Part shown: positions 1 through 64,000 of the stretch, one piece after another
Position numbering within the stretch: position 1 is the first letter of the stretch
How the letters are laid out: each line of letters opens with the position of its first letter
Origin: Sphingorhabdus sp. YGSMI21
GTDB taxonomy: Bacteria; Pseudomonadota; Alphaproteobacteria; Sphingomonadales; Sphingomonadaceae
Direction of reading: 5' to 3'
Assembly: GCF_002776575.1 (NCBI RefSeq)
Contig: NZ_CP022548.1
Coordinates: 2,247,001 to 2,311,000, forward strand
Length of the DNA: 64,000 bases
Position numbers and translations under genes: made by a program
The notes under the pieces: generated by a model
Database searches by the model: none
The model's input: only the letters and a program-made list of their open reading frames with translations
What the model was told of the DNA's origin: nothing

Positions 1-1
1 G

Positions 2-643
2 GATGTCGCGCTCGACGGGAGTCGCAGTCCGGCCGAAGTGCTCGCTTTCATGGGGCTGGAGACCGGTGATGCCGTGCTCGATATTTTTGCCGGCGGTGGC
101 TATTATAGCGAAATTCTGGCGCGTGCGGTCGGTCCGGACGGATCGGTTATCGCGGTCAATCCGCCGCAATTTGTTTCCAGCGAGCAGTCGAAGGAAAAAT
201 GGGCGAGCGTCACTGCGCGGCAGCCCAATGTGACAATGGTGCCTTCGCAATTGCCCGATTACAAGCCGGCGGAAAACAGCGTGGATTTTGCTATGCTCCA
301 TCTGATCTACCATGATTTTTACTGGCAGAGCGAAAAGTTCAAGTTCGACAGGATGGATCCGGCTGCCGTGCTGGCCAATCTCTATGCCGGCATGAAGCCC
401 GGCGGTGTGGTCGCCGTGATCGACCATGTCGGTGTGCCGGGCGATACCCGCGCGGTGGTCGAGAAAACCCACCGGATTGATCCGGCGACCGCCCGCGCCG
501 ATTTCCTCAAGGCCGGGTTCGTGCTGGACGGGGAAAGCGAGATGTTCATCAACGCCGATGATGACCTGGAAACGAATGTCTTCGATCCGGCGGTACGCGG
601 TAAAACCAGCCGCTTCGTCATGCGATTTCGCAAGCCCGGATAG
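2..643 (+). CDS. SAM-dependent methyltransferase, COG4798-like (5' partial)
   Basis: The frame is open from base 2 and runs off the left edge, so the true start lies outside the window; the first in-frame GTG (38) is already inside the domain. The SAM-binding glycine loop is clear (VLDIFAGGGYYSEIL), followed by an NPPQF stretch and, further on, FAMLHLIYHDFYW and MKPGGVVAVIDH, which match the post-motif strands of class I methyltransferases. The GGGYY form of the loop is typical of the 'predicted methyltransferase' group COG4798, whose substrate is not known to me. It is convergent with the redoxin gene, across a long non-coding gap. Confidence 0.8.
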   Translation, partial: DVALDGSRSPAEVLAFMGLETGDAVLDIFAGGGYYSEILARAVGPDGSVIAVNPPQFVSSEQSKEKWASVTARQPNVTMVPSQLPDYKPAENSVDFAMLHLIYHDFYWQSEKFKFDRMDPAAVLANLYAGMKPGGVVAVIDHVGVPGDTRAVVEKTHRIDPATARADFLKAGFVLDGESEMFINADDDLETNVFDPAVRGKTSRFVMRFRKPG

Positions 644-1254
644 CATCTGAAACGCTCTTTTCGGCGGAATTCTGCGACCGAATCAGTCGCAAATGTAACC
701 ACATGGAAAATAAGGCATTTTTTCTATGCCGCCAAAGACCGCCTAAGGGGACCCGAACGCCTGCCCCCGAGTTATGCATAAATTACGCAAAAATGTAATA
801 TAATTTCAATGGTTTACCAGTTGTTACCATAGTTTACATGACCGTTCAGGTCAGGTTAGCTAGAGGACCGCCATAGAGATTGCAGAGATTAGAACTGACC
901 CGATAGCGATATTCCGGTGCGTCGGAATGCATTGAGGTCAGCACCAAAAAACACGGTTTCCCATTTCCGCCGGCGCAGGCTGGCTGGCGGACTGGAAGAG
1001 TTTGACCGGCGGCGCCTTTAACGAGGGTCGCACGCTGTCGGAACAGAGGGGGAGGCAGATCCTTGTTGTGTACTGGATCTGTCTCCCAACCCTCGGAAAT
1101 AGTCATGAGCAGAATCTGCTTCGCAATTGGGTCCGGGGACCTGTTGACGAACGGTCTTCGGGGGGTCGCAGGCTGTCGTCCTATCCCCAGATCCTGGGGC
1201 GCAGGGCTGGTGCGCGCGTAATGTTTGCGTGCCAGTTCTGCAATTTTCCGTCAA
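644..1254. other. 611-bp non-coding gap with many inverted repeats; possible structured RNA
   Basis: No convincing ORF lies between these two convergent genes. Bases 760-845 are AT-rich and promoter-like, with the repeated words TTTACCA and GTTACCA. Bases 890-1215 are GC-rich and contain a chain of hairpins: CTGACC/GGTCAG enclosing ATTCCG/CGGAAT (about 895-940), CCGCC/GGCGG (about 968-991), a 13-bp stem with one G-U pair (about 1051-1088), AGCAGA-A-TCTGCT (about 1107-1120) and CCCCAG-ATC-CTGGGG (about 1185-1200). I checked for tmRNA tag codons, the SRP signature and RNase P landmarks and saw none. It could be an unclassified small RNA or decayed sequence. Confidence 0.35.
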
Positions 1255-1869
1255 TCAGGATGCATATTTTACCGAGCAACCGTAAGGCCGCGCCTGGGCA
1301 ACGCTTACCCTGTCGCCGGCCTTGATCTCTTTCAGCGCTGCCAGCACATGATTGCGGGCAGTTTTGATATCGGCGACATTCGCCGTGGGCTTGTCGTCTA
1401 TTCCGCCCTGGTAGACCAAAGTCCCCGAACCATCGATGATATACATATGTGGCGTGGTCTTGGCACCATAGGCCTTGCCCACTACGCCCCTGGTATCGAA
1501 CAGATAATGGGTGGACCGGATCTTCTGTTCTGCGATCAGCGCCTTCGCCTCGACGCCGGTCATATGACCCTGTTTGCCCTTGGCGCCGCTGTTGATGGTC
1601 AGCCAGACCGCACCCTGCTGAAGGGCTGCCGTCTGGGTCGCCTGCATATTGCCGCTGTTATAATGTTTGGCCACGAAAGGGCAGCCAGGATTGTGCCATT
1701 CCAGCACCACGGTCTTGCCGCGGAACTGCGACAGCTGCACCGTCTTGCCGTTCACGTCGGTAAGTTTGAAATCCTGGGCGATGGCACCGTTTCTCTGGGC
1801 CGCCGCCAGCGGGCTGGCCAATGCGATCGCTGCAATGGTTGCTGCTGTGAAGGCTGGAAAGTTTCGCAT
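1255..1869 (-). CDS. secreted redoxin (AhpC/TSA-type thioredoxin-fold protein)
   Basis: 204 residues. It has a cleavable signal peptide (about residues 1-24, ending ...SPLAAA), so it acts in the periplasm. A redoxin fold follows: FKLTDVNGKTVQLSQFRGKTVVLEW, then the active-site segment NPGCPFVAKHY. Only one cysteine sits in that motif (GCPFV instead of CxxC), which suggests 1-Cys thiol chemistry or a structural role. A cis-proline region (TTPHMYIID) is present. GGAG lies 8 nt before the ATG. It is 42 bp downstream of the DsbD-like gene on the same strand, so the membrane reductase may supply it with electrons (inference). Confidence 0.85.
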   Translation of the reverse strand: MRNFPAFTAATIAAIALASPLAAAQRNGAIAQDFKLTDVNGKTVQLSQFRGKTVVLEWHNPGCPFVAKHYNSGNMQATQTAALQQGAVWLTINSGAKGKQGHMTGVEAKALIAEQKIRSTHYLFDTRGVVGKAYGAKTTPHMYIIDGSGTLVYQGGIDDKPTANVADIKTARNHVLAALKEIKAGDRVSVAQARPYGCSVKYAS

Positions 1870-1911
1870 TGTCTGTCTCCGTTCGTGGGGGATGGAATCA
1901 AATGACCGCCT

Positions 1912-4005
1912 TTATACTGCCTTGCCCACGAGTTCTGTCAATGTCGCCACCGTGAGAATCTGCGGCAGGATGACCGGTTCTTTACCGGGCGCATAATAGA
2001 GATAGAGCGGTACGCCCGCGCGACCGTGTTTTTCCAGAAATCTGCTGATCACCGGATCAGGCCGAGTCCAGTCGCCCATCAGCACGGCGACGTCGGCGGC
2101 TTTAAAAGCCTCGGCGGTCTCGCTGCGCTGGATGGCGGCGGCTTCATTAGCCTTGCAGGTGATACACCAGTCGGCGGTGAAATAGGCAAAGACCGGCTGG
2201 CCGGATGCCCGGAGCTCGCTTAGGCGTGTCTCGCTGAAAGGCTCGCTTGGCAGCGTCGCTCCGGAGGCATGGGCCAGCTTCTGGTTCTTCATTGCCTCTT
2301 GGCCGGGCAGGGCGATGATGCCGCCTACTATGGCGGCAACCATGGCAGCGCTGGTCAGCGCACCGCGCGACAGGTCCTTCATCTGGCCCCCGCCGAACCA
2401 CCACAGGATCAGGCTGACCGTGAGCAGGAAGACCAGCGACAGCCCTAGCGCATCGGTGCCGATCTGGCGACCGAGGAGCCAGATCAGGCCGATGCCGGTG
2501 AGGAACATCGGGATCGCCATGATCTTGCGGAAACTGTCCAGCCAGGGCCCGGGTTTGGGCAGCCGGCTGCGGATAGCCGGGACGAAGGCGATCAGGAGAA
2601 AGGGCAGGGCGAGGCCGACGCCCAGACCTGCGAAAATCACCAACGCGGCGATCGGTGGCAAGACGATGGTCGCGCCGAGAGCTGCGGCCATGAACGGGCC
2701 GGTGCAAGGAGTGGCGACAAAGGCGGCCAGCGCGCCGGTCCAGAAGGATCCGGCGGCGCCGTCCTTCCGTGTGAGCTTGTTGCCGAAATTGATATTGGGC
2801 AGTTCGAACAGGCCCGCAAGGTTGAGGCCGATGGCGGTCACCAGCGCAAGCAGCACAAAGATGATCCGCGGGTCCTGCAGCTGAAATGCCCAGCCGACCG
2901 CGGCTCCGCTGGCCCTCAGGCCAAGCAGGACCGCGCCGAGCGCTGTGGCAACCAGCACGACACCCGCCGTATAGGCCAGAGCATCGCGCCGGACGACCGC
3001 TTCATTGCCGCCGGCCTTGGCGAGGCTGATCGCTTTCAGGCTGAGTATCGGGAAAACGCAGGGCATCAGGTTGAGCAGCAGGCCGCCCAATATCGCGCCG
3101 CCTAGCGCGACAAACAGCAGCGAGGTGCCCGCCTCGCTGCTGTTTGTCGCGCTTTCGCCAGTAAGAGGAAGGCCGGTCATCGCGACTTCGCCTTTGCTGG
3201 CGGTGACCAGAAAGCCGTTGTGATCGCCGATTTTCAATATGCCGCTTATGGATTCAAAGCCGTCGCCGCGCGCGCCGGTTTCGAGGATCAGACGGTCGCC
3301 ATCGCGGTTGAATGTCTGGGGCGCGGCATAGTCGACCACACCGTCTTCCAGAATGAAGAAATAGGGCTGGTCGATCTCGATATCGGCGGGCAGCGGAATG
3401 GACAGGCGAAACAGGTCTCCGTCCACGGCAAAACTGCCTTCGCTGCCGAGAGGGCGGGGAAGAGCGGCGCGGAATCCGTCAAATTTCTTGTCCGGTACGA
3501 CCGATGCGTCCTTGCCGACAACCTGCAGGGTGATCGACAGTTCGTCCTGTTCGGGCACGCAAATCTCGTCGGTGCAGGACAGCCATTCGGATTTTACCGA
3601 TATCGGCAGCGGTCCGGGACGGACGGCGTCGGACAGAGAGAGGGTGACAAGGACGGCATAGTCGCCCTTGTAGATATAGTTCATGATCCCCGAGATTAGC
3701 AGCCGGTCGGGAACCTGAAATTTTGCCGTTCCGGCGGTGACGCCCGCGGGCAAGGTCCAGTCAAAGCTCATGCCGATGCCGGCATCGCCGGGATTTTCCC
3801 AATAGCCGTGCCAGGTCGGCTTCGGTTCCATGACAAAGGCGAGAGTGACGCTTTCTCCCGCCTTCACCTGCTGCGATTCCGCCACCAATGTGGCCGGCAC
3901 ATTCAGCTCTGCATTGCCCAGCCGGTTCTGCGCTTGCGCAGCCGGGGCCAGAAACAGCGCCGCGAACATGAGCATGATCGAAAATAGGCGAAAATCAGAT
4001 GTCAT
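1912..4005 (-). CDS. DsbD-family thiol:disulfide interchange protein
   Basis: 697 residues with the three-domain DsbD layout: signal peptide (1-25), periplasmic N-terminal domain (about 30-280), a multi-span CcdA-like membrane domain (about 295-575) with the two expected cysteines in LMPCVFPI and ATPCTGPF, and a C-terminal thioredoxin domain with WCITC at 613-617. Family role: carries cytoplasmic thioredoxin electrons across the inner membrane to keep periplasmic thiols reduced. The N-terminal domain has a CTDEICVPE pair that is probably its redox centre. It is followed by the redoxin gene, probably in one transcript. The ScsB subfamily has the same layout, so the partner protein is uncertain. 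Confidence 0.88.
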   Translation of the reverse strand: MTSDFRLFSIMLMFAALFLAPAAQAQNRLGNAELNVPATLVAESQQVKAGESVTLAFVMEPKPTWHGYWENPGDAGIGMSFDWTLPAGVTAGTAKFQVPDRLLISGIMNYIYKGDYAVLVTLSLSDAVRPGPLPISVKSEWLSCTDEICVPEQDELSITLQVVGKDASVVPDKKFDGFRAALPRPLGSEGSFAVDGDLFRLSIPLPADIEIDQPYFFILEDGVVDYAAPQTFNRDGDRLILETGARGDGFESISGILKIGDHNGFLVTASKGEVAMTGLPLTGESATNSSEAGTSLLFVALGGAILGGLLLNLMPCVFPILSLKAISLAKAGGNEAVVRRDALAYTAGVVLVATALGAVLLGLRASGAAVGWAFQLQDPRIIFVLLALVTAIGLNLAGLFELPNINFGNKLTRKDGAAGSFWTGALAAFVATPCTGPFMAAALGATIVLPPIAALVIFAGLGVGLALPFLLIAFVPAIRSRLPKPGPWLDSFRKIMAIPMFLTGIGLIWLLGRQIGTDALGLSLVFLLTVSLILWWFGGGQMKDLSRGALTSAAMVAAIVGGIIALPGQEAMKNQKLAHASGATLPSEPFSETRLSELRASGQPVFAYFTADWCITCKANEAAAIQRSETAEAFKAADVAVLMGDWTRPDPVISRFLEKHGRAGVPLYLYYAPGKEPVILPQILTVATLTELVGKAV

Positions 4006-4089
4006 AAAAACTCACTATTTCCTGTTTAATCGCATTTAGGCTATTGGAGGGCCGCTTTCTATAGCGACATTCATCAGTGAGGACCATTC

Positions 4090-5763
4090 GTGCGAAATTT
4101 GACCCTAGTTACAGCCCTGACCGCGTCTATCATATTTTCCGGCAGCGCAAATGCGGAAGATCACAGCGGCACCGACAAAGCCCCGCCAAAGCTGGTTGTC
4201 GCCATTTCGGTGGACCAGTTTTCCGCCGATCTGTTCAGCGAATATCGCCGCAGCTTCACCGGGGGGCTGGACCGGCTGGCGAATGGCGCGGTCTTTCCGT
4301 CCGGTTACCAGTCGCATGCCGCGACCGAAACCTGCCCGGGTCATTCGACGATCATGACCGGCGTCCATTCCGGCCGCGCGGGCATCATTGCCAATAACTG
4401 GATCGACCTGTCGATCGCGCGCGAGGACAAGACCGTCTATTGCGCCGAGGACGAGCGGATCGACGGCACCAGCTTTGGCGATATTACGGCTCCAACGCAG
4501 GGCGATTATGTCGCTTCGGTCTGGCATCTGCTGGTGCCGACTTTGGGCGACCGGCTTAAAAAAATCTCGCCCGAGTCCCGCAATGTTGCAGTTGCGGGCA
4601 AGGACCGGGCCGCTCTGATGATGGGCGGCCATGATGTCGACGAGATCTACTGGTGGAAAGGCAAGGGCTTTTCCACGCTGCAGGGCCGCACGACAATGCC
4701 GGCAATCGCCGCGCTCAACGAGTCCATTGCTTCGACTATCGACAAGGCGCGCCCAGCTTATGCGGTGCCGGCCCATTGTGCTGCGCGCAACGCCCGCATT
4801 GCGCATGGCGAGGGCAAGTCGGTCGGCGACTATGCCTTCCAGCGTCCCGAAGGTGCGGCGAGCATTTACCGCGGTTCTCCGGACTTCGACGGATCGGTGA
4901 TCGATGCAGCCACCGTCTTGCTCAACGAGCTCAAGCTGGGGCAGGGCGAAGCCACCGACATCTTGTCGATCGGACTGTCGGCCACCGATTATATCGGCCA
5001 TGGCTTTGGCACCGAAGGGCTGGAGATGTGCATCCAGATGAGCGAGCTGGACCGGTCGCTGGGCGAATTTTTCGATATTTTGGACGGCGAGGGCATTGAT
5101 TATGTCGTCATGCTGACCGCCGATCACGGCGGCCTGGATCTGCCGGAGCGAATGAGCCTGCAGGGCGTGCCGACCGCAGCGCGGATCGATCCCAATCTCA
5201 ATGCAAAGACCATCGGCAAGAAGGTAGCCGAAGGGTTGCAGATTTCCGGCGACAAGCCCGTGCTCTTCGCCGACGGACCCTTTGGTGATTATTATGTCAG
5301 CACCGACCTTTCCGAAATGCAGCGCAAACAGGTCAAGGATAGCGCTATCGCCCTGATCGCCGCTCATGCGCAGGTGGAAATGGTGCTGGATCGCGACGAG
5401 ATTGCCGCGACAGACGTGCCGCGCGGGTCACCCGAGGAATGGACGCTCAAACAGCGCGCCCGCGCCTCGTTCCATCCCGACCGGTCCGGCGATTTCGTCG
5501 TTCTGCTGAAAAAGGGCATAACCCCGATTGCCACGACCGCGCGCGGATATGTCGCAACCCATGGCAGCCCTTGGGACTATGACCGCCGGGTTCCGCTATT
5601 ATTCTGGCACCAAGGCATCCGGCAATTTGAACAGCCGCTGTCGGTGATGACTGTCGATATCGCCCCGACGCTGGGCGCGCTTGTCGGTGTGGAAATTCCC
5701 GCCGACGAAACCGACGGACAATGTCTGGATATTGACGGCGGACCGGCAAACAGCTGCGAGTGA
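4090..5763 (+). CDS. PafA-like alkaline phosphatase superfamily enzyme
   Basis: 557 residues, secreted (signal peptide about 1-22). It starts at GTG 4090, six bases after a good GAGGA ribosome site. It is a metal-dependent phosphomonoesterase or phosphodiesterase of the PafA group. Visible residues: first metal Asp in AISVDQF, nucleophile Thr region ATETCPGHSTIMTG, Asn in NNW, the Lys/Arg pair in GKDRAA that is characteristic of PafA, a second metal set in SATDYIGHGFG and the ADHGG motif, and the late THGSPW histidine. These support a Zn-dependent enzyme releasing phosphate in the periplasm. It is divergent from dsbD. I see no clear Pho box upstream. Confidence 0.88.
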   Translation: MRNLTLVTALTASIIFSGSANAEDHSGTDKAPPKLVVAISVDQFSADLFSEYRRSFTGGLDRLANGAVFPSGYQSHAATETCPGHSTIMTGVHSGRAGIIANNWIDLSIAREDKTVYCAEDERIDGTSFGDITAPTQGDYVASVWHLLVPTLGDRLKKISPESRNVAVAGKDRAALMMGGHDVDEIYWWKGKGFSTLQGRTTMPAIAALNESIASTIDKARPAYAVPAHCAARNARIAHGEGKSVGDYAFQRPEGAASIYRGSPDFDGSVIDAATVLLNELKLGQGEATDILSIGLSATDYIGHGFGTEGLEMCIQMSELDRSLGEFFDILDGEGIDYVVMLTADHGGLDLPERMSLQGVPTAARIDPNLNAKTIGKKVAEGLQISGDKPVLFADGPFGDYYVSTDLSEMQRKQVKDSAIALIAAHAQVEMVLDRDEIAATDVPRGSPEEWTLKQRARASFHPDRSGDFVVLLKKGITPIATTARGYVATHGSPWDYDRRVPLLFWHQGIRQFEQPLSVMTVDIAPTLGALVGVEIPADETDGQCLDIDGGPANSCE

Positions 5764-5776
5764 AGCCGGCGGCGTT

Positions 5777-6721
5777 CTAGCGCCGCTGGTATCGGGTCAG
5801 GCCGCGTCCGAGGCTATTGTTGGCAATCCGCAGCTGGTCACCGCTCCAGTCGGCAACAAACCAGGTGTTCCGGTTCACGCCTTTGGCGAGCGAGGCGCTG
5901 TTGGAGTGGATGTTGAGCCCCTCTGAACTATGGTCGCGGTCTTCGGCGGCGATGGCAATGAAGGCGCTCCAGTTTTCCTTGTTCTGCCCCTGCACGAAAA
6001 CATTGCCGCTGATCACACCAGTAGCACCGGCCGGCAGGTCGATCATGTAATTGGTCGCGCGCCCCTGCGTGTCATCAAAGCTGTTGTTGTTGATCGTCGC
6101 CCGGGGTGCGCGGCTTTTGACATAATGGCCGCCGCTGCCCTTTTCGAACCGGCTGTTGGTCACCTTCAGCGATCGGAAATCGCCGATATAGATGCTGTGC
6201 GCGCAGGACAGGCCGCGATCGCAGCGTCCCAGCCGCTGGAAGGTCGACCGGTCGATGACGATTTCCGCGCTCGGGTCATCGGCGCTCAATATGCCCTGTT
6301 CGGCGTTCCGGAACATGGCGTTGTAGATATAGAGATCACCGCGCTCGATCCGGATGCCGGCGCCATTGCCGTCGGGAACCCGCTGGTTCTGGAAGATGAT
6401 GCCGTTGATCGTGGCCGCCTTGCCGCGCAGCACGAGACTGGCCTTGCCCTCGCAAACACCGCCATCGAATATGGTCTGGCCGGGGACCGCTGCCTTGTAG
6501 GTGATACGGCCGGCTTTCTGGACGGCGCAATCGCCATAGGATCCGGGCGCGATTACGATCGTGGCGTTATTGCCGCCGATGGCTGCAACCGCCTCGGCCA
6601 GACGACCAAAGGTTTCGCCGGTTTCCTGAACCTTGAACGGCGCATCGCGCTGCGCCTGCACCGCGGTTCCGGCGACAGAAGCCGTGATGATTGCGGCGAT
6701 CAGCGGGGTCTTGAAATTCAT
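5777..6721 (-). CDS. secreted right-handed beta-helix protein
   Basis: 314 residues from the ATG at 6721; a longer reading from 6829 adds an unlikely N-terminus. A signal peptide (MNFKTPLIAAIITASVAGTAVQA) is followed by short repeated strands rich in N, G and I (INGIIFQNQRV, IYNAMFRNAEQGI, IVIDRSTFQRLG, LKVTNSRFEKGSGGHYVK, INNNSFDD, GVISGNVFVQ, LRIANNSLGRG). These are the rungs of a pectate-lyase-like parallel beta-helix. Cys pairs (GDCAVQ with GGVCEG; GRCDRGLSCAH) may form disulfides. The family includes polysaccharide lyases and carbohydrate-binding proteins. I cannot assign a substrate or a catalytic residue. Confidence 0.7.
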   Translation of the reverse strand: MNFKTPLIAAIITASVAGTAVQAQRDAPFKVQETGETFGRLAEAVAAIGGNNATIVIAPGSYGDCAVQKAGRITYKAAVPGQTIFDGGVCEGKASLVLRGKAATINGIIFQNQRVPDGNGAGIRIERGDLYIYNAMFRNAEQGILSADDPSAEIVIDRSTFQRLGRCDRGLSCAHSIYIGDFRSLKVTNSRFEKGSGGHYVKSRAPRATINNNSFDDTQGRATNYMIDLPAGATGVISGNVFVQGQNKENWSAFIAIAAEDRDHSSEGLNIHSNSASLAKGVNRNTWFVADWSGDQLRIANNSLGRGLTRYQRR

Positions 6722-6854
6722 TTCGGCCATCCTGAATCGGGGGAATAGGGCATTTTCAATATCGCTTGCCACGATGGCAAACAATATAAAAGCATGGGCC
6801 GTCCCAGATGAATCCAGGCTGAGCGACAAAGGTTAAAGGGTTAATCCGCCAGAC

Positions 6855-9470
6855 TTATTCGTTGAGATTGGGGCGCAGCCACTGTCGTGCCTGATCCACC
6901 GACACACCGCGTCTCGTCGCATATTCCTCGACCTGGTCCTCGCCGATCCGGGCCACGCCGAAATAATCGGCCTGCGGATGGGCAAAATAGAAACCGGAAA
7001 CCGCAGCGGTCGGCGTCATTGCAAAGCCGCTGGTCAGCTCGATACCGGTATTCTCTGTTGCATCCAGCATGTCGAACAATATCGGTTTCAGACTATGGTC
7101 CGGGCAGGCGGGATAGCCGGGGGCAGGGCGAATGCCCTGATATTTCTCGCGGATCAGATCCTTGTTGTTCAAATGCTCGTCCGCGGCATAGCCCCACAGG
7201 TCTTTCCGGACATGTTCGTGCATGCGCTCGGCAAAGGCCTCGGCCAGCCGGTCAGCCAGCGCCTTCAGCAGGATGCTGTTATAGTCATCCTTGTCCATCT
7301 CGAACCGCTGGACATGTTCTTCGATACCGTGACCGGCGGTGACGGCAAAGCCGCCGATCCAGTCGTCCTGGCTATCGATGAAATCGGCGAGGCAATTGTT
7401 CGGCTTGCCGCCGCGCTTGACCACCTGCTGCCGCAGCATCGGCAGCGTGAATTCCGCATTTTCCGGCGAGACGAGAATATCGTCATTCTCGCGCCGCGCC
7501 CGCCAGATACCGGCCACGCCTTTAGCGGTCAGCCATTTTTCCTCGATAATCTGGTCAAGCATCACCTGCGCGTCGCGGAACAGGTCCGTTGCGCTCTCGC
7601 CGACGATCTTGTCGGTCAGGATCGCGGGATAATTGCCCGCCAGTTCCCAGGCGCGGAAAAACGGCGTCCAGTCGATATAGTCGCGTAAATCGGCAAGGTC
7701 CCAGTCCTCATAGACGTGCAATCCCGGCTTGGCTGGTGCCGGGGCCTTGAGGCTCATGTCGACCACAGCGGCATTGGCACGGGCTTCTTCGAGTGTTGCC
7801 AGTTTCTTCCCGGTCTTGCCGGCGCGTGCGATCCGCACCTGCTCGTAATCTTCGCGGGTCTTCGCGATAAAGGGTTCGGCCTGGGTGTCGCTGACCAGTT
7901 GCGACGCCACGCCGACGGCGCGGCTGGCGTCCAGCACATAGATCGTGGGTCCGGAATAGGCAGGTTCTATCCGCAGCGCCGTGTGCGTTTTTGACGTGGT
8001 CGCGCCGCCGATCAGCAGCGGCACCGACATTTTTGCCCGTTCCATTTCTTCCGCAACGGTCACCATTTCATCGAGCGAGGGCGTAATCAACCCCGACAGC
8101 CCAATGATATCGGCGTCATTTTCATTCGCGGCCTTCAATATATCGGTCCACGCGACCATCACGCCCAGATCGATGACTTCAAAGCCGTTACACTGCAACA
8201 CGACGCCGACGATATTCTTGCCGATATCATGCACATCGCCCTTGACCGTGGCCATGATGATCTTGCCCTTGCCCTTGGCATTCTCGTCCTTCTCGGCTTC
8301 GATATAGGGGAAGAGATGGGCGACGGCCTTCTTCATCACGCGCGCGGATTTCACCACCTGCGGCAGGAACATCTTGCCCGAACCGAACAGATCGCCGACG
8401 ACATTCATGCCGTCCATCAACGGGCCTTCGATCACTTCGATCGGGCGGCCTTCGCGCGCCTTGACGGCGAGGCGCATTTCCTCGGTATCTTCGATGATAT
8501 GGGCGTCGATACCCTTGACCAGCGCATGTTCCAGCCGCTTGTGCACTTCATAGCCGCGCCACTCTGCCGCTGCCTTTTCCGCCACTTCGTCGGTGCCGCG
8601 AAATTTTTCGGCGAGCGTGATCAGCCGGTCGGTCGCATCCTCGCGCCGGTCGAATATCACATCTTCGCAAAGTTCGCGCAGTTCGGGATCGATGTCGTCG
8701 TAAATATCAAGCTGACCGGCGTTGACGATCGCCATATCCATACCGGCAGGGATCGCGTGGTAGAGAAAGACGCTGTGCATTGCCTTGCGCACCGGTTCGT
8801 TGCCGCGGAAGCTGAAAGAGAGGTTGGAAAGGCCGCCGGAAATATGGACATGCGGGCAGCGTTTGCGGATTTCCCGCGTCGCCTCGATAAAGTCGACGCC
8901 GTAGCGGCGATGCTCGTCAATCCCGGTGGCGATGGCAAAGACATTGGGGTCGAAGATGATATCTTCCGGCGGAAAGCCGATGCCGGTCAGCAGCTTGTAG
9001 GCGCGTTCGCAAATCTCGACCTTGCGGTCCCTGGTGTCGGCCTGTCCGGTTTCATCAAAGGCCATGACCACGACGGCAGCGCCATAAGCCATGCACTTGC
9101 GCGCATGTTTGAGGAATTCTTCCTCGCCTTCCTTCATCGAGATCGAGTTGACAATCGGCTTGCCGGAGACGCATTTCAGGCCCGCCTCGATCACCGACCA
9201 TTTGCTGCTGTCGATCATCACGGGGACCCGCGCGATATCGGGCTCGGCGGAGATCAGCTTGAGAAAGGTGGTCATCGCATGATGCGCGTCGAGCAGGCCT
9301 TCGTCCATGTTGATATCGATCACCTGCGCGCCATTCTCGACCTGCTGGCGAGCGACTTCGACCGCAGCCTCATAATCATCATTGAGGATGAGCTTCTTGA
9401 AGCGGGCAGAGCCGGTAACATTGGTGCGTTCGCCGATATTGACGAAATTGGTGGAAGAGGACTGTGTCAT
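6855..9470 (-). CDS. metH: methionine synthase, C-terminal part (folate, cobalamin and reactivation domains)
   Basis: 871 residues. This is the second half of cobalamin-dependent methionine synthase, encoded as a separate protein. Order: methyltetrahydrofolate-binding TIM barrel ([18 protein letters not shown] at the start; INMDEGLLD), cobalamin-binding cap and Rossmann module with the axial-histidine motif [10 protein letters not shown] (about residue 415), and the AdoMet-dependent reactivation domain with [13 protein letters not shown] near residue 800. With the upstream homocysteine-methyltransferase half it moves a methyl group from 5-methyl-THF through cobalamin to homocysteine. It lies 103 bp downstream of that half, in the metF operon. 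Confidence 0.95.
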
Positions 9471-9573
9471 AATATATTATTGTTATCCGTTGGTCCCGAC
9501 CGGAGCCGAGCGACATTCATTTTACGCGATCCGTGCCACGCCCCCGCGCGATACGAAAAACAAATCCGTTTGT

Positions 9574-10623
9574 TCAGGCCGCCATCGTAAACGGCTCGAG
9601 ACCCGAAAGCCGCGTCCGGACCGTCACATCGGGTATCCTGCGCGGCTCCTGATCGGCAACCGCCTTTGCGATGGCTGCGATATGCTCCGGTGTGGTGCCG
9701 CAGCAGCCGCCGACGATATTGACCAGGCCATCTTTCAGCCAGTCACCGATCAATTCCGCCGTCTCGTCCGGCATTTCGTCATATTCGCCGAGATCATTGG
9801 GCAGGCCGGCATTGGGATAGGCCATGATCAGCGTATCCGCCTCTTTCGCCAGCATGGCGAGATGGGGACGCAGCTGGTCGGCGCCAAAGGAACAGTTGAG
9901 GCCGATGGTCAGCGGCTTCAGGTGCCGGACCGCGTGCCAGAAAGCCTCGACCGTGTGACCCGACAGATTGCGGCCGGACAGGTCGGTCAGGGTCATCGAG
10001 ATCATCAGTGGGATATCCCGGCCGCTCGCTTCGGCGGCTTCCATCGCCGCCATGCCGGCGCATTTAGCGTTCAGCGTGTCAAAGATCGTTTCGATCAGCA
10101 GAAAATCTACCCCGCCCTCGATCAGCGCGTCGCACTGCGCCCGGTAGACGCCTTTCAGATAGTCATAGTCGATTTCGCGGAAGCCCGGGTCGTTGACATC
10201 GGGGGACAGGGACAGCGTCTTGTTGGTCGGGCCGATGGATCCGGCGACAAAGCGCGGCCGTCCGTCCCTGGCCTCGGCCTTGTCGCAAGCCGCGCGCGCG
10301 ATCTCGGCCGACTTGACGTTCAGATCGCGGACCAGATGTTCGCAGCCATAATCGGCCTGGCTGATCTCGGTCGAACTGAAGGTGTTGGTTTCGATTATGT
10401 CGGCGCCGGATTCTAGATAGGACGTATGAATGGCTTCAATGATGTCCGGCCGGGTCAGGCTGAGCAGATCATTATTGCCCTTCTGGTCGTCGGTCAGGTC
10501 GAGACTGCCGCGATAATCATCTTCGCCCAGCCGATAGTTCTGGATCGCCGTACCATAGCCGCCGTCGAATACCAATATGCGCTCTTCGGCCAGCTTCGTC
10601 AGTTGTTCGCGTGGGCTGGTCAT
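9574..10623 (-). CDS. metH: methionine synthase, N-terminal part (homocysteine S-methyltransferase domain)
   Basis: 349 residues. I chose the ATG at 10623, which overlaps the metF stop as ATGA; a longer open frame to 11232 only reads through metF out of frame. Homocysteine S-methyltransferase barrel: [11 protein letters not shown] at the N-terminus, [12 protein letters not shown], and the zinc-binding cysteines in GLNCSFG and [10 protein letters not shown]. It supplies the homocysteine site that is missing from the 6855-9470 protein. Splitting MetH into two genes is a known arrangement in this bacterial group, so it is not a frameshift artefact: both parts have clean ends and the gap between them is non-coding. 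Confidence 0.93.
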
Positions 10624-11576
10624 GCTGCTTTCTCCTGTTGCGTGCCGCCCGGACGCTTGCCGAGCAAATGACAGATCGCGTAGCTGAGCTCCGCCCGGTT
10701 GAGCGTGTAGAAATGGAATTGCCGCACACCGCCGGCATAAAGCTTGCGGCACAGTTCCGCGGCCACCGTGGCCGCGATCAGTTGCCGCGCCGAAGGATGG
10801 TCGTCCAGCCCTTCGAACAGGTCGTTCATCCATGCCGGGATTTCCGCGCCGCACATGCCGGCGAACTTGCGGGTCTGGGCCACGTTCGACACCGGCAATA
10901 TGCCGGGTACCAGTTCCGCATCGATTCCGGCGGCCGCTGCGGCATCGCGGAAGCGGAAGAAGGCTTCGGCGGTGAAGAAAAACTGGGTAATCGCGCGGGT
11001 AGCTCCCGCGTCGAGCTTGCGCTTGAGATTGTCGAGGTCGCTCTGCGGACAGTCGGCATCGGGATGGGTCTCCGGATAGGCGGCCACCGATATCTCGAAA
11101 GGCGCGATATCGCTCAGGCCCTTCACCAGATCGGCAGCGCTGGCATAGCCTTGCGGATGGGGCTCGAAAGCCTGGCCTTCGGTTGGCGGATCGCCGCGCA
11201 AGGCGACAATATGGCGAACGCCGGCATCCCAATAGGAGCGGGCGACGTCAGCGATTTCCGCCTTGCTGGCACCGACGCAGGTCAGATGCGCCGCAGCCGG
11301 AATATCGGTTTCCTGCGCTATTCTGGCGACCGTGGCATGGGTGCGTTCGCGCGTGGTGCCACCCGCACCATAAGTCACCGAGACAAAGCGCGGACTAAGC
11401 GGTTGCAGCGTGAGCACGCTATCCCAGAGGGTCTTTTCCATCTTTTCCGATTTCGGCGGAAAAAATTCGAACGACACATCAGCATCGCCGCTCAATCCTG
11501 CAAAAAGCGGAGCATCCAGCGCCCGCTTGGCCTCTTCCAGTTCGATCAGCCCCATCGGCCGCTTCGGATTATTCAT
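10620..11576 (-). CDS. metF: methylenetetrahydrofolate reductase
   Basis: 318 residues. Flavoprotein that reduces 5,10-methylene-THF to 5-methyl-THF, the methyl donor for the two MetH parts that follow. Family landmarks: FEFFPPKSEKME near the N-terminus, SVTYGAGGTTRERT, HLTCVGASK, the folate-site loop ALRGDPP, and TQFFFTAEAFFRFRD. The gene overlaps its upstream neighbour by 4 bp (ATGA at 11573-11576) and the downstream metH part by 4 bp (10620-10623), a clear sign of translational coupling. Regulation is probably through the operator before the ArsR-fusion gene. Confidence 0.95.
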   Translation of the reverse strand: MNNPKRPMGLIELEEAKRALDAPLFAGLSGDADVSFEFFPPKSEKMEKTLWDSVLTLQPLSPRFVSVTYGAGGTTRERTHATVARIAQETDIPAAAHLTCVGASKAEIADVARSYWDAGVRHIVALRGDPPTEGQAFEPHPQGYASAADLVKGLSDIAPFEISVAAYPETHPDADCPQSDLDNLKRKLDAGATRAITQFFFTAEAFFRFRDAAAAAGIDAELVPGILPVSNVAQTRKFAGMCGAEIPAWMNDLFEGLDDHPSARQLIAATVAAELCRKLYAGGVRQFHFYTLNRAELSYAICHLLGKRPGGTQQEKAA

Positions 11577-12592
11577 GCTGATGCTCTTTTCAAATTTTTA
11601 CTTCGGGGAGACAATTTGCCGGAACCGTGATGCAGGCTGGGCACGGTGGTTTTTCTGGCAACCCAGATTTTCACTGTCAGCTCGCCGCCATCGAGCGTTC
11701 TGGTCTGTACAAGGTCCAGATGCGATGCGCCGAGCCAATGTTTCATGCTGTCATCGCTGAAACCCAGCCTTGCGTGGGCATGTTCGGTGCGCAGGTCTTC
11801 CCGGTCATGGGCAGCGAAATCGGCGATCAGGACCAGGCCATCCGGTCTCAAGACCCGCGATACTTCGACCAGAACGGCTTCGGGATGCTGTGCATAATGC
11901 AGGACCTGATGGAGAATGACGCTGTCCACCGCACCATTTTCCAGCGGCAGATTGTTGAAGTCGCCTTGCTTCAACTCGGTTTTCTGTACCAGACCGGATT
12001 CGCCGTCGCTTTCGCTCTCGAGCAGTTTTGCCCGTGCCAGCCGCAGCATTTCGGGGCTGTTGTCGATCGCGACGACCGATTGTGCCGAGGCTCCGAACAG
12101 TTCGACCATCCGGCCCGTGCCGGTTCCGATATCGAGCATCCGGCCCAGCGGCGCATCGCGCAGCAGGGCGAGCATCGCCCGCTCGACTTCCTCTTCGGGC
12201 AGATGGAGCGAGCGGATGGCGTCCCATTCTTCGGCATGGGCCGAGAAATAGCGCTCGGCCATTTCGGCGCGGGCCTTGCGAACCAGTGCCAGCTGCGCCT
12301 GGTCCTGCAGCGCCTGTTCGGACTTTGCCACCTTGTCCGAACGGAAAATGCGTCCCAATGTCTCCAGTTCGGAAGCCGGTCCGGGCTTGAGAAAGACCCA
12401 GCTTCCTTCTTTGCGGCGTTCTGCCAGTCCGGCTTCGTCCAATATTCTGATATGGCGGGAAATGCGCGGCTGGCTCTGGTCCAGAATTTGTGCCAGTTCG
12501 CCGACTGCCAGTTCCATCTTCTGCAGCAACAGCATGATTCGCAATCGTGTAGGGTCGGCAAGTGCCCTGAATATGTTCAAAATTTGGTCCAT
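11573..12592 (-). CDS. ArsR-family regulator fused to a SAM-dependent methyltransferase domain (SahR-like)
   Basis: 339 residues. Residues 1-95 form an ArsR winged helix (FRALADPTRLRIMLLL, then the recognition helix SQPRISRHIRILDEAGL and wing ERRKEGSW). Residues about 145-310 form a class I methyltransferase domain with the SAM loop MLDIGTGTGRMVELFG. It is the first gene of the metF-metH operon and overlaps metF by 4 bp. ArsR regulators of the methionine cycle that sense S-adenosylhomocysteine (SahR) are known in Proteobacteria, so the methyltransferase domain may serve here as a SAM/SAH sensor (inference). The palindrome 11 bp upstream of its start fits autoregulation. Confidence 0.85.
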   Translation of the reverse strand: MDQILNIFRALADPTRLRIMLLLQKMELAVGELAQILDQSQPRISRHIRILDEAGLAERRKEGSWVFLKPGPASELETLGRIFRSDKVAKSEQALQDQAQLALVRKARAEMAERYFSAHAEEWDAIRSLHLPEEEVERAMLALLRDAPLGRMLDIGTGTGRMVELFGASAQSVVAIDNSPEMLRLARAKLLESESDGESGLVQKTELKQGDFNNLPLENGAVDSVILHQVLHYAQHPEAVLVEVSRVLRPDGLVLIADFAAHDREDLRTEHAHARLGFSDDSMKHWLGASHLDLVQTRTLDGGELTVKIWVARKTTVPSLHHGSGKLSPRSKNLKRASA

Positions 12593-12603
12593 GTTGAATG
12601 GCT

Positions 12604-12623
12604 ATATAAAGAAATCTTTATAT
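12604..12623. promoter_or_regulatory. perfect 9-2-9 inverted repeat, probable operator of the methionine operon
   Basis: ATATAAAGA-AA-TCTTTATAT, a perfect palindrome 11 bp upstream of the ArsR-fusion start codon (12592). Size and symmetry fit a winged-helix dimer. The position would block transcription initiation or early elongation of the whole operon. Binding by the adjacent gene product is inferred from position. Confidence 0.7.
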
Positions 12624-12827
12624 CTGGTCAATCGGCTTGATCTTCCGCCCGTGGCTTTATCATTCGCTTGTCAGGTCTAGGAGATTTTACACCGCAGAAA
12701 GGGCCAAATCAGGTTCTTCATTGCGTTCATTCGGCCATATCGCTAAAGATGGGCACCGCAGGCCAGAGGAGCTGATAAAACTCCCCGCCGGCTTGGTTTT
12801 TGAGGACTAAAATAGAGGGTTACCCCA

Positions 12828-13163
12828 ATGAAAAAAGTTACAACATCAATCGTACTCGCCGCTGCACTTGGCCTGGCCGCATGCTCCGGCGCAGACAATG
12901 CCGAAACCGGTGCTGAAGAAGCAGTAGAAGGCACAGAAGCAACGGCTGAAGAAGCTGCTGCTGATGCCATGGATGCTGCCGAAGGCGAAGCTGACGCCAT
13001 GGGCGAAGCAGCCGCTGAAGCAACTGCCGAAGCTGCTGATGCCGCTGGTGAAGCTGCTGTAGCCGCTGGCGAAGCTGCTAAAACGGCTGGCGCTGCTGCC
13101 AAGGATGCTGCAAACAATGCAGTAGACAAAGCTGCCGCTGCTGCAAAAGACGCAGTCAACTAA
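12828..13163 (+). CDS. small Ala/Glu-rich lipoprotein
   Basis: 111 residues. Signal peptide with lipobox LAAC (Cys about residue 19), so the mature protein is lipid-anchored. The mature part is almost wholly A, E, D, G and K, with recurring GEAA, AAAD and EAA blocks, an amphipathic-helix pattern that shifts from acidic (EAVEGTEATAEE) to basic/neutral (AAKDAANNAVDKAAAA) toward the C-terminus. No enzymatic motif. A periplasmic helical spacer or LEA/apolipoprotein-like role is possible, but the function is unknown. A strong terminator follows, so it is probably a single-gene transcript. Confidence 0.75.
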   Translation: MKKVTTSIVLAAALGLAACSGADNAETGAEEAVEGTEATAEEAAADAMDAAEGEADAMGEAAAEATAEAADAAGEAAVAAGEAAKTAGAAAKDAANNAVDKAAAAAKDAVN

Positions 13164-13187
13164 GCTTTATAAAATCTACAAGAAAAA

Positions 13188-13215
13188 GGGCTGTCTGCGG
13201 ACGGCCCTTTTTTTT
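13188..13215 (+). terminator. Rho-independent terminator after the Ala-rich lipoprotein
   Basis: Stem GGGCTGTC/GACGGCCC (one G-U pair) with a TGCG loop, followed by a run of eight T. It lies 25 bp after the stop codon. Confidence 0.85.
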
Positions 13216-13253
13216 GTCTTTGGTCCGGCTCGAACAGTCTTTATGGAGATCTC

Positions 13254-13448
13254 ATGAGAACCATTGTCAGCATCATGATATTGGCCGGACTGGCCGCCTG
13301 CGGTCCGGCGCAAAATGATCCCGGACCCGGTGGCGTGACCGTCGGCGAGGCCAAGGCGCTGGACGAGGCGGCGAAAATGCTGGACGAGCGCAACGAGCCG
13401 CCCGACTTGACGGAAAATATTACTGTCGGTGAGGTTGAAGGCGAATAG
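13254..13448 (+). CDS. small hypothetical lipoprotein
   Basis: 64 residues. MRTIVSIMILAGLAAC ends in a textbook lipobox (LAAC, Cys16). The mature part is short, acidic and Pro/Gly-rich with TVGEA and TVGEVEGE repeated near its two ends. GGAG precedes the ATG with normal spacing. No family recognised. It lies between a terminator and the convergent beta-lactamase-like gene. Confidence 0.65.
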   Translation: MRTIVSIMILAGLAACGPAQNDPGPGGVTVGEAKALDEAAKMLDERNEPPDLTENITVGEVEGE

Positions 13449-13450
13449 CT

Positions 13451-14575
13451 TCAGCCCGGGTGATAGCGGCCCACGGCCCGCGTTACCGCCTGCATCATAC
13501 GCATGCGTTCGGGGATCGAGGCGGTCGTATCACCCAGCATCACCACCACTGCATAGCGCGTACCATCTGGCGCGGTCATGATGCCGATATCATTATAGCC
13601 GGTCGCCACCGAACCGAGCACCTGGCCGGTGCCGGTCTTGTGCAGGAATTCCCAGCCCGCGGGTACACCGGCCTTCAGCCGGTTGGGACCGCTGCGCGTG
13701 CGCTTCAATATCGACTGCAGCAATTTGGTTGAATTGGGCGAGAGCAGTTCCCCGCGGGCCAGCTTGTCGAGCGCGCGGACGATTGCGCGCGGACTGGCTC
13801 CGTCAACCGGATCTGCCAGATAGGCGTCGAGCGACTGGCGGCGCCGTTCGACCGGCACTTTTGCACGGGCTGCATAGAAGGACCGGCGATAGGACAGGTC
13901 CTGCTTCCATTCCATTCCGGCAATGCCGGCCTGCAACAGCCGCTCGCCGGGACCGAAGCGGATTTTTCCCAGATCGTTCTTGTCGATGAACTTGCGCACG
14001 GCCTCGGGGCCGCCGGCGTGCCGCAACAGGGCGTCATTCGCGGTATTGTCGCTGCTGGCCAGGGCCTTTTCCAGCAGCGTATAGACGGATTTCACCACGG
14101 CGCCTTCCCGTTCGACTTCAACCGCCATCGGCTGGTGGAACAGGGTGAGGTCTTCCTTGCCGATCCGGATCGGGTCGGACAGGGACGCCCGGCCCTGGTC
14201 GATCTTGTCGAGCATGGCCATGGCCACCCAGAGTTTGGACACGCTTTGCTGCGGGAAATATTCGTCGATCCGGTGGCCGAATTCCCATTCACCATCGATT
14301 CGTTTGATCGCAATGCCGGTCTTTCCCGGAAAGGTCCGCCACAGTTGGTCTATCTCGCGGACCAGCGCCGGGTCGGGCCGCTCGCGGGATGTATTTGTGG
14401 CAGGCGGGGCCGAGGGGGCCGGGTTCTGATAGACGGGGGGCGGAGCCTTGCCCGGCTTTGCCGTCGGGCGGTTCGAGGCGGAAACACAGGCTGCCAGTGT
14501 GACGGTGAGCATCAAGGTCAAGAAATGCCGAAAATGTCTCATGAGCGGCCGATCGTCTGCTGTTGTTATGTTCAT
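13451..14575 (-). CDS. class A beta-lactamase-like serine hydrolase (lipoprotein)
   Basis: 374 residues. All class A signatures are visible: SVSK (Ser111, Lys114), SDN in ASSDNTAND, and the KTG box in HKTGTG. A lipobox LAAC near residue 30 suggests anchoring, and a Pro/Ala-rich linker precedes the domain. AGAAGG sits 5 nt before the ATG at 14575, which supports this start, although MRHFRHF at 14542 would give a more standard signal peptide. It could be a true beta-lactamase or a penicillin-binding-like hydrolase. I do not see a clear class A Glu166 motif (ExxLN), so antibiotic hydrolysis is uncertain. Confidence 0.8.
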   Translation of the reverse strand: MNITTADDRPLMRHFRHFLTLMLTVTLAACVSASNRPTAKPGKAPPPVYQNPAPSAPPATNTSRERPDPALVREIDQLWRTFPGKTGIAIKRIDGEWEFGHRIDEYFPQQSVSKLWVAMAMLDKIDQGRASLSDPIRIGKEDLTLFHQPMAVEVEREGAVVKSVYTLLEKALASSDNTANDALLRHAGGPEAVRKFIDKNDLGKIRFGPGERLLQAGIAGMEWKQDLSYRRSFYAARAKVPVERRRQSLDAYLADPVDGASPRAIVRALDKLARGELLSPNSTKLLQSILKRTRSGPNRLKAGVPAGWEFLHKTGTGQVLGSVATGYNDIGIMTAPDGTRYAVVVMLGDTTASIPERMRMMQAVTRAVGRYHPG

Positions 14576-14700
14576 ATAGCCTTCTAACTACCCGACCCCG
14601 TCTGAACAGGGGCAAAACCGCCGGTTGCGGTGAATGATTCTCCTGCTGCGACAGATTGCCCCGGCCGGCGCGCAAACCGGTTGGACCCGATAGCCGGCGG

Positions 14701-15912
14701 CTATTTCAGGAAGCCGAAATTGAATCGGCGGGTAACCCGATAGTCCAGCGTGTTCACCAGAAAATAGGACAGGGTCCAGCGCAGCCGGTTGAGAAGGGTG
14801 CGGCGGGATTTGTGCAACGCCGGCGTGATGGCTTCGCTCTGCTCGTGCAGGATGTCGATCACGCTGCGCGCATGATCGGCGAAGGCACCATCCTCGATCC
14901 GCAGCATCATTTCCACATTGATGAACAGGCTGCGCAGATCGAAATTTGCCGAACCGATATAGACAGCATCGTCGACGACCACCAGTTTCGTGTGGAGGCG
15001 TCTGGGCTGGAATTCGAACAGGCGCGCATGCCGTTTCAGCAGATATCCGTAAAGCAGCCGGCTCGCCCCCATGGTCGCGCCATTGTCGGTCTTGCCGGGT
15101 AATATGATCCGGCTTCGCCCGCCGCGCTTTGACAGTCCGCCAATCCGCCGCAAGAGGCCCTGTCCCGGCGAAAAATAGGCGGAGACGAGATCCAGCCGAC
15201 TGCCGCTCTCCAGATCATTCTTGATCGCCCGCGCCCAGCGGCTCAGGCGATTGCTCGGTCCGCCGAGAAGCCACTGGAACTTGCCCGCGCCGGCCTCCCA
15301 GTGGCGCACCATCCTGCGCAGCGAACGCATATTGCCATTGTCCTGGTACACCCAGTTGGACAATAGCCGAAAATAGCTGGCGAGACTGGCAACCTCGGGC
15401 CCCTTTATTTCCAGACCCAGATCTTCCCAGCTATCGTCGCTCTGGTCGTCCGCGCCGGTCTGCTGATGCACGGCAAAATATTCATCGGCGATGTTGAACC
15501 CGCCGATCAGGGCGCAGCAATCGTCCGCGATGATCATCTTTTGATGATTGCGGACAAAATAGCTGGTCGAGAAACGCGGGCTGAAGACCCTGAACTTCCC
15601 GCCCGCCGCGACAAACGGATCGAAAAAGGCGCGCGGCGCGCCATTGGAGCCAAAACTGTCGACCATCATTTCCACGGCAACGCCCCGTTCGCAGGCGGCT
15701 ATCAGGATATCGAGAATTTTCCGGCCGATCAGATCATCCTCGAACATGTAGAAGAAAAGCCGGAGGCTTTCGTCGGCCCGCTCGAGCAGGTTCACCAGCG
15801 CGGAAAGGCGTTCGTCCGGCGCACGGACCAGCCGCAGCCGGTTCCCGCCGACGTCGAACCATTGCGCTCGTCCGGCTTGCCATAACAGTTTATTCGCGGG
15901 GGTGTTTTTCAT
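14701..15912 (-). CDS. phospholipase D-fold phosphatidyltransferase (cardiolipin synthase-like)
   Basis: 403 residues from the ATG at 15912; a longer form from 15954 is possible. Two HKD motifs: NHQKMIIADD...GGFN at about residue 145, and LHTKLVVVDDAVYIGSAN at about residue 310, the paired catalytic sites of bacterial cardiolipin synthases and related PLD enzymes. The first part (LERADESLRLFFYMFEDDLIGRKI) matches the family. No N-terminal membrane spans are visible, unlike classic Cls, so it may be a ClsB/ClsC-like or otherwise peripheral enzyme. It stands alone between convergent and divergent neighbours. Confidence 0.85.
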   Translation of the reverse strand: MKNTPANKLLWQAGRAQWFDVGGNRLRLVRAPDERLSALVNLLERADESLRLFFYMFEDDLIGRKILDILIAACERGVAVEMMVDSFGSNGAPRAFFDPFVAAGGKFRVFSPRFSTSYFVRNHQKMIIADDCCALIGGFNIADEYFAVHQQTGADDQSDDSWEDLGLEIKGPEVASLASYFRLLSNWVYQDNGNMRSLRRMVRHWEAGAGKFQWLLGGPSNRLSRWARAIKNDLESGSRLDLVSAYFSPGQGLLRRIGGLSKRGGRSRIILPGKTDNGATMGASRLLYGYLLKRHARLFEFQPRRLHTKLVVVDDAVYIGSANFDLRSLFINVEMMLRIEDGAFADHARSVIDILHEQSEAITPALHKSRRTLLNRLRWTLSYFLVNTLDYRVTRRFNFGFLK

Positions 15913-16003
15913 GATGTCGGGGCATAGATTATCCCCGTCGCACCGACAAACCATTAGATTGGCTATCGCTTTGCCGGCTCATGCTTTGGCCCGCCCGGAT
16001 TTG

Positions 16004-16032
16004 TTGACAAATCCCGCCCATAGCCCTACATG
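16004..16032 (+). promoter_or_regulatory. candidate sigma70-type promoter of rpoZ
   Basis: TTGACA at 16004-16009, a 17-bp spacer, then TACATG at 16027-16032. It lies about 40 bp before the rpoZ start. The -35 is perfect and the -10 is weak. Confidence 0.55.
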
Positions 16033-16073
16033 CAGGCCTCTTTTCCTATAGTTTGCAGAATCAGGAGCGCCTT

Positions 16074-16421
16074 ATGGCTCGCGTTACGGTTGAAGATTGC
16101 GTTGATAAAGTCACAAACCGGTTTGATCTGGTGTTGTTTGCTGCCCAGCGCGCACGTGAGATTTCGGGCGGCGCAGAGCTGACTGTCGATCGCGATCGCG
16201 ATAAAAACCCGGTTGTCGCCCTGCGCGAAATCGCGGAAGAAACCGTCAAGCCAAAGGATCTGCAGGAAAGCCTGATTCAGTCGCTGCAGAAGGTTCTTAT
16301 CGACGACGACGATACGCCGGATGAAATCGGTTCGATCAGCCAGTCGGCCGAAGCGCTTCGCCTGACAGCCGCTGCGCCACCACGCAGCGCCGGCGTCGCC
16401 GGAGATTACGGCCGCCGCTAA
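16074..16421 (+). CDS. rpoZ: RNA polymerase omega subunit
   Basis: 115 residues. The start is the ATG at 16074 (MARVTVEDC), 7 nt after AGGAG; an in-frame ATG at 16053 has no ribosome site. Omega motifs: [27 protein letters not shown] and [14 protein letters not shown]. It helps assemble the beta' subunit into RNA polymerase. The C-terminus ([18 protein letters not shown]...) is the variable tail seen in alphaproteobacterial omegas. Convergent with ftsH across a shared terminator. Confidence 0.95.
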
Positions 16422-16460
16422 GCGATCTGCGGTCCGCCGCAAGATATATTGAGATAAAAG

Positions 16461-16498
16461 AAAAGGCCGCCGGGAATATCCCGAGCGGCCTTTTCTTT
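16461..16498. terminator. bidirectional terminator between rpoZ and ftsH
   Basis: AAAAGGCCGC at 16461-16470 pairs with GCGGCCTTTT at 16485-16494, with an inner CGGGA/TCCCG stem. The T-tract on the plus strand and the A-tract at the other side give a terminator for both convergent genes. Confidence 0.85.
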
Positions 16499-16524
16499 GT
16501 CCTGGCTTCTTGCCGGATCGCGAA

Positions 16525-18477
<1,953 letters not shown>

Positions 18478-18642
18478 TGCGCATCTTGTCCTGTAATCAT
18501 TGTTGCAGCGGATGAACGGCATCACGCCGCAATTATCTATGGTCTAAAGATAGTCCTTTTGCTGCGGATGACAATAACAAGGCCAATGTTTTTACCGATC
18601 AGTGTGATCGGAGCGGCCCGCCGTCCGGCCTGCAGCGGTGAA

Positions 18643-19596
18643 TCAGCTGGTCCGCCGCTCCGGCGCGGGCTGAAAGCGCCAGACGGCGCCGCCCCGGCAC
18701 AATATGTCGCCCAGGGTGACGGTTTCGCCCTTTTCCAGCGCGATGATTGTCTGGTCGATCTGGCTGCCGCGCGGTGACAGGGCAGGGTCGCAGCTATGCA
18801 GACATCGCAGCAGCAGCCGCCGCTGGATCTCGTGCGGGAAGCGCGTGCGGGAAAGGGTGCAGCCCAAGTCGGTGAGTTTGAGATGGTCTTCGGCAAGACG
18901 CTCGACCATCCATTCGATAGCCTCGCGCGCGTCCCCTAGTGCGCTGGCGCTCTGGCTGGCGAGGCTGGTGTCAAAACCTTCAAGATCCTGCAGCGCGTTG
19001 CGTACCCGCACACGGTCATAGCCCTGATCGCGATTGGAAGGATCGTCGACCGGGTCGAGACCATGGCCGGCAACATGGGAAACCAGTTCCGATTTCTGAA
19101 AATGCAGCAGGGGGCGGATGATATGGGTCCGTTTTTCACGGATCCCCGACATGCCGTCGATGCCGCTGCCGCGCAAGATGCGCATGATCATGGTCTCCAG
19201 CTGGTCATCGGCATGGTGGGCGGTTGCCAGCCAGTCGATATTCCGGTCTTTCATCCAGTCGTGGAGCAATCCGTAGCGCGCGTGCCGGGCCGCGCTCTGA
19301 ATACTGCCGCGAATCGGAATGACGGGGCGCAATATGTCGTGCGGGATGCCGCGTTCGCGACAGATGGATGCGACAAATTCCGCCTCCTCGCGACCGGCAG
19401 GGCGCAGGCCATGATCAACCGTGGCAGCGGCGATCCTGTCCGGACAGGCCTGCAACGCCAGCAGCAACAGGGCAAGACTGTCGGGTCCGCCGGAAACCGC
19501 GAGGCCCAGCTTCTGCTCGCTGGATGCAAATGCCGGCAACAGCCGGTCCAGCGCCTCGGAAAACCGGGATTCGAGCGAGGCGGCCGTACCGGTCAT
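18643..19596 (-). CDS. tilS: tRNA(Ile)-lysidine synthase
   Basis: 317 residues. PP-loop motif AVSGGPDSLALLLLAL near residue 33 and the conserved ATAHHADDQLETMIMRILRGSG segment define TilS, which changes C34 of tRNA-Ile(CAU) to lysidine so that it reads AUA. It is shorter than E. coli TilS because the C-terminal tRNA-binding domains are reduced, as is common in this group. It starts 3 bp after the cpoB stop. The cpoB-tilS-ftsH order is common in alphaproteobacteria. Confidence 0.93.
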   Translation of the reverse strand: MTGTAASLESRFSEALDRLLPAFASSEQKLGLAVSGGPDSLALLLLALQACPDRIAAATVDHGLRPAGREEAEFVASICRERGIPHDILRPVIPIRGSIQSAARHARYGLLHDWMKDRNIDWLATAHHADDQLETMIMRILRGSGIDGMSGIREKRTHIIRPLLHFQKSELVSHVAGHGLDPVDDPSNRDQGYDRVRVRNALQDLEGFDTSLASQSASALGDAREAIEWMVERLAEDHLKLTDLGCTLSRTRFPHEIQRRLLLRCLHSCDPALSPRGSQIDQTIIALEKGETVTLGDILCRGGAVWRFQPAPERRTS

Positions 19597-19599
19597 GAT

Positions 19600-20466
19600 C
19601 TATTTGCAGTTGGCGGCAGCCTTGCCCGATGTGACGCGATCGGCCAGCCGGCCACTGGCGACCTCGGGATAGACATCCTGCATCTCCGCCAATACGCGGC
19701 AGGCATCGGCCTTTTTCCCCAGCTGCACCAGCGCGGTGCTCAGGAAATAGAGACTGTCCGGCGCACGTTCGCCGCGTGGCCGTTTCTGGTAATTTTCATA
19801 GAGAGCAACCGAGGCGAGCGCCGGCTTCCCATCGTCCAGATAGGCGCGGCCAAGCAGATTCTGGGCGAAACTCGCGCGACGATGGGACGGATGATCCTCG
19901 ACCATTTTTTTCAGCTGGGCCTGCGCCTCTGGATAGAATTTTGCGTCCCACAGCCGATAGCCGTAAATATAGGCATCTTCCCCGGCATCACCGGTTTCCG
20001 GCATGACGATCGCGGCGACCCCGACAACCCTCTGGGGATCGGGTGCAGCCTCTGTCGCCGGCGCCGGGGTGCTTTTCGGCGTGGATCCGCTGACACCGGC
20101 CGCGGGCAGCGTCGCGGCCGGGGCAGCGGCTGCCGCCATCCGGTCCTCCAGCTTTTTCAGCCGAAAGCCGTTTTCCTCGACCTGACCGGTCAGGTTGGCC
20201 AGACTGCGTTCCAGCGCGTCCACCCGGGCGATCAAGTCGCTCACAGCCGAGGTTGTAACCGATGCCGCTGGCGAAGCCGGGCCATTTTCCGCGGTGATCT
20301 CTGGCTCGAAATAGCGGGTCGAACCGCCCGGGAATATCTTGCGCTGAACCGCGCGCATTTCCTGTTCGAGCCGGTCCACGCGCTTGTCAACATCCGCGCT
20401 CTGAGCCGATGCAGGGGTGCTGGCAAGCAAGCTGGCGAGCAATATTGTGATACCGAATTTCTTCAT
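19600..20466 (-). CDS. cpoB: cell division coordinator CpoB/YbgF (Tol-Pal associated TPR protein)
   Basis: 288 residues. Signal peptide (MKKFGITILLASLLASTPASA), an N-terminal coiled coil (VDKRVDRLEQEMRAVQRK and a later VDALERSLANLTGQVEENGFRLKKLEDRM), a Pro/Ala-rich linker, then TPR repeats (AYIYGYRLWDAKFYPEAQAQLKKMV..., RRASFAQNLLGRAYLDDGKPALAS...). Family role: periplasmic link between Tol-Pal constriction and peptidoglycan synthesis. The gene is not directly preceded by pal here, so it is the first gene of this set in the window. Confidence 0.88.
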   Translation of the reverse strand: MKKFGITILLASLLASTPASAQSADVDKRVDRLEQEMRAVQRKIFPGGSTRYFEPEITAENGPASPAASVTTSAVSDLIARVDALERSLANLTGQVEENGFRLKKLEDRMAAAAAPAATLPAAGVSGSTPKSTPAPATEAAPDPQRVVGVAAIVMPETGDAGEDAYIYGYRLWDAKFYPEAQAQLKKMVEDHPSHRRASFAQNLLGRAYLDDGKPALASVALYENYQKRPRGERAPDSLYFLSTALVQLGKKADACRVLAEMQDVYPEVASGRLADRVTSGKAAANCK

Positions 20467-20586
20467 CGAGGCCTCCGCTGATTGCGCCTATATTAACCAT
20501 ATATGGCGCTGAAAAGTAAAGAATATTATGCCGGAAAACGGGCGGACTCCGGCGACCGGCCGCTATCGTGACAGCCCCTGCGTCGC

Positions 20587-21423
20587 TTATTCAGATGACA
20601 GGTCTGCGTCCGGATTGCTGACCGTTTCCCGTGCCAGCAAGGCGGCGGCGCTGACCCCGACATCCTTGATCGTGCGCTCTGCGGTGCCCAGTTGCGGGAC
20701 GACCTGTCCATCGATCGTGACGGTCAGGGCGGCGGGGCGCCCGGTCAGTATCTGCGGATCATTGGCATCAGCCGGTACCGTGAACGTGTCGCCGGCGGCC
20801 ATTTCATCCTCGAACAGGCGCTCGCCCTCCGCATCATATATTTTCATCCAGACCGGTTCGGTTGCGGTCAGCACCACTATTCCCTGGCTGGATGGCGTCG
20901 GGCTGCTGCCCTGGACATTCTGTTCGCCGGAAGGTGCCGTTGCGCTTTCCGCCGGCGGCGTGCTGTCGCTTTCGGCGATCTGTTCCAGGTCACCGGGATT
21001 GAGGATCAGGGTGCGCCAGACGAGATAGCCGATCAGCACCAGCGCGCCGATGCCGGCGGCGGTCCAGGCGAGATAGCGGGGCGGGATGCTGGACGGGTTG
21101 GCCGGCGCATAGCCGCTGACTTCGGGCTGATAGGCTCCGTGACCCTGCTCGTCCATTTCCGCGCGCAGTTGGCTGCCAATGGCCGCATCGACCAGGCCGA
21201 CGGTTCTGGCGTAGGATTTGGCGAAGCCGATCGCATAGGTTCGGCCGGGCAACGCGTCGAAATCGCCGCTTTCTATCGCTTCCAGATGGCGTTGCGGAAT
21301 CCGGGTTTTTTTGGCGATATCTTCCAGCGAGAGATTTTTCTGCTCTCTCGCCCGACGCAATAATTCGCCGGTGCTGTGCAGATGCAGCTCGACATTTTCT
21401 TCGTCATTGGTTTCTTCGGCCAC
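20587..21423 (-). CDS. RodZ-like membrane protein with N-terminal helix-turn-helix and C-terminal DUF4115
   Basis: 278 residues from GTG 21423. AAGGGAG lies exactly 6 nt before this GTG, far better than any upstream ATG (21447 or 21513). An N-terminal HTH_25 domain (GELLRRAREQKNLSLEDIAKKTRIPQRHLEAIESGDFDALP) precedes a single membrane span (about 135-155, AAGIGALVLIGYLVW), a Ser/Thr/Pro-rich linker, and a C-terminal beta domain (GIVVLTATEPVWMKIYDAEGERLFEDEM) of the RodZ/DUF4115 type. RodZ proteins link the MreB cytoskeleton to the envelope. It follows ptsP on the same strand with a 172-bp gap. Confidence 0.82.
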   Translation of the reverse strand: MAEETNDEENVELHLHSTGELLRRAREQKNLSLEDIAKKTRIPQRHLEAIESGDFDALPGRTYAIGFAKSYARTVGLVDAAIGSQLRAEMDEQGHGAYQPEVSGYAPANPSSIPPRYLAWTAAGIGALVLIGYLVWRTLILNPGDLEQIAESDSTPPAESATAPSGEQNVQGSSPTPSSQGIVVLTATEPVWMKIYDAEGERLFEDEMAAGDTFTVPADANDPQILTGRPAALTVTIDGQVVPQLGTAERTIKDVGVSAAALLARETVSNPDADLSSE

Positions 21424-21595
21424 AAAAAACTCCCTTGGCCGGATCATTTTGCGACCCTTATCGCACTTCCCGGATATGCGACGAAAAAAGCCAGTTCGGG
21501 CGGCAAAAGTCAATGACTATCATGCTTTAGTCGCTGGATTTTTATAATTTGATTGGCTGGCTGGAATATTTGCCGGCCGATCAGCGGAAACGCGG

Positions 21596-23878
21596 TCAGT
21601 CCAGATCGACATTCTGCTGCAGGGCCCATTGTTCGAGACGCGATCTCGGTTCGGCCGGTGCTTCCTTCAAAATCGCCTCGATTTCCAGTCTGGCCTGGCC
21701 GAGGTCGAGCGACCGGACCATCGCCTTGATCGGACCGACCGAAGCGGGCGTGATCGACAGATTGCGAATGCCGAGACCGAGCAGCGCCAGCGCATCGAGG
21801 GGACGACCTCCCATTTCTCCGCAAATGCCGAGCGGAATGTTGAAGCGCGCGGCATTGTCCGAGACGCGCCGCAGGAACCGGAGAATGGCCGGGCTCATCC
21901 AGTCGAAACGTTCGGCCAGCTTCGGATTGCTCCGGTCGGCTGCAAACAGAAACTGGGTAAGATCATTGGTGCCGATCGAGAGAAAATCGAGGCGGTCTGC
22001 CATCAGGTCCATACATTCGGCCAACGCCGGAACCTCGAGCATGGCGCCATAACGAATCTGCGTCGGCAGGCGCTTTTTCTGGCTTTGCAAATAGGCGCGC
22101 TGGTTCTCGAATACCGCCCGCGCCTCGTCAAATTCCCATGGCTCGGCGACCATCGGGAACATGACATTCAGCTTCCGTCCCGCGGCCGCCTCGATCAGGG
22201 CGCGGGCCTGGACCTTCATCAGCGCATCCCGTTCGAGACCGATGCGGATCGCCCGCCAGCCCATCGCCGGATTGTCTTCCTTGATTTCGCTGGCCTGGAA
22301 ATAGGGCAGGGGCTTGTCGCCGCCGATATCGACGGTGCGGAAAATGACCGGCTTCTCGCCGGCGGCATCCAGGACATCGCGATAGAAGCGTGTCTGCCCG
22401 GCGCGGCCCGGCATGGTCGCGGCGACCAGAAACTGGAATTCGGTCCGGAACAGACCGATACCGTCGGCTCCGGTCAGGTTGAGCAAGGCGAGATCGTCCC
22501 GCAAGCCGGCGTTGATATTGAGGGTGATCCGGACGCCGTCCCTGGTTACGGCTTCCTTGTCGCGCAGTTCGGAATAGGCAGCGCGCTTTTTCTGGCTGAG
22601 CTCGAGCTGCGCCTCGAACGCCTCCTCCATCGACGGGCTGGGGCGGACGAACACGGTCTTCTCGTCGACGTTGAGCAGAAGCGGGTCATCTTCCCGCACG
22701 ACCTGCCGGATATTCTTGACCTGGCCGAGTATCGGAATGCCCATCGCTCGCGCGATGATCGTGACATGGGCGGTCAGCGAACCTTCCTCGAGGATGACGC
22801 CTTTCAGCTTGCGCCGGTCATATTCGAGCAGTTCTGCCGGCCCGAGATTGCGGGCAATCAGGATCGTGTCCTGCCGCAGGCCCATTTTGGCCGCCGTGCC
22901 CATTTGCCCGGACACCGTGCGCAGCAGCCGGTTGGCGAGATCTTCCAGATCGTGCATGCGCTCGGCCAGCAACGGATCGTCAATCTGCCGCATCCGCATC
23001 CTGGTATGCTGCTGCACGCGTTCGATAGCCGCTTCTGCGGTCAGGCCGCTGTCGATGGCTTCGTTGATGCGGCGGCTCCAGCCCTCGTCATAGGCGAACA
23101 TCTTGTAGGTTTCGAGCACCTCCTCATGCTCGCCACCGACGCCGAATTCGGCCTGGCTGGTCATCTGGTCGATCTGGTCGCGCATCTTGTCGAAGGCGGA
23201 ATAGACCCGGTGCCGCTCGGCCTCGGTATCCTCCGCCACTGTATGCTCTATCTTGACGCGCGGCTGGTGGAATACAGCATGGCCGCGGGCCTTGCCCTTG
23301 ACCAGCTGCAAACCGCTCAGACGATTGGCCCCGACGTCGAGCGTCACCGTTTCTTCGGCCAGATTGTCATCGACCAGCTCGGCGCTGATGATCAGTTCGG
23401 ACAGGACCATCGCCGCGGTCTGGAAGGCTTCGATCTCGACTTCGGAATAGCGTCGCGGCTCGACATGCTGGGCGCACAATACGCCGATCGACTGCTGGTT
23501 GCGGATGATCGGCACGCCGGCAAAACTGTGGAATTTTTCCTCACCGGTTTCCGGCCGGTACTGGAAGTCGGGATGGCTCGCTGCCTCGTCGAGGTTCAGT
23601 GTCTCGACATTCTTGGCGATATAGCCGGTCAGGCCTTCACCCATTGCAAGCTTCGTGACGTGGACGGCTTCCGCGTTCAGCCCGCGGGTCGCGAACAGTT
23701 CCAGCAATCCGTCGCGGCGCAAATAGATCGAGCAAACCTCGCTGCTCACCGCCTCGGCGATGGTTTCGACGACCTGGTTCAGTTTCGCCTGCGCGTTACC
23801 GCGCGACGCCATGATCGACCGGAGGCCGGTCAGGATATTGCGAGCAGTCTTGGTACTTGAGGGATCGGATGCGGGCAT
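21596..23878 (-). CDS. ptsP: phosphoenolpyruvate-protein phosphotransferase of the nitrogen PTS (EI-Ntr)
   Basis: 760 residues. An N-terminal GAF domain (about 20-165) distinguishes EI-Ntr from the sugar enzyme. Then come the helical HPr-binding part, the phospho-histidine segment TAHVTIIARAMGIPILG (His about residue 370) and the PEP-binding barrel (FRTEFQFL, AMLEVPALAECMDLMA, LSIGTNDLTQFLFAADRSN, GICGEMGG). It passes phosphate from PEP to NPr and EIIA-Ntr to control nitrogen, potassium and (p)ppGpp signalling. The partner genes are not in this window. Confidence 0.95.
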   Translation of the reverse strand: MPASDPSSTKTARNILTGLRSIMASRGNAQAKLNQVVETIAEAVSSEVCSIYLRRDGLLELFATRGLNAEAVHVTKLAMGEGLTGYIAKNVETLNLDEAASHPDFQYRPETGEEKFHSFAGVPIIRNQQSIGVLCAQHVEPRRYSEVEIEAFQTAAMVLSELIISAELVDDNLAEETVTLDVGANRLSGLQLVKGKARGHAVFHQPRVKIEHTVAEDTEAERHRVYSAFDKMRDQIDQMTSQAEFGVGGEHEEVLETYKMFAYDEGWSRRINEAIDSGLTAEAAIERVQQHTRMRMRQIDDPLLAERMHDLEDLANRLLRTVSGQMGTAAKMGLRQDTILIARNLGPAELLEYDRRKLKGVILEEGSLTAHVTIIARAMGIPILGQVKNIRQVVREDDPLLLNVDEKTVFVRPSPSMEEAFEAQLELSQKKRAAYSELRDKEAVTRDGVRITLNINAGLRDDLALLNLTGADGIGLFRTEFQFLVAATMPGRAGQTRFYRDVLDAAGEKPVIFRTVDIGGDKPLPYFQASEIKEDNPAMGWRAIRIGLERDALMKVQARALIEAAAGRKLNVMFPMVAEPWEFDEARAVFENQRAYLQSQKKRLPTQIRYGAMLEVPALAECMDLMADRLDFLSIGTNDLTQFLFAADRSNPKLAERFDWMSPAILRFLRRVSDNAARFNIPLGICGEMGGRPLDALALLGLGIRNLSITPASVGPIKAMVRSLDLGQARLEIEAILKEAPAEPRSRLEQWALQQNVDLD

Positions 23879-23988
23879 GATCTTTGCCTAGCAGAAAGGC
23901 CGGTTGAGTGCGATGCAGAAAACGGCCCTTCGGCCCAGGCAAATGTTATTTTTTCCGGTCGAGCCGGATCGCCGTCGCCGGAGCCCGG

Positions 23989-24141
23989 CTAGTCCAGCAA
24001 TTCTTCCTTCAGTCGGAGCTTTTCTTTCTTCAGGCTATGGATTCGAATCGTGTCGGGAAGCGGGCGGGTTTCTTCTTCGTTTATCTTGCGTTCCAGCGCT
24101 TCATGTTTTTTGCGCAATGCTGACATGTGATCCTGAATCAT
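23989..24141 (-). CDS. DUF465/YdcH-family small coiled-coil protein
   Basis: 50 residues from the ATG at 24141, preceded by GAGGAGA with 5-nt spacing. The longer frame to 24237 has no ribosome site. The sequence SALRKKHEALERKINEEE...IHSLKKEKLRLKEEL is a charged helical hairpin typical of DUF465, whose function is unknown. A second, divergent DUF465 gene lies 185 bp away. Confidence 0.85.
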   Translation of the reverse strand: MIQDHMSALRKKHEALERKINEEETRPLPDTIRIHSLKKEKLRLKEELLD

Positions 24142-24326
24142 TAAAGTCTCCTCAGAAAATGTTGTTTTTGAAAATGAAAGAGGGTGGAAGCTTCCTTTCC
24201 TGCTGTGACGGGCAATCCGCCGCGCCTTTGGCTTCATGATTTAAATGTCTTGGTTTCGACATGAACCATGAATAGGATCAAGATTGCAAAATTGTGAAAG
24301 CGGCGCAAGGGGGAGATTGATCCGGA

Positions 24327-24530
24327 ATGGGGATGAGCGATGAAGAGTTGCAAATGCGGCTTGAAATGCTGAAAATCGAGCATCGCGATCTCGACGAAGC
24401 GATCGCCGCGCTGGTCGCAGCGGGCAATGCCGACCAATTGCGGACCGCGCGACTCAAGAAAAGAAAATTGCAGTTGCGCGACCGGATAATCGTGATCGAG
24501 AACCAGCTGATTCCCGACATCATTGCCTGA
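24327..24530 (+). CDS. DUF465/YdcH-family small protein (second copy)
   Basis: 67 residues: EELQMRLEMLKIEHRDLDEAIAALVAAGN...LRTARLKKRKLQLRDRIIVIENQLIPDI. Same fold pattern as the 23989-24141 protein but only distantly similar, so the pair is probably an old duplication. The start is either 24327 or 24333; GGGGGAG lies upstream. Unknown function. Confidence 0.8.
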   Translation: MGMSDEELQMRLEMLKIEHRDLDEAIAALVAAGNADQLRTARLKKRKLQLRDRIIVIENQLIPDIIA

Positions 24531-24689
24531 GGTCGCGGTCGTCTGCGGACTTGCCGTCCGTTAACCAGAATTGTCCACCAGTTAACCCCGAAATCTCCCG
24601 CGTGTCAGTTTGAAACAGCCGCCCCGCAGGGCTTTCTGACTTGTAAAATTAACTGTCAACGGATGGCGAAAAATTGCTACGGAGCGGAT

Positions 24690-25145
24690 ATGCCAAATCG
24701 TGAATCCCTTTTGACGCCTAGACTGATGGATGCACTATATGCCGAGGCAATGCTGCTGGCCGACGAATCCCGCTCCTATTTTGAATCGGGCCGGTTCCAT
24801 GAAGAGGCAGACCCCGACGACCTTCTTGCGGTTTCTTTTTCCTGTGAATCGCTGAAAGTCACGACACGGCTGATGCATTGTATCGCCTGGCTGCTGAACC
24901 AGAAGGCCCTGCAGAGCGGGGAATTGTCCGAAGGCGAAGCGTGGAACCATTATCGCTCGCTCGGTCAGGCCCCGGTGACCGATCGGGCGCTGGTCAACCG
25001 TTTCCCGGCAGAAGCGCGCCAGATTGTCATGGCCAGCGAGGAATTGTTCGAGCGGCTGGAGCGCCTCGCGGCGCGCATGGACCAGGAAATCGAAGCGGAG
25101 TCAGCGGTCCAGGATATGTTCCGCCGACTCCAGAGCAGCTTTTAG
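24690..25145 (+). CDS. rcdA: RcdA homologue (DUF1465), regulator of CtrA degradation
   Basis: 151 residues from the ATG at 24690, 5 nt after GGAG; a start at 24663 lacks a ribosome site. Matches the DUF1465/RcdA family: EAMLLADESRSYFESG, then SCESLKVTTRLMHCIAWLLNQKAL, which corresponds to the RLTTRLMQ...SWLL core of Caulobacter RcdA, then ELSEGEAW. Family role: adaptor that delivers CtrA and other substrates to ClpXP through CpdR in the alphaproteobacterial cell cycle. Two TTAACC words upstream (about 24560-24590) resemble CtrA half-sites, but their spacing is not the canonical one. Confidence 0.8.
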   Translation: MPNRESLLTPRLMDALYAEAMLLADESRSYFESGRFHEEADPDDLLAVSFSCESLKVTTRLMHCIAWLLNQKALQSGELSEGEAWNHYRSLGQAPVTDRALVNRFPAEARQIVMASEELFERLERLAARMDQEIEAESAVQDMFRRLQSSF

Positions 25146-25160
25146 CCCAGTGCGGTCCGT

Positions 25161-26261
25161 TCAGGCGGTCGCGACTTTTTCTTCGTCCATAGTCGGATAG
25201 TCGATATATCCCTCCGGTCCCTGGCTGTACCAGGTCGGGGTGAAATCGATCGGATTGAGTTCCGCGCCCGCCCGGAACCGTGCCGGCAGATCGGGATTGG
25301 TCATGAAGGTCCGGCCAAAGCTGATCGCATCGGCCTTGTTCTCGGCCAGCGCTGCGGTCGCATTATCATAAAAATAGTCGCTGTTCAGAACCAGCGGCCC
25401 CTTGAAAACCGGCCGGATATCGGGGCTGACCGGCGGCACATCGGTATTGCCGTAGGTACCGTGGGCAGGGGGCTCGCGCAGTTCGAGAAAGGCGATGCCG
25501 ATCTGGTCGAGCAATTTTGCCGCCGCGGTAAAGGTTTCCACCGGCGTCGCGTCATCCGCGCCCTGGGAGTCGCCATTGGGGGACAGGCGCACGGCAACCC
25601 GGTCGCCGCCCCAGACATCGACCAGCTGCTGGGTCACTTCGCCGAGCAGCCGAATGCGATTCTCTACCGGTCCGCCATATTCGTCGGTCCGCAAATTGGT
25701 GCCGGACCGGATGAACTGGTCGATCAGATAGCCATTGGCTGCGTGCAGCTGCACGCCGTCAAAGCCGGCTTTCTTGGCATTTTCGGCTGCATTCTGGTAA
25801 TCGTCGAGCAGGCCCGGGATTTCCGAGATTTCCAGCGGACGGGCTTCTTCATAGTCTCTTTTGCCCTGATAGGTGCGGACGCTGCCCGGCGCGGTGGTCG
25901 CGGACGCCGATACCGGCTTTTCGCCGCCGAGGAAATCGGGATGCACGATGCGGCCCATGTGCCAGAGCTGGCAGATGATCTTGCCGCCGGCCTGGTGTAC
26001 ACGCTCCACAACCGGTTTCCACGCTTCGGTCTGCGCGTCATTCCAGATGCCCGGAGCGAAAGGCGTGCCGAGGCCCTGCTGGCTGATCCCGGTGGCTTCC
26101 GAAATGATCACGCCGGCGCCGGAACGCTGCGCATAATATTCGCCCATGATCGGTGTGGGAACAAATTCCACGGTCGAACGACAGCGGGTGAGCGGGGCCA
26201 TGAACATACGGTTTGCGGCCTCGATGGCGCCAACGGTGATCGGATCGAACAATGTGGTCAA
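25161..26261 (-). CDS. Old Yellow Enzyme family flavin oxidoreductase (alkene reductase)
   Basis: 366 residues, starting at TTG 26261 with AAGGG 9 nt upstream. FMN-dependent TIM barrel: NRMFMAPLTRCRS, the PVVERVHQAGGKIICQLWHMGR strand, and the conserved HAANGYLIDQFIRSGTNLRTDEYGG containing the active-site His/Asn pair and FMN contacts. Late SFGRTFMTNPDLP holds the phosphate-binding Gly/Arg. Family role: reduces activated C=C bonds of electrophiles or nitro compounds with NAD(P)H, as in NemA. The physiological substrate cannot be told from the sequence. Confidence 0.92.
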   Translation of the reverse strand: MTTLFDPITVGAIEAANRMFMAPLTRCRSTVEFVPTPIMGEYYAQRSGAGVIISEATGISQQGLGTPFAPGIWNDAQTEAWKPVVERVHQAGGKIICQLWHMGRIVHPDFLGGEKPVSASATTAPGSVRTYQGKRDYEEARPLEISEIPGLLDDYQNAAENAKKAGFDGVQLHAANGYLIDQFIRSGTNLRTDEYGGPVENRIRLLGEVTQQLVDVWGGDRVAVRLSPNGDSQGADDATPVETFTAAAKLLDQIGIAFLELREPPAHGTYGNTDVPPVSPDIRPVFKGPLVLNSDYFYDNATAALAENKADAISFGRTFMTNPDLPARFRAGAELNPIDFTPTWYSQGPEGYIDYPTMDEEKVATA

Positions 26262-26390
26262 GATGGAATTCCCTTAAACAGAGGCATGGATTGTTAATCA
26301 GACAGTTAAGTTGCCGCTCCCGCAAATGCAATGGTTTGAAACCGAGCAATTTCTGTCTATGTTGATAGCTCTGATTTCAAAGGAACCTCC

Positions 26391-27056
26391 ATGTCTGCAT
26401 CGCTTCCCGAAGATCCGACCCTGGACGAAGTGCGCTCTTTTCTTGCGCCATCGCTGGCCGCGCAGGCGGCGTTCGACGGCTGGAACGAAAAGGCGGTGCT
26501 GGCTGCGGCAGGCCTTGCCGGCGTCGATGCCGATCTTGCCAGATTGGCCTTTAACGAGGGGCCGGTCGATATGATCGACGCCTGGTTCCAGGCAATAGAC
26601 GAGAAAATGGCAGCGAAATACAGCGCCGATGAACTGGCTGGAATGAGAATCCGGGAGCGGATCAAGGCGCTGGTCGAAGCGCGGCTGGAAGCGCTCGGGC
26701 CGGACCGCGAAGGCCTGCGGCGGGCGCTGGCAATATTGGCTGCTCCGCCGCATTTGCGCCGGGCCGCGAAAATGGGCTGGCGGGCCGCCGACGCAATGTG
26801 GCGACTGGCCGGAGACACCGCGACCGACTATAATCATTATACCAAGCGGACCCTGTTGTCCGGCGTTTACGGGAGTACGATCAGCGTCTTTCTCGACGAT
26901 GAGAGCGAAGGCTATTCGGACAGCAGGGCGTTCCTGGATCGACGGATCGAAAATGTCATGCAGTTTGAAAAGGCCAAGGCCAAGGTCACCGGTCGCGGCG
27001 GTGACCGGTTCAGCATGGCGCGCTTTGTCGGGCGGTTGCGCTATCGGGGCACGTAA
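26391..27056 (+). CDS. COQ9-family ubiquinone biosynthesis protein
   Basis: 221 residues. TetR-like helical COQ9 fold: DGWNEKAVLAAAGLAGVD at the N-terminus, MIDAWFQAIDEKM in the middle, then the lipid-binding region AADAMWRLAGDTATDYNHYTKRTLLSGVYGSTISVFLDD, the most conserved part of the family, and RRIENVMQFEKAKAK. COQ9 presents quinone intermediates to the COQ7 hydroxylase. AAAGGA precedes the ATG with good spacing. A UbiH-type hydroxylase is encoded at 36600, but not in the same operon. Confidence 0.9.
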   Translation: MSASLPEDPTLDEVRSFLAPSLAAQAAFDGWNEKAVLAAAGLAGVDADLARLAFNEGPVDMIDAWFQAIDEKMAAKYSADELAGMRIRERIKALVEARLEALGPDREGLRRALAILAAPPHLRRAAKMGWRAADAMWRLAGDTATDYNHYTKRTLLSGVYGSTISVFLDDESEGYSDSRAFLDRRIENVMQFEKAKAKVTGRGGDRFSMARFVGRLRYRGT

Positions 27057-27143
27057 GCGATATCGCTCCGGTGGCGGGGCGGATCAGCGCGCGCTGCGCC
27101 CGGCTGTAAATTCGCAGAAAAAGACTCGCCAATCTCAATCAAT

Positions 27144-27156
27144 ATTGATAATCAAT
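27144..27156. promoter_or_regulatory. Fur-like inverted repeat upstream of feoAB
   Basis: ATTGAT-A-ATCAAT, a perfect 6-1-6 palindrome containing the TGATAATCA core of Fur boxes, about 20 bp before the feoA start. Iron-dependent repression of feoAB is inferred from this and from the genes it precedes. Confidence 0.6.
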
Positions 27157-27175
27157 CGCAATTAGAAAGGCCTCG

Positions 27176-27454
27176 TTGCGATATATGCAGACACCCACAA
27201 CCCTTGACCAGCTGTCACTCAGGCAGAATGCTGAAATCGTGGCAATCGACTGGGGAGCCATTTCCGATAACGAGGGACGTCGTCTGCGCGCGCTTGGCAT
27301 CGATGAGGGCGTCTCGATCGAGAAATTGCACAAGGGCATGTTCGGACTGAATGATCCGATAGCATTGAAAGTCGGACGGATGATGATCGCTATTCGCAAA
27401 TCCCATGCACAGGCGATATCGGTCCAGCCGGTAGCGGTTACGATAGCCGCCTGA
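27176..27454 (+). CDS. feoA: ferrous iron transport protein A
   Basis: 92 residues from TTG 27176, which is 5 nt after AGAAAGG; the ATG at 27185 is 14 nt from it and is the alternative. Small SH3-like FeoA domain: TTLDQLSLRQNAEIVAIDWG, RRLRALGIDEGVSIEKLHKG, PIALKVGRMMIAIRKSHAQAI. Family role: cytosolic partner that stimulates the FeoB GTPase/transporter. It ends 3 bp before feoB. Confidence 0.92.
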   Translation: MRYMQTPTTLDQLSLRQNAEIVAIDWGAISDNEGRRLRALGIDEGVSIEKLHKGMFGLNDPIALKVGRMMIAIRKSHAQAISVQPVAVTIAA

Positions 27455-27457
27455 TCG

Positions 27458-29317
27458 ATGACTGAAGCTGCACCACTGATTGTCCTCGCGGGCAACCCCA
27501 ATTCGGGCAAAAGCGCCCTGTTCAACGCCTTGACCGGCGCCCGGCAGAAAATTGCCAATTATCCCGGTGTCACGGTCGAGCGCAAATCCGGGCATTTTGT
27601 TTTCGCCGACGGCCGACCTGCCGAACTGGTGGACTTGCCGGGCAGCTACAGCCTTGACCCGACCAGCCCAGATGAAGAGGTGACGCGCGGCGTTATCATG
27701 GGGCTGCAAAAGGGCGAACGCCGGCCCGACATGATTGTGCTGGTGCTCGATGCGGCCAATCTCGACAATCATCTCCGTTTCGCGCTCGAGGTCATCGCGC
27801 TCGGCCAGCCGGTCGTGGTGGCGCTCAACATGATGGATCTGGCGGAGCGGGACGGTTTGACGCTCGATCCGGCTAAGCTCGAACAGGCGCTCGGGGTTCC
27901 CGTGGTACCGACGGTTGCCGTTCGCCGGCGCGGACTGGAAGATCTGTCCGCGACCGTCGAATCCCGTCTCAAGCTGAAGCAGGATGGCGCCAGACCGATT
28001 GTCGCGCAGGAGCGCGATCACGGTTTGCGGCAGCAGGCCAAGCGGATTGCCAACCAGGCGATCGTTTCCGAAACCGCAGGACGGCGCTGGTCGGAACGGG
28101 CCGACCGCCTGTTCCTCCACCCCATTGCCGGACCGTTGATTCTGCTCTCGGTGCTGTTTGTCATGTTCCAGGCGGTGTTCGCCTGGTCAGAGGCGCCGAT
28201 CGGCTGGATCGAAGGTGCCAGCGAATGGGTCGCGGCGGCCGTCGAATCGAACCTGTCGCCGGGCTTCCTGCGCGACTTCATCATCGAAGGCGCGATTGCC
28301 GGTGTTGGCTCGGTCGTCGTGTTCCTGCCACAGATCCTGATCCTGTTCCTGTTCATCCTGCTGCTCGAAGCGAGCGGCTATATGACACGCGCCGCTTTCA
28401 TCATGGACCGGCTGATGGCCAGTGTCGGCCTGTCCGGGCGCAGCTTCATACCGTTGCTGTCGTCCTTCGCCTGCGCCATTCCCGGCATCATGGCAACGCG
28501 CAGCATCTCCGATCCGAGAGACCGGCTGACGACGATATTGGTCGCGCCGCTGATGACCTGTGCCGCGCGGCTGCCGGTGTACGCGATCATCATTGGTGCT
28601 TTCATTCCGCCGACCAGCGTCGGACCGGGTATCGGTCTGCAGGGGCTGGTCCTTTTCGGGCTCTATGTCTTCGGCATTGTCGGCGCGATGATCGTCGCGC
28701 TGGTGCTGCGCTCGACGGTGACCAAGGGGCCGAACAGCGGCTTCCTGATGGAAATGCCGAAATATCAGCTGCCAAGCCTGCGCGACATATTGATCGGCCT
28801 GTGGCAGCGTGCCTGGATATTCCTGCGCCGTGCCGGCACGATCATCTTTGCCGCGACCGTCATATTGTGGCTGCTGCTGACCTTCCCGAAGGTCCCCGAA
28901 GACAGCGCCATGAGCCAGGTCGACTATAGTGCTGCGGGACGGATCACCAATGTCATCGCCCCGATCGTCAAGCCGATCGGCTTCGACCGTGATATCGCGC
29001 TTGCCCTGATCCCGGCGATGGCCGCCCGCGAAGTGGCTGTCGCGGCGCTGGCGACGACCTATGCGATCGATGCGCCGGACGAAGAGGCGGAAGCCAAGTC
29101 GCTGACCGAAAGGCTGCAAAGCCGCTGGTCGCTGCCGACCGCACTGGCCTTTCTCGCCTGGTTCGTCTTTGCCCCGCAATGTATTTCGACGATTGCCGTT
29201 ACACGCCGTGAAACCAACGGCTGGAAATGGCCGACCTTCATGCTCGTCTATCTTTTTGCGCTCGCCTATGTCGCGGCCGGTATTACATATTGGAGTGCCG
29301 TCGCGCTCGGTCTATAG
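27458..29317 (+). CDS. feoB: ferrous iron transporter FeoB
   Basis: 619 residues. N-terminal GTPase: G1 GNPNSGKSALFNALTG, G3 LVDLPGSYSL, G4 ALNMMDLAERD; then a guanine-dissociation-inhibitor helical part and 7-9 membrane spans from about residue 225 (including the Cys-containing SSFACAIPGIMATRSI and MTCAARLPVYAIIIGAFIP segments, the two Gate motifs). It imports Fe2+ across the inner membrane. It is on the short side for FeoB because the C-terminal soluble part is small. Translated directly after feoA. Confidence 0.96.
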   Translation: MTEAAPLIVLAGNPNSGKSALFNALTGARQKIANYPGVTVERKSGHFVFADGRPAELVDLPGSYSLDPTSPDEEVTRGVIMGLQKGERRPDMIVLVLDAANLDNHLRFALEVIALGQPVVVALNMMDLAERDGLTLDPAKLEQALGVPVVPTVAVRRRGLEDLSATVESRLKLKQDGARPIVAQERDHGLRQQAKRIANQAIVSETAGRRWSERADRLFLHPIAGPLILLSVLFVMFQAVFAWSEAPIGWIEGASEWVAAAVESNLSPGFLRDFIIEGAIAGVGSVVVFLPQILILFLFILLLEASGYMTRAAFIMDRLMASVGLSGRSFIPLLSSFACAIPGIMATRSISDPRDRLTTILVAPLMTCAARLPVYAIIIGAFIPPTSVGPGIGLQGLVLFGLYVFGIVGAMIVALVLRSTVTKGPNSGFLMEMPKYQLPSLRDILIGLWQRAWIFLRRAGTIIFAATVILWLLLTFPKVPEDSAMSQVDYSAAGRITNVIAPIVKPIGFDRDIALALIPAMAAREVAVAALATTYAIDAPDEEAEAKSLTERLQSRWSLPTALAFLAWFVFAPQCISTIAVTRRETNGWKWPTFMLVYLFALAYVAAGITYWSAVALGL

Positions 29318-29364
29318 AGTCTCCCAAGAATCGTTAATCACGTTATTTTTTTGGGGAATTTGAA

Positions 29365-29886
29365 ATGGCCGGCGGCATCAACAAAGTCATCATCGTAGGC
29401 AATCTGGGCAAGGATCCGGAAGTGCGTACCTTCGCCAATGGCGGTAAAGTCTGCAATTTCAGCGTCGCGACATCGGAAAGCTGGAAAGACAAGCAGACCG
29501 GCGAGCGCAAGGAAAAGACCGAGTGGCACAATATCTCGATCTATAATGAAGGCCTTGCCGGCGTTGCCGAAAAATATCTGCGCAAGGGCAGCAAGGTCTA
29601 TCTCGAAGGCAAGCTCCAAACCCGCAAATGGCAGGACCAGTCCGGCAACGACCGCTATTCGACCGATGTCGTGCTGCAGGGCTTTGACGCGAAAATGGAA
29701 ATGCTCGACAGCCGCCAGGGCGGCGGCGGTGGCCAGGGTGGCGGTTCCAATGACGGCTGGGGCGGTGGCGCACCGTCCGGTGGCGGCGCTGGTGGCGGTT
29801 CCGGCGGTGGCTGGGGCCAGACCGGTGGCGGTGGCCAGGGCGGCGGCGCCTTTGACAGCGATCTGGACGATGATGTTCCGTTCTAG
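29365..29886 (+). CDS. ssb: single-stranded DNA-binding protein
   Basis: 173 residues. OB fold at residues 1-110 ([72 protein letters not shown]), a Gly-rich linker (residues about 117-160), and the acidic tip DDDVPF that recruits replication and repair proteins. GGGGAA precedes the ATG. No LexA box found in front of it. Confidence 0.97.
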
Positions 29887-29992
29887 GTCCATCGCCTATT
29901 ACTGATCAGCGAAAAGCCGGTGATGTCCCGAAAGCGGATATCGCCGGTTTTCCATTTTGGGGTCGCAATTTTTGATCCTGAGTTGCCAGGCT

Positions 29993-30748
29993 ATGATGAT
30001 GAGTGCAATTTATGACAAAATCGGTCTCGGCTATGCTCGCAAACGCAAACCGGACTACAGAATTGCCAGAGCGATCCACGATGCGCTGGGCGATGCACAA
30101 TCGATCCTGAATGTCGGGGCCGGAACCGGTTCTTATGAACCAGATAACCGCACGGTGACCGCGCTCGAACCCTCCGCCGAGATGATAGGCCAGCGGCCAC
30201 CGGATGCGGCAAAAGCCTATCAGGGATCTGCGGAAGCCATCCCCTTTGCCGACAACCAGTTTGACGCCGCGATGGCGGTGCTGACGGTTCACCACTGGTC
30301 GGATTTCAAGGCGGGCCTCCGCGAGATGCGCCGCGTCGCAAAAGGTCCGTTGGTGATCCTGACTTTCGATCCGGAATCGCACTATTTCTGGCTGGCCGAT
30401 TATATCCCGGAAATTATCGCACTCGATCAGCCGATCATGCCAAAGCTGGAGGCATTCGAACGGATATTGGGGCCATGCAAGGTCGAAGTTGTGCCAGTAC
30501 CGCACGATTGTACGGACGGGTTTCTGGGTGCTTATTGGCAGCGCCCGCACGCCTATCTCGACCCGGAGGTCCGGGCCGCAATATCAACCTTTGCGAAGCT
30601 CGACAATATTACGAATGCTCTCACAAAATTGGAACAGGACTTGGCCTCTGGCGCCTGGGAAGAACGTTATGGGCATTTGATGGAGCTGAAGAACCTGGAC
30701 GTCGGCTACCGGCTAGTGGTCGCTCAACCGATCTCGAAAAAGGAATAA
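29993..30748 (+). CDS. class I SAM-dependent methyltransferase
   Basis: 251 residues from the first of three consecutive ATG codons at 29993 (CAGG just upstream). A frame from TTG 29957 is less likely. SAM loop ILNVGAGTGSYEP at about residue 40, acidic ALEPSAEMIGQR, then EAIPFADNQFDAAMAVLTVHHW, the Methyltransf_11 pattern. The substrate is unknown. The last 25 bp overlap the end of the convergent DUF3237 gene. Confidence 0.85.
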   Translation: MMMSAIYDKIGLGYARKRKPDYRIARAIHDALGDAQSILNVGAGTGSYEPDNRTVTALEPSAEMIGQRPPDAAKAYQGSAEAIPFADNQFDAAMAVLTVHHWSDFKAGLREMRRVAKGPLVILTFDPESHYFWLADYIPEIIALDQPIMPKLEAFERILGPCKVEVVPVPHDCTDGFLGAYWQRPHAYLDPEVRAAISTFAKLDNITNALTKLEQDLASGAWEERYGHLMELKNLDVGYRLVVAQPISKKE

Positions 30749-31185
30749 ACCGGGCCGTCCGCTGTCTGCTCGCCGGTTCCGACCGCAACAACATCGTTCA
30801 GCCAGAGATATTGCGCCGCGCCGGCCTCGAACTTTGCCGTCACAGCCAGCGAATATTCCTCCGGTTTCAGCAGCGCGCCTTTGGAAAAGCGGTCCATGGT
30901 TTCCGGCGCGGCCAGAAACCGGCCCTGATAGTTCAGATAGATCATTGCGCCGTCATCGGTCTGGAGCGGCAGGCGGACGTCGATTTCCATGACACCATCA
31001 GGCCGGTTGATCACCCAGTCGGCGCCGGGCAGGACCGCGCCGTTCAATCGTTCGCCAGAAAAGCGGCCGCCGGTCACGGGCGCGATGCGGCGCAATCCCG
31101 CCGGTGTCCGGCCAATCACCTTCATGCCGGCAAAATCGACCGACAGGGTCATGGTCATGAGATGGTCGTGCTTGAGCTGCGTCAT
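30724..31185 (-). CDS. DUF3237 domain protein
   Basis: 153 residues. Fits the DUF3237 (UPF0311) family: VDFAGMKVIGRTPAGLRRIAPVTGGRFSGERLNG, ADWVINRPDGVMEIDVRLPLQTDDGAMIYLNYQGR. A lipocalin-like beta barrel is expected. The biochemical role is not known. Its 3' end overlaps the methyltransferase gene tail-to-tail by 25 bp. Confidence 0.85.
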   Translation of the reverse strand: MTQLKHDHLMTMTLSVDFAGMKVIGRTPAGLRRIAPVTGGRFSGERLNGAVLPGADWVINRPDGVMEIDVRLPLQTDDGAMIYLNYQGRFLAAPETMDRFSKGALLKPEEYSLAVTAKFEAGAAQYLWLNDVVAVGTGEQTADGPVYSFFEIG

Positions 31186-31226
31186 GGAAACTCTTTTCTG
31201 TTGCCGGAACAGGCAGGCTGCGGGCG

Positions 31227-32306
31227 TTAAAGTTTATGCCCGGTGCGGTCGCGCTTGGTGTCGAGATAAAATGCATTGTGCGGATTGGCAGCAATCTTGA
31301 CCGGCAGCCGCTCTTCCACGGTCACGCCACATGCTTCCAGACCTTCCACCTTTTCCGGATTGTTGGTCAGCAATTTGACCTTCTTTATATTGAGCAGTTC
31401 CAGCATCCGCGCCGCGATCGAAAAGTCCCGGGCATCAATCGCAAAGCCCAGCCGCTGGTTGGCGTCCACCGTATCAAAGCCCTGGTCCTGCAACGCATAA
31501 GCCCGCAACTTGTTGATCAAGCCGATGCCGCGCCCTTCCTGCCGCAGATAGAGCAGGACACCCCAGTTCGCCTCGGTCATCTGGCCGAGCGCGGCGTGCA
31601 GTTGCGGGCCGCAGTCGCATTTCAGGCTGCCGAGAACATCGCCGGTCAGGCATTCGCTGTGCAGGCGGACGACCGGCGTGCTGGCGTCGCGCTTGCCGAC
31701 GACCAGCGCGACATGGTCGGTAGCATCGGCGTCGCTGCGGAAGCCGTAGATATGCGCTTCCGCATTGGCCGCAACGGGCAGCCTGGCATGGGCGCTGATG
31801 ATCAGCGTAGAAGCATCGGCATAGGCCGTCGCATCCTCCGCCTCGACTTTGTCTTCAGCCTCGTCGACGATCACGAAGGCGGGGAGCAGGCCGCCCTGCC
31901 GCGCCAGTTCCATCGCCGCGGTGGCGGCCGCCGCATTGGTCAGCGGCTCGCTGCGGAACGGGCCCTTCATCGGATATTGCATGTCGAGCACGGGATCGAC
32001 GATGGCGATAATCTCTGCCGCGGTTACCGGCGCCGGCAGGCTGATCTGGATCGGCAGGTTCGGGTCAGCCGCGGCAAACTGGTTGAGCAGTTTCAGCGTC
32101 GCTGCCCGGCTGGCGGAAAGGATCAACGAGATGGTTCCCGACGCGGGCAAGGCCTCGTCCAGATTCGCGGTCTCTACCGGCAGCAGGTTGAGCCGCGTGC
32201 CGTCGGCTTCGACGCCAATCGGCCAGCCGCGGCGCAGCGCGTCAATCGCGCGGGCCGCTCTGCGAGCCGCTGCCTTGCGGGCCTCGTCGTGAGGCGCTGT
32301 GTTCAA
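31227..32306 (-). CDS. ribA: GTP cyclohydrolase II with degenerate RibB-like N-terminal domain
   Basis: 359 residues. The C-terminal half (from about 165) is GTP cyclohydrolase II: RLHSECLTGDVLGSLKCDCGPQL holds the Cys-x-Cys zinc set, and LYLRQEGRGIGLINKLRAYALQDQGFDTVDAN is the catalytic/GTP segment. It makes the pyrimidine precursor of riboflavin. The N-terminal half keeps the RibB-like phrase TAAMELARQGGLLPAFVIVDE but lacks the acidic DREDE motif of DHBP synthase, so it looks inactive. It overlaps xth by 4 bp. Confidence 0.9.
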   Translation of the reverse strand: MNTAPHDEARKAAARRAARAIDALRRGWPIGVEADGTRLNLLPVETANLDEALPASGTISLILSASRAATLKLLNQFAAADPNLPIQISLPAPVTAAEIIAIVDPVLDMQYPMKGPFRSEPLTNAAAATAAMELARQGGLLPAFVIVDEAEDKVEAEDATAYADASTLIISAHARLPVAANAEAHIYGFRSDADATDHVALVVGKRDASTPVVRLHSECLTGDVLGSLKCDCGPQLHAALGQMTEANWGVLLYLRQEGRGIGLINKLRAYALQDQGFDTVDANQRLGFAIDARDFSIAARMLELLNIKKVKLLTNNPEKVEGLEACGVTVEERLPVKIAANPHNAFYLDTKRDRTGHKL

Positions 32307-33097
32307 AATTCGAATTCCGTGATCAGCGGCGCGTGATCCGAAGGCTTGCCCCAGCTGCGCGCGTCCTCGAGGACCGAATGGCTGACCGCCTTGTCGGCCA
32401 GTTCCGGGCTGACCCAGACATGGTCGAGCCGCCGACCCTTGTCCGAAGCCCGCCAGTCCTTAGCGCGATAGCTCCACCAGGTGAACAGGCGCTCCGGATC
32501 GGGGATCAGCTTGCGGCCGACATCGACCCAGCCATGGGCATCGCGCATGGCATAAAGATGGTCGATTTCGACCTGGGTGTGGCTGACGACCTTGAGCAGG
32601 GCCTTGTGGCTCCAGACGTCCGACTCGAGCGGCGCGACGTTAAAGTCGCCCATCAGGATCGTCGGCTCCCTGAGATTGGCCGACCAATCGGTCATCCGCC
32701 CGAAGAAATCGAGCTTCTGACCGAATTTCGGATTGAGCTCCCGGTCCGGAATTTCGCCGCCCGCGGGAATATAGACATTTTCGATACGCACGCCGTTTTG
32801 CAGGACCGCGCCGACATGGCGGGCTTCGCCATTATTCTGCCAGTCAAACCGCTCGTCCTTGTGCAGCGGCACGCGGCTGATGATCGCGACGCCATGGTGC
32901 ATCGGCTGGCCGTGCAAGATCATGTGATTATAGCCGAGGCGGCGGAACATCCCTTCGGGAAATTGTTCGTTGCGCACCTTGGTTTCCTGCAGGCACAGGA
33001 CATCGGGGGCTTCTTCGGTGAGGAAGCGCTCGACGATGTCGAGGCGGGCACGGATGCTGTTAATATTCCAGCTGACGATTTTCAGACTATCACTCAT
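32303..33097 (-). CDS. xthA: exodeoxyribonuclease III
   Basis: 264 residues from the ATG at 33097 (MSDSLKIVSWNINSIRAR). Endonuclease/exonuclease/phosphatase fold: WNINS metal Asn, CLQETKV metal Glu, MGDFNVAP active site, WSYRAKDWRASDKGRRLDHVWVS, and the last SDHAPLITEF with the catalytic His. Cuts 5' of abasic sites and degrades DNA 3'-5' in base excision repair. ATGA overlap with ribA (32303-32306). The 33139 start only adds an unsupported N-terminus. Confidence 0.95.
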   Translation of the reverse strand: MSDSLKIVSWNINSIRARLDIVERFLTEEAPDVLCLQETKVRNEQFPEGMFRRLGYNHMILHGQPMHHGVAIISRVPLHKDERFDWQNNGEARHVGAVLQNGVRIENVYIPAGGEIPDRELNPKFGQKLDFFGRMTDWSANLREPTILMGDFNVAPLESDVWSHKALLKVVSHTQVEIDHLYAMRDAHGWVDVGRKLIPDPERLFTWWSYRAKDWRASDKGRRLDHVWVSPELADKAVSHSVLEDARSWGKPSDHAPLITEFEF

Positions 33098-33184
33098 GCC
33101 GAGTCTGATAGCCACGCTCGCGCAGAAACCCAAGCCCAAAGGCGATAGAGATTCATGCTATTCTAACGGCCCGGAAAAGGAAAA

Positions 33185-33217
33185 CCCCCACCTCCGGGGG
33201 CATTAAGGAGGTGGGGG
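33185..33217 (-). terminator. strong terminator downstream of lolA
   Basis: Read on the minus strand: an 11-bp perfect stem CCCCCACCTCC/GGAGGTGGGGG with an 11-nt loop, followed by TTTTCCTTTTCC. It lies about 170 nt after the lolA stop, leaving a long 3' segment (33218-33386) with a second small stem (GTCAGGT/ACCTGAC at 33262-33287). No ORF is seen in that segment; it could be a 3'-UTR-derived RNA. Confidence 0.75.
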
Positions 33218-33386
33218 CAAACTCGCGTTCGTCACGCATAGAATGGGTCGAAACTTTGTTGGTCAGGTAACAGGGGGAAAACCTGACTGTCTCTTCTCAT
33301 CCTGTTTTTGGTTATAGTCCCGTGTTTCTGTCGGGAGTATGAACGAGAGAAGGATCATTTTCTGCTGATCGGCAGTCCGTCTCGGT

Positions 33387-34016
33387 TCACCGCTTGGCCC
33401 GGCTTTTCCTCCGCGGATCGGTCCAGTTGAAGCTGCTGTTGGCAACGGGAACCCCGAATTTCTGGTTGGAGAGACGGATCGAGGTGCGGTTGTTTTTCGA
33501 ATCGAGTGATACCCAGCCATCCAGGCTCAGGCCAGCGGGCGCGCCGGGCTTTTTCGTGAAAACCATCGTGATCACGCCATATTCCGGACGTTTCGGATCG
33601 CGGACCTCGACGCTCAGCACGGCCGGATTGCGAGTCGGAATGACCTTGCCATATTTGGACAGGTCGCGCTCCGGATTGAGCAGCGCGGCAAGCGGGCTGT
33701 TGCCGATCGGCCAGCGCTGGACCTGGTTCACGTCATAGTCGATCAGCGTCAGCGCTTTCCCGTCGCCAACGATCAGCAGATTGGCGTCTTTCTGATATTG
33801 AAAGCGAATCTTTCCGGGCTGCTTCAATAGGAGCTTTCCGGTCAGCAGCTGGCCGCCGCGGTCGGTCTGGCTGAAATTGGCGGTCATCGTGGTCATGGCG
33901 CGCAGATGCGCCTGAACTTTCGACAAATCGTCGGCGGGGCTTTGCTGTGCAGTGGCGGGCAGGCTTGCTGTCAGGGCCAGCGGCGCAGCGATCAAGGCGA
34001 AACCATATTTCAACAT
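33387..34016 (-). CDS. lolA: outer-membrane lipoprotein carrier protein LolA
   Basis: 209 residues. Signal peptide (about 1-23, ...SLPATA), then the LolA half-barrel: LSKVQAHLRAMTTMTANFSQTDRGGQLLTGKLLLKQPGKIRFQY, LLIVGDGKALTLIDYDVNQVQRWPIGNSPLAALL. It ferries lipoproteins from LolCDE to the outer membrane. TGGAG lies 8 nt upstream of the ATG. It follows ftsK on the same strand, a usual alphaproteobacterial order. Confidence 0.92.
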   Translation of the reverse strand: MLKYGFALIAAPLALTASLPATAQQSPADDLSKVQAHLRAMTTMTANFSQTDRGGQLLTGKLLLKQPGKIRFQYQKDANLLIVGDGKALTLIDYDVNQVQRWPIGNSPLAALLNPERDLSKYGKVIPTRNPAVLSVEVRDPKRPEYGVITMVFTKKPGAPAGLSLDGWVSLDSKNNRTSIRLSNQKFGVPVANSSFNWTDPRRKSRAKR

Positions 34017-34111
34017 TACAAAAACTCCAGATTATCAAGCAAGCCGCCTAGCGAATGGCGATTGAACGATGGCTTAATCACTTTGTCAGCAAAGCGGGCA
34101 GGGTCGCGGCG

Positions 34112-36430
34112 CTAGAGCGGCTCGCCGTGCTGGTCGCGCAGCACTTCGCGGCGACCGATATGGTTGGGCGGACTGATAAATTCATCCTCTTCCATCCGGT
34201 CGATAATCCGCGCAGCGGTATTATAACCGATCCGCAACTGCCGCTGAAGCCAGCTGGTCGAGACTTTCTGGCTCTCAAAGACGATCTGGCAGGCCTGAGT
34301 ATATTGCCGGTCTTCCTTGCTGTCGCTCAGATCCGCGCCGTCGAGGGCAAAGCTGCCGTCTTCGGGTTCCTCGGTCACCGCCTGGATGTAATCCGGCGTG
34401 CCCTGTGAACGCCAGTGGTCGGCAACCCGCCGCACTTCGTCATCGGAGACGAACGGTCCGTGAACACGCGTCAGCTGCTTGCCGCCGGGCATGTACAGCA
34501 TGTCGCCCTTGCCGAGCAGCTGCTCCGCGCCCTGTTCGCCCAAAATGGTGCGGGAGTCGATCTTGGAGGTGACGTGGAAGCTGATCCGGGTCGGCAGGTT
34601 GGCCTTGATCACGCCGGTGATGACGTCGACCGAAGGGCGCTGGGTGGCCATGATCAGGTGAATACCCGCCGCGCGTGCCTTTTGCGCCAGCCGCTGGATC
34701 AGGAATTCTACTTCCTTGCCGGCGGTCATCATAAGATCGGCCAGCTCGTCGACGATGATCACGATCTGCGGCAATACTTCGAAGTCGAGCTGCTCTTCCT
34801 CGTAGATCGGGCGAGAGGTTTCCGGGTCATAGCCGGTCTGGACGCGGCGGCCGAGCGGCTGGCCCTTGGCCTTGGCGGCTTTCACCTTCTCGTTATAATT
34901 GGCGAGATTGCGAACCGAAATCGACGACATCATCCGGTAGCGTTCTTCCATCTGCTCGACCGCCCATTTCAGCGCCCGAATGGCCTTGGCCGGTTCGGTA
35001 ACGACCGGCGACAGCAGATGCGGGATATCGTCATAGGTGCTGAGTTCCAGCATCTTCGGATCGATCATGATCATTTTGCAGTCTTCGGGCGTCAGCCGGT
35101 AGAGCAAAGACAGGATCATGCAGTTCAGGCCGACCGATTTACCCGAACCGGTGGTGCCGGCGACGAGCAGATGCGGCATTGGCGCGAGATCGGCAATCAC
35201 CGGATCGCCTGAGATATTCTTGCCCAAAATGATCGGCAGCTTGCCGGTCTGCTCGGCGAAACTGTCGCTGCCGACCATCTCGTGCAGCACGACCATTTCG
35301 CGATTGGCATTGGGAAGCTCGATGCCCATGACCGTGCGTCCGGGAATGGCGGCGACGCGCGCCGAAAGGGCGGACATGTTGCGGGCGATATCTTCGGCGA
35401 GCTGGATGACGCGGCTTGCCTTGATGCCGGGTGCCGGTTCCAGTTCGTACATGGTAACCACCGGACCTGGCCGGACTGCGTTGATCGTACCTTTCACGTG
35501 GAAATCGTCGAGTACGGATTCGAGCAGCCGCGCGTTGCGTTCCAGCCCGGCCTTGTCGATCACATTGTTGCTCTGCTCCGGTGCCGGGGTCAGCAGATCG
35601 AGCGACGGCAGCACATAGGGTCCGAAGAAATCGCCCTGCTTGCCCTTGTTGACGCCTGCTTTCTTTGGCGGAAGGGCCCGTTCGCTGATCTCCGGCGGGG
35701 GCCGGTTGTCGGGTTTCACCGCCTTGCGCGGAGCCGGTTCCTTCTTCGCCTTCGGCTTTTCCGTTCCCGAGCGGTCCGGTTCGATCACCAGGCCATCGTC
35801 TTTCGCGGCGAACGGACTTTTGATGGTCGGCATCCGGAGCGAAGCGCCGGAGAAGAGCGGCCGGTCGAGCCGCAGGCTGAAATAGCCGAGCACCAGGCCG
35901 CCGGTCAGGGTCAGGGCGGTCAATATGCCGGAGATCAGCCCGCTCCAGCTGGCGGATATGGCGTTGAGGCCGGCGCTGGTTCCGCCGGCGATCAGCATGC
36001 CGGCGAGGCCGCCGAGGCCGGACGGCAATTCCATTTCCGGTTCCGGAAACCACAGGGCGAGCGCAGTGCCGACCAGCAATGCCGCCAGAAAACACCAGAG
36101 CAATTGCTGTTTCCAGCCGGGTTGCGGGATGTCGCGCCACAGCCGGTTGGCCAGCACCAGAAACAGCGGCAGAAACAGCAGGACGGGCAGGCCGATCAGG
36201 AAGAGCAGCAGGTCGGCCAGATAGGAGCCGAAGACACCCATCCAATTATGCTCGACGCCGGCCGCCGATGTGTTGAAGGCGGGATCGCTGGGGGAATAGC
36301 TGACCAGCGCCAGAAACAGGAAGATGGTCGCCAGAAAAATCGCGATGGCCCCGATCAGGGCACCACTGCGCAACAGGCTGAGGCGCATGATCTCGCGCCA
36401 GTTCGCTTCATTGGCTTTGTCCGCCATCAT
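34112..36430 (-). CDS. ftsK: DNA translocase FtsK
   Basis: 772 residues. Four or five N-terminal membrane spans (about 20-190), a Lys/Pro-rich linker (about 210-265), then the alpha/beta motor with Walker A GTTGSGKSVGLN (about 430) and Walker B IVIIVDELADLMM, QRLAQKARAAGIHLIMATQRPSVDVITG, and a C-terminal gamma winged helix (RQLRIGYNTAARIIDRMEEDEFI) for polar DNA sequences. Moves chromosome termini at the septum. GGGAG precedes the ATG pair at 36430/36427. Confidence 0.96.
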   Translation of the reverse strand: MMADKANEANWREIMRLSLLRSGALIGAIAIFLATIFLFLALVSYSPSDPAFNTSAAGVEHNWMGVFGSYLADLLLFLIGLPVLLFLPLFLVLANRLWRDIPQPGWKQQLLWCFLAALLVGTALALWFPEPEMELPSGLGGLAGMLIAGGTSAGLNAISASWSGLISGILTALTLTGGLVLGYFSLRLDRPLFSGASLRMPTIKSPFAAKDDGLVIEPDRSGTEKPKAKKEPAPRKAVKPDNRPPPEISERALPPKKAGVNKGKQGDFFGPYVLPSLDLLTPAPEQSNNVIDKAGLERNARLLESVLDDFHVKGTINAVRPGPVVTMYELEPAPGIKASRVIQLAEDIARNMSALSARVAAIPGRTVMGIELPNANREMVVLHEMVGSDSFAEQTGKLPIILGKNISGDPVIADLAPMPHLLVAGTTGSGKSVGLNCMILSLLYRLTPEDCKMIMIDPKMLELSTYDDIPHLLSPVVTEPAKAIRALKWAVEQMEERYRMMSSISVRNLANYNEKVKAAKAKGQPLGRRVQTGYDPETSRPIYEEEQLDFEVLPQIVIIVDELADLMMTAGKEVEFLIQRLAQKARAAGIHLIMATQRPSVDVITGVIKANLPTRISFHVTSKIDSRTILGEQGAEQLLGKGDMLYMPGGKQLTRVHGPFVSDDEVRRVADHWRSQGTPDYIQAVTEEPEDGSFALDGADLSDSKEDRQYTQACQIVFESQKVSTSWLQRQLRIGYNTAARIIDRMEEDEFISPPNHIGRREVLRDQHGEPL

Positions 36431-36599
36431 ATACTCCCGTGCGTCACCCCAGCCGAAGGCGCGCGTTAACTAACTGCTCCTTTGCGCGAATCGGGGACTC
36501 GCCGTCAAGTTTCTTGGCTTTATTTTACCGGATTTGCCTTTCTTTCCCGACCATCGATGCCTAACTATATCTCATATTCGGGCTCGGAAAGGCGTCTCC

Positions 36600-37832
36600 A
36601 TGGGAATTGACTCTCGGCAAAGCGATATCATCATATTGGGCGCGGGCATGATCGGCCTGACCCAGGCGCTGACGCTGGCAGCCCACGGCCTGCGCATCGC
36701 GATCATCGACCGCGCCGACCCGGCCGAGCTGCTCAACCCGCAGGCCGATGCCCGGGTCTCCGCGATCAACAGCGCCAGCTGGAACATGTTCGAGGCCATC
36801 GGCCTGGCCGACAAGCTGCGGCCGCATGGCTGCGATATCGAGAAGATTCTGGTCAACGACGGGCTGAAGCCCGGCACGCTGGACTTTGTTCCGGGCGAGG
36901 ACGAAGGCCCGATGGGCATCATGGTCGAAAATGCGGTGCTCCGGCGACTCCTGTTCGAGGCGGTTCAGGCCAGTGACAATATCACGCTGCATCTCTCGAC
37001 CCAGGTCGCATCCTGCGACCGTGGCGGCCACAGGGTCGATATCGCGCTGGAGAACGGCGAGCAGCTCTCTGCCCCGCTGCTGATCGCCGCCGACGGGCGC
37101 GGCAGCCGGATGCGCGAGGAAGCCGGCATCATCATGGCGCACTGGCAATATGATCACAGCGCGATCGTCTGCAAGATCGCGCATGAAAAGCCGCATGGCA
37201 ACACCGCCTATGAACTGTTCTTCCCGTCCGGACCCTTCGCCATTCTGCCGATGCTTGACGATGCCGACGGCAAGCATCGCTCTGCGGTCGTATGGACGGT
37301 CTCGCGCAAGGATGGCCCCGCCTACGCCAAGATCAACGAGCGCGCTTTTATCGCCGAAATGATGAAGAAAACCGGCGGCTTTCTCGGCGAGATCGAGCTG
37401 CTCACCGACCGCCCGACCTATCCGCTGGGCTTCCACCACAGCTCCCATCTGACCGCCGATCGTCTGGTGCTGATCGGCGATGCCGGCCATGGCATCCATC
37501 CGATCGCGGGGCAGGGGCTCAATCTCGGCCTGCGCGATGTGGCCGCGCTGACCGAATGTTTGGTTGAGGGTGCGCGGACCGGTCTCGATCTGGGCGACTC
37601 CCAAATTCTGGCGCGCTATGACCGCTGGCGCAGCCTCGACAATATGATGGTCTCGGCGGCGACCGATATCCTGACCCGTCTGTTCGGCCTGCCGGGGGAA
37701 ACCTCGTCGAAGATCCGCCGCATGGGTATCGGGCTGGTCCAGCGCATTGCGCCGCTCAAGGCGCAATTCATGGCCGAGGCAAAGGGCGAGACAGGCGACC
37801 TGCCCAAGCTGCTCAAGGGCGAGCTGGTCTAG
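36600..37832 (+). CDS. UbiH/UbiF/VisC-family FAD-dependent hydroxylase
   Basis: 410 residues from the ATG at 36600; the ORF is open from 36534, but the first part has no domain. Dinucleotide fold GAGMIGLTQALTLAAHGLRIAIID, middle motif LIAADGRGSRMREEAGI (DG motif), and RLVLIGDAGHGIHPIAGQGLNLGLRD (GD motif), the signature of ubiquinone-ring hydroxylases. Likely role: one of the aerobic hydroxylation steps in ubiquinone synthesis. Which ring carbon it acts on cannot be read from the sequence. Confidence 0.92.
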   Translation: MGIDSRQSDIIILGAGMIGLTQALTLAAHGLRIAIIDRADPAELLNPQADARVSAINSASWNMFEAIGLADKLRPHGCDIEKILVNDGLKPGTLDFVPGEDEGPMGIMVENAVLRRLLFEAVQASDNITLHLSTQVASCDRGGHRVDIALENGEQLSAPLLIAADGRGSRMREEAGIIMAHWQYDHSAIVCKIAHEKPHGNTAYELFFPSGPFAILPMLDDADGKHRSAVVWTVSRKDGPAYAKINERAFIAEMMKKTGGFLGEIELLTDRPTYPLGFHHSSHLTADRLVLIGDAGHGIHPIAGQGLNLGLRDVAALTECLVEGARTGLDLGDSQILARYDRWRSLDNMMVSAATDILTRLFGLPGETSSKIRRMGIGLVQRIAPLKAQFMAEAKGETGDLPKLLKGELV

Positions 37833-37841
37833 GTCCGGGCT

Positions 37842-38609
37842 TTAGCGCGAACCCTGACCGTCATCGATCTTGATCACGGTGCCGGTCACTGCATCCGACG
37901 AGGGCGACACCAGAAACAGCAGGGTGCTGTCCATCTGCTCCGGCTGCGCCACCCGCTTGCGCGGGAAATGAACCGAAAAATCGCCAGCGCGCTCGATCAT
38001 GCCGTCGGCCATATCGGTGGCGAACAGGCCCGGCGCAATACCATTCACATTGATATGGAATTTTGACCATTCCACGGCGAGGGTTTCGGTGATGCGGACC
38101 ACCCCGGCCTTGGTTGTCGAATAGAGCGCAGCCCCGCCGCCGCTGTAGCTGGTGGCGGCGATCGACGCGACATTGACGATCCGCCCGGGTGTTTTCTCGG
38201 CGATCAGCGGGCGGGCAAATTCGTTGGACAGGATGAAGACGCTGCGCAGATTTGTATCCAGAACATCGTCGATCAGGTCGATCGACATCCGGGTGGCATG
38301 TTCGGCATCGACGATCCCGGCATTGTTGACGAGGATTTCGGGCTGACCCAGAGATTCCGTGACAGCGGGAATGATCGCCTGAAGCTGCGCCGCGTCGCGC
38401 ACGTCAAGCGCAAAGGCCTTGGCGGTGCCGCCGTCGGCTGTAATTTCTGCGACCAGATCGTCCAGCTTGTCCTTGCGCCGGGCGGTGCAGGCGACTTTCG
38501 CGCCGCAAGCGGCCAGCACCTTGGCGAAGCGGCGGCCAAGACCGGCGGACGCGCCGGTTACGATTGCAGTCTGTCCGCTAAGATCGGTCGAAAAATTGAC
38601 TGTGGTCAT
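37842..38609 (-). CDS. short-chain dehydrogenase/reductase
   Basis: 255 residues. Classical SDR: cofactor loop TGASAGLGRRFAKVL, NNAGI, catalytic Ser in NVASIAATSYSGGGAALYSTTKAG with the YxxxK pair. An Arg-rich ARRKDK near the second strand suggests NADP(H). A substrate cannot be given. Tail-to-tail with the UbiH-type gene. Confidence 0.9.
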   Translation of the reverse strand: MTTVNFSTDLSGQTAIVTGASAGLGRRFAKVLAACGAKVACTARRKDKLDDLVAEITADGGTAKAFALDVRDAAQLQAIIPAVTESLGQPEILVNNAGIVDAEHATRMSIDLIDDVLDTNLRSVFILSNEFARPLIAEKTPGRIVNVASIAATSYSGGGAALYSTTKAGVVRITETLAVEWSKFHINVNGIAPGLFATDMADGMIERAGDFSVHFPRKRVAQPEQMDSTLLFLVSPSSDAVTGTVIKIDDGQGSR

Positions 38610-38677
38610 GAAAAAGGCATCCTCTGCAAATTTTTGCAGGGGATGCCCGTGATCATGGGATCAGCGCAAGCGCTAAT

Positions 38678-39358
38678 TTAGTTGTTCAGGTCGTCCTGTT
38701 CGATGGGAACGATCTTGATTTCGACCCGGCGGTTGGCAGCGCGGCCCTCTTCGGTGCTGTTGCTGGCTACCGGCTGGCTCTCGCCATAGCCACGGGTCGC
38801 CAGACGCGCGCGCTGGACACCACTGTTGGCGAGGAAATTCGCCACAGCATCGGCCCGCCGCTCGGACAACGCCTGGTTATAGGCGTCGCTGCCGGTGCTG
38901 TCGGTATGGCCGAGCACGTCGACATAGCTTTTCTCATATTGTGCCAGCGTATTGGCGACATTGCCCAATGTTGTCTGAAATGCCGGGCTGATGGCGCTGC
39001 TGTCGACCGGGAAGGTGACGCTCGATGGCATGTTGAGAATCAGATTGTCGCCCTCGCGGGTGACATCGATGCCGGTGCCCGCGGTTTGCTGGCGCAGCTT
39101 CTTTTCCTGCTCGTCCATATAGTAGCCGATGCCTGCACCGGCGAGGCCGCCCAGGCCGGCGCCGACGATCTTGGCGGTCCGGTCATTCTTGCCGCCCAGC
39201 ACGTCGCCGAGCAGATAGCCGCCGACAACGCCGCCGATGCCGCCGATGGCGGCTTTCGAAATGGTGCGATTGCCGGTTTCCGGATTGGTCACGCAGCCGC
39301 TGGTCAGCGCCAGAGCGCCGAGTGAAACCGCTGAAATAATTGATTTGTTCATCCGCAT
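38678..39358 (-). CDS. OmpA-family outer-membrane lipoprotein with glycine-zipper segment
   Basis: 226 residues from the ATG at 39358 (MRMNKSI). Lipobox ALTSGC about residue 26, a glycine-zipper hydrophobic segment (AAIGGIGGVVGGYLLGDVLGG and VGAGLGGLAGAGIGYYMDEQ), and a C-terminal OmpA peptidoglycan-binding domain (LGHTDSTGSDAYNQALSERRADAV, RGYGESQPVASNSTEEGRAANRRVEI). This is a Pal/YiaD-like layout linking outer membrane and peptidoglycan. A longer N-terminal frame to 39529 looks non-coding. Confidence 0.9.
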   Translation of the reverse strand: MRMNKSIISAVSLGALALTSGCVTNPETGNRTISKAAIGGIGGVVGGYLLGDVLGGKNDRTAKIVGAGLGGLAGAGIGYYMDEQEKKLRQQTAGTGIDVTREGDNLILNMPSSVTFPVDSSAISPAFQTTLGNVANTLAQYEKSYVDVLGHTDSTGSDAYNQALSERRADAVANFLANSGVQRARLATRGYGESQPVASNSTEEGRAANRRVEIKIVPIEQDDLNN

Positions 39359-39513
39359 GTTCTTTTCCCTTTTAGGTCCTCTTGTCTCGTCAGCATTACG
39401 CCCCGCCGCCGAGAAGGTTCCGTCTAACGCGCGATAAATGAATGGTGACTGACAGCAAACTTGAGATTTTGTAAAACTTGCTGCTAAAGGGCTTATGGCA
39501 TTTCGCCCTTTCA

Positions 39514-40830
39514 ATGGACAATATGACACCCTTTCCCTGGTTTGATGTAGCGATCATAATTTTACTGGTACTGATCAATGGCATATTTGCCATGTCGGAA
39601 CTGGCGATAGTCTCTGCCCGCAAGGCGCAGTTGCACGGCCTTGCCGACCGCGGCAGCAAGCGCGCCAAGGCGGCTCTGCGTCTTGCCAGCGATCCGGGGA
39701 AGTTTCTCTCCACCGTGCAAATTGGGATCACGCTGATCGGCATTATTGCCGGCGCCTATTCCGGCGCCAGCCTTGGCGGCCCGGTAGCGGAGCGGCTGCA
39801 GCTGCTGGGCATGGGGCAGGAGCTGGCTGGCACCGTCGGCTTTGTTCTGGTGATCGGCCTGACCACCTACGCATCGCTGGTGATCGGGGAGCTGGTACCG
39901 AAACAGATAGCTCTGCGATCCGCAGAACGCATCGCCCTGATCATGGCCCAGCCGATGGAATTGCTGGCCCGCATTTCCGCACCGCTGGTCTGGCTACTCG
40001 ATAACAGCAGCGCCATGATTTTCCGCCTGATGAGGATCAAGCGCGAGCAGGTTAATCATGTCACTGCGGAAGAATTGCAGATGGTCTTCGCCGATGCAAC
40101 GCGGTCCGGCGTTATCGAGGAGCATGAACGCGCCGTGATGGCCGGGGTCGTACGCCTCGCCGACCGCCCCATTCGCGAGGTTATGACCCCCCGTACCGAG
40201 ATTGACTGGCTCGACATCGATGCGAAGCGCGGGGATATTCACAAGTTGCTGATGGAATCCCAGCACAGCCGTTTCCCCGTCGCCGAACATTCGGTCGATG
40301 AAATCCGTGGCGTGGTCCAGGCCCGCGATATCGTTGCCGCGCAACTCGGTGGCGAGAAGCTGGATTTGCGCAAGCTGATGCGCCCGCTGGAAAAGGTGCC
40401 GGACCAGCTCGACGCGCTCGATGTGCTGGAAATATTGCGTGAGACGGAAGTTCCGATGATCCTGGTGCACGACGAATATGGCCATTTCGAAGGGATCGTC
40501 ACGCCCAATGACCTGCTCAGCTCGATCGCTGGCGAATTTGTCTCCGACCAGGACGAGAAGACCCAGCGCAGCCTGATCGAGCGGGCCGACGGCAGCTATC
40601 TTGTCTCCGGCGCGATGGCGATTGACGCGCTGGCCGAACGGCTGGGGATCCGGCTCTCAGAAGATCGCGACTATGCCACGGTCGCCGGCCACGCGCTGGC
40701 GCAATTGCGCCATTTGCCGGAAGAAGGCGAAAGCTTTGAAGACCAGGACTGGGTTTTCGAGATTATCGACATGGACGGCCGGAAGATCGACAAGCTGATC
40801 GTCCGGGCGAGCAATCCCGAGGTCGACTGA
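39514..40830 (+). CDS. CorC/HlyC-family membrane protein (DUF21-CBS-CorC)
   Basis: 438 residues from the ATG at 39514. DUF21/CNNM membrane domain (INGIFAMSELAIVSARKAQL; TVQIGITLIGIIAGAYSGASLGG; YASLVIGELVPKQIALRSAERIA), two CBS domains from about 200 (MTPRTEIDWLDID; HDEYGHFEGIVTPNDLL) and a C-terminal CorC/HlyC transporter-associated domain. Family members are called hemolysins, but probably act in Mg2+/Co2+ homeostasis. Confidence 0.9.
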   Translation: MDNMTPFPWFDVAIIILLVLINGIFAMSELAIVSARKAQLHGLADRGSKRAKAALRLASDPGKFLSTVQIGITLIGIIAGAYSGASLGGPVAERLQLLGMGQELAGTVGFVLVIGLTTYASLVIGELVPKQIALRSAERIALIMAQPMELLARISAPLVWLLDNSSAMIFRLMRIKREQVNHVTAEELQMVFADATRSGVIEEHERAVMAGVVRLADRPIREVMTPRTEIDWLDIDAKRGDIHKLLMESQHSRFPVAEHSVDEIRGVVQARDIVAAQLGGEKLDLRKLMRPLEKVPDQLDALDVLEILRETEVPMILVHDEYGHFEGIVTPNDLLSSIAGEFVSDQDEKTQRSLIERADGSYLVSGAMAIDALAERLGIRLSEDRDYATVAGHALAQLRHLPEEGESFEDQDWVFEIIDMDGRKIDKLIVRASNPEVD

Positions 40831-40847
40831 CGGAAAAGCGCCGGCTC

Positions 40848-41432
40848 TCAGAGCTTGCCGTATTTCTTCTCGAATCCCGCAATATCGTCCTTGGCAAGAA
40901 ACTTGGCCTGATCGATCCACGCGTCGCGCGTGATCCGCCCGCTGAACGTACCGAGATGCTTGTCGACTTCGTTGATTTCCGCCTCTTTCCAGGCCGCGAT
41001 CTGGTCGAAACGGGTCACGCCTAAGCTGATCAGCAATGTGTTCAGCTTCGGACCGACGCCCTTGATCAGGCGCAGATTGTCGGGTTCGCCCACCGCGGGT
41101 GGAATTTTGGGAGCACCTTCGGTCGCAGCTTCCGGCTCAGGCTGAGGCGCGGGAGCAGGGGCGACGGGCGCGACAACCGGCTTGGGTGCCGGTGGTGGTG
41201 GTGCCGGCGCAGCGGCCTCCGGCGCAGGCGCGGCAGCCGTGACCGGTTTTTCTTCCGGTTCCGCCGCTCGCACCGGTTCACCGGCCTTTTCCAGAAGCCC
41301 GTCATCGGCGTTGAAACTGTCGAGGGCGGATGCCTCGCGCCCGGTTGCAGCCCAGACCCAGAAAGCCGTGACGACACCGATGAGCAGTGCAATCAGATAT
41401 AGCAGCCAATTGGCGGTAATCAGCGTAATCAT
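40848..41432 (-). CDS. membrane-anchored helix-hairpin-helix protein with Pro/Ala linker
   Basis: 194 residues. One N-terminal membrane span (LLYLIALLIGVVTAFWVWAATGR), a Pro/Ala/Glu linker (about 50-118), then a HhH-type domain DNLRLIKGVGPKLNTLLISLGVTRFDQIAAWKEAEI...ITRDAWIDQAKFLA. HhH domains of this sort occur in NuoE-like and envelope proteins of alphaproteobacteria and usually mediate binding rather than catalysis. Downstream of the micro-ORF and the OmpA-family gene on the same strand. Confidence 0.75.
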   Translation of the reverse strand: MITLITANWLLYLIALLIGVVTAFWVWAATGREASALDSFNADDGLLEKAGEPVRAAEPEEKPVTAAAPAPEAAAPAPPPPAPKPVVAPVAPAPAPQPEPEAATEGAPKIPPAVGEPDNLRLIKGVGPKLNTLLISLGVTRFDQIAAWKEAEINEVDKHLGTFSGRITRDAWIDQAKFLAKDDIAGFEKKYGKL

Positions 41433-41476
41433 TTTCTCAAAACCCCGTTTTGAATTCTGTTCCCAGCCGGTCCCGG

Positions 41477-41578
41477 CTAGAATTCTTCCGTGTTCCGGCC
41501 CCAGATAAACCAGCCGATAGCGAGGCCAATTGCAAAAGTCGTCAGCAGGAGCAACAGATTTTCAAGTAAAAGTGGCAT
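41477..41578 (-). CDS. 33-residue single-span membrane micro-protein
   Basis: Reads MPLLLENLLLLLTTFAIGLA then IGWFIWGRNTEEF and stop. It has an AGGAGA ribosome site 8 nt before the ATG, inside the 3' end of the OmpA-family gene, and starts 3 bp after that gene's stop. One hydrophobic helix ending GWFIWGRN, similar in character to the FWVWAATGR end of the next gene's membrane span. Conserved placement between two genes would prove it; I could not check this. Confidence 0.55.
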   Translation of the reverse strand: MPLLLENLLLLLTTFAIGLAIGWFIWGRNTEEF

Positions 41579-41581
41579 CGT

Positions 41582-42343
41582 TCAACTCTCCTGTTGCGCT
41601 TTGGCATCATTTGCCGGCGCGCCGTTTGCGGTGCCGATCCGGAACTCGATCCGGCGATTCTGCGCATCCGCCGCTGCATCCGAACCGGTGGCGCGCGGCC
41701 GGGTCGAACCATAGCCTGTAGCGCTGATCCGGGTTTCGGCGATGCCGCGTTCGACCAGCCCGGCCTTGATCCGGTTGGCCCGTTCCTGCGACATGTCGCG
41801 ATTGACGGCGCTGTTGCCATTATCGTCGGTATGGCCTTCGACCGCAACGGAGAGCCCGTTGCAGGCCTTCAGGGATTCGGCAATCTGGTCGAGAATTTTC
41901 TTTGTGTCGAGCGAGACATAGGCGCTGCCGGAACGGAAGCTGATGGCATTTTCTGCCATGATCTTGTCGACATCGCTCTGGCATTTTGCGATCCGGTCCT
42001 GGTCGGCAGCGACCGGGGCGGTCGTGCCGGATCCGTCATCCTCAGCGGCAACGATCACATGTTCGCCTTTCCAGCTCGTGCTGGAGATGCCGGGGATGGC
42101 CATGACCACGCCCATCGCCTCCTGCTTGGCCTCGTCGCCGATATCGCCGTCGAGAAGCGCCGCGCGGGACAGCGGATCCCGGCCCAGGCTGACGCTGGCG
42201 CCATCCAGACCGCGCGCGGCCAGCTCGGTCTGTGCCTTCTGCTCCAGGCCGGCGATGAAATTTTCACCCGTTACCGCATGGCCGACCAGTCCCAAAACCA
42301 GGGTTGCCGCTGCACCGGTCAAAATCTTGCTTCCGATTTCCAT
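41582..42343 (-). CDS. OmpA-family protein with N-terminal BON-like region
   Basis: 253 residues. A membrane anchor (KILTGAAATLVLGLVGHAV), a BON-like middle region (FIAGLEQKAQTELAARGLDGASVS), and a C-terminal OmpA domain (VEGHTDDNGNSAVNRDMSQERANRIKAGL, ATGYGSTRPRATGSDAAADAQNRRIEFRIG). Likely binds peptidoglycan from the inner membrane or periplasm. First gene of a three-gene minus-strand set with the micro-ORF and the HhH protein. Confidence 0.85.
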   Translation of the reverse strand: MEIGSKILTGAAATLVLGLVGHAVTGENFIAGLEQKAQTELAARGLDGASVSLGRDPLSRAALLDGDIGDEAKQEAMGVVMAIPGISSTSWKGEHVIVAAEDDGSGTTAPVAADQDRIAKCQSDVDKIMAENAISFRSGSAYVSLDTKKILDQIAESLKACNGLSVAVEGHTDDNGNSAVNRDMSQERANRIKAGLVERGIAETRISATGYGSTRPRATGSDAAADAQNRRIEFRIGTANGAPANDAKAQQES

Positions 42344-42703
42344 TCGTTAACCTCAGTTCTTTTCCCGCCCTGTTGCATCTAGCTGCAAGCATTGCGCAAA
42401 ATGACGGATATCGCCCCCCGAGTCCAGTTGCTAGCCGTTATGCCCGAAGCCATAGGGGCCGAAACTGTCTCTCTATGGAACACAGGGTAAAGAAAAATGG
42501 TTAATTTGCTCCACTTGTTCGCGGCCGCGCCACTCGATCAGAAACTGCAAGCGATGGATTGGCTCGGTCCGTCCGCCGGGAGTTGAGCGCGCCCCGGATT
42601 GTTCGCGAAAATCCGGCACGGCTTGTCCAGCCCGGACGACTCGACGGAACGATTTACATTTCCGGTCCAGCGGATAGGATGTGATTTTTGGGGGGAACCG
42701 GTG
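42344..42703. other. 360-bp divergent intergenic region
   Basis: Lies between the divergently read OmpA-family gene and the M20 peptidase. It contains a GGGGGAA ribosome site for the peptidase at its right end. I see no clear operator, hairpin terminator or RNA gene; it is presumably two facing promoters. Confidence 0.4.
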
Positions 42704-44152
42704 ATGGCTGCACATAAGCTTCAGCAAAAAATACAAAAATTGTCTGGCCGGGCGGCCCTCCTGCTGGTGGCGGGTATATTCTCTGTCCAGCCTGTTCTTG
42801 CGCAAGACACCAGCGCGCTGACACCGCAGCAGCAACTGGCGCGCGACATTTACCGCGATGTCATCGCCTTCAGGACTGCGCGCGGTCAGGAACAGGTCCC
42901 GGCGATGGTTTCCTATCTTGTCGACCGGTTCGAAAAGGCGGGCTTCAGCGACGATGACATCCAGGTCACGGATTATGACAGCGACGGTGAAAAAACCCAG
43001 GGGCTGATGGTTACCTATCGCGCAAAAGCCGGCAGCACCGACAAGCCGATTGTTTTGCTCGGCCATATGGACGTGGTCGATGCGCTGGCCAAGGACTGGG
43101 TGCGCCCGCCCTTCACGCTGACCGAAGAGGACGGCTATTTTTTCGGTCGCGCCACGATGGACAATAAATATGGCATCACCAATCTGACATCGACTTTCCT
43201 GTGGCTCAAGGCGGAGGGCTGGCAACCTTCGCGCGACCTGGTTCTGGTTTTTTCGGGCGACGAGGAAACCGGCATGGTCTCGACCGAGGCGCAGGCGAAA
43301 TATGTGGCGGAACATATCGATCCGGCCTTCATCCTGAACAGCGACGCCGGCGGGATCGCGCTGGCGGAAGATGGAACGCCCGTCGCCTTTCGGGTGCAGT
43401 CTGCGGAGAAGACCTACGCCACCTACGAGCTGACCGTGAATAATCCCGGTGGTCATTCATCCCGCCCGCGCGCCGACAATGCGATCTACGAACTGGCCGA
43501 GGCATTGGGCAAGATCGCGGCCTATAATTTTCCGGTGCAGGCGACGGAATTGACCAGAAGCTATTTTGCCACAGCCGGCAAACTGACGCCGGGCGAGATG
43601 GGGCAGGCGATGCTGCGCTTTGCCGAAGACCCGACTGACAGTTCGGCGATCGCAACCCTGCAAGCCAATCCGGAAACCGTGGGTACTTTGGGCACAACCT
43701 GTGTCGCGACGATGTTGCAGGCCGGTCACGCGGAAAATGCCCTGCCGCAGTCCGCGACGGCAACCGTCAATTGCCGGATTTTTCCGGGAGTGGGGGCTGC
43801 TGCGACAGAGGCGAAGCTGACAGAGATCATCGGCAATGACAATGTCGGCTTCAAGCTGATCACCGATGTCACCGAAAGCCCCGAATCCAGACTCCGCGAC
43901 GATGTCAGGGCGGCGATCCGCTACAGTATCGACAAGCGCTATCCGGGGCTTCCGATCCTACCCTATATGGAGTCGGGCGGCACCGACGGCATGCATTACC
44001 GCGCGCTGGGCTATGACACGGTAGCGCTCTCGGGTGCCGCGATGAAAGCCTCCGACATGTTCGCCCATGGCCTGAACGAACGCTTGCCGGTCGCGTCTTT
44101 CTATGGTGGACTGGATCACTGGTACTGGTTTCTGAAGAAGCTGGCGGAATGA
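42704..44152 (+). CDS. secreted M20/M28-family metallopeptidase (M20 dipeptidase-like)
   Basis: 482 residues from the ATG at 42704, six nt after GGGGGAA; the upstream frame to 42599 is dispensable. Signal peptide ending ...VQPVLA, then metal-binding motifs: HMDVVD, TMDNKYG, SGDEETG (Glu pair), NSDAGG and a late GTDGMHY. The dimerisation domain inserts around PGGHSSRPRADNAIYELAEALG. Hydrolyses a peptide or acylated amino acid in the periplasm; the substrate is unknown. Confidence 0.9.
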   Translation: MAAHKLQQKIQKLSGRAALLLVAGIFSVQPVLAQDTSALTPQQQLARDIYRDVIAFRTARGQEQVPAMVSYLVDRFEKAGFSDDDIQVTDYDSDGEKTQGLMVTYRAKAGSTDKPIVLLGHMDVVDALAKDWVRPPFTLTEEDGYFFGRATMDNKYGITNLTSTFLWLKAEGWQPSRDLVLVFSGDEETGMVSTEAQAKYVAEHIDPAFILNSDAGGIALAEDGTPVAFRVQSAEKTYATYELTVNNPGGHSSRPRADNAIYELAEALGKIAAYNFPVQATELTRSYFATAGKLTPGEMGQAMLRFAEDPTDSSAIATLQANPETVGTLGTTCVATMLQAGHAENALPQSATATVNCRIFPGVGAAATEAKLTEIIGNDNVGFKLITDVTESPESRLRDDVRAAIRYSIDKRYPGLPILPYMESGGTDGMHYRALGYDTVALSGAAMKASDMFAHGLNERLPVASFYGGLDHWYWFLKKLAE

Positions 44153-44158
44153 GGAACG

Positions 44159-44869
44159 TTACGCTTCGCCGGAGCAGGGCGCTTCCTTTGCAGGAAGCCT
44201 GACGACAAATCGCCAGCTGTAACCGCGATATTGCGGGATAAATTCGCTGCGGGTTCCGGTTTCGCAATCCAGCTCTGTCAGAAAGCGGCGCAAATGCTTG
44301 CGCGGCTCGACGTGGAACAACGCCAGCCATTGCTGCAATATCCTGCGAAAGGAAGGTGGCAGCTTTTCCGACTGGCCGAAATCGACGATATGCAATTCGC
44401 CTCCCGGGGCAAGTAGCGCGATGGTCTGCCGGATCGCGCCCTGCCAGTCGGGGATCATCGACAGGCAGAAGGACAGGAATATCCGGTCGAATTTGCGGAG
44501 CGCTGGCGGCATGGCCAGCGCCGGATTTCCGGCATCGCCCTGAAACAGCGTGATGCGATCGGTCAATCGGCCATGCGCCAGATTCTTGCGCGCCGTTTTC
44601 AGCATTTCCGAGCTGATATCAAAGCCGTAAAACTCCGCGTCCGGCCAGACTTTCGCAGCCTGGACGAGATTGCGTGCGGTGCCGCAGCCGATTTCCAGCA
44701 CCCGACCGCCCGGCGGAGGATCCAGCGCTTCAATCAACTGGTCCCGGCCAAGCAGATAATATTTTCGGGTCAGGTCATAGATGCCGCTCTGGCTGCGATA
44801 GACATGATCCATCAGATCGGCGTGGCGGTCGCTGGCCCGCTTGCGCAAAATATCCTCCATCAGGCTCAT
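44159..44869 (-). CDS. btaB: BtaB-like SAM-dependent N-methyltransferase for betaine lipid
   Basis: 236 residues. SAM loop RVLEIGCGTARNLVQAAKVW and FYGFDISSEMLKTARKNL are visible; the N-terminal SDRHADLMDHVYRSQSGIYDLTRKYYLLGRDQL matches the BtaB pattern. It would methylate the amino group of diacylglycerylhomoserine three times to make DGTS. ATGA overlap with btaA (44866-44869) makes the assignment much firmer than the sequence alone. Confidence 0.85.
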   Translation of the reverse strand: MSLMEDILRKRASDRHADLMDHVYRSQSGIYDLTRKYYLLGRDQLIEALDPPPGGRVLEIGCGTARNLVQAAKVWPDAEFYGFDISSEMLKTARKNLAHGRLTDRITLFQGDAGNPALAMPPALRKFDRIFLSFCLSMIPDWQGAIRQTIALLAPGGELHIVDFGQSEKLPPSFRRILQQWLALFHVEPRKHLRRFLTELDCETGTRSEFIPQYRGYSWRFVVRLPAKEAPCSGEA

Positions 44870-46092
44870 TTCAACCGGTACAAATGCATCGCGCCATAGA
44901 TTGCGGAACGGTCTTTGCGGGTTAATGCCTGAGAAAGTTCCGCATCATAGTCCCATGCTGCGAGCAGTCCGTCGGCAACCCGGCCTGGCAACAAGGTCTC
45001 TTCCGCCGCGGTGCGGAACAGCACCCGGGCGCCGGGCTTTGCGGTCCGGTCGATTTCGCTCCACAGCCGGTTGAGCTGCTGGTCGGTCATCCAGTCCTGC
45101 GCATCGAGCAATATATAGCGATCCAGCGAACCGGCGTCCTGGCTGGCCAGAAATTCGATGAAATTTTGATGCCTGATCTCCAGCTTCCGGCTGCGTTCGC
45201 CAAGCCAGTCGAAACTCGCTTCTTCCAGATAGGGCGGTACCGATCCGGGCGCGGCGCTCTGATAGGCGCGGCCAAAGGCCTGCTGCGCAAAATAATTGTC
45301 GGCCATCGCAAAATCGCACGCCAGTTTGCGGGTCCGTTCGCACAGCACATCGGCCATATGCTTGTCACCGGCAAGCGCTCGATATTGCGCCGGCGGAATA
45401 CCGAGACCGAATAATGCCATCGGGTTGGAGCAGAGAAAACGCATCAGTTTCTTCTGGAACAGGGGCCTGATATGCCGTTCGAACAATTCGATCTGCTCGT
45501 CGCGCGTCCGCGCGGCCATCATCAGTGATGGCTGCGCTCCTCCGAGCCGTCCGAGCAAATGCACCAGACCGATGAAATTACCGAGCAGACCCTTGCGATA
45601 GAAGCCCTTGGCAAAGCCGTTGATCCGGCGCCGCCCGAAATGGTCGCGGCCGTCCCAATATTGGCGGCTGGCTTCGTCGAGATGGGGGCGCAGCCGGTCG
45701 CGATAGACAGCAAGATTCTGCTTGTGATCGGCCTGACCGAAAAAGCGGAAGAAATCTTCATGCCTGCCCAGCCGCTGCGCCGCCACCGATTTCAGCCGGC
45801 TGAGCGCGATATGGGCGGCGTTGAGATCGACGGCGGTGATTTTCGCAGGATTGGCGCGCAGATAGGACAGGGCGTTGCAGCCACCGCTGGCAATAGTGAC
45901 GATATGGTGATCAGCCCGGATGTCCAGCGCTTCCATATCGGCAACCGGATCTTCCCAGATCTGCGGATAGACCAGACCGCGAAACATCAAGGAGAAGGTC
46001 CGTTCCAGCAGCCCCGCCTTGCTGGCGCGATTGGGCAGGATCGCATCGTTCAATATGGTGGATTGTTTAACGGAACCGATTTGTGCGCTCAT
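44866..46092 (-). CDS. btaA: BtaA, SAM:diacylglycerol 3-amino-3-carboxypropyltransferase (DUF3419)
   Basis: 408 residues. DUF3419 signatures: RGLVYPQIWEDPVADMEAL, HIVTIASGGCNALSYLRANPAKITAVDLNAAHI (SAM site), and the long helical YWDGRDHFGRRRINGFAKGFYRKG. BtaA moves the 3-amino-3-carboxypropyl group of SAM to diacylglycerol, the first step of DGTS betaine lipid synthesis, a phosphorus-free replacement for phospholipids. A Pho-box-like repeat lies 60 bp upstream of the start. Confidence 0.9.
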   Translation of the reverse strand: MSAQIGSVKQSTILNDAILPNRASKAGLLERTFSLMFRGLVYPQIWEDPVADMEALDIRADHHIVTIASGGCNALSYLRANPAKITAVDLNAAHIALSRLKSVAAQRLGRHEDFFRFFGQADHKQNLAVYRDRLRPHLDEASRQYWDGRDHFGRRRINGFAKGFYRKGLLGNFIGLVHLLGRLGGAQPSLMMAARTRDEQIELFERHIRPLFQKKLMRFLCSNPMALFGLGIPPAQYRALAGDKHMADVLCERTRKLACDFAMADNYFAQQAFGRAYQSAAPGSVPPYLEEASFDWLGERSRKLEIRHQNFIEFLASQDAGSLDRYILLDAQDWMTDQQLNRLWSEIDRTAKPGARVLFRTAAEETLLPGRVADGLLAAWDYDAELSQALTRKDRSAIYGAMHLYRLK

Positions 46093-46152
46093 GGAGCCTC
46101 TCCGAAAATCTGGATCATTTAATCAAATCTAGGCCGCTGCAGTGACGTCGGC

Positions 46153-46170
46153 ATGACCGGCGTGTGACAG
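46153..46170 (-). promoter_or_regulatory. Pho-box-like 7-4-7 repeat upstream of btaA
   Basis: On the minus strand: CTGTCAC-ACGC-CGGTCAT, close to the CTGTCAT-N4-CTGTCAT consensus of PhoB. It lies 60-78 bp upstream of the btaA start. PhoB control of btaA is known in rhizobia; here it is inferred from this repeat. Confidence 0.6.
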
Positions 46171-46237
46171 GTTTGAGACCGCGCTGTCGAATATTGATAA
46201 TCACATGATTCCGCCGAAACTCTTAACCCAGGTTATT

Positions 46238-46252
46238 GAACAAACCGAGAAC
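46238..46252. promoter_or_regulatory. LexA box of alphaproteobacterial type (GAAC-N7-GAAC)
   Basis: GAAC AAACCGA GAAC, the reverse complement form of the GTTC-N7-GTTC SOS box of alphaproteobacteria, ends 18 bp before the start of the radical SAM/UdgX operon. The exact spacing and position near the start fit SOS control. Confidence 0.7.
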
Positions 46253-46270
46253 ATGGGCTAACGTCAGGCC

Positions 46271-47512
46271 ATGTCCAAACTTGACCGTTCCGAAAAACTG
46301 GCGATTCTTGCCGATGCCGCGAAATATGATGCGTCCTGCGCGTCGAGCGGGTCGGTGAAGCGCAATTCGGCGAAATCGGGTGGCATCGGCTCGACCGGCG
46401 GCACGGGCATCTGCCACAGCTATGCGCCCGATGGACGCTGTATCTCGCTGCTGAAAATCCTGATGACCAACTATTGCATGTTCGACTGCCTCTATTGCAT
46501 CAACCGCTCGTCGAGCAACGTGCGGCGCGCGGCCTTCACGGTGCAGGAAATTGTCGATCTGACGCTGGATTTCTACAAGCGCAATTATATCGAGGGATTA
46601 TTTCTCTCCTCCGGCATCATCCGCAGTCCGGACTATACGATGGAGCAGCTGGTCGAGGTGGCGCGGCGTCTGCGGGTCGTGCACAAATTCGGCGGCTATA
46701 TCCATTTGAAGACCATCCCCGAGGCCGATCCGGAGCTGCTCAAGCAGGCGGGGCAATATGCCGACCGCTTGTCGATCAATATCGAATTGCCCGACGATGA
46801 ATCGATCGCGCGGCTGGCGCCAGAAAAGGACGGCAAGCTGATCCGCCGGACGATGGACAATCTCGGCAAAAAGGTCCGCGAAGCGAAAGCGGAGCGCAAG
46901 AGCTCGCGCAAGGCGCCGCTGTTCGCGCCGGGCGGGCACAGCACCCAGATGATCATCGGCGCTGACGCGTCCGATGACGCCAAGATTTTGACCACCAGCG
47001 ACGGCCTTTATGGCAGCTATGGCTTGAAGCGGGTCTATTATTCCGCGTTCAGCCCGATCCCCGACGCGAGCAGCAATCTCCCGGCTCAGGCCCCGCCTTT
47101 GTTGCGCGAACACAGGCTTTATCAAGCCGACTGGCTGCTGCGCTTCTACGGCTTTTCCGTCGCGGAAATCATGCAGGGCGGCAGCGCGGGACAGCTCGAC
47201 CTGAACATCGATCCCAAGCTCGCCTGGGCGCTGCAAAATCGCGCGCGCTTTCCGGTCAATATCAATCTGGCCGATCAGGAAAGTCTGCTGCGCATCCCCG
47301 GACTGGGCGGCAAGGGCGTCGGCAAGATACTCCAGGCCCGCCGCTTCACCGCCTTGCGCCTGACCGACCTCGAACGCATCTGCCAGTCGGTGAAGAAAAT
47401 CTTGCCGTTCATCACCACGGTCGACTGGCATCCGGGCAAACAACTGGATTCCCTGAACCTCTACGACCGGCTGAAACCGCCACCCGAACAGCTTAGTCTG
47501 TTTCCAGCCTGA
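46271..47512 (+). CDS. putative DNA modification/repair radical SAM protein
   Basis: 413 residues. Radical SAM motif C69-MFD-C73-LY-C76 in TNYCMFDCLYCINRSSSN, then LSSGIIRSPDYTMEQL and KTIPEADPELLKQAG. A C-terminal helix-hairpin-helix (QESLLRIPGLGGKGVGKILQARR) points to DNA binding. This matches the family annotated as 'putative DNA modification/repair radical SAM protein', nearly always paired with a UdgX gene. Here the partner begins 11 bp later and the pair follows a LexA box. The chemistry is unknown. Confidence 0.88.
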   Translation: MSKLDRSEKLAILADAAKYDASCASSGSVKRNSAKSGGIGSTGGTGICHSYAPDGRCISLLKILMTNYCMFDCLYCINRSSSNVRRAAFTVQEIVDLTLDFYKRNYIEGLFLSSGIIRSPDYTMEQLVEVARRLRVVHKFGGYIHLKTIPEADPELLKQAGQYADRLSINIELPDDESIARLAPEKDGKLIRRTMDNLGKKVREAKAERKSSRKAPLFAPGGHSTQMIIGADASDDAKILTTSDGLYGSYGLKRVYYSAFSPIPDASSNLPAQAPPLLREHRLYQADWLLRFYGFSVAEIMQGGSAGQLDLNIDPKLAWALQNRARFPVNINLADQESLLRIPGLGGKGVGKILQARRFTALRLTDLERICQSVKKILPFITTVDWHPGKQLDSLNLYDRLKPPPEQLSLFPA

Positions 47513-47523
47513 CGGTCGTGAAT

Positions 47524-48999
47524 ATGGTTGCAGATTTTAGAGGCGGCAATGCTCTCGCCAAAAGCACTTACCGGATATCACTCTTGAGCGAAGTCGATCT
47601 CGAGGGTTGGCGCGACCATGCGCGGCGGCTTTTGCAAGGGGGTGTCGCGCCGGATCAGGTGACCTGGACAGTCGAGGGGCGCGGCAATAGCGGCGAACTG
47701 GATCTGTCGCCACCAGCCGCTTTTCCGGAGCAAAGCAGCGACCAGATCGCGCGCCCTGTCCGGATATCGAAGACGCTGCTGTCGCTGATCAACAGCGCGC
47801 TGCTGCACAGCAATGAAGATCGGTTCGATCTCGCTTACCGTCTCCTCTATCGCGCGCAATCGGTGCCCGCTCTGCACCGCAATCCCGCCGATGCCGATGT
47901 GCTGAAGCTGAACCGCTACGCCAAGGCGATCCGCCGCGATATCCACAAGATGCACGCCTTTGTCCGCTTCCGCAAAATCGGCGCGTCAGAAGGCCGCGAG
48001 CAATTTGTCGCCTGGTTCGAACCGGACCATCATATCACCGAAGCGGTGGCCCCGTTTTTCCGTAACCGCTTCACCGGCATGGACTGGCTGATCGTCACCC
48101 CGGGCGCGAGCATTGCATGGGATGGCCAGAAGCTCTCGGTCGGCCCCGGCGGCTGCAAGGAGGACGTGCCGCAGGAGGATGTGGTCGAGGCCGAATGGCG
48201 GACCTATTACGCCAATATCTTCAACCCGGCCCGGGTCAAGATCAACGCGATGAAGTCCGAAATGCCGATGAAATACTGGAAAAATTTGCCCGAGGCGGAG
48301 CTGATTCCTTCGCTGCTGGAACAAGCCGGGACCCGGGTCGAGGCGATGGTGGCGGGCGCGCCCGATGACAGGCTATTTGACTCGAGGACGGATGAACCGG
48401 CCGCAGATCGGCCAACCTCGCTGGATCAGCTCTACGCGCTGTTGGAACAGCAACCCGACGCGCCCAGAGACAAATTTTCCGACCGATTGATCCACGGTAT
48501 CGGTCCGGACCATGCCGATATCATGATCATCGGCGAGCAGCCCGGCGATCAGGAGGACCGGGAGGGCAAGCCGTTTGTCGGACCGGCAGGCCAATTGCTC
48601 GACCGCGCGCTGGAGCAGGCCCATATCGACCGGCAGCAGACATTTCTCACCAACGCCGTGAAACGCTTCAAATTTACCCCGCGCGGCAAGCGGCGCATTC
48701 ACGAAACCCCCAATGTCGGCGAGATCAACTATTATCGCTGGTGGGTCGAACAGGAGATAAGGCTGGTCAATCCGAAGCTGGTGGTGGCGCTCGGCGCAAC
48801 CGCTGCCCGCAGCCTGACCGGCAAGGCGGTCACAATCTCGCGCCACCGCGGCGAAATATTGCCCGGGCCGGATGGCCGGTCGATCCTGATCACGGTCCAC
48901 CCGTCCTATCTGCTGCGCATTCCCGACGAGCAGGGGCGGCAGGTCGAATATGCGAAATTCGTTCGTGATCTGCAGCTGGCGGACAATTTTGTCCACTGA
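47524..48999 (+). CDS. udgX: DUF4130-UdgX fusion, covalent uracil-DNA binding protein
   Basis: 491 residues from the ATG at 47524 (GTG 47518 is possible). N-terminal DUF4130-like region (about 20-250), then a family-4-like uracil-DNA glycosylase domain with GEQPGDQEDREGKPFVGPAGQ and the UdgX-specific loop KRRIH (His about residue 394), whose histidine is known to form a covalent bond with the abasic deoxyribose after uracil excision. C-terminal VTVHPSYLLRIP is the usual glycosylase end. Role: bind or excise uracil in DNA; functions with the radical SAM protein. Confidence 0.92.
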   Translation: MVADFRGGNALAKSTYRISLLSEVDLEGWRDHARRLLQGGVAPDQVTWTVEGRGNSGELDLSPPAAFPEQSSDQIARPVRISKTLLSLINSALLHSNEDRFDLAYRLLYRAQSVPALHRNPADADVLKLNRYAKAIRRDIHKMHAFVRFRKIGASEGREQFVAWFEPDHHITEAVAPFFRNRFTGMDWLIVTPGASIAWDGQKLSVGPGGCKEDVPQEDVVEAEWRTYYANIFNPARVKINAMKSEMPMKYWKNLPEAELIPSLLEQAGTRVEAMVAGAPDDRLFDSRTDEPAADRPTSLDQLYALLEQQPDAPRDKFSDRLIHGIGPDHADIMIIGEQPGDQEDREGKPFVGPAGQLLDRALEQAHIDRQQTFLTNAVKRFKFTPRGKRRIHETPNVGEINYYRWWVEQEIRLVNPKLVVALGATAARSLTGKAVTISRHRGEILPGPDGRSILITVHPSYLLRIPDEQGRQVEYAKFVRDLQLADNFVH

Positions 49000-49029
49000 G
49001 ACAAGCCGGACTTGTCGTGACTTCCGCTG

Positions 49030-50268
49030 TTACGCCGCCAGCCCGCGTTGCAAATCCAGACCGCTCGGTTCCTGAAAGGGGCGCAGCCCGAATTCGGGAA
49101 GGATCGCCAGCAAATGGTCGAAAATATCCGACTGGATATCTTCATAGTCCTTCCAGTCGGTGGTGTTGGTGAAACAGTAAATCTCTATCGGCAGCCCCTG
49201 CGGCGACGGGTCGAGCTGGCGCACGAGCAATGTCATGCCGTCGGCGATATGGCTGTTGGCGCGCAGATATTCGACGACATAGGCACGGAATGTACCGATA
49301 TTGGTGACCCGGCGGGCGTTGACCTCGTCGCGCCCGGCTTTCTCGATCGGCGCATTCCATTGGCTCAACTCTGTCTGCTTGTGGCCAAGATAGTCGTCGA
49401 GCAGCTGGAAGCGGCGAAATCCGTCCTTCTCCTCCGGCGTGAGAAAGCGGATGCCGTTCTGGTCGATGAAGATCGACCGCTTGATCCGCCTTCCGCCCGC
49501 TTCGGACATGCCGCGCCAGTTCTTGAAACTCTCCGAGATCAGGCGATGGGTGGGAATGGTGGTGATCGTCTTGTCCCAGTTCTGCACCTTGACCGTGTGC
49601 AGCGCGATATCGATGACATCGCCGTCGGCATTGAGCGCCGGCATCTCGATCCAGTCCCCGACGCGCAGCATGTCGTTCGAGGTCAGCTGGACGGATGCGA
49701 CCAGCGACAGCAAGGTATCCTTGAATACCAGCAGGACAACCGCCGCCATAGCGCCGAGACCGGACAGGAGGAGCAGGGGCGACTGGTCCATCAATGCGGC
49801 GATGATCAATATGGTGGCGCCGACATAGAGAATGATCTTGAGCAGCTGGATATAGCCCTTGATCGGCCGGGTCGCGGAACTCGGCCGATGTTCGTAAATA
49901 TCGTTGGCGAGGGTAAGCGCCTTGCTCAGCGCCATTGCGATGAACAGGATGATCGAGGCGGACACCACATTGCTGACCAGGGTGATAACCGGCGCCGGCA
50001 GATGGGGAACCGCGCCGATTCCGTTCGAGATGATAAGCGCCGGCACGATATTGGCCAGCCGGGCCGCGACCGGCAAGGGCGTGAGGTCTTCATAGGGCAT
50101 CCAGCGCGTGACGATGCGCAGCACGATATGCTTGATGATGAAATTGGCGACCCACGCAATGGCTAGGAGTATAGCGATCCCGACCAGCGTTTGGCCCGAC
50201 GGCGCGAGGTTGGGAAGGAAGGGAATGCTATCTATAACGGAAAGGCTTTGGTTCTGGAACTGCTGCAT
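49030..50268 (-). CDS. MscS-family mechanosensitive channel (YbdG-like)
   Basis: 412 residues. Five or so spans (about 25-190) ending in the pore helix region ALMDQSPLLLLSGLGAMAAVVLLVFKDTLLSLVASVQLTSNDML, then the MscS beta domain VGDWIEMPALNADGDVIDIALHTVKVQNWDKTITTIPTHRLI, the strongest family match. A long C-terminal cytoplasmic part places it nearer YbdG than small MscS. It releases solutes on hypo-osmotic shock. Confidence 0.92.
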   Translation of the reverse strand: MQQFQNQSLSVIDSIPFLPNLAPSGQTLVGIAILLAIAWVANFIIKHIVLRIVTRWMPYEDLTPLPVAARLANIVPALIISNGIGAVPHLPAPVITLVSNVVSASIILFIAMALSKALTLANDIYEHRPSSATRPIKGYIQLLKIILYVGATILIIAALMDQSPLLLLSGLGAMAAVVLLVFKDTLLSLVASVQLTSNDMLRVGDWIEMPALNADGDVIDIALHTVKVQNWDKTITTIPTHRLISESFKNWRGMSEAGGRRIKRSIFIDQNGIRFLTPEEKDGFRRFQLLDDYLGHKQTELSQWNAPIEKAGRDEVNARRVTNIGTFRAYVVEYLRANSHIADGMTLLVRQLDPSPQGLPIEIYCFTNTTDWKDYEDIQSDIFDHLLAILPEFGLRPFQEPSGLDLQRGLAA

Positions 50269-50447
50269 GGTTTCGTGCCCGCGGGTCGAGGGGCGCTGTC
50301 TCCGTTTTCGGGGGTGTGAGGGAAGCGCGAATTATGACCGCCAGCACCGACCGTGTCAACGGAAGCGAATCCGGCCGTTTCGTCTTTCGAGATCCCGCTG
50401 GTGATGCTATTGTTAGCAGCCATAACCCCCCGATGGTCAGGAGATTC

Positions 50448-51638
50448 ATGACTTTCTTCGACACCGAACTGACCTTGCTTGTCCTCGGCGTGATATTGTT
50501 CACGACCGTGCTCGCGGGAACCTTGTCCAGCCGCTTCGGTTTTCCAGCGCTGATCGGTTTTCTCGGCCTCGGCATGCTGGCCGGTGTCGACGGTCCCGGG
50601 GGTTTCTATTTCGAGAATTTCGAGCTGACGCAGGGCATCGGCATCGCCTGCCTGCTGTTCATCCTGTTCTCCGGCGGCATGGGCACAGCCTGGCGCGACG
50701 TCCGGCGCATGGCGGCCCCGGCCTTGCTGCTGGCCACCATCGGCGTCCTGATCAGCGCGGGGATCGTGGCGCTTTCCGCCATTTTCATATTAGGCTTCGG
50801 CCCGCTGCAGGGCGCCCTGCTCGGCGCGGTCATCGCCTCGACCGACGCGGCGGCGGTCTTTGCCGTGCTGCGCAGTTCCGGCCTCGATCTGCACGGCGAT
50901 GTGCCGGCGCTGATCGAGACCGAATCCGGTTCCAATGATCCGATGGCGATTTTTCTGGTCGGCGCGGCGCTGTTCCTGATCGAAAGCCCGTCCGCTTCAC
51001 CGCTCCAGCTCGCGCCCGATTTCGTCATCCAGATGGTGATGGGCGCGATTGTCGGCGTCGCCATCGGCTTTGGCATGCCCGAAGTGCTGAAGCGCGGCGG
51101 CTATCAGCAAGGGGGCCTCGCCTTTGTCATTTCGATCGCCGCCGCCCTGATCGCTTTCGGTCTTGCCGAAGTGCTTGCCGGCAACGGCTTTCTCGCCAGC
51201 TATCTCGCGGGTATCGTCGCCGGCAACCGGACCTATGCCGCCAAGGCCACCGTCGCCGGCTTCCAGGACGGCATGGCCTGGCTGTCGCAGGTGGTGATGT
51301 TCTTCACCCTCGGGCTGCTGGTTACGCCGTCCAATCTCGCTCCGGTCATCATACCGGGGCTTTCGATAACCTTCATCCTGATGTTTGTCGCCCGGCCGCT
51401 GAGCGTCTTCATCTGCCTTGCGCCCTTCCGCCAGTTTGACTGGCGATCGAAGCTGTTCGTGTCCTGGGCCGGTCTACGCGGCGCAGTGCCGATTGTTCTT
51501 GCGACATTCCCGATGGTCGCCGGGGTGCCGGGCGCTTTCGCGATCTTCAATGTCGTCTTCTTCGTGGTGCTGCTGTCCAGCATCATCCAAGGACCGACGA
51601 TCAAATGGGCCGCCGACCGGCTCGGGGTCAGAAGCTGA
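50448..51638 (+). CDS. CPA1-type potassium/proton antiporter (NhaP2/CvrA-like)
   Basis: 396 residues from the ATG at 50448, 4 nt after CAGGAG; earlier starts to 50316 have no ribosome site. About 12 spans. CPA motifs: GFLGLGMLAGVDGPGG, LFSGGMGTAW, GAVIASTDAAAVFAVL and ETESGSNDPMAIFLV (the ND ion-binding pair). It lacks the C-terminal TrkA domains of full-length K+/H+ antiporters, so it may be a minimal form. Confidence 0.88.
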   Translation: MTFFDTELTLLVLGVILFTTVLAGTLSSRFGFPALIGFLGLGMLAGVDGPGGFYFENFELTQGIGIACLLFILFSGGMGTAWRDVRRMAAPALLLATIGVLISAGIVALSAIFILGFGPLQGALLGAVIASTDAAAVFAVLRSSGLDLHGDVPALIETESGSNDPMAIFLVGAALFLIESPSASPLQLAPDFVIQMVMGAIVGVAIGFGMPEVLKRGGYQQGGLAFVISIAAALIAFGLAEVLAGNGFLASYLAGIVAGNRTYAAKATVAGFQDGMAWLSQVVMFFTLGLLVTPSNLAPVIIPGLSITFILMFVARPLSVFICLAPFRQFDWRSKLFVSWAGLRGAVPIVLATFPMVAGVPGAFAIFNVVFFVVLLSSIIQGPTIKWAADRLGVRS

Positions 51639-51659
51639 TCTGGTTTGTCATAGAAACTG

Positions 51660-51693
51660 CAGCGATCATCCTCATTGCTGAGGATGATCGCTG
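51660..51693. terminator. perfect 15-bp hairpin, bidirectional terminator
   Basis: Stem CAGCGATCATCCTCA with loop TTGC and its exact complement. It sits between the convergent antiporter and FadL genes. No long T-tract is seen, so it may act with Rho or mainly protect 3' ends. Confidence 0.65.
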
Positions 51694-51717
51694 AAGAAAA
51701 TCACTGGTGACGCCAAT

Positions 51718-53004
51718 CTAGAAACCGAAGCCCAGCGAAAAGCCGATAGCCGTCTCGGCCAGATGGATATTCGCTTCGCCGCCACCAAAGGGTGCGGGGA
51801 TCGATCCGGATCCGTTCACGGTCTGGCGCGGCGCGCGCATGGCATAGCCGGTGATTTCGAATTTCTCCGATAGCTTGTACGTCGCACCCAATGTGTAGTG
51901 ATCGCGAACCACGCCCGGCGCCAATATATTGAGCAAGGTCTCCGACTGCGGGACCGGGTTGGCAGAGCGACCATAACCAGCGCGCAGGGCCAGCCTGTCG
52001 CTGGCCTGATAGACCGCGCCGAATTTCCACACATCGATATCGTTCCAGCCAAAGCCGGGGCCGTTATCGGCGCCAAAGGGAACGCCCTGAAGCAGCGAGG
52101 CTATCGGGTTACCGACCGAATTGACGTCCGAATATTCGATATGCTTGAAATCCGCGCCCAGCGTCAGCTTCGGCGTCGCGTCGACCGATACGCCTACGCC
52201 CCAGGATGCGGGCATGTTGAAACCGCCCTGTTCGGCGAACAGTCCGGCATAACGGTCAAACTCGGTGGTCCAGACCTTTGACTGATAGAAGGCACCGACG
52301 CGGAAATTGTCGCCAAAGGACCCGAGATAGCCCACACGGAAACCAGCGCCAAAGGCCCAGTCTTCGCCGCGGTTGGTGAAAGCGTTCGGGTCCTGCGAAT
52401 TGGCGGCGAACGGCTGGATGCCATTGGCCTCAAAGCTCTGCACCACGAAATGCGGCGACAGGCCAAGGCTCTGTCCCTCGGCAATCTCCACCGCAATCGT
52501 CGGCGCAATCGAAATCTGCCGCAGGTTCACGCCCGCCGATCCGGTGGCGCCGAAGCTGGCGAAGGGATTGCTCTTGTAGTCGGTGTTCATGCCGCCATTG
52601 CCGTTGACCGCGATGCCGATCGAAACCGTGTCCGACAGCGGCCGGACATAGGCAAATTCCGGCAGGATGAAGGGATTGGCATCATTGCCCGAATAGACCC
52701 CGTCGAGCCCCGCCTGATTGCCGATAATCTCGGAGCCGCGATCGGGGATGAAAATCTCGAAGCCGACATCCAGCCGGTGCTCGATGGCGGTCGCGGAAGC
52801 CGGGTTGGTGGCGATCCCGAACGCATCCTGCGGCATCGCGATAGATACGCCGCCAGCGCCCTTGGACTTGGCGCCGACACCATTGACAAAATAACCGTCC
52901 GTCGCCTGCGCCGTGCCCGGCATGCAAAGCGCCGCACCGGCGAGCAGGAGGCTGGCCAGCGAAGAGGCCGGGCGATTGGCGGTACGTGTTGAGAAACGGG
53001 ACAT
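51718..53004 (-). CDS. OmpP1/FadL-family outer-membrane transporter
   Basis: 428 residues. Signal peptide (cleavage about ...GTAQA), then DGYFVNGVGAKSKGAGGVSIAMPQDAFGIATNPASAT, the N-terminal hatch motif of FadL proteins. Antiparallel strands follow, ending in an aromatic C-terminus (AIGFSLGFGF). Imports long-chain fatty acids or other hydrophobic compounds, including aromatic hydrocarbons in related strains. Confidence 0.92.
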   Translation of the reverse strand: MSRFSTRTANRPASSLASLLLAGAALCMPGTAQATDGYFVNGVGAKSKGAGGVSIAMPQDAFGIATNPASATAIEHRLDVGFEIFIPDRGSEIIGNQAGLDGVYSGNDANPFILPEFAYVRPLSDTVSIGIAVNGNGGMNTDYKSNPFASFGATGSAGVNLRQISIAPTIAVEIAEGQSLGLSPHFVVQSFEANGIQPFAANSQDPNAFTNRGEDWAFGAGFRVGYLGSFGDNFRVGAFYQSKVWTTEFDRYAGLFAEQGGFNMPASWGVGVSVDATPKLTLGADFKHIEYSDVNSVGNPIASLLQGVPFGADNGPGFGWNDIDVWKFGAVYQASDRLALRAGYGRSANPVPQSETLLNILAPGVVRDHYTLGATYKLSEKFEITGYAMRAPRQTVNGSGSIPAPFGGGEANIHLAETAIGFSLGFGF

Positions 53005-53186
53005 GACGATACGACTTTCTGTTGGTGTACCGGCGAAACGGGAGAGGGTGTTTGCCGGAGCGCGTCCCTAGCGATCCCCACCGGCGCGCAGCAAGTTAGG
53101 AAAGGTTGCGGGCGACGTAGCTGAGCTTGGCGACGCAGCATGTCTTCGCTGATGACAAGCCGGAGTGAACCAATTAACAGGCGCCG

Positions 53187-53588
53187 ATGGATTCGATCCG
53201 CACCCTGATCCGCAACAACGGTACGCTGGCAGCCTGTCTGCTCGGCGCCGCATTGCTGTTCAAGCTGCTGGTTCCGGCCGGCTATATGGTAACGAGCGAC
53301 AATATGGTGCTGACCGTCGTCATCTGCTCCGATTCCACCGGCGAACAGCTCACCCGAGAGATATCGGTCCCGATGAAAGGGACTAGCGGCGCGGAGCATG
53401 AAAAGGGCAAGAATGATTGCCCCTATACCGGACTGGCGAAGAGCGCGGTTGCTGGCGTGGACCTGGCGCTGCTGGCCTCGGCCATCGCTTTTGTTCTGGC
53501 GCTCGCATTCGCGCCGCAGATATCGTCCGGGGCAAGCGATACGCCACGCCTGCGCCCGCCCTCCAGGGGGCCACCGCTGGCTGCCTGA
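53187..53588 (+). CDS. DUF2946-family small membrane protein
   Basis: 133 residues. Membrane span near the N-terminus (CLLGAALLFKLLVPAGYM), the VVICSDSTG segment and the Cys-containing NDCPYTG, typical of DUF2946, then another hydrophobic helix (ALLASAIAFVLALAFA) and a Pro-rich tail. The family co-occurs with TonB receptors and PepSY proteins, including copper-related ones. It is the first gene of such a set here. Confidence 0.75.
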   Translation: MDSIRTLIRNNGTLAACLLGAALLFKLLVPAGYMVTSDNMVLTVVICSDSTGEQLTREISVPMKGTSGAEHEKGKNDCPYTGLAKSAVAGVDLALLASAIAFVLALAFAPQISSGASDTPRLRPPSRGPPLAA

Positions 53589-53731
53589 CGCAGCTACTCG
53601 GCAAAATTCAATGCGCAAAAACGGTGGCGGACCGGCAAGGTCCGCATCGCCACGCGCCATATATCAAACCCGATCCGGCTGCGTTCAAACCGCAATATCA
53701 TGTTTGAACCCATCAATATCGGATACCCATA

Positions 53732-55783
53732 ATGAAGATTTCCTATCCTGCGCTGGCCGCCGGTCTCCTGTTTGCCGTCAACGCCGTCCCCGCTCTGGCC
53801 GTAGTCTCAGGCGAGGGCAGCGACGCCTCTACACCCGCCACAAACAAACCCGACACCAGCTTCTCGGTCGGTGAAATCGTCGTCACCGCGCGCGGCATGG
53901 CGGGCAGCACCGACAATGTCCTGACTTCGGTCGACCGGCTGGGCGGTGACATTGCGCAGAAAGCCGATGTCGACAATGTCTACGAACTGATCGGCCGGAT
54001 GCCGGGCATATTGGTGACCGACTTCAACCAGGGCACGACCAGCGGTAAATTTTCGATGCGCGGCTTCAATGGCGAGGGCAATATCAACGCGGTCAGGCTG
54101 CTGATCGACGGCATCCCCTCGAACAGCAACGACGGAAACATGCCCTATATCGACATGGCCTTTCCGCTGAACATTGCGGGTATCGAAGTGGTCCGCGGTA
54201 CCTCCGACCCGCGCTATGGCCTGCACGCCATTGCCGGCAGCGCCAATATCATCACCCGCTCCGGCGGCACCTATGTCGACGCGCGCGGCTTGGTTGGCAG
54301 TTACAACAGTTTCGAGGGGCAGCTGGTCGCCGGACTGGAAAGCGGCAATGTCACGCAAAATTACCAGATCGCCTATCGGGAGAGCGACGGCTATCGCGAT
54401 CACAGCGACAGCCAGCGGTTCAGCCTGGCCGGCAAATGGGGACTTGCGCTGGGAGAAGACGTCAAGCTGGGCGCCATCGCGCGTTACTATGACGCGGACG
54501 CGGAAGAGCCCGGCTATCTGACCTTCGATGACAGCCGCGCTAACCCCCGCATGACCAACGACTATAACGAATCCGACGGCGATTCCCGCGGGCTGCAACA
54601 ATATGCGCTGACGCTCGACGCGGCTCTGTCCGACCGGCTCGACTGGTCGAGCATGGCCTATTACAACCGCTTTCGCGACGACCGTTTTGTCAAATTCTCC
54701 GCCGGAGCCTCGCAGCAGCGCCGCCTGACGCAGGAAGATCAATATGGTGTCTCGACAGCGCTCCACTGGCACGGCGATCTGTCCGGCGTCCCGCTGATGC
54801 TGGAGGCCGGCGGCAATATCGAATGGCAGGACAATCGCTCCGCCCGCTGGCTCTCGGTCGAACGCGTGCCGACCAGCCAGACCCGCGACCAGCAGTTCGA
54901 CCTTTCGGTTGGCGGCGCCTATGTCCAGGCCATCATCGAACCGGCAAGCTGGCTGCGAATCACGCCCGCCTACCGGATCGACTGGGTCGGCGGCGACTTC
55001 GATAATTTGCTGAGCGACACGTCCGCGCCGATCAACGACTATGGCAGCATTGACCAGCCCAAGCTGTCGGTCGCGGTCTTCCTGACCGACGGCGTCACGC
55101 TTTACGGCAACTGGGGGAAGACATTCCAGATCGGTCTGGGATCGGGCGCCTATCTGATCCCGCCACGCCAGGTCGATCTGGCCCCGTCGATCAACAGCGG
55201 CTGGGAACTGGGCGCAAAATATCAGCTTGGCGACATGGTCGAGGCGCGTGTCGCTTATTGGGAGCAGAGCGCGACCGGAGAAATTGCGCGCAAGCTCAAC
55301 GATCCGCTGGGTGATTTCGAGAATGTCGGCGGCACCGACCGCAAAGGCGTCGATGTTCAACTGAGCGTCCAGCCGATGGCCGGTCTGTCGCTGTGGGGCG
55401 CATTGTCATGGCAGAAGGCCGTCATTTCGGTGCCATCGCCGGCGACGCCGGAACTGGCCGGCAATGAGATCAACCACACGCCGCGCTGGCTCTGGTCCGG
55501 CGGGATTGAATATTCTCCGCTGGAGCCGCTCACCCTGTCGCTGACCGGGCGCGGGCAATCCTCCTACCATCTCACCACCGCCAATGCGGAGGGCAAATGG
55601 GGCGATTTAAATGTGTTCGATGCGAGCGCCTTCTATCGCGTGAACGACACATTGGAACTCGGTCTGACGGTCAAGAATCTGGGCGACAGCTATTATGAAT
55701 ATGTCTGGTGGGACGGATCGCAGACGCTGCACAGCCCGGCCAATGGCCGCAATGTCACCGCCAGCGCCCGTCTGCGCTTCTGA
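53732..55783 (+). CDS. TonB-dependent outer-membrane receptor
   Basis: 683 residues. Signal peptide, a plug domain (NVYELIGRMPGILVTDFNQGTTSGKFSMRGFNGEGNINAVRLLIDGIP, IAGIEVVRGTSDPRYGLHAIAGSANIITRSGG) and a C-terminal barrel with the terminal aromatic residue ...ASARLRF. It sits between a DUF2946 gene and a PepSY gene. This layout suggests a metal chelate (possibly copper) or small siderophore, but the ligand cannot be told from the sequence. Its stop overlaps the next start (TGATG). Confidence 0.93.
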   Translation: MKISYPALAAGLLFAVNAVPALAVVSGEGSDASTPATNKPDTSFSVGEIVVTARGMAGSTDNVLTSVDRLGGDIAQKADVDNVYELIGRMPGILVTDFNQGTTSGKFSMRGFNGEGNINAVRLLIDGIPSNSNDGNMPYIDMAFPLNIAGIEVVRGTSDPRYGLHAIAGSANIITRSGGTYVDARGLVGSYNSFEGQLVAGLESGNVTQNYQIAYRESDGYRDHSDSQRFSLAGKWGLALGEDVKLGAIARYYDADAEEPGYLTFDDSRANPRMTNDYNESDGDSRGLQQYALTLDAALSDRLDWSSMAYYNRFRDDRFVKFSAGASQQRRLTQEDQYGVSTALHWHGDLSGVPLMLEAGGNIEWQDNRSARWLSVERVPTSQTRDQQFDLSVGGAYVQAIIEPASWLRITPAYRIDWVGGDFDNLLSDTSAPINDYGSIDQPKLSVAVFLTDGVTLYGNWGKTFQIGLGSGAYLIPPRQVDLAPSINSGWELGAKYQLGDMVEARVAYWEQSATGEIARKLNDPLGDFENVGGTDRKGVDVQLSVQPMAGLSLWGALSWQKAVISVPSPATPELAGNEINHTPRWLWSGGIEYSPLEPLTLSLTGRGQSSYHLTTANAEGKWGDLNVFDASAFYRVNDTLELGLTVKNLGDSYYEYVWWDGSQTLHSPANGRNVTASARLRF

Positions 55784-56886
55784 TGCAGATCAGGGGAGAC
55801 CGGCTGCGTCGCGCGGTGCGCGCGCTCCATCTATGGCTGGGGCTGGGCATTGGCGGCCTGCTGGTCTTGCTCGGCCTGACCGGTTCGGTCCTCACCTTCT
55901 ATCCGGAGCTGGATGCTCTGTTGCATCCGGAAATCCGGGTGGAGGCGGGCATACCCGACTGGGACCGGGCCTTGGCGACCGTGCGCCAGGCCTATCCGGA
56001 CAAACAGGGGCCGTGGCGATTTGAAGTGACTGGCCAGCCCGGCGCGATCCCCGCGCGCTATTATAATCCGCGGGAGCGGGCCGGCCATGATTTCCGGCCG
56101 ATGATGGTCTGGCTCTCCCCCGATGGCTCGCAGCTACTGCGCCGCGACTATTGGGGCGAATATGCGGTGACCTTCATCTATGATCTGCATTACCGGCTGC
56201 TGCTCGGGGAGACCGGCGGTACCGTGCTCGGCTGGCTGGGCTTCGTCCTGCTCGCGCTGTTGCTCAGCGGTCTATGGGCCTGGTGGCCCAGAGGTTCCTG
56301 GAGAAAGGCACTGCGGCTCAAGCCCGGCGCCCACCCGCACCGGAGCCTGCGGGACTGGCACAAGCTTGCCGGGCTGTCCGGTCTGGTGTTTCTGCTCATC
56401 CTGACGGTGACCGGGATCATGCTGGCGCTGCCGGAGGAGAGCGATACGGCGCTGAGCGCAGCCGGTCTGCCGGTCGACGCCATGCCCCATGTTCATCCCG
56501 CCTCGACCCCATCCGGACAGCCGGTCAGCGTCGCCCATATCGTGCGCGCAGGTCGCTCGGCGCTGCCCGAGGCCCGTCTCGCGTGGATCGAAACGCCACC
56601 GGAGCAGGGCGGCCATTTCCGCTTGCGCATGCAGGTCCCCGGCGACCCCAGCTTCCGCTTCCCGCACAGCTATGTCTGGGTCGAGGGCGGCAGCGGCAAG
56701 GTCGTGGCGATTCACGACGCGCGACAGGTCCGGACCGGCAGCACGATCAACAACTGGCTGCACCCGCTGCACGATGGATCGGCCGGCGGACTGGCCGGGC
56801 GCCTATTGGCCGCGCTGTGCGGACTGCTGCCGGCGGTGCTGTTCGTCACTGGTGTCTTGCGCTGGCGATCAAGGCGGCGAGGGTGA
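55783..56886 (+). CDS. PepSY-associated TM helix protein
   Basis: 367 residues from ATG 55783, the TGATG overlap with the receptor. Four membrane spans with large periplasmic loops: HLWLGLGIGGLLVLLGLTGSVLTFYPELD at the N-terminus, DLHYRLLLGE, LHPLHDGSAGGLAG. This is the PepSY_TM pattern of proteins that work with TonB receptors, some acting as inner-membrane ferric reductases. It is translationally coupled to the receptor. Role in processing the imported metal complex is inferred. Confidence 0.88.
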   Translation: MQIRGDRLRRAVRALHLWLGLGIGGLLVLLGLTGSVLTFYPELDALLHPEIRVEAGIPDWDRALATVRQAYPDKQGPWRFEVTGQPGAIPARYYNPRERAGHDFRPMMVWLSPDGSQLLRRDYWGEYAVTFIYDLHYRLLLGETGGTVLGWLGFVLLALLLSGLWAWWPRGSWRKALRLKPGAHPHRSLRDWHKLAGLSGLVFLLILTVTGIMLALPEESDTALSAAGLPVDAMPHVHPASTPSGQPVSVAHIVRAGRSALPEARLAWIETPPEQGGHFRLRMQVPGDPSFRFPHSYVWVEGGSGKVVAIHDARQVRTGSTINNWLHPLHDGSAGGLAGRLLAALCGLLPAVLFVTGVLRWRSRRRG

Positions 56887-56927
56887 GGGCTCCATTCGGT
56901 GCCTCACCCGTAATATTCATCGCCCCT

Positions 56928-58670
56928 TCAACTGTCGTCATGCCCGGCGGCGAGCTGGGTCAGTTTGACAAATTCCTGACGCCAATAGCCACCCGGCGAT
57001 CCGGCCAGCCGTGCAACCTGATCGAAGGAATAATCGGCGAGCTTGCTGTCGCCGCGCAATTTCTGCCCGAAGGCAGCGACGGCAACCGCGAACGCCAGAT
57101 CGCCTTTCGGTTGCGGCGCGTTGTCCAGGGACGCGCTGCTGATGGTCTGGGCGATCAGTTTCGACTTGTCCCCATCCGGGGATTTGTAGCGCAACTTCAG
57201 ATAGGCCATTTCCTCGCCCTTCACCGCAGCACCGGCCTGGGTTTTCGAATAGCGGCGGTCGCCGATCCAGCCGGTCTTGCCGACCGGTATCACCTCGTAG
57301 AGAGCGGTAACCTGATGGCCGGCACCGATATCCCCGGCATCGATCCGGTCATTGTCGAAATCCTCCTCGCGCAGCGCCCGGTTTTCATAGCCGATCAGAC
57401 GATATTGCGAGATCACCGCGGGATTGAACTCGATCTGGATTTTGACATCCTTGGCGATGGTGAACAGGGTCGACGTCATTTCCTCGTCGAGCACCTTGCG
57501 CGCCTCCATCGCATTGTCGATATAGGCATAATTGCCGTTCCCGACATCGGCGATCTGTTCCATCATCGCCTCGTTATAATTATTCTGGCCAAAGCCCAGC
57601 GTGGTCAGCGTGATGCCGCTTTCGCGGTTCTTCTCGATCAGCTTGATCAAGTCGTCCTGACTGGTGATTCCGACATTGAAATCGCCGTCGGTCGCCAGAA
57701 TGACCCGGTTGACGCCGCCTTTGACAAAATGGTCGCGGGCGGTCTTGTAGGCAAGCTGGATGCCCGCTCCGCCAGCGGTCGAGCCACCGGCATCGAGCCG
57801 GGCCAGTGCTGCCTTGATATCGCGGGTGCTGCTGGTCGGTTCCAGCACCAGTCCGGCGGCGCCTGCATAGACGACGATGGAAACCTTGTCGCGGGCGGTC
57901 AGCTTGTTGGCGAGCATCCCGAGCGCGGTCTTGACCAGCGGCAGTTTGTCGCCGGCATGCATACTGCCCGAGACATCGAGCAGGAAAACCAGATTGGCCG
58001 CCGGGCGCGTTCTGTGGTCGAGATCATAGCCGCGTATGCCGATCCGCAGCAGCCGGCTCTGGTCGTTCCAGGGGGATCGCGCCACTTCGCTGGATACGCT
58101 GAACGGGACATCGCGACTGGCGGGTTTGGGATAGTCGTAGCGGAAATAATTGACCATTTCCTCGGTCCGGACCGCTGCCTGTGGCGGCAGACGGCCTGCG
58201 GTCAGAAAGCGGCGCGTGTTCGAATAGCTGCCGGTATCGACATCGACGGAGAAGGTGGAAACCGGTTCCAGCCGCGCCAGCTTGACGTCGGACACCGGCT
58301 CGCCATCATAGCGTTCGCGGTCTTCTTTCGGGATCGCAACCGGATCGCGCAAGGATGGCTGGTAGCGGTAGACCGTGGTCTGCTGCTCGGGCTGCTTGCC
58401 GTAAATCTGCACACCGTTCTGGTCGATGATGATGGCATTGGAAGGCGAGGGAGCCGCAACCACGCCCGGCGCATAGGCCGCTGCGCCAGCATAATCCGCC
58501 TCGGCCTCCTCTGGCATGACAGGCATGTCTAGTTGCATTGGCGGCGCATAGCCTTTTGACGCGGACTGCTTGTCGGAAGAGCAGGACGAGATGATCATCG
58601 TCAGGGCAACGGCGTGAACACAGGCGGTCAAGCCGGCGGGAAAAGCGATGCTTCCGGGGGGCGTTCTCAT
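56928..58670 (-). CDS. von Willebrand factor A domain lipoprotein (YfbK-like, DUF3520)
   Basis: 580 residues from ATG 58670, preceded by AGGAGA at good spacing. N-terminal lipoprotein-like signal ending TMIISSC. A domain of the YfbK family (KLARLEPVSTFSVDVDTGSYSNTRRFL), a VWA domain with the MIDAS motif DVSGSMHAGDKLPL and a late TDGDFNVG, and a C-terminal DUF3520 domain (EVIPVGKTGW...; KLRYKSPDGDKSKL). VWA lipoproteins of this type are periplasmic adhesion or stress modules of unknown exact role. Confidence 0.85.
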   Translation of the reverse strand: MRTPPGSIAFPAGLTACVHAVALTMIISSCSSDKQSASKGYAPPMQLDMPVMPEEAEADYAGAAAYAPGVVAAPSPSNAIIIDQNGVQIYGKQPEQQTTVYRYQPSLRDPVAIPKEDRERYDGEPVSDVKLARLEPVSTFSVDVDTGSYSNTRRFLTAGRLPPQAAVRTEEMVNYFRYDYPKPASRDVPFSVSSEVARSPWNDQSRLLRIGIRGYDLDHRTRPAANLVFLLDVSGSMHAGDKLPLVKTALGMLANKLTARDKVSIVVYAGAAGLVLEPTSSTRDIKAALARLDAGGSTAGGAGIQLAYKTARDHFVKGGVNRVILATDGDFNVGITSQDDLIKLIEKNRESGITLTTLGFGQNNYNEAMMEQIADVGNGNYAYIDNAMEARKVLDEEMTSTLFTIAKDVKIQIEFNPAVISQYRLIGYENRALREEDFDNDRIDAGDIGAGHQVTALYEVIPVGKTGWIGDRRYSKTQAGAAVKGEEMAYLKLRYKSPDGDKSKLIAQTISSASLDNAPQPKGDLAFAVAVAAFGQKLRGDSKLADYSFDQVARLAGSPGGYWRQEFVKLTQLAAGHDDS

Positions 58671-58861
58671 TAATTCTCTCCTCGTGAATAAAATGATATA
58701 ACGTAACATATATGATCATTATGAAGATGAACGGGAGATGAACGGGCTCTTTCTCCGTCGGTTCCGGCGTGATCAGCCGAGGGCGTGACGGACATCACGC
58801 AACGCCCGGCGCTCCATTGGTTACAGTTTTGCGGTCGCGTTATTCAGAGGAGACAGAATCA

Positions 58862-59785
58862 ATGCCCGGTGAAAACTCTAACGCAGTGATCCAGAAAAAA
58901 GTGGATGAACTGAAGGAAAAATTCGAAGCCCGCGTTCAGGCGATCAGACAGAAGGGATCGGAACAATTGGGGAATATCAACGATGATGCTCCCGATCCGT
59001 CCGATACCGAAGCGATGCTCAACCTCACCTTTGACGTGAAGTGGAAGCTGACATCGATCAAATTCGACGTGCCGCAATTTTCCATGGAAAGGGAAACGAT
59101 CAAATTCGACATTCCCGAGGTGACGATGAAAATCAAGGAACTCAAATTCGATGTTCCTGCCACCCGCATGGTACGGAAGTGCATCGCGAAAAAGCCAGAA
59201 TTCCACGGCTTCAAGGTCAAATGGACCTGCATTTACGCCCATGTGCCGGAAGCCTATATGAAGCGGGTGACGATCAAGACCGATATTCCGCAATTCTCGA
59301 GCAAGCGAGTGGAAATCAAGTTCGACAAGCCGGTGGTGAAAATGGATCGGGTGGAGATAAAACTCCATCTGCCGCAATTCTATCTCCGCAAGCTCGACGC
59401 CCAGATCGAGGACCACAAGGAAAAGGTCGAGGATGTCGCTGCCGACATGACGGCCGAAATAGCCTCCGCCCAGACCGAGTTGAAAGCCAGCCTCCAGTCC
59501 GAGATCGGCGAGGAAATCGAACTGATGTTCGATGATCTCAGGGAATCGATCCTGAAGGAGCGGACCAATGTCGAAAGCGCCTATGACGAAGCCATCGGCA
59601 AGACCAAATCGGCCATCCGGATCCTGAAGGAAAACAACGCGGTTGACGAAGTGGCGCGCCTGGAAGGCGAATTGTCCAAGCTGGTTAGCGATTATCAGCA
59701 GCTGCTGGCCGATCTCGACAAGGCGCTGGAAGAGATGAACGCGCAACAGCATGAAGCGCTGACCTCGCTCAAAATCTCTGCCTGA
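58862..59785 (+). CDS. coiled-coil protein with eight 14-residue IKFDxP repeats, unknown function
   Basis: 307 residues from ATG 58862 (AGGAGA 8 nt upstream). N-terminal coil (QKKVDELKEKFEARVQAI), then about eight tandem units of period 14 (residues 66-179; one gap is 16) with the pattern [IL]K-[FT]-D-[VI]-P-Q-[FV]-x-M-x-R-x-E, e.g. IKFDVPQFSMERET and IKFDIPEVTMKIKE. Two inner units are divergent (IAKKPEFHGFKVKW, IYAHVPEAYMKRVT). A long C-terminal coiled coil (180-307) follows. No signal peptide. The repeats should form short amphipathic strands. I recognise no named family. Confidence 0.75.
   Translation: MPGENSNAVIQKKVDELKEKFEARVQAIRQKGSEQLGNINDDAPDPSDTEAMLNLTFDVKWKLTSIKFDVPQFSMERETIKFDIPEVTMKIKELKFDVPATRMVRKCIAKKPEFHGFKVKWTCIYAHVPEAYMKRVTIKTDIPQFSSKRVEIKFDKPVVKMDRVEIKLHLPQFYLRKLDAQIEDHKEKVEDVAADMTAEIASAQTELKASLQSEIGEEIELMFDDLRESILKERTNVESAYDEAIGKTKSAIRILKENNAVDEVARLEGELSKLVSDYQQLLADLDKALEEMNAQQHEALTSLKISA
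59057..59398 (+). repeat. 42-bp tandem coding repeats (14-residue protein repeat)
   Basis: Within the 58862-59785 gene, ATCAAATTCGAC-type words recur every 42 bp except for one 48-bp step. The DNA copies are diverged, so the repeat is old and kept at protein level. Confidence 0.7.
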
Positions 59786-60127
59786 AAAACCGGCCAGGCC
59801 GCCGTCCGCCCGCCCACAAGCGCGCGCAAGGCAGCCTGGCCGTTTCGCTATATCGGTCGGGGATCAACGCCGGTCGAGCCGGTGGTGAATGTGCAGGAGC
59901 CATATCGCGCAGCGCCGGCCGGCGCGCTGGATTTACTGTTTCAGAAACATTGGAAATCAATCGGCTATGTTAAAGTGATGCCGTACAGCGTTACTGTAAT
60001 TGCCAATTATCTGCATGGATAGTTGTTCATATATTTCGCAATATTTGTATTCTTCGAATAAAAGTGATATGGTCCATGGTCTGTTTATAATAGTTTAGTG
60101 TCGAACAACTTATAAAAAGGTTTTCGC
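59786..60127. other. 342-bp AT-rich leader before the radical SAM gene, with an upstream hairpin
   Basis: At its left end a 13-bp hairpin (59791-59803 with 59830-59842, CGGCCAGGC/GCCTGGCCG core) is a likely terminator for the repeat-protein gene. From about 59930 composition becomes clearly AT-rich, unlike the rest of the window. A perfect TATAAT lies at 60086-60091 with weak -35 choices, and AAAAAGG at 60114-60120 is the ribosome site. This abrupt change suggests the start of acquired DNA. Confidence 0.55.
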
Positions 60128-61363
60128 ATGGGAGGGATGGACCCTGAAACTCTGGCAGATGGACTGGCTGTTCATGCACCCTCTGCACTCGACTTTCTCC
60201 GCCTGAGCGAGCAAGATATGTTCAATCGCCATCAAAGAGATGGTCTGGACGCACTGGAAAAACCGAAACTGCTGACGGAAGACATTCGCTATCCGGCAAG
60301 CCTCTACATTATTTTGAAAGCGACAAGGCTGTGCAATCTTCGGTGCAGCTATTGCAATGCCTGGCGGGAAGGCCCGAACCAGGTCATCTCCTTCGAGCTG
60401 CTGGCGAAAGCCATACAAAACGCAATGTCTCTCCCCGGTATCCGGTGGCTGCACATTGTCTGGCACGGCGGTGAGACAACCCTTCTGTCCCGCCGCTATT
60501 TCGAGCGGGCAATCTGGCTGCAAGAGCATTTCAGGGTTGATGATCGCCGCGTCGAACATTCCATCCAGACCAATGCAACACTGTTGAACGAGGATTGGTG
60601 CCGCTTTTTCAAGGCGACGGGATTTTCGGTCGGGGTCAGTCTGGATTTCAACGAGAAAAACCACGACAGGCATCGCCGGTTCAAAGACGGTTCCGGAAGC
60701 TATGCCGATGCGCGGCGGGGCGTGGATCTGCTGGAAAAATTCGAGATCCCGCATGGTTGGCTCGCGGTGGTGGACGAGCAGGTCATGGCGCTTGGCGCAC
60801 GCGGTTTGCTGGAGGGCTTGCTGGAGCAAAATGTGGCAACGGTGGGGTTTCTCAACGCTCTGCCGGCCAATGACGAAAGTAGCTCGCCCATGCCTTATCT
60901 TCCGTGGGACCGGTTTGTCGAGTTCCTGCGCGATGTCTTCCGGCTGTGGAAAGCGGAATATCGCGACAAGATCACCATTCGCGAACTTGATTCACTATAC
61001 CGGATCGTCGGCGGGTCCGACTCTCGCCTCTGCATTTATCAAGGCGGATGTATGGGACAATATTTGACAGTGGAACCAGACGGCGTGGTGTCAGCCTGTG
61101 ACAAATATGTTGGCGACGAGGCATTCAGATTCGGCAGTCTCGCCACCCAATCCCTGCAGGAAATATTGGTGAATAATTCATCGCTGGAACAAGTTAGGTC
61201 CGAATCGGACGCTCTATTGAGTTCATTCTCTTTATGCGCTAACTATAAATATTGTCGCGGAGGATGTCCACATGACGCGCGCCTGAATTTAAGGCACGGT
61301 ATTAGTAGTAATTGTTGTGGTCTATATGATTTAATAGAAGATATGAAAGAAGAGGAGAGATAG
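60128..61363 (+). CDS. radical SAM/SPASM peptide-crosslinking enzyme (DarE/dynobactin-maturase-like)
   Basis: 411 residues. AAAAAGG lies 7 nt before the ATG. Radical SAM cluster C69-NLR-C73-SY-C76, then HIVWHGGETTLLSRRYFERA (the GGEP-like SAM-contact motif, here GGET), NATLLNEDW, and GVSLDF. C-terminal SPASM cysteines: CIYQGGCMGQYLTVEPDGVVSAC, then CANYKYCRGGCPHDA and NCC, enough for two auxiliary Fe-S clusters. It lies 2 bp before a 62-codon peptide ending WIYNIWTYRF, so its likely job is to form C-C or C-N crosslinks in that peptide. An anaerobic sulfatase maturase is unlikely since no sulfatase is near. Confidence 0.85.
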   Translation: MGGMDPETLADGLAVHAPSALDFLRLSEQDMFNRHQRDGLDALEKPKLLTEDIRYPASLYIILKATRLCNLRCSYCNAWREGPNQVISFELLAKAIQNAMSLPGIRWLHIVWHGGETTLLSRRYFERAIWLQEHFRVDDRRVEHSIQTNATLLNEDWCRFFKATGFSVGVSLDFNEKNHDRHRRFKDGSGSYADARRGVDLLEKFEIPHGWLAVVDEQVMALGARGLLEGLLEQNVATVGFLNALPANDESSSPMPYLPWDRFVEFLRDVFRLWKAEYRDKITIRELDSLYRIVGGSDSRLCIYQGGCMGQYLTVEPDGVVSACDKYVGDEAFRFGSLATQSLQEILVNNSSLEQVRSESDALLSSFSLCANYKYCRGGCPHDARLNLRHGISSNCCGLYDLIEDMKEEER

Positions 61364-61365
61364 GC

Positions 61366-61554
61366 ATGGCTGAGATTTCAATCGATCGTGAAGCTTTCGA
61401 GATTCTGGAAAAAGGCGAGCTGGAGGCCGCGAGAGGGGACTCCAGACTGGCAAGCTTCTTGGCCAACAAATTCCGTGAAGGGGACGAACGAGCAAGGGCA
61501 GATGCCAGCGCCAAAGCCGACTGGATATATAATATCTGGACTTACAGGTTCTAA
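61366..61554 (+). CDS. dynobactin-like RiPP precursor peptide
   Basis: 62 residues. Residues 1-52 form a charged helical leader (ISIDREAFEILEKGELEAARGD, LASFLANKFREGDERARADASAKAD), and residues 53-62 are WIYNIWTYRF, flush with the stop codon. The core aligns with dynobactin A WNSNVHSYRF without gaps: W1, N4, Y8, R9 and F10 identical, V5/I5 and S7/T7 similar. In dynobactin W1-N4 and H6-Y8 are crosslinked by a radical SAM enzyme; here W6 replaces H6. The gene is 2 bp after a radical SAM/SPASM gene, preceded by GAGAGATAGG. Product and antibiotic activity are inferred. Confidence 0.8.
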   Translation: MAEISIDREAFEILEKGELEAARGDSRLASFLANKFREGDERARADASAKADWIYNIWTYRF

Positions 61555-61729
61555 GGCCGTTGCTGCGTTGCGCTGACGACGCACCAATATGTTTCCGCGC
61601 GCGGAAGGCATCGGGTTTTTCACGGAAGGTCCCAAGCAATAGGAATGAGTGGGCAATCGGTGTGGCTGTGACCGTATCTCGAACGCTATAGATTGAGATT
61701 GCAGGCGTACCGATCGCGATCTTCATCTC

Positions 61730-62026
61730 GATATCTACAGGCTGAACCGGGTAGAAGGACCTTATGTGCTGGAGGCGCAGGCCGACCTTTTGTCCGATCT
61801 GGCCAGCACCGTCGTTGTCCCGTTGGTCCCCGCGAAGGCCGTCCGCGCCGAAACCATGCGCAAGCTGAAACCGGTAATTACCATCAAGGGGCAAGACCTC
61901 TGCCTGATGACCACCGACATCGGCACCCTGCGCCGCGCGTCGCTGGGCAAGCCGGTGGTGAATGTGGAGGGGCCCTATCGCGCGGTGATGGTCGACGCGC
62001 TGGATTTTCTGGTTCAGGGGTTTTGA
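61730..62026 (+). pseudogene. ccdB: ccdB toxin remnant lacking its start codon
   Basis: The frame from 61730 encodes a clear CcdB match (DIYRLNRVEGPYVLEAQADLLSDL, VVPLVPAKAV, PVITIKGQDLCLMTTDIGTL, VMVDALDFLVQGF). The usual MARFDVYRL beginning is replaced by RDLHLDIYRL, and no ATG, GTG or TTG occurs between the in-frame stop TGA at 61694 and 61766 (GTG, already inside the domain). No ccdA antitoxin gene is seen upstream. Probably a broken gyrase-poison toxin; use of GTG 61766 would give a shortened protein. Confidence 0.7.
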
Positions 62027-62106
62027 GGGTGGGTTGGGTGCGATGTATTGCAATGGTATCGTGATTCTCGTCGATCGAACGCTTGCTGGAGCGTCAAAGC
62101 CATGGC

Positions 62107-62574
62107 TCAATTTTCCACTTCATAAACAGGATGATCGGGAGCGAAGGTCTCCAAGGAAGCTTTGTTTCCCATAATTCCAAATATAACGTGGATCCGATGT
62201 ATATGATCACCATATTCTTTTGTGTAAAAGGCGTACATTGCCTCTCTGAATAAGGATTCTATTTCACCAGTCCATAGCGCGGAACCAGAAACTCTTCGGG
62301 TACCTGCAGTGAGGACTCTAATCCAAGGATCGTCACCTAAACGGACTGTATATTTTCGTTTGTTATGCTTATCCCGCTCGTCGCTAAAATCCATGAAGAC
62401 ATCATTTCTTGCTACTATGGTTTCTCGAATAAATTCAGTATCGTCTATTTGAAGACTGTAGTTCATGGGATCGAAACCATCTTCCGGCCTACCGCTCATG
62501 CCCGCTTCTTTAAAGAGCAGTTTTCTATCTTCATCAACAAGCGCTCTTCTTTCGCGATCAAACACAAAAACCAT
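62107..62574 (-). CDS. hypothetical 155-residue protein
   Basis: 155 residues, no recognised domain. Features: charged N-terminus (VFDRERRALVDEDRKLLFKEAG), a central block with aromatic and basic residues (RKYTVRLGDDPWIRVLTAGTRRVSGSALW), and MYAFYTKEYGDHIHRIHVIFG. AGAGGAA lies upstream of ATG. No signal peptide or membrane span. Composition is AT-richer than the core genome, like the rest of this end of the window. It could be an accessory or immunity protein, but nothing in the sequence proves it. Confidence 0.55.
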   Translation of the reverse strand: MVFVFDRERRALVDEDRKLLFKEAGMSGRPEDGFDPMNYSLQIDDTEFIRETIVARNDVFMDFSDERDKHNKRKYTVRLGDDPWIRVLTAGTRRVSGSALWTGEIESLFREAMYAFYTKEYGDHIHRIHVIFGIMGNKASLETFAPDHPVYEVEN

Positions 62575-62663
62575 GCTCTAATTTCCTCTCTTCAAGCGTT
62601 CCAGGCGAAACTTTGCCGCAGGCAATCCAACGCCCAAAGTGCCGGCAGCAAGCTTGGTAAGGC

Positions 62664-62790
62664 GTGGTTCGACAGGCTCACCACTAACGGACATAACGGT
62701 CGGAACACCCTCATCCAACTGCTTTTAGCCGCCTGCCCCGACGCTTCGGGGGCAAGATTTCCTATCATTCTCCCTTGCGGGAGAAGGTGT
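62664..62790. repeat. candidate dispersed intergenic repeat with small hairpins
   Basis: Contains GGTTCGACAGGCTCACCACTAAC..., a word commonly repeated in intergenic regions of sphingomonads, followed by two hairpins: GCCCCG-ACGCTT-CGGGGGC (about 62734-62752) and TCTCCC-TTGC-GGGAGA (62770-62785). Only one copy lies in this window, so repetition is from memory of related genomes. Confidence 0.5.
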
Positions 62791-62840
62791 AAATGATGGT
62801 GAATTACGGAGATAAAGTCGACTGTCGCAGTGATCCCGAC

Positions 62841-64000
62841 TTATAATTCGCTCGGATGTTCTATCTTGTGGCCCCGCATGGCACGTTGCGCATCGCAAAT
62901 CGCTAATTCAACGGGGCCAACAAATTCATATTGATGGCGTTTCCTTAACCGAAACCGGGGACAGGCTAAGCCCGCCCAATAATCATCATGTTCGCTTAAT
63001 CCTGCTTTTGCATATGGGTAGCTCTGTAAAAATATGTCTTTTAGAGCAACGGTAAGAAGAGATTGATCTGTTACAAAAGAGAAACGATAATAATCTGTAT
63101 TTCTTGAAAACAGATCTTTGTAATTCTCCTTAAAGAATAGCTGCATAACCGCCAAGTCAGCGTATGAAACTGCTCGTTCATTGCTCTCAAATTTGTTCAC
63201 CAGCACCCAGAAATGCCAGATAAGTTTTTTCGTCAATGGGCTGATCGCAAAGTCGATCTCATTCTCGTTGGTTTTGACGAGGCACCGATAAGAACTTTTC
63301 TTACCTCTGATAAACACATAATTGCCGATAAAACTCGTCGGGTTTTTTACTTTCTTTGCGCACCGCACGTGCAGCTGATCCAATCGAACCAAACGTTCCA
63401 GAATTTCGATGCTGTTTCTGTCCTTGCACATTGTGTCCTGCGACCCTGCCTGCAAGATAAGCTTACAATATTCCATAACTGCTACGGGATTTACAGCTTC
63501 AATTTTCGAGATCCCTGCAAAATCCTCGGGCCACTGAAAAGTGGATTTAAAACCTGTGTCCAGAGCGGCTTGATAATAATCGCGTGCTTTCTGGTTGCCC
63601 TGTTTGGCATCTTTATCCAGGACAATTTGTCTTGCCAGATCAATATTGGCGTAATCATTGCCAGTCGCAGCAAGCTGCATCAATGCGTCCATGCGTGTTA
63701 CTGAACCAGAATCCTCAGTTCGTGTGGAGAGTAATGCATATTTGTATGCAGCAAGCCTCAGTCCTTTTGTCGGCTTTCCTGTATTGACCGTTTGCGCCTG
63801 CACGATACCATCTTGGGGGATGAAAATCGTCAACTTGCCGGAACCATCACTTCCGGCGGCGGCGTGTAGCTTCAACGCCGTTGCAATATTTTTCTCAACC
63901 CCAACTCCTTCTTCGAAATGGAGACCCAAAACAAATTGTGACCATTTGTTTCCGGATTTAGCCCGCTGGGCCCGACGTTGAATATCATATTCTATGATTC
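62841..64000 (-). CDS. Sel1-repeat-containing hypothetical protein (5' partial)
   Basis: The frame is open to the right edge (no start found; TTG 63929 is internal). Its visible N-terminal part fits a Sel1 repeat: AKSGNKWSQFVLGLHFEEGVGVEKNIATALKLHAAAGSDG, i.e. AxxG....LGxxYExGxGV......A....AA..G. Two more partial repeats may follow (MQLAATGNDYANIDLARQ...; KQGNQKARDYYQAALDTG). The C-terminal part is not recognised. Sel1 proteins serve as scaffolds. AT-rich, at the edge of the accessory region. Confidence 0.7.
   Translation of the reverse strand, partial: IIEYDIQRRAQRAKSGNKWSQFVLGLHFEEGVGVEKNIATALKLHAAAGSDGSGKLTIFIPQDGIVQAQTVNTGKPTKGLRLAAYKYALLSTRTEDSGSVTRMDALMQLAATGNDYANIDLARQIVLDKDAKQGNQKARDYYQAALDTGFKSTFQWPEDFAGISKIEAVNPVAVMEYCKLILQAGSQDTMCKDRNSIEILERLVRLDQLHVRCAKKVKNPTSFIGNYVFIRGKKSSYRCLVKTNENEIDFAISPLTKKLIWHFWVLVNKFESNERAVSYADLAVMQLFFKENYKDLFSRNTDYYRFSFVTDQSLLTVALKDIFLQSYPYAKAGLSEHDDYWAGLACPRFRLRKRHQYEFVGPVELAICDAQRAMRGHKIEHPSEL

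Follow-up and report, generated by a model that had tools for sequence, protein, structure and literature searches.

Darobactin and dynobactin, the characterised inhibitors of BamA, come from Photorhabdus, according to the accessible text of the papers concerned (PMC13067283; PMC11002830). BamA inhibitors are leads against Gram-negative bacteria, and darobactin is described as a mimic of the β-signal at BamA (accessible text of PMC13067283). For darobactin, darA and darE alone suffice, the leader being removed by E. coli proteases, and DarE forms one ether and one C-C bond (accessible text of PMC9055067). In dynobactin, the links described join W1 to N4 (C-C) and H6 to Y8 (C-N) (accessible text of PMC13067283 and PMC11002830). 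The precursors of Photorhabdus cluster IV have the core WT(F/Y)RF and, in the accessible text of Guo et al. (2022; PMC9055067), are described without DarBCD. Their product carries +14 Da, with an ether between W1 and F3 that was placed by MS/MS, the material being too little for NMR (same text of PMC9055067). The mono-ether mass computed here for WTFRF, 770.362, equals the m/z of 770.36 published in that text (PMC9055067). A P. asymbiotica locus (L145) holds a second DarE-like gene (705 bits with the DarE model, cut-off 650) and a precursor ending in WTFRF, in agreement with what Guo et al. (2022) describe for cluster IV precursors in the accessible text (PMC9055067); a further P. asymbiotica locus (L005) is a darobactin cluster with two precursors.

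The locus considered here lies in a stretch of 64,000 nucleotides of Sphingorhabdus sp. YGSMI21 (contig NZ_CP022548.1, positions 2,247,001 to 2,311,000; hereafter the window), where two adjacent genes on the forward strand, judging from their sequences, probably direct the synthesis of a small, ring-bearing peptide akin to darobactin and dynobactin. The first gene (60128..61363) encodes a radical SAM/SPASM peptide maturase of 411 aa, DarW/DarE-like and under both family cut-offs, in which the Pfam domains Radical_SAM (PF04055, 56.7 bits) and SPASM (PF13186, 32.6 bits) exceed theirs. The cysteines of its CxxxCxxC motif (C69, C73, C76; 60332..60355, forward strand), which bind the radical SAM iron-sulfur cluster, are present in 40 of 40 aligned enzymes; in the SPASM region (C302, C308, C324, C370, C376, C380, C396 and C397; 61031..61318, forward strand), the first seven are found in 40 of 40 and C397 in 38 of 40. 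The second gene (61366..61554) starts 2 bp past the stop codon of the enzyme gene and encodes a precursor of 62 aa that ends in ADWIYNIWTYRF, followed by the stop. Coordinates and reading frames thus agree with the earlier note, which had described a 62-residue peptide 2 bp after a radical SAM/SPASM gene, terminating in WIYNIWTYRF.

The leader would comprise precursor residues 1-52 (61366..61521, forward strand), its end being placed before W53 because darobactin and dynobactin cores start with Trp. The predicted core WIYNIWTYRF (61522..61551, forward strand) contains two W-x-Y motifs and has the stop codon directly after it. GAGGAG, 8 nt 5' of the ATG (61352..61357, forward strand), is the likely ribosome binding site of the precursor gene. 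A promoter-like GTGATA-16-TATAAT, recognised by consensus only, lies 5' of the enzyme gene (60064..60091, forward strand); on both strands of 59780-61700 there are five promoter-like sites, against 1.4 expected from shuffles. No transporter or protease gene lies within the enzyme-precursor pair, which is no obstacle to production because darA and darE suffice for darobactin and E. coli proteases cut its leader (accessible text of PMC9055067).

Is the precursor a real gene? Among 5.77 billion database proteins there are near-copies (P0121, 97% identical, in a cluster that may contain the window's own copy; P0122, 92% identical, from a different source), a 33% identical precursor adjoins a related enzyme in another genome (locus L146), and the model for DynW-associated RiPP peptides (NF041299) matches the window precursor at 26.3 bits, below its cut-off of 40. 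Backed by these three findings, the precursor is a real gene. In P0122, the core Arg is replaced by Lys. Both near-copies keep WIYNIWTY unaltered, which says little because they are so close to the window precursor. A search with the precursor alignment added a single protein, P0123, a near-copy of the L146 precursor.

The earlier note had aligned the core position by position with dynobactin A (WNSNVHSYRF), and this alignment is correct: W1, N4, Y8, R9 and F10 are identical, and I/V at position 5 and T/S at position 7 are conservative. The resemblance exceeds chance. The comparison covered 16,323 frames of 40 aa or longer that end in a stop, drawn from 164 records that overlap in part and were mostly fetched for radical SAM maturases, hence a non-random sample. 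Eight of these frames share at least five residues with dynobactin A, and they belong to the window locus (four overlapping records, 5/10) and to two true dynobactin loci (four records, 10/10). No unrelated frame end among the 16,323 reached five identities, and 13 others had four.

Despite this resemblance in the core, a place for the pair within dynobactin is not supported. The two Photorhabdus dynobactin loci used as yardsticks (from the 2 genomes, out of 12, that exceed the cut-off of the dynobactin enzyme model NF041298) have enzymes scoring 609 and 605 bits with that model, and one true precursor scores 84.5 bits. The window enzyme reaches 148.7 bits (cut-off 450) and its precursor 15.4 bits with the dynobactin peptide model NF041295 (cut-off 40). 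The window enzyme is 23-25% identical to the two dynobactin enzymes, and at the last SPASM position these have Cys-Pro where 38 of the 40 aligned enzymes, the window's included, have Cys-Cys. As two sulfatase-maturase-like enzymes are among the 38, Cys-Cys sets the window enzyme apart from dynobactin only. Among the dynobactin cross-link residues, W1, N4 and Y8 are present in the window core and H6 is replaced by Trp. Model scores, sequence identity and the absent His led us to reject membership of dynobactin. What holds of the proposal of a dynobactin-like locus is therefore that the two genes form a radical SAM RiPP pair akin to those of darobactin and dynobactin, and that they do so outside the enterobacteria; the assignment to dynobactin itself is not supported. 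The layout is nevertheless shared, since dynobactin A is also a decapeptide and its enzyme gene also precedes the precursor gene, with gaps of 14 and 15 bp in the two Photorhabdus loci versus 2 bp in the window. The same order is found in L146 and in Gilvimarinus, whereas in darobactin and cluster IV the precursor gene precedes that of the enzyme.

Among NCBIfam models, the window enzyme scores best with DarW (NF041300, 352.2 bits) and lower with DarE (NF038005, 303.3 bits), under the cut-off of 650 in each case. NF041300 and NF041299 are the top models for the window enzyme and precursor, as for the L146 pair, yet both window proteins stay below the respective cut-offs of 650 and 40. No genome over the NF041300 enzyme cut-off was found in the samples of 385, 398 and 369 genomes searched, and no paper on DynW was found among the literature-search matches listed. 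The closest solved relatives by sequence are the anaerobic sulfatase-maturating enzymes (4k36-4k39; E 8.2e-58 with a 28-enzyme profile), which also combine radical SAM and SPASM; unlike the proposed peptide maturase they act on sulfatases, and their model gives the window enzyme 206 bits (cut-off 349), more than its dynobactin score. When the window enzyme was aligned with 27 homologues, all 28 matched the DarW and DarE models; the same 28 also matched the sulfatase, dynobactin and AmcB models, with weaker best E-values. Homologues of the window enzyme number 516 at E<=1e-3 among 7997 candidates scored. The closest database enzymes (P0002-P0017) are 49-61% identical to it, and a 99% identical database entry has 11 member sequences on 9 contigs, which may include its own copy.

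The window pair resembles darobactin A (WNWSKSF) and DarE in having a DarE-like enzyme, a core that starts with W-x-aromatic and a leader of similar length. It differs from them in offering no Lys/Arg for a second fused ring, in having two separate W-x-Y motifs and no transporter genes in the pair, and in an enzyme that is 32% identical to DarE. Daropeptides are recognised by a W-x-aromatic near the C-terminus of a peptide encoded beside a DarE-like enzyme, and the window core has two such motifs, WIY and WTY. Because the published cluster IV core is WT(F/Y)RF (accessible text of PMC9055067), the WTYRF at the stop equals the cluster IV motif and WIY would be a second W-x-aromatic. Cluster IV is like the window in this W-T-aromatic-R-F at the stop, in the SPASM Cys-Cys and, as far as the accessible text describes it, in having no DarBCD (PMC9055067). 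It is unlike the window in the upstream position of the precursor, in the single W-x-aromatic, in an enzyme that is 31% identical to the window's, and in the putative N-acetyltransferase that the same text places in the cluster (PMC9055067).

Fifteen instances of W-x-[FYW]-[RK]-F at a stop codon were counted in 1,456,234 bases (164 records, some overlapping, most fetched for maturases). Twelve occurrences have Thr in second position and represent six distinct places, all six beside a DarE-like enzyme; since three of these are the same Photorhabdus type, four independent kinds are represented. The three occurrences without Thr have no such enzyme as gene neighbour, although the Cupriavidus enzyme is encoded 2.7 kb away from one of them, on the opposite strand. 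In Gilvimarinus chinensis (L007), a DarE-like gene shares 23 bp with the gene of a 36-aa peptide ending in WTWRF, which has the look of another daropeptide cluster. After this precursor (L007:6107-9285) come reading frames of 324, 138 and 539 aa; judged only by eye, the 539-aa product resembles an ABC transporter. Neither the L145 nor the L007 peptide matches NF041299, so that they share only the tail with the window precursor. No peptide with this C-terminal motif was recognised beside the enzymes of Larkinella (L006) and Cupriavidus (L086). In Larkinella, a reading frame just 5' of the DarE-like enzyme (L006:5470-5898) contains RIWFRIWVRFWFRI, a repeated W-aromatic stretch, and could be a multi-core precursor.

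The nearest sister locus is L146, whose N-terminally cut enzyme is best matched by the DarW model (369.9 bits) and is 37% identical to the window enzyme, or 41% within the matched part; in its genus (that of G042) it was the hit in 1 of 80 genomes at E<=1e-60. Its precursor (L146:2588-2773; 61 aa) overlaps the 3' end of the enzyme gene by 38 bp, scores 25.5 bits with NF041299 over the full model (1-68) and ends in WYFSWTYRF. This core, one residue shorter than that of the window, likewise contains W-x-aromatic twice. WTYRF is the longest stretch common to the two precursors. The expectation that the C-terminal motif would be kept in sister loci is thus borne out for the WTYRF tail but not for Asn4, which is replaced by Ser. 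In the family, genus, class and phylum samples, L146 was the only other locus of the family at which such a precursor was recognised, so that conservation of the core stands on two independent double-W cores. The same samples gave the more distant loci L003, L004 and L085; a contig scan with two short patterns gave at least 79 loci, mostly distant maturases, and a scan of viral contigs 54, the best by E-value being 31% identical.

Enzyme trees were computed from 38 rows without dynobactin enzymes, and then from 40, 37 and 28 rows with them (the 40 being the 38 minus two distant rows plus four added; the 37 and 28 being the 40 minus 3 and minus 12 rows, long branches and near relatives), the first three being drawn. 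In the three drawn trees, the window enzyme belongs to a separate 17-row clade of database proteins (support 99-100 / 96-100), one of them named Novosphingobium. The 40-row tree shows a 34-row group that includes DarE and excludes the dynobactin and sulfatase-like enzymes (support 88/87), whereas a comparable split in the 28-row tree has support of only 22/63. The dynobactin enzymes stand on a very long branch, apart from the window clade in the best trees shown. AU tests did not reject a constraint that unites the window clade with them (p 0.356 with 37 rows; p 0.29 with 28 rows, 0.7 log units worse); the constraint that unites it with DarE/cluster IV scored 9.3 log units worse and was almost rejected (p-AU 0.097, 28 rows). 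The tree asked for earlier, with DarE and the dynobactin enzyme, thus gives a clade of its own, and the trees are compatible with either DarE or the dynobactin enzyme as the nearer one by descent.

What would such a pair produce? We favour ether rings (W6-Y8, perhaps W1-Y3) over the links of dynobactin. The reading preferred, tentatively and at slightly less than even confidence, is a minimal two-gene RiPP operon of the daropeptide type, in which Trp-O-aromatic ethers would be set in a BamA-blocking decapeptide. The 52-residue leader would bring the precursor to the radical SAM/SPASM enzyme, which would join Trp, most likely through oxygen as reported for DarE enzymes, to the β-carbon of the aromatic residue at i+2; the likeliest site is W6-Y8 and, less surely, W1-Y3. 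Host proteases would then cut the leader before W1 to give the stiff decapeptide WIYNIWTYRF. Its Y-R-F end may imitate the C-terminal β-signal of outer membrane proteins and so block BamA of competing Gram-negative bacteria; the feature relevant to BamA that is visible in the core is the aromatic-x-Phe C-terminus only. It is the bonds and their number, the cleavage site, the export and the target of the window product that we infer here. The ether reading is favoured by the higher DarW and DarE scores (352 and 303 bits, against 149 for dynobactin), by the six of six WT[FYW][RK]F places beside a DarE-like enzyme in the 164 records, by the cluster IV ether, whose enzyme is over the DarE cut-off (MS/MS in the accessible text of PMC9055067), and by the doubled W-x-aromatic of L146. 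It is weakened by an enzyme that lies under all family cut-offs and is only 32% identical to DarE, by the separate clade, whose grouping with DarE/cluster IV was close to being rejected (0.097, against 0.29 for dynobactin) and by a gene order as in dynobactin, unlike darobactin or cluster IV. Moreover, only two independent cores carry the double W-x-aromatic, and chemistry and activity go beyond what sequence can tell.

It is possible, although unlikely, that the product is mixed, with a dynobactin-type C-C bond W1-N4 and a daropeptide-type ether W6-O-Y8, for a net +12 Da. W1 and N4 align with the C-C pair of dynobactin (accessible text of PMC13067283 and PMC11002830), WTYRF aligns with the ether-bearing core of cluster IV and DarE itself makes one bond of each sort (accessible text of PMC9055067). 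Asn4 is not conserved in the L146 core; the Ser of that core sits at i+3 from W1 and is a C-C partner in principle, so that an i,i+3 bond is possible there. The mixed product would, however, leave unexplained the aromatic residue at position 3 of both cores. A wholly dynobactin-like chemistry, with C-C W1-N4, an oxygen-free bond between residue 6 and Y8 and a net loss of four H, is retained as a rival because the tree tests did not exclude a grouping with dynobactin enzymes; it agrees with the five of ten identical residues, unmatched by unrelated frame ends, and with the gene order of the two dynobactin loci. We nevertheless consider it rather improbable, as it sits poorly with the enzyme and precursor scores (149 of 450 and 15.4 of 40 bits), the 23-25% identity, Cys-Cys in place of Cys-Pro, the loss of N4 in L146 and a Trp at position 6, which cannot offer the imidazole nitrogen that the C-N bond uses.

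Alternatively, only the pentapeptide WTYRF might mature, with a single ether like the Photorhabdus cluster IV product, and WIY would belong to the leader. The single W-x-aromatic of the cluster IV and Gilvimarinus precursors, and the fact that WTYRF is the longest stretch shared with L146, speak for this; there is still little to recommend it when the L146 precursor retains the upstream W-x-aromatic, as do P0121 and P0122, although these are too close to say much. Three-residue C-C cyclophanes at W-I-Y and W-T-Y (triceptide chemistry), equal in mass to the dynobactin-like product (-4 H), are the least credible, since the models of the cyclophane-forming maturases AmcB and GrrM give only 139 and 137 bits, far under their cut-offs (425 and 310) and below the DarE and DarW scores.

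The mass shift to expect is probably a gain (+12, +14 or +28 Da), and a search for the loss of four H would miss an ether product. For the decapeptide, the computed [M+H]+ is 1461.731 in linear form, 1475.711 with one ether, 1489.690 with two, 1473.695 with an ether and a C-C bond, and 1457.700 after loss of four H; WTYRF with a single ether would give 786.357. If W1-N4 formed instead of W1-Y3, the product would be a dynobactin/daropeptide hybrid. The pair is small enough for expression in E. coli at once, and it would test whether one enzyme sets oxygen bridges at two sites and how the darobactin and dynobactin scaffolds relate. The core WIYNIWTYRF differs from those of darobactin and dynobactin, and it pairs a dynobactin layout with the tail seen in a daropeptide that bears an ether. 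The locus is not a new kind of system, because a DarE enzyme beyond the enterobacteria is already annotated (on a Vibrio crassostreae plasmid) and NCBI holds the NF041300/NF041299 pair. What may be new, with somewhat more doubt than confidence, is a decapeptide acting on BamA in which a single alphaproteobacterial enzyme of a separate clade sets two Trp-O-Tyr ether macrocycles, or one ether and a Trp-Asn C-C ring. No report of this core was found among the literature matches listed, and an earlier listing is possible in Miller et al. (2022) or Ma et al. (2024), which lie outside the literature covered.

Close relatives of the window enzyme are scarce in the genomes searched. At E<=1e-60, the window's own genome was the single hit among 32 of the same genus, and three other genera of the family gave 0 of 201, 0 of 40 and 1 of 80. 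Among 397 genomes of the family, E<=1e-40 gave three hits, namely the own genome and two whose enzymes are 33% identical. In the class, the DarW model hit 2 of 385 genomes at E<=1e-60, of which one is the window's and the other distant. At E<=1e-80 only the window's genome was hit among 398 of the phylum, and at E<=1e-90 the Gilvimarinus genome itself was the sole hit among 369 of its class.

The surroundings may tell how the operon arrived. The GC content is 0.53 and 0.51 for the pair and 0.53 for the left neighbour, against 0.59 for the window. The right neighbour is a CcdB reading frame (61766-62026) whose 5' part is missing, Pfam CcdB being matched from profile position 19 only, and two ccdB-like 3' ends on the same strand flank the operon (59868-59944 and 61941-62017; 82% over 77 bp). 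The truncated CcdB and the flanking copies point to a possible insertion of the operon into a ccdAB locus; together with the low GC, the ccdB-like remnants on both sides suggest acquisition by transfer. The left neighbour (58769-59785) encodes a protein of 338 aa with no family match over cut-off and a faint PADLOC match (PDC-S06, 17.9 bits), found in 3 of 32 genomes of the same genus at E<=1e-20, its own included. One of the same genus, G407, has this neighbour at 86% and no similarity to the pair in the roughly 340 bp before the locus ends, too short to call an empty site. Against plasmids, 24 kb of the window gave only short matches (76-78%, Sphingobium and Sphingomonas), which agrees with the sphingomonad of the earlier note. 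Farther upstream, at 53732-56886, a TonB-dependent receptor is followed by a PepSY_TM protein (Pfam), a common iron-uptake pair.
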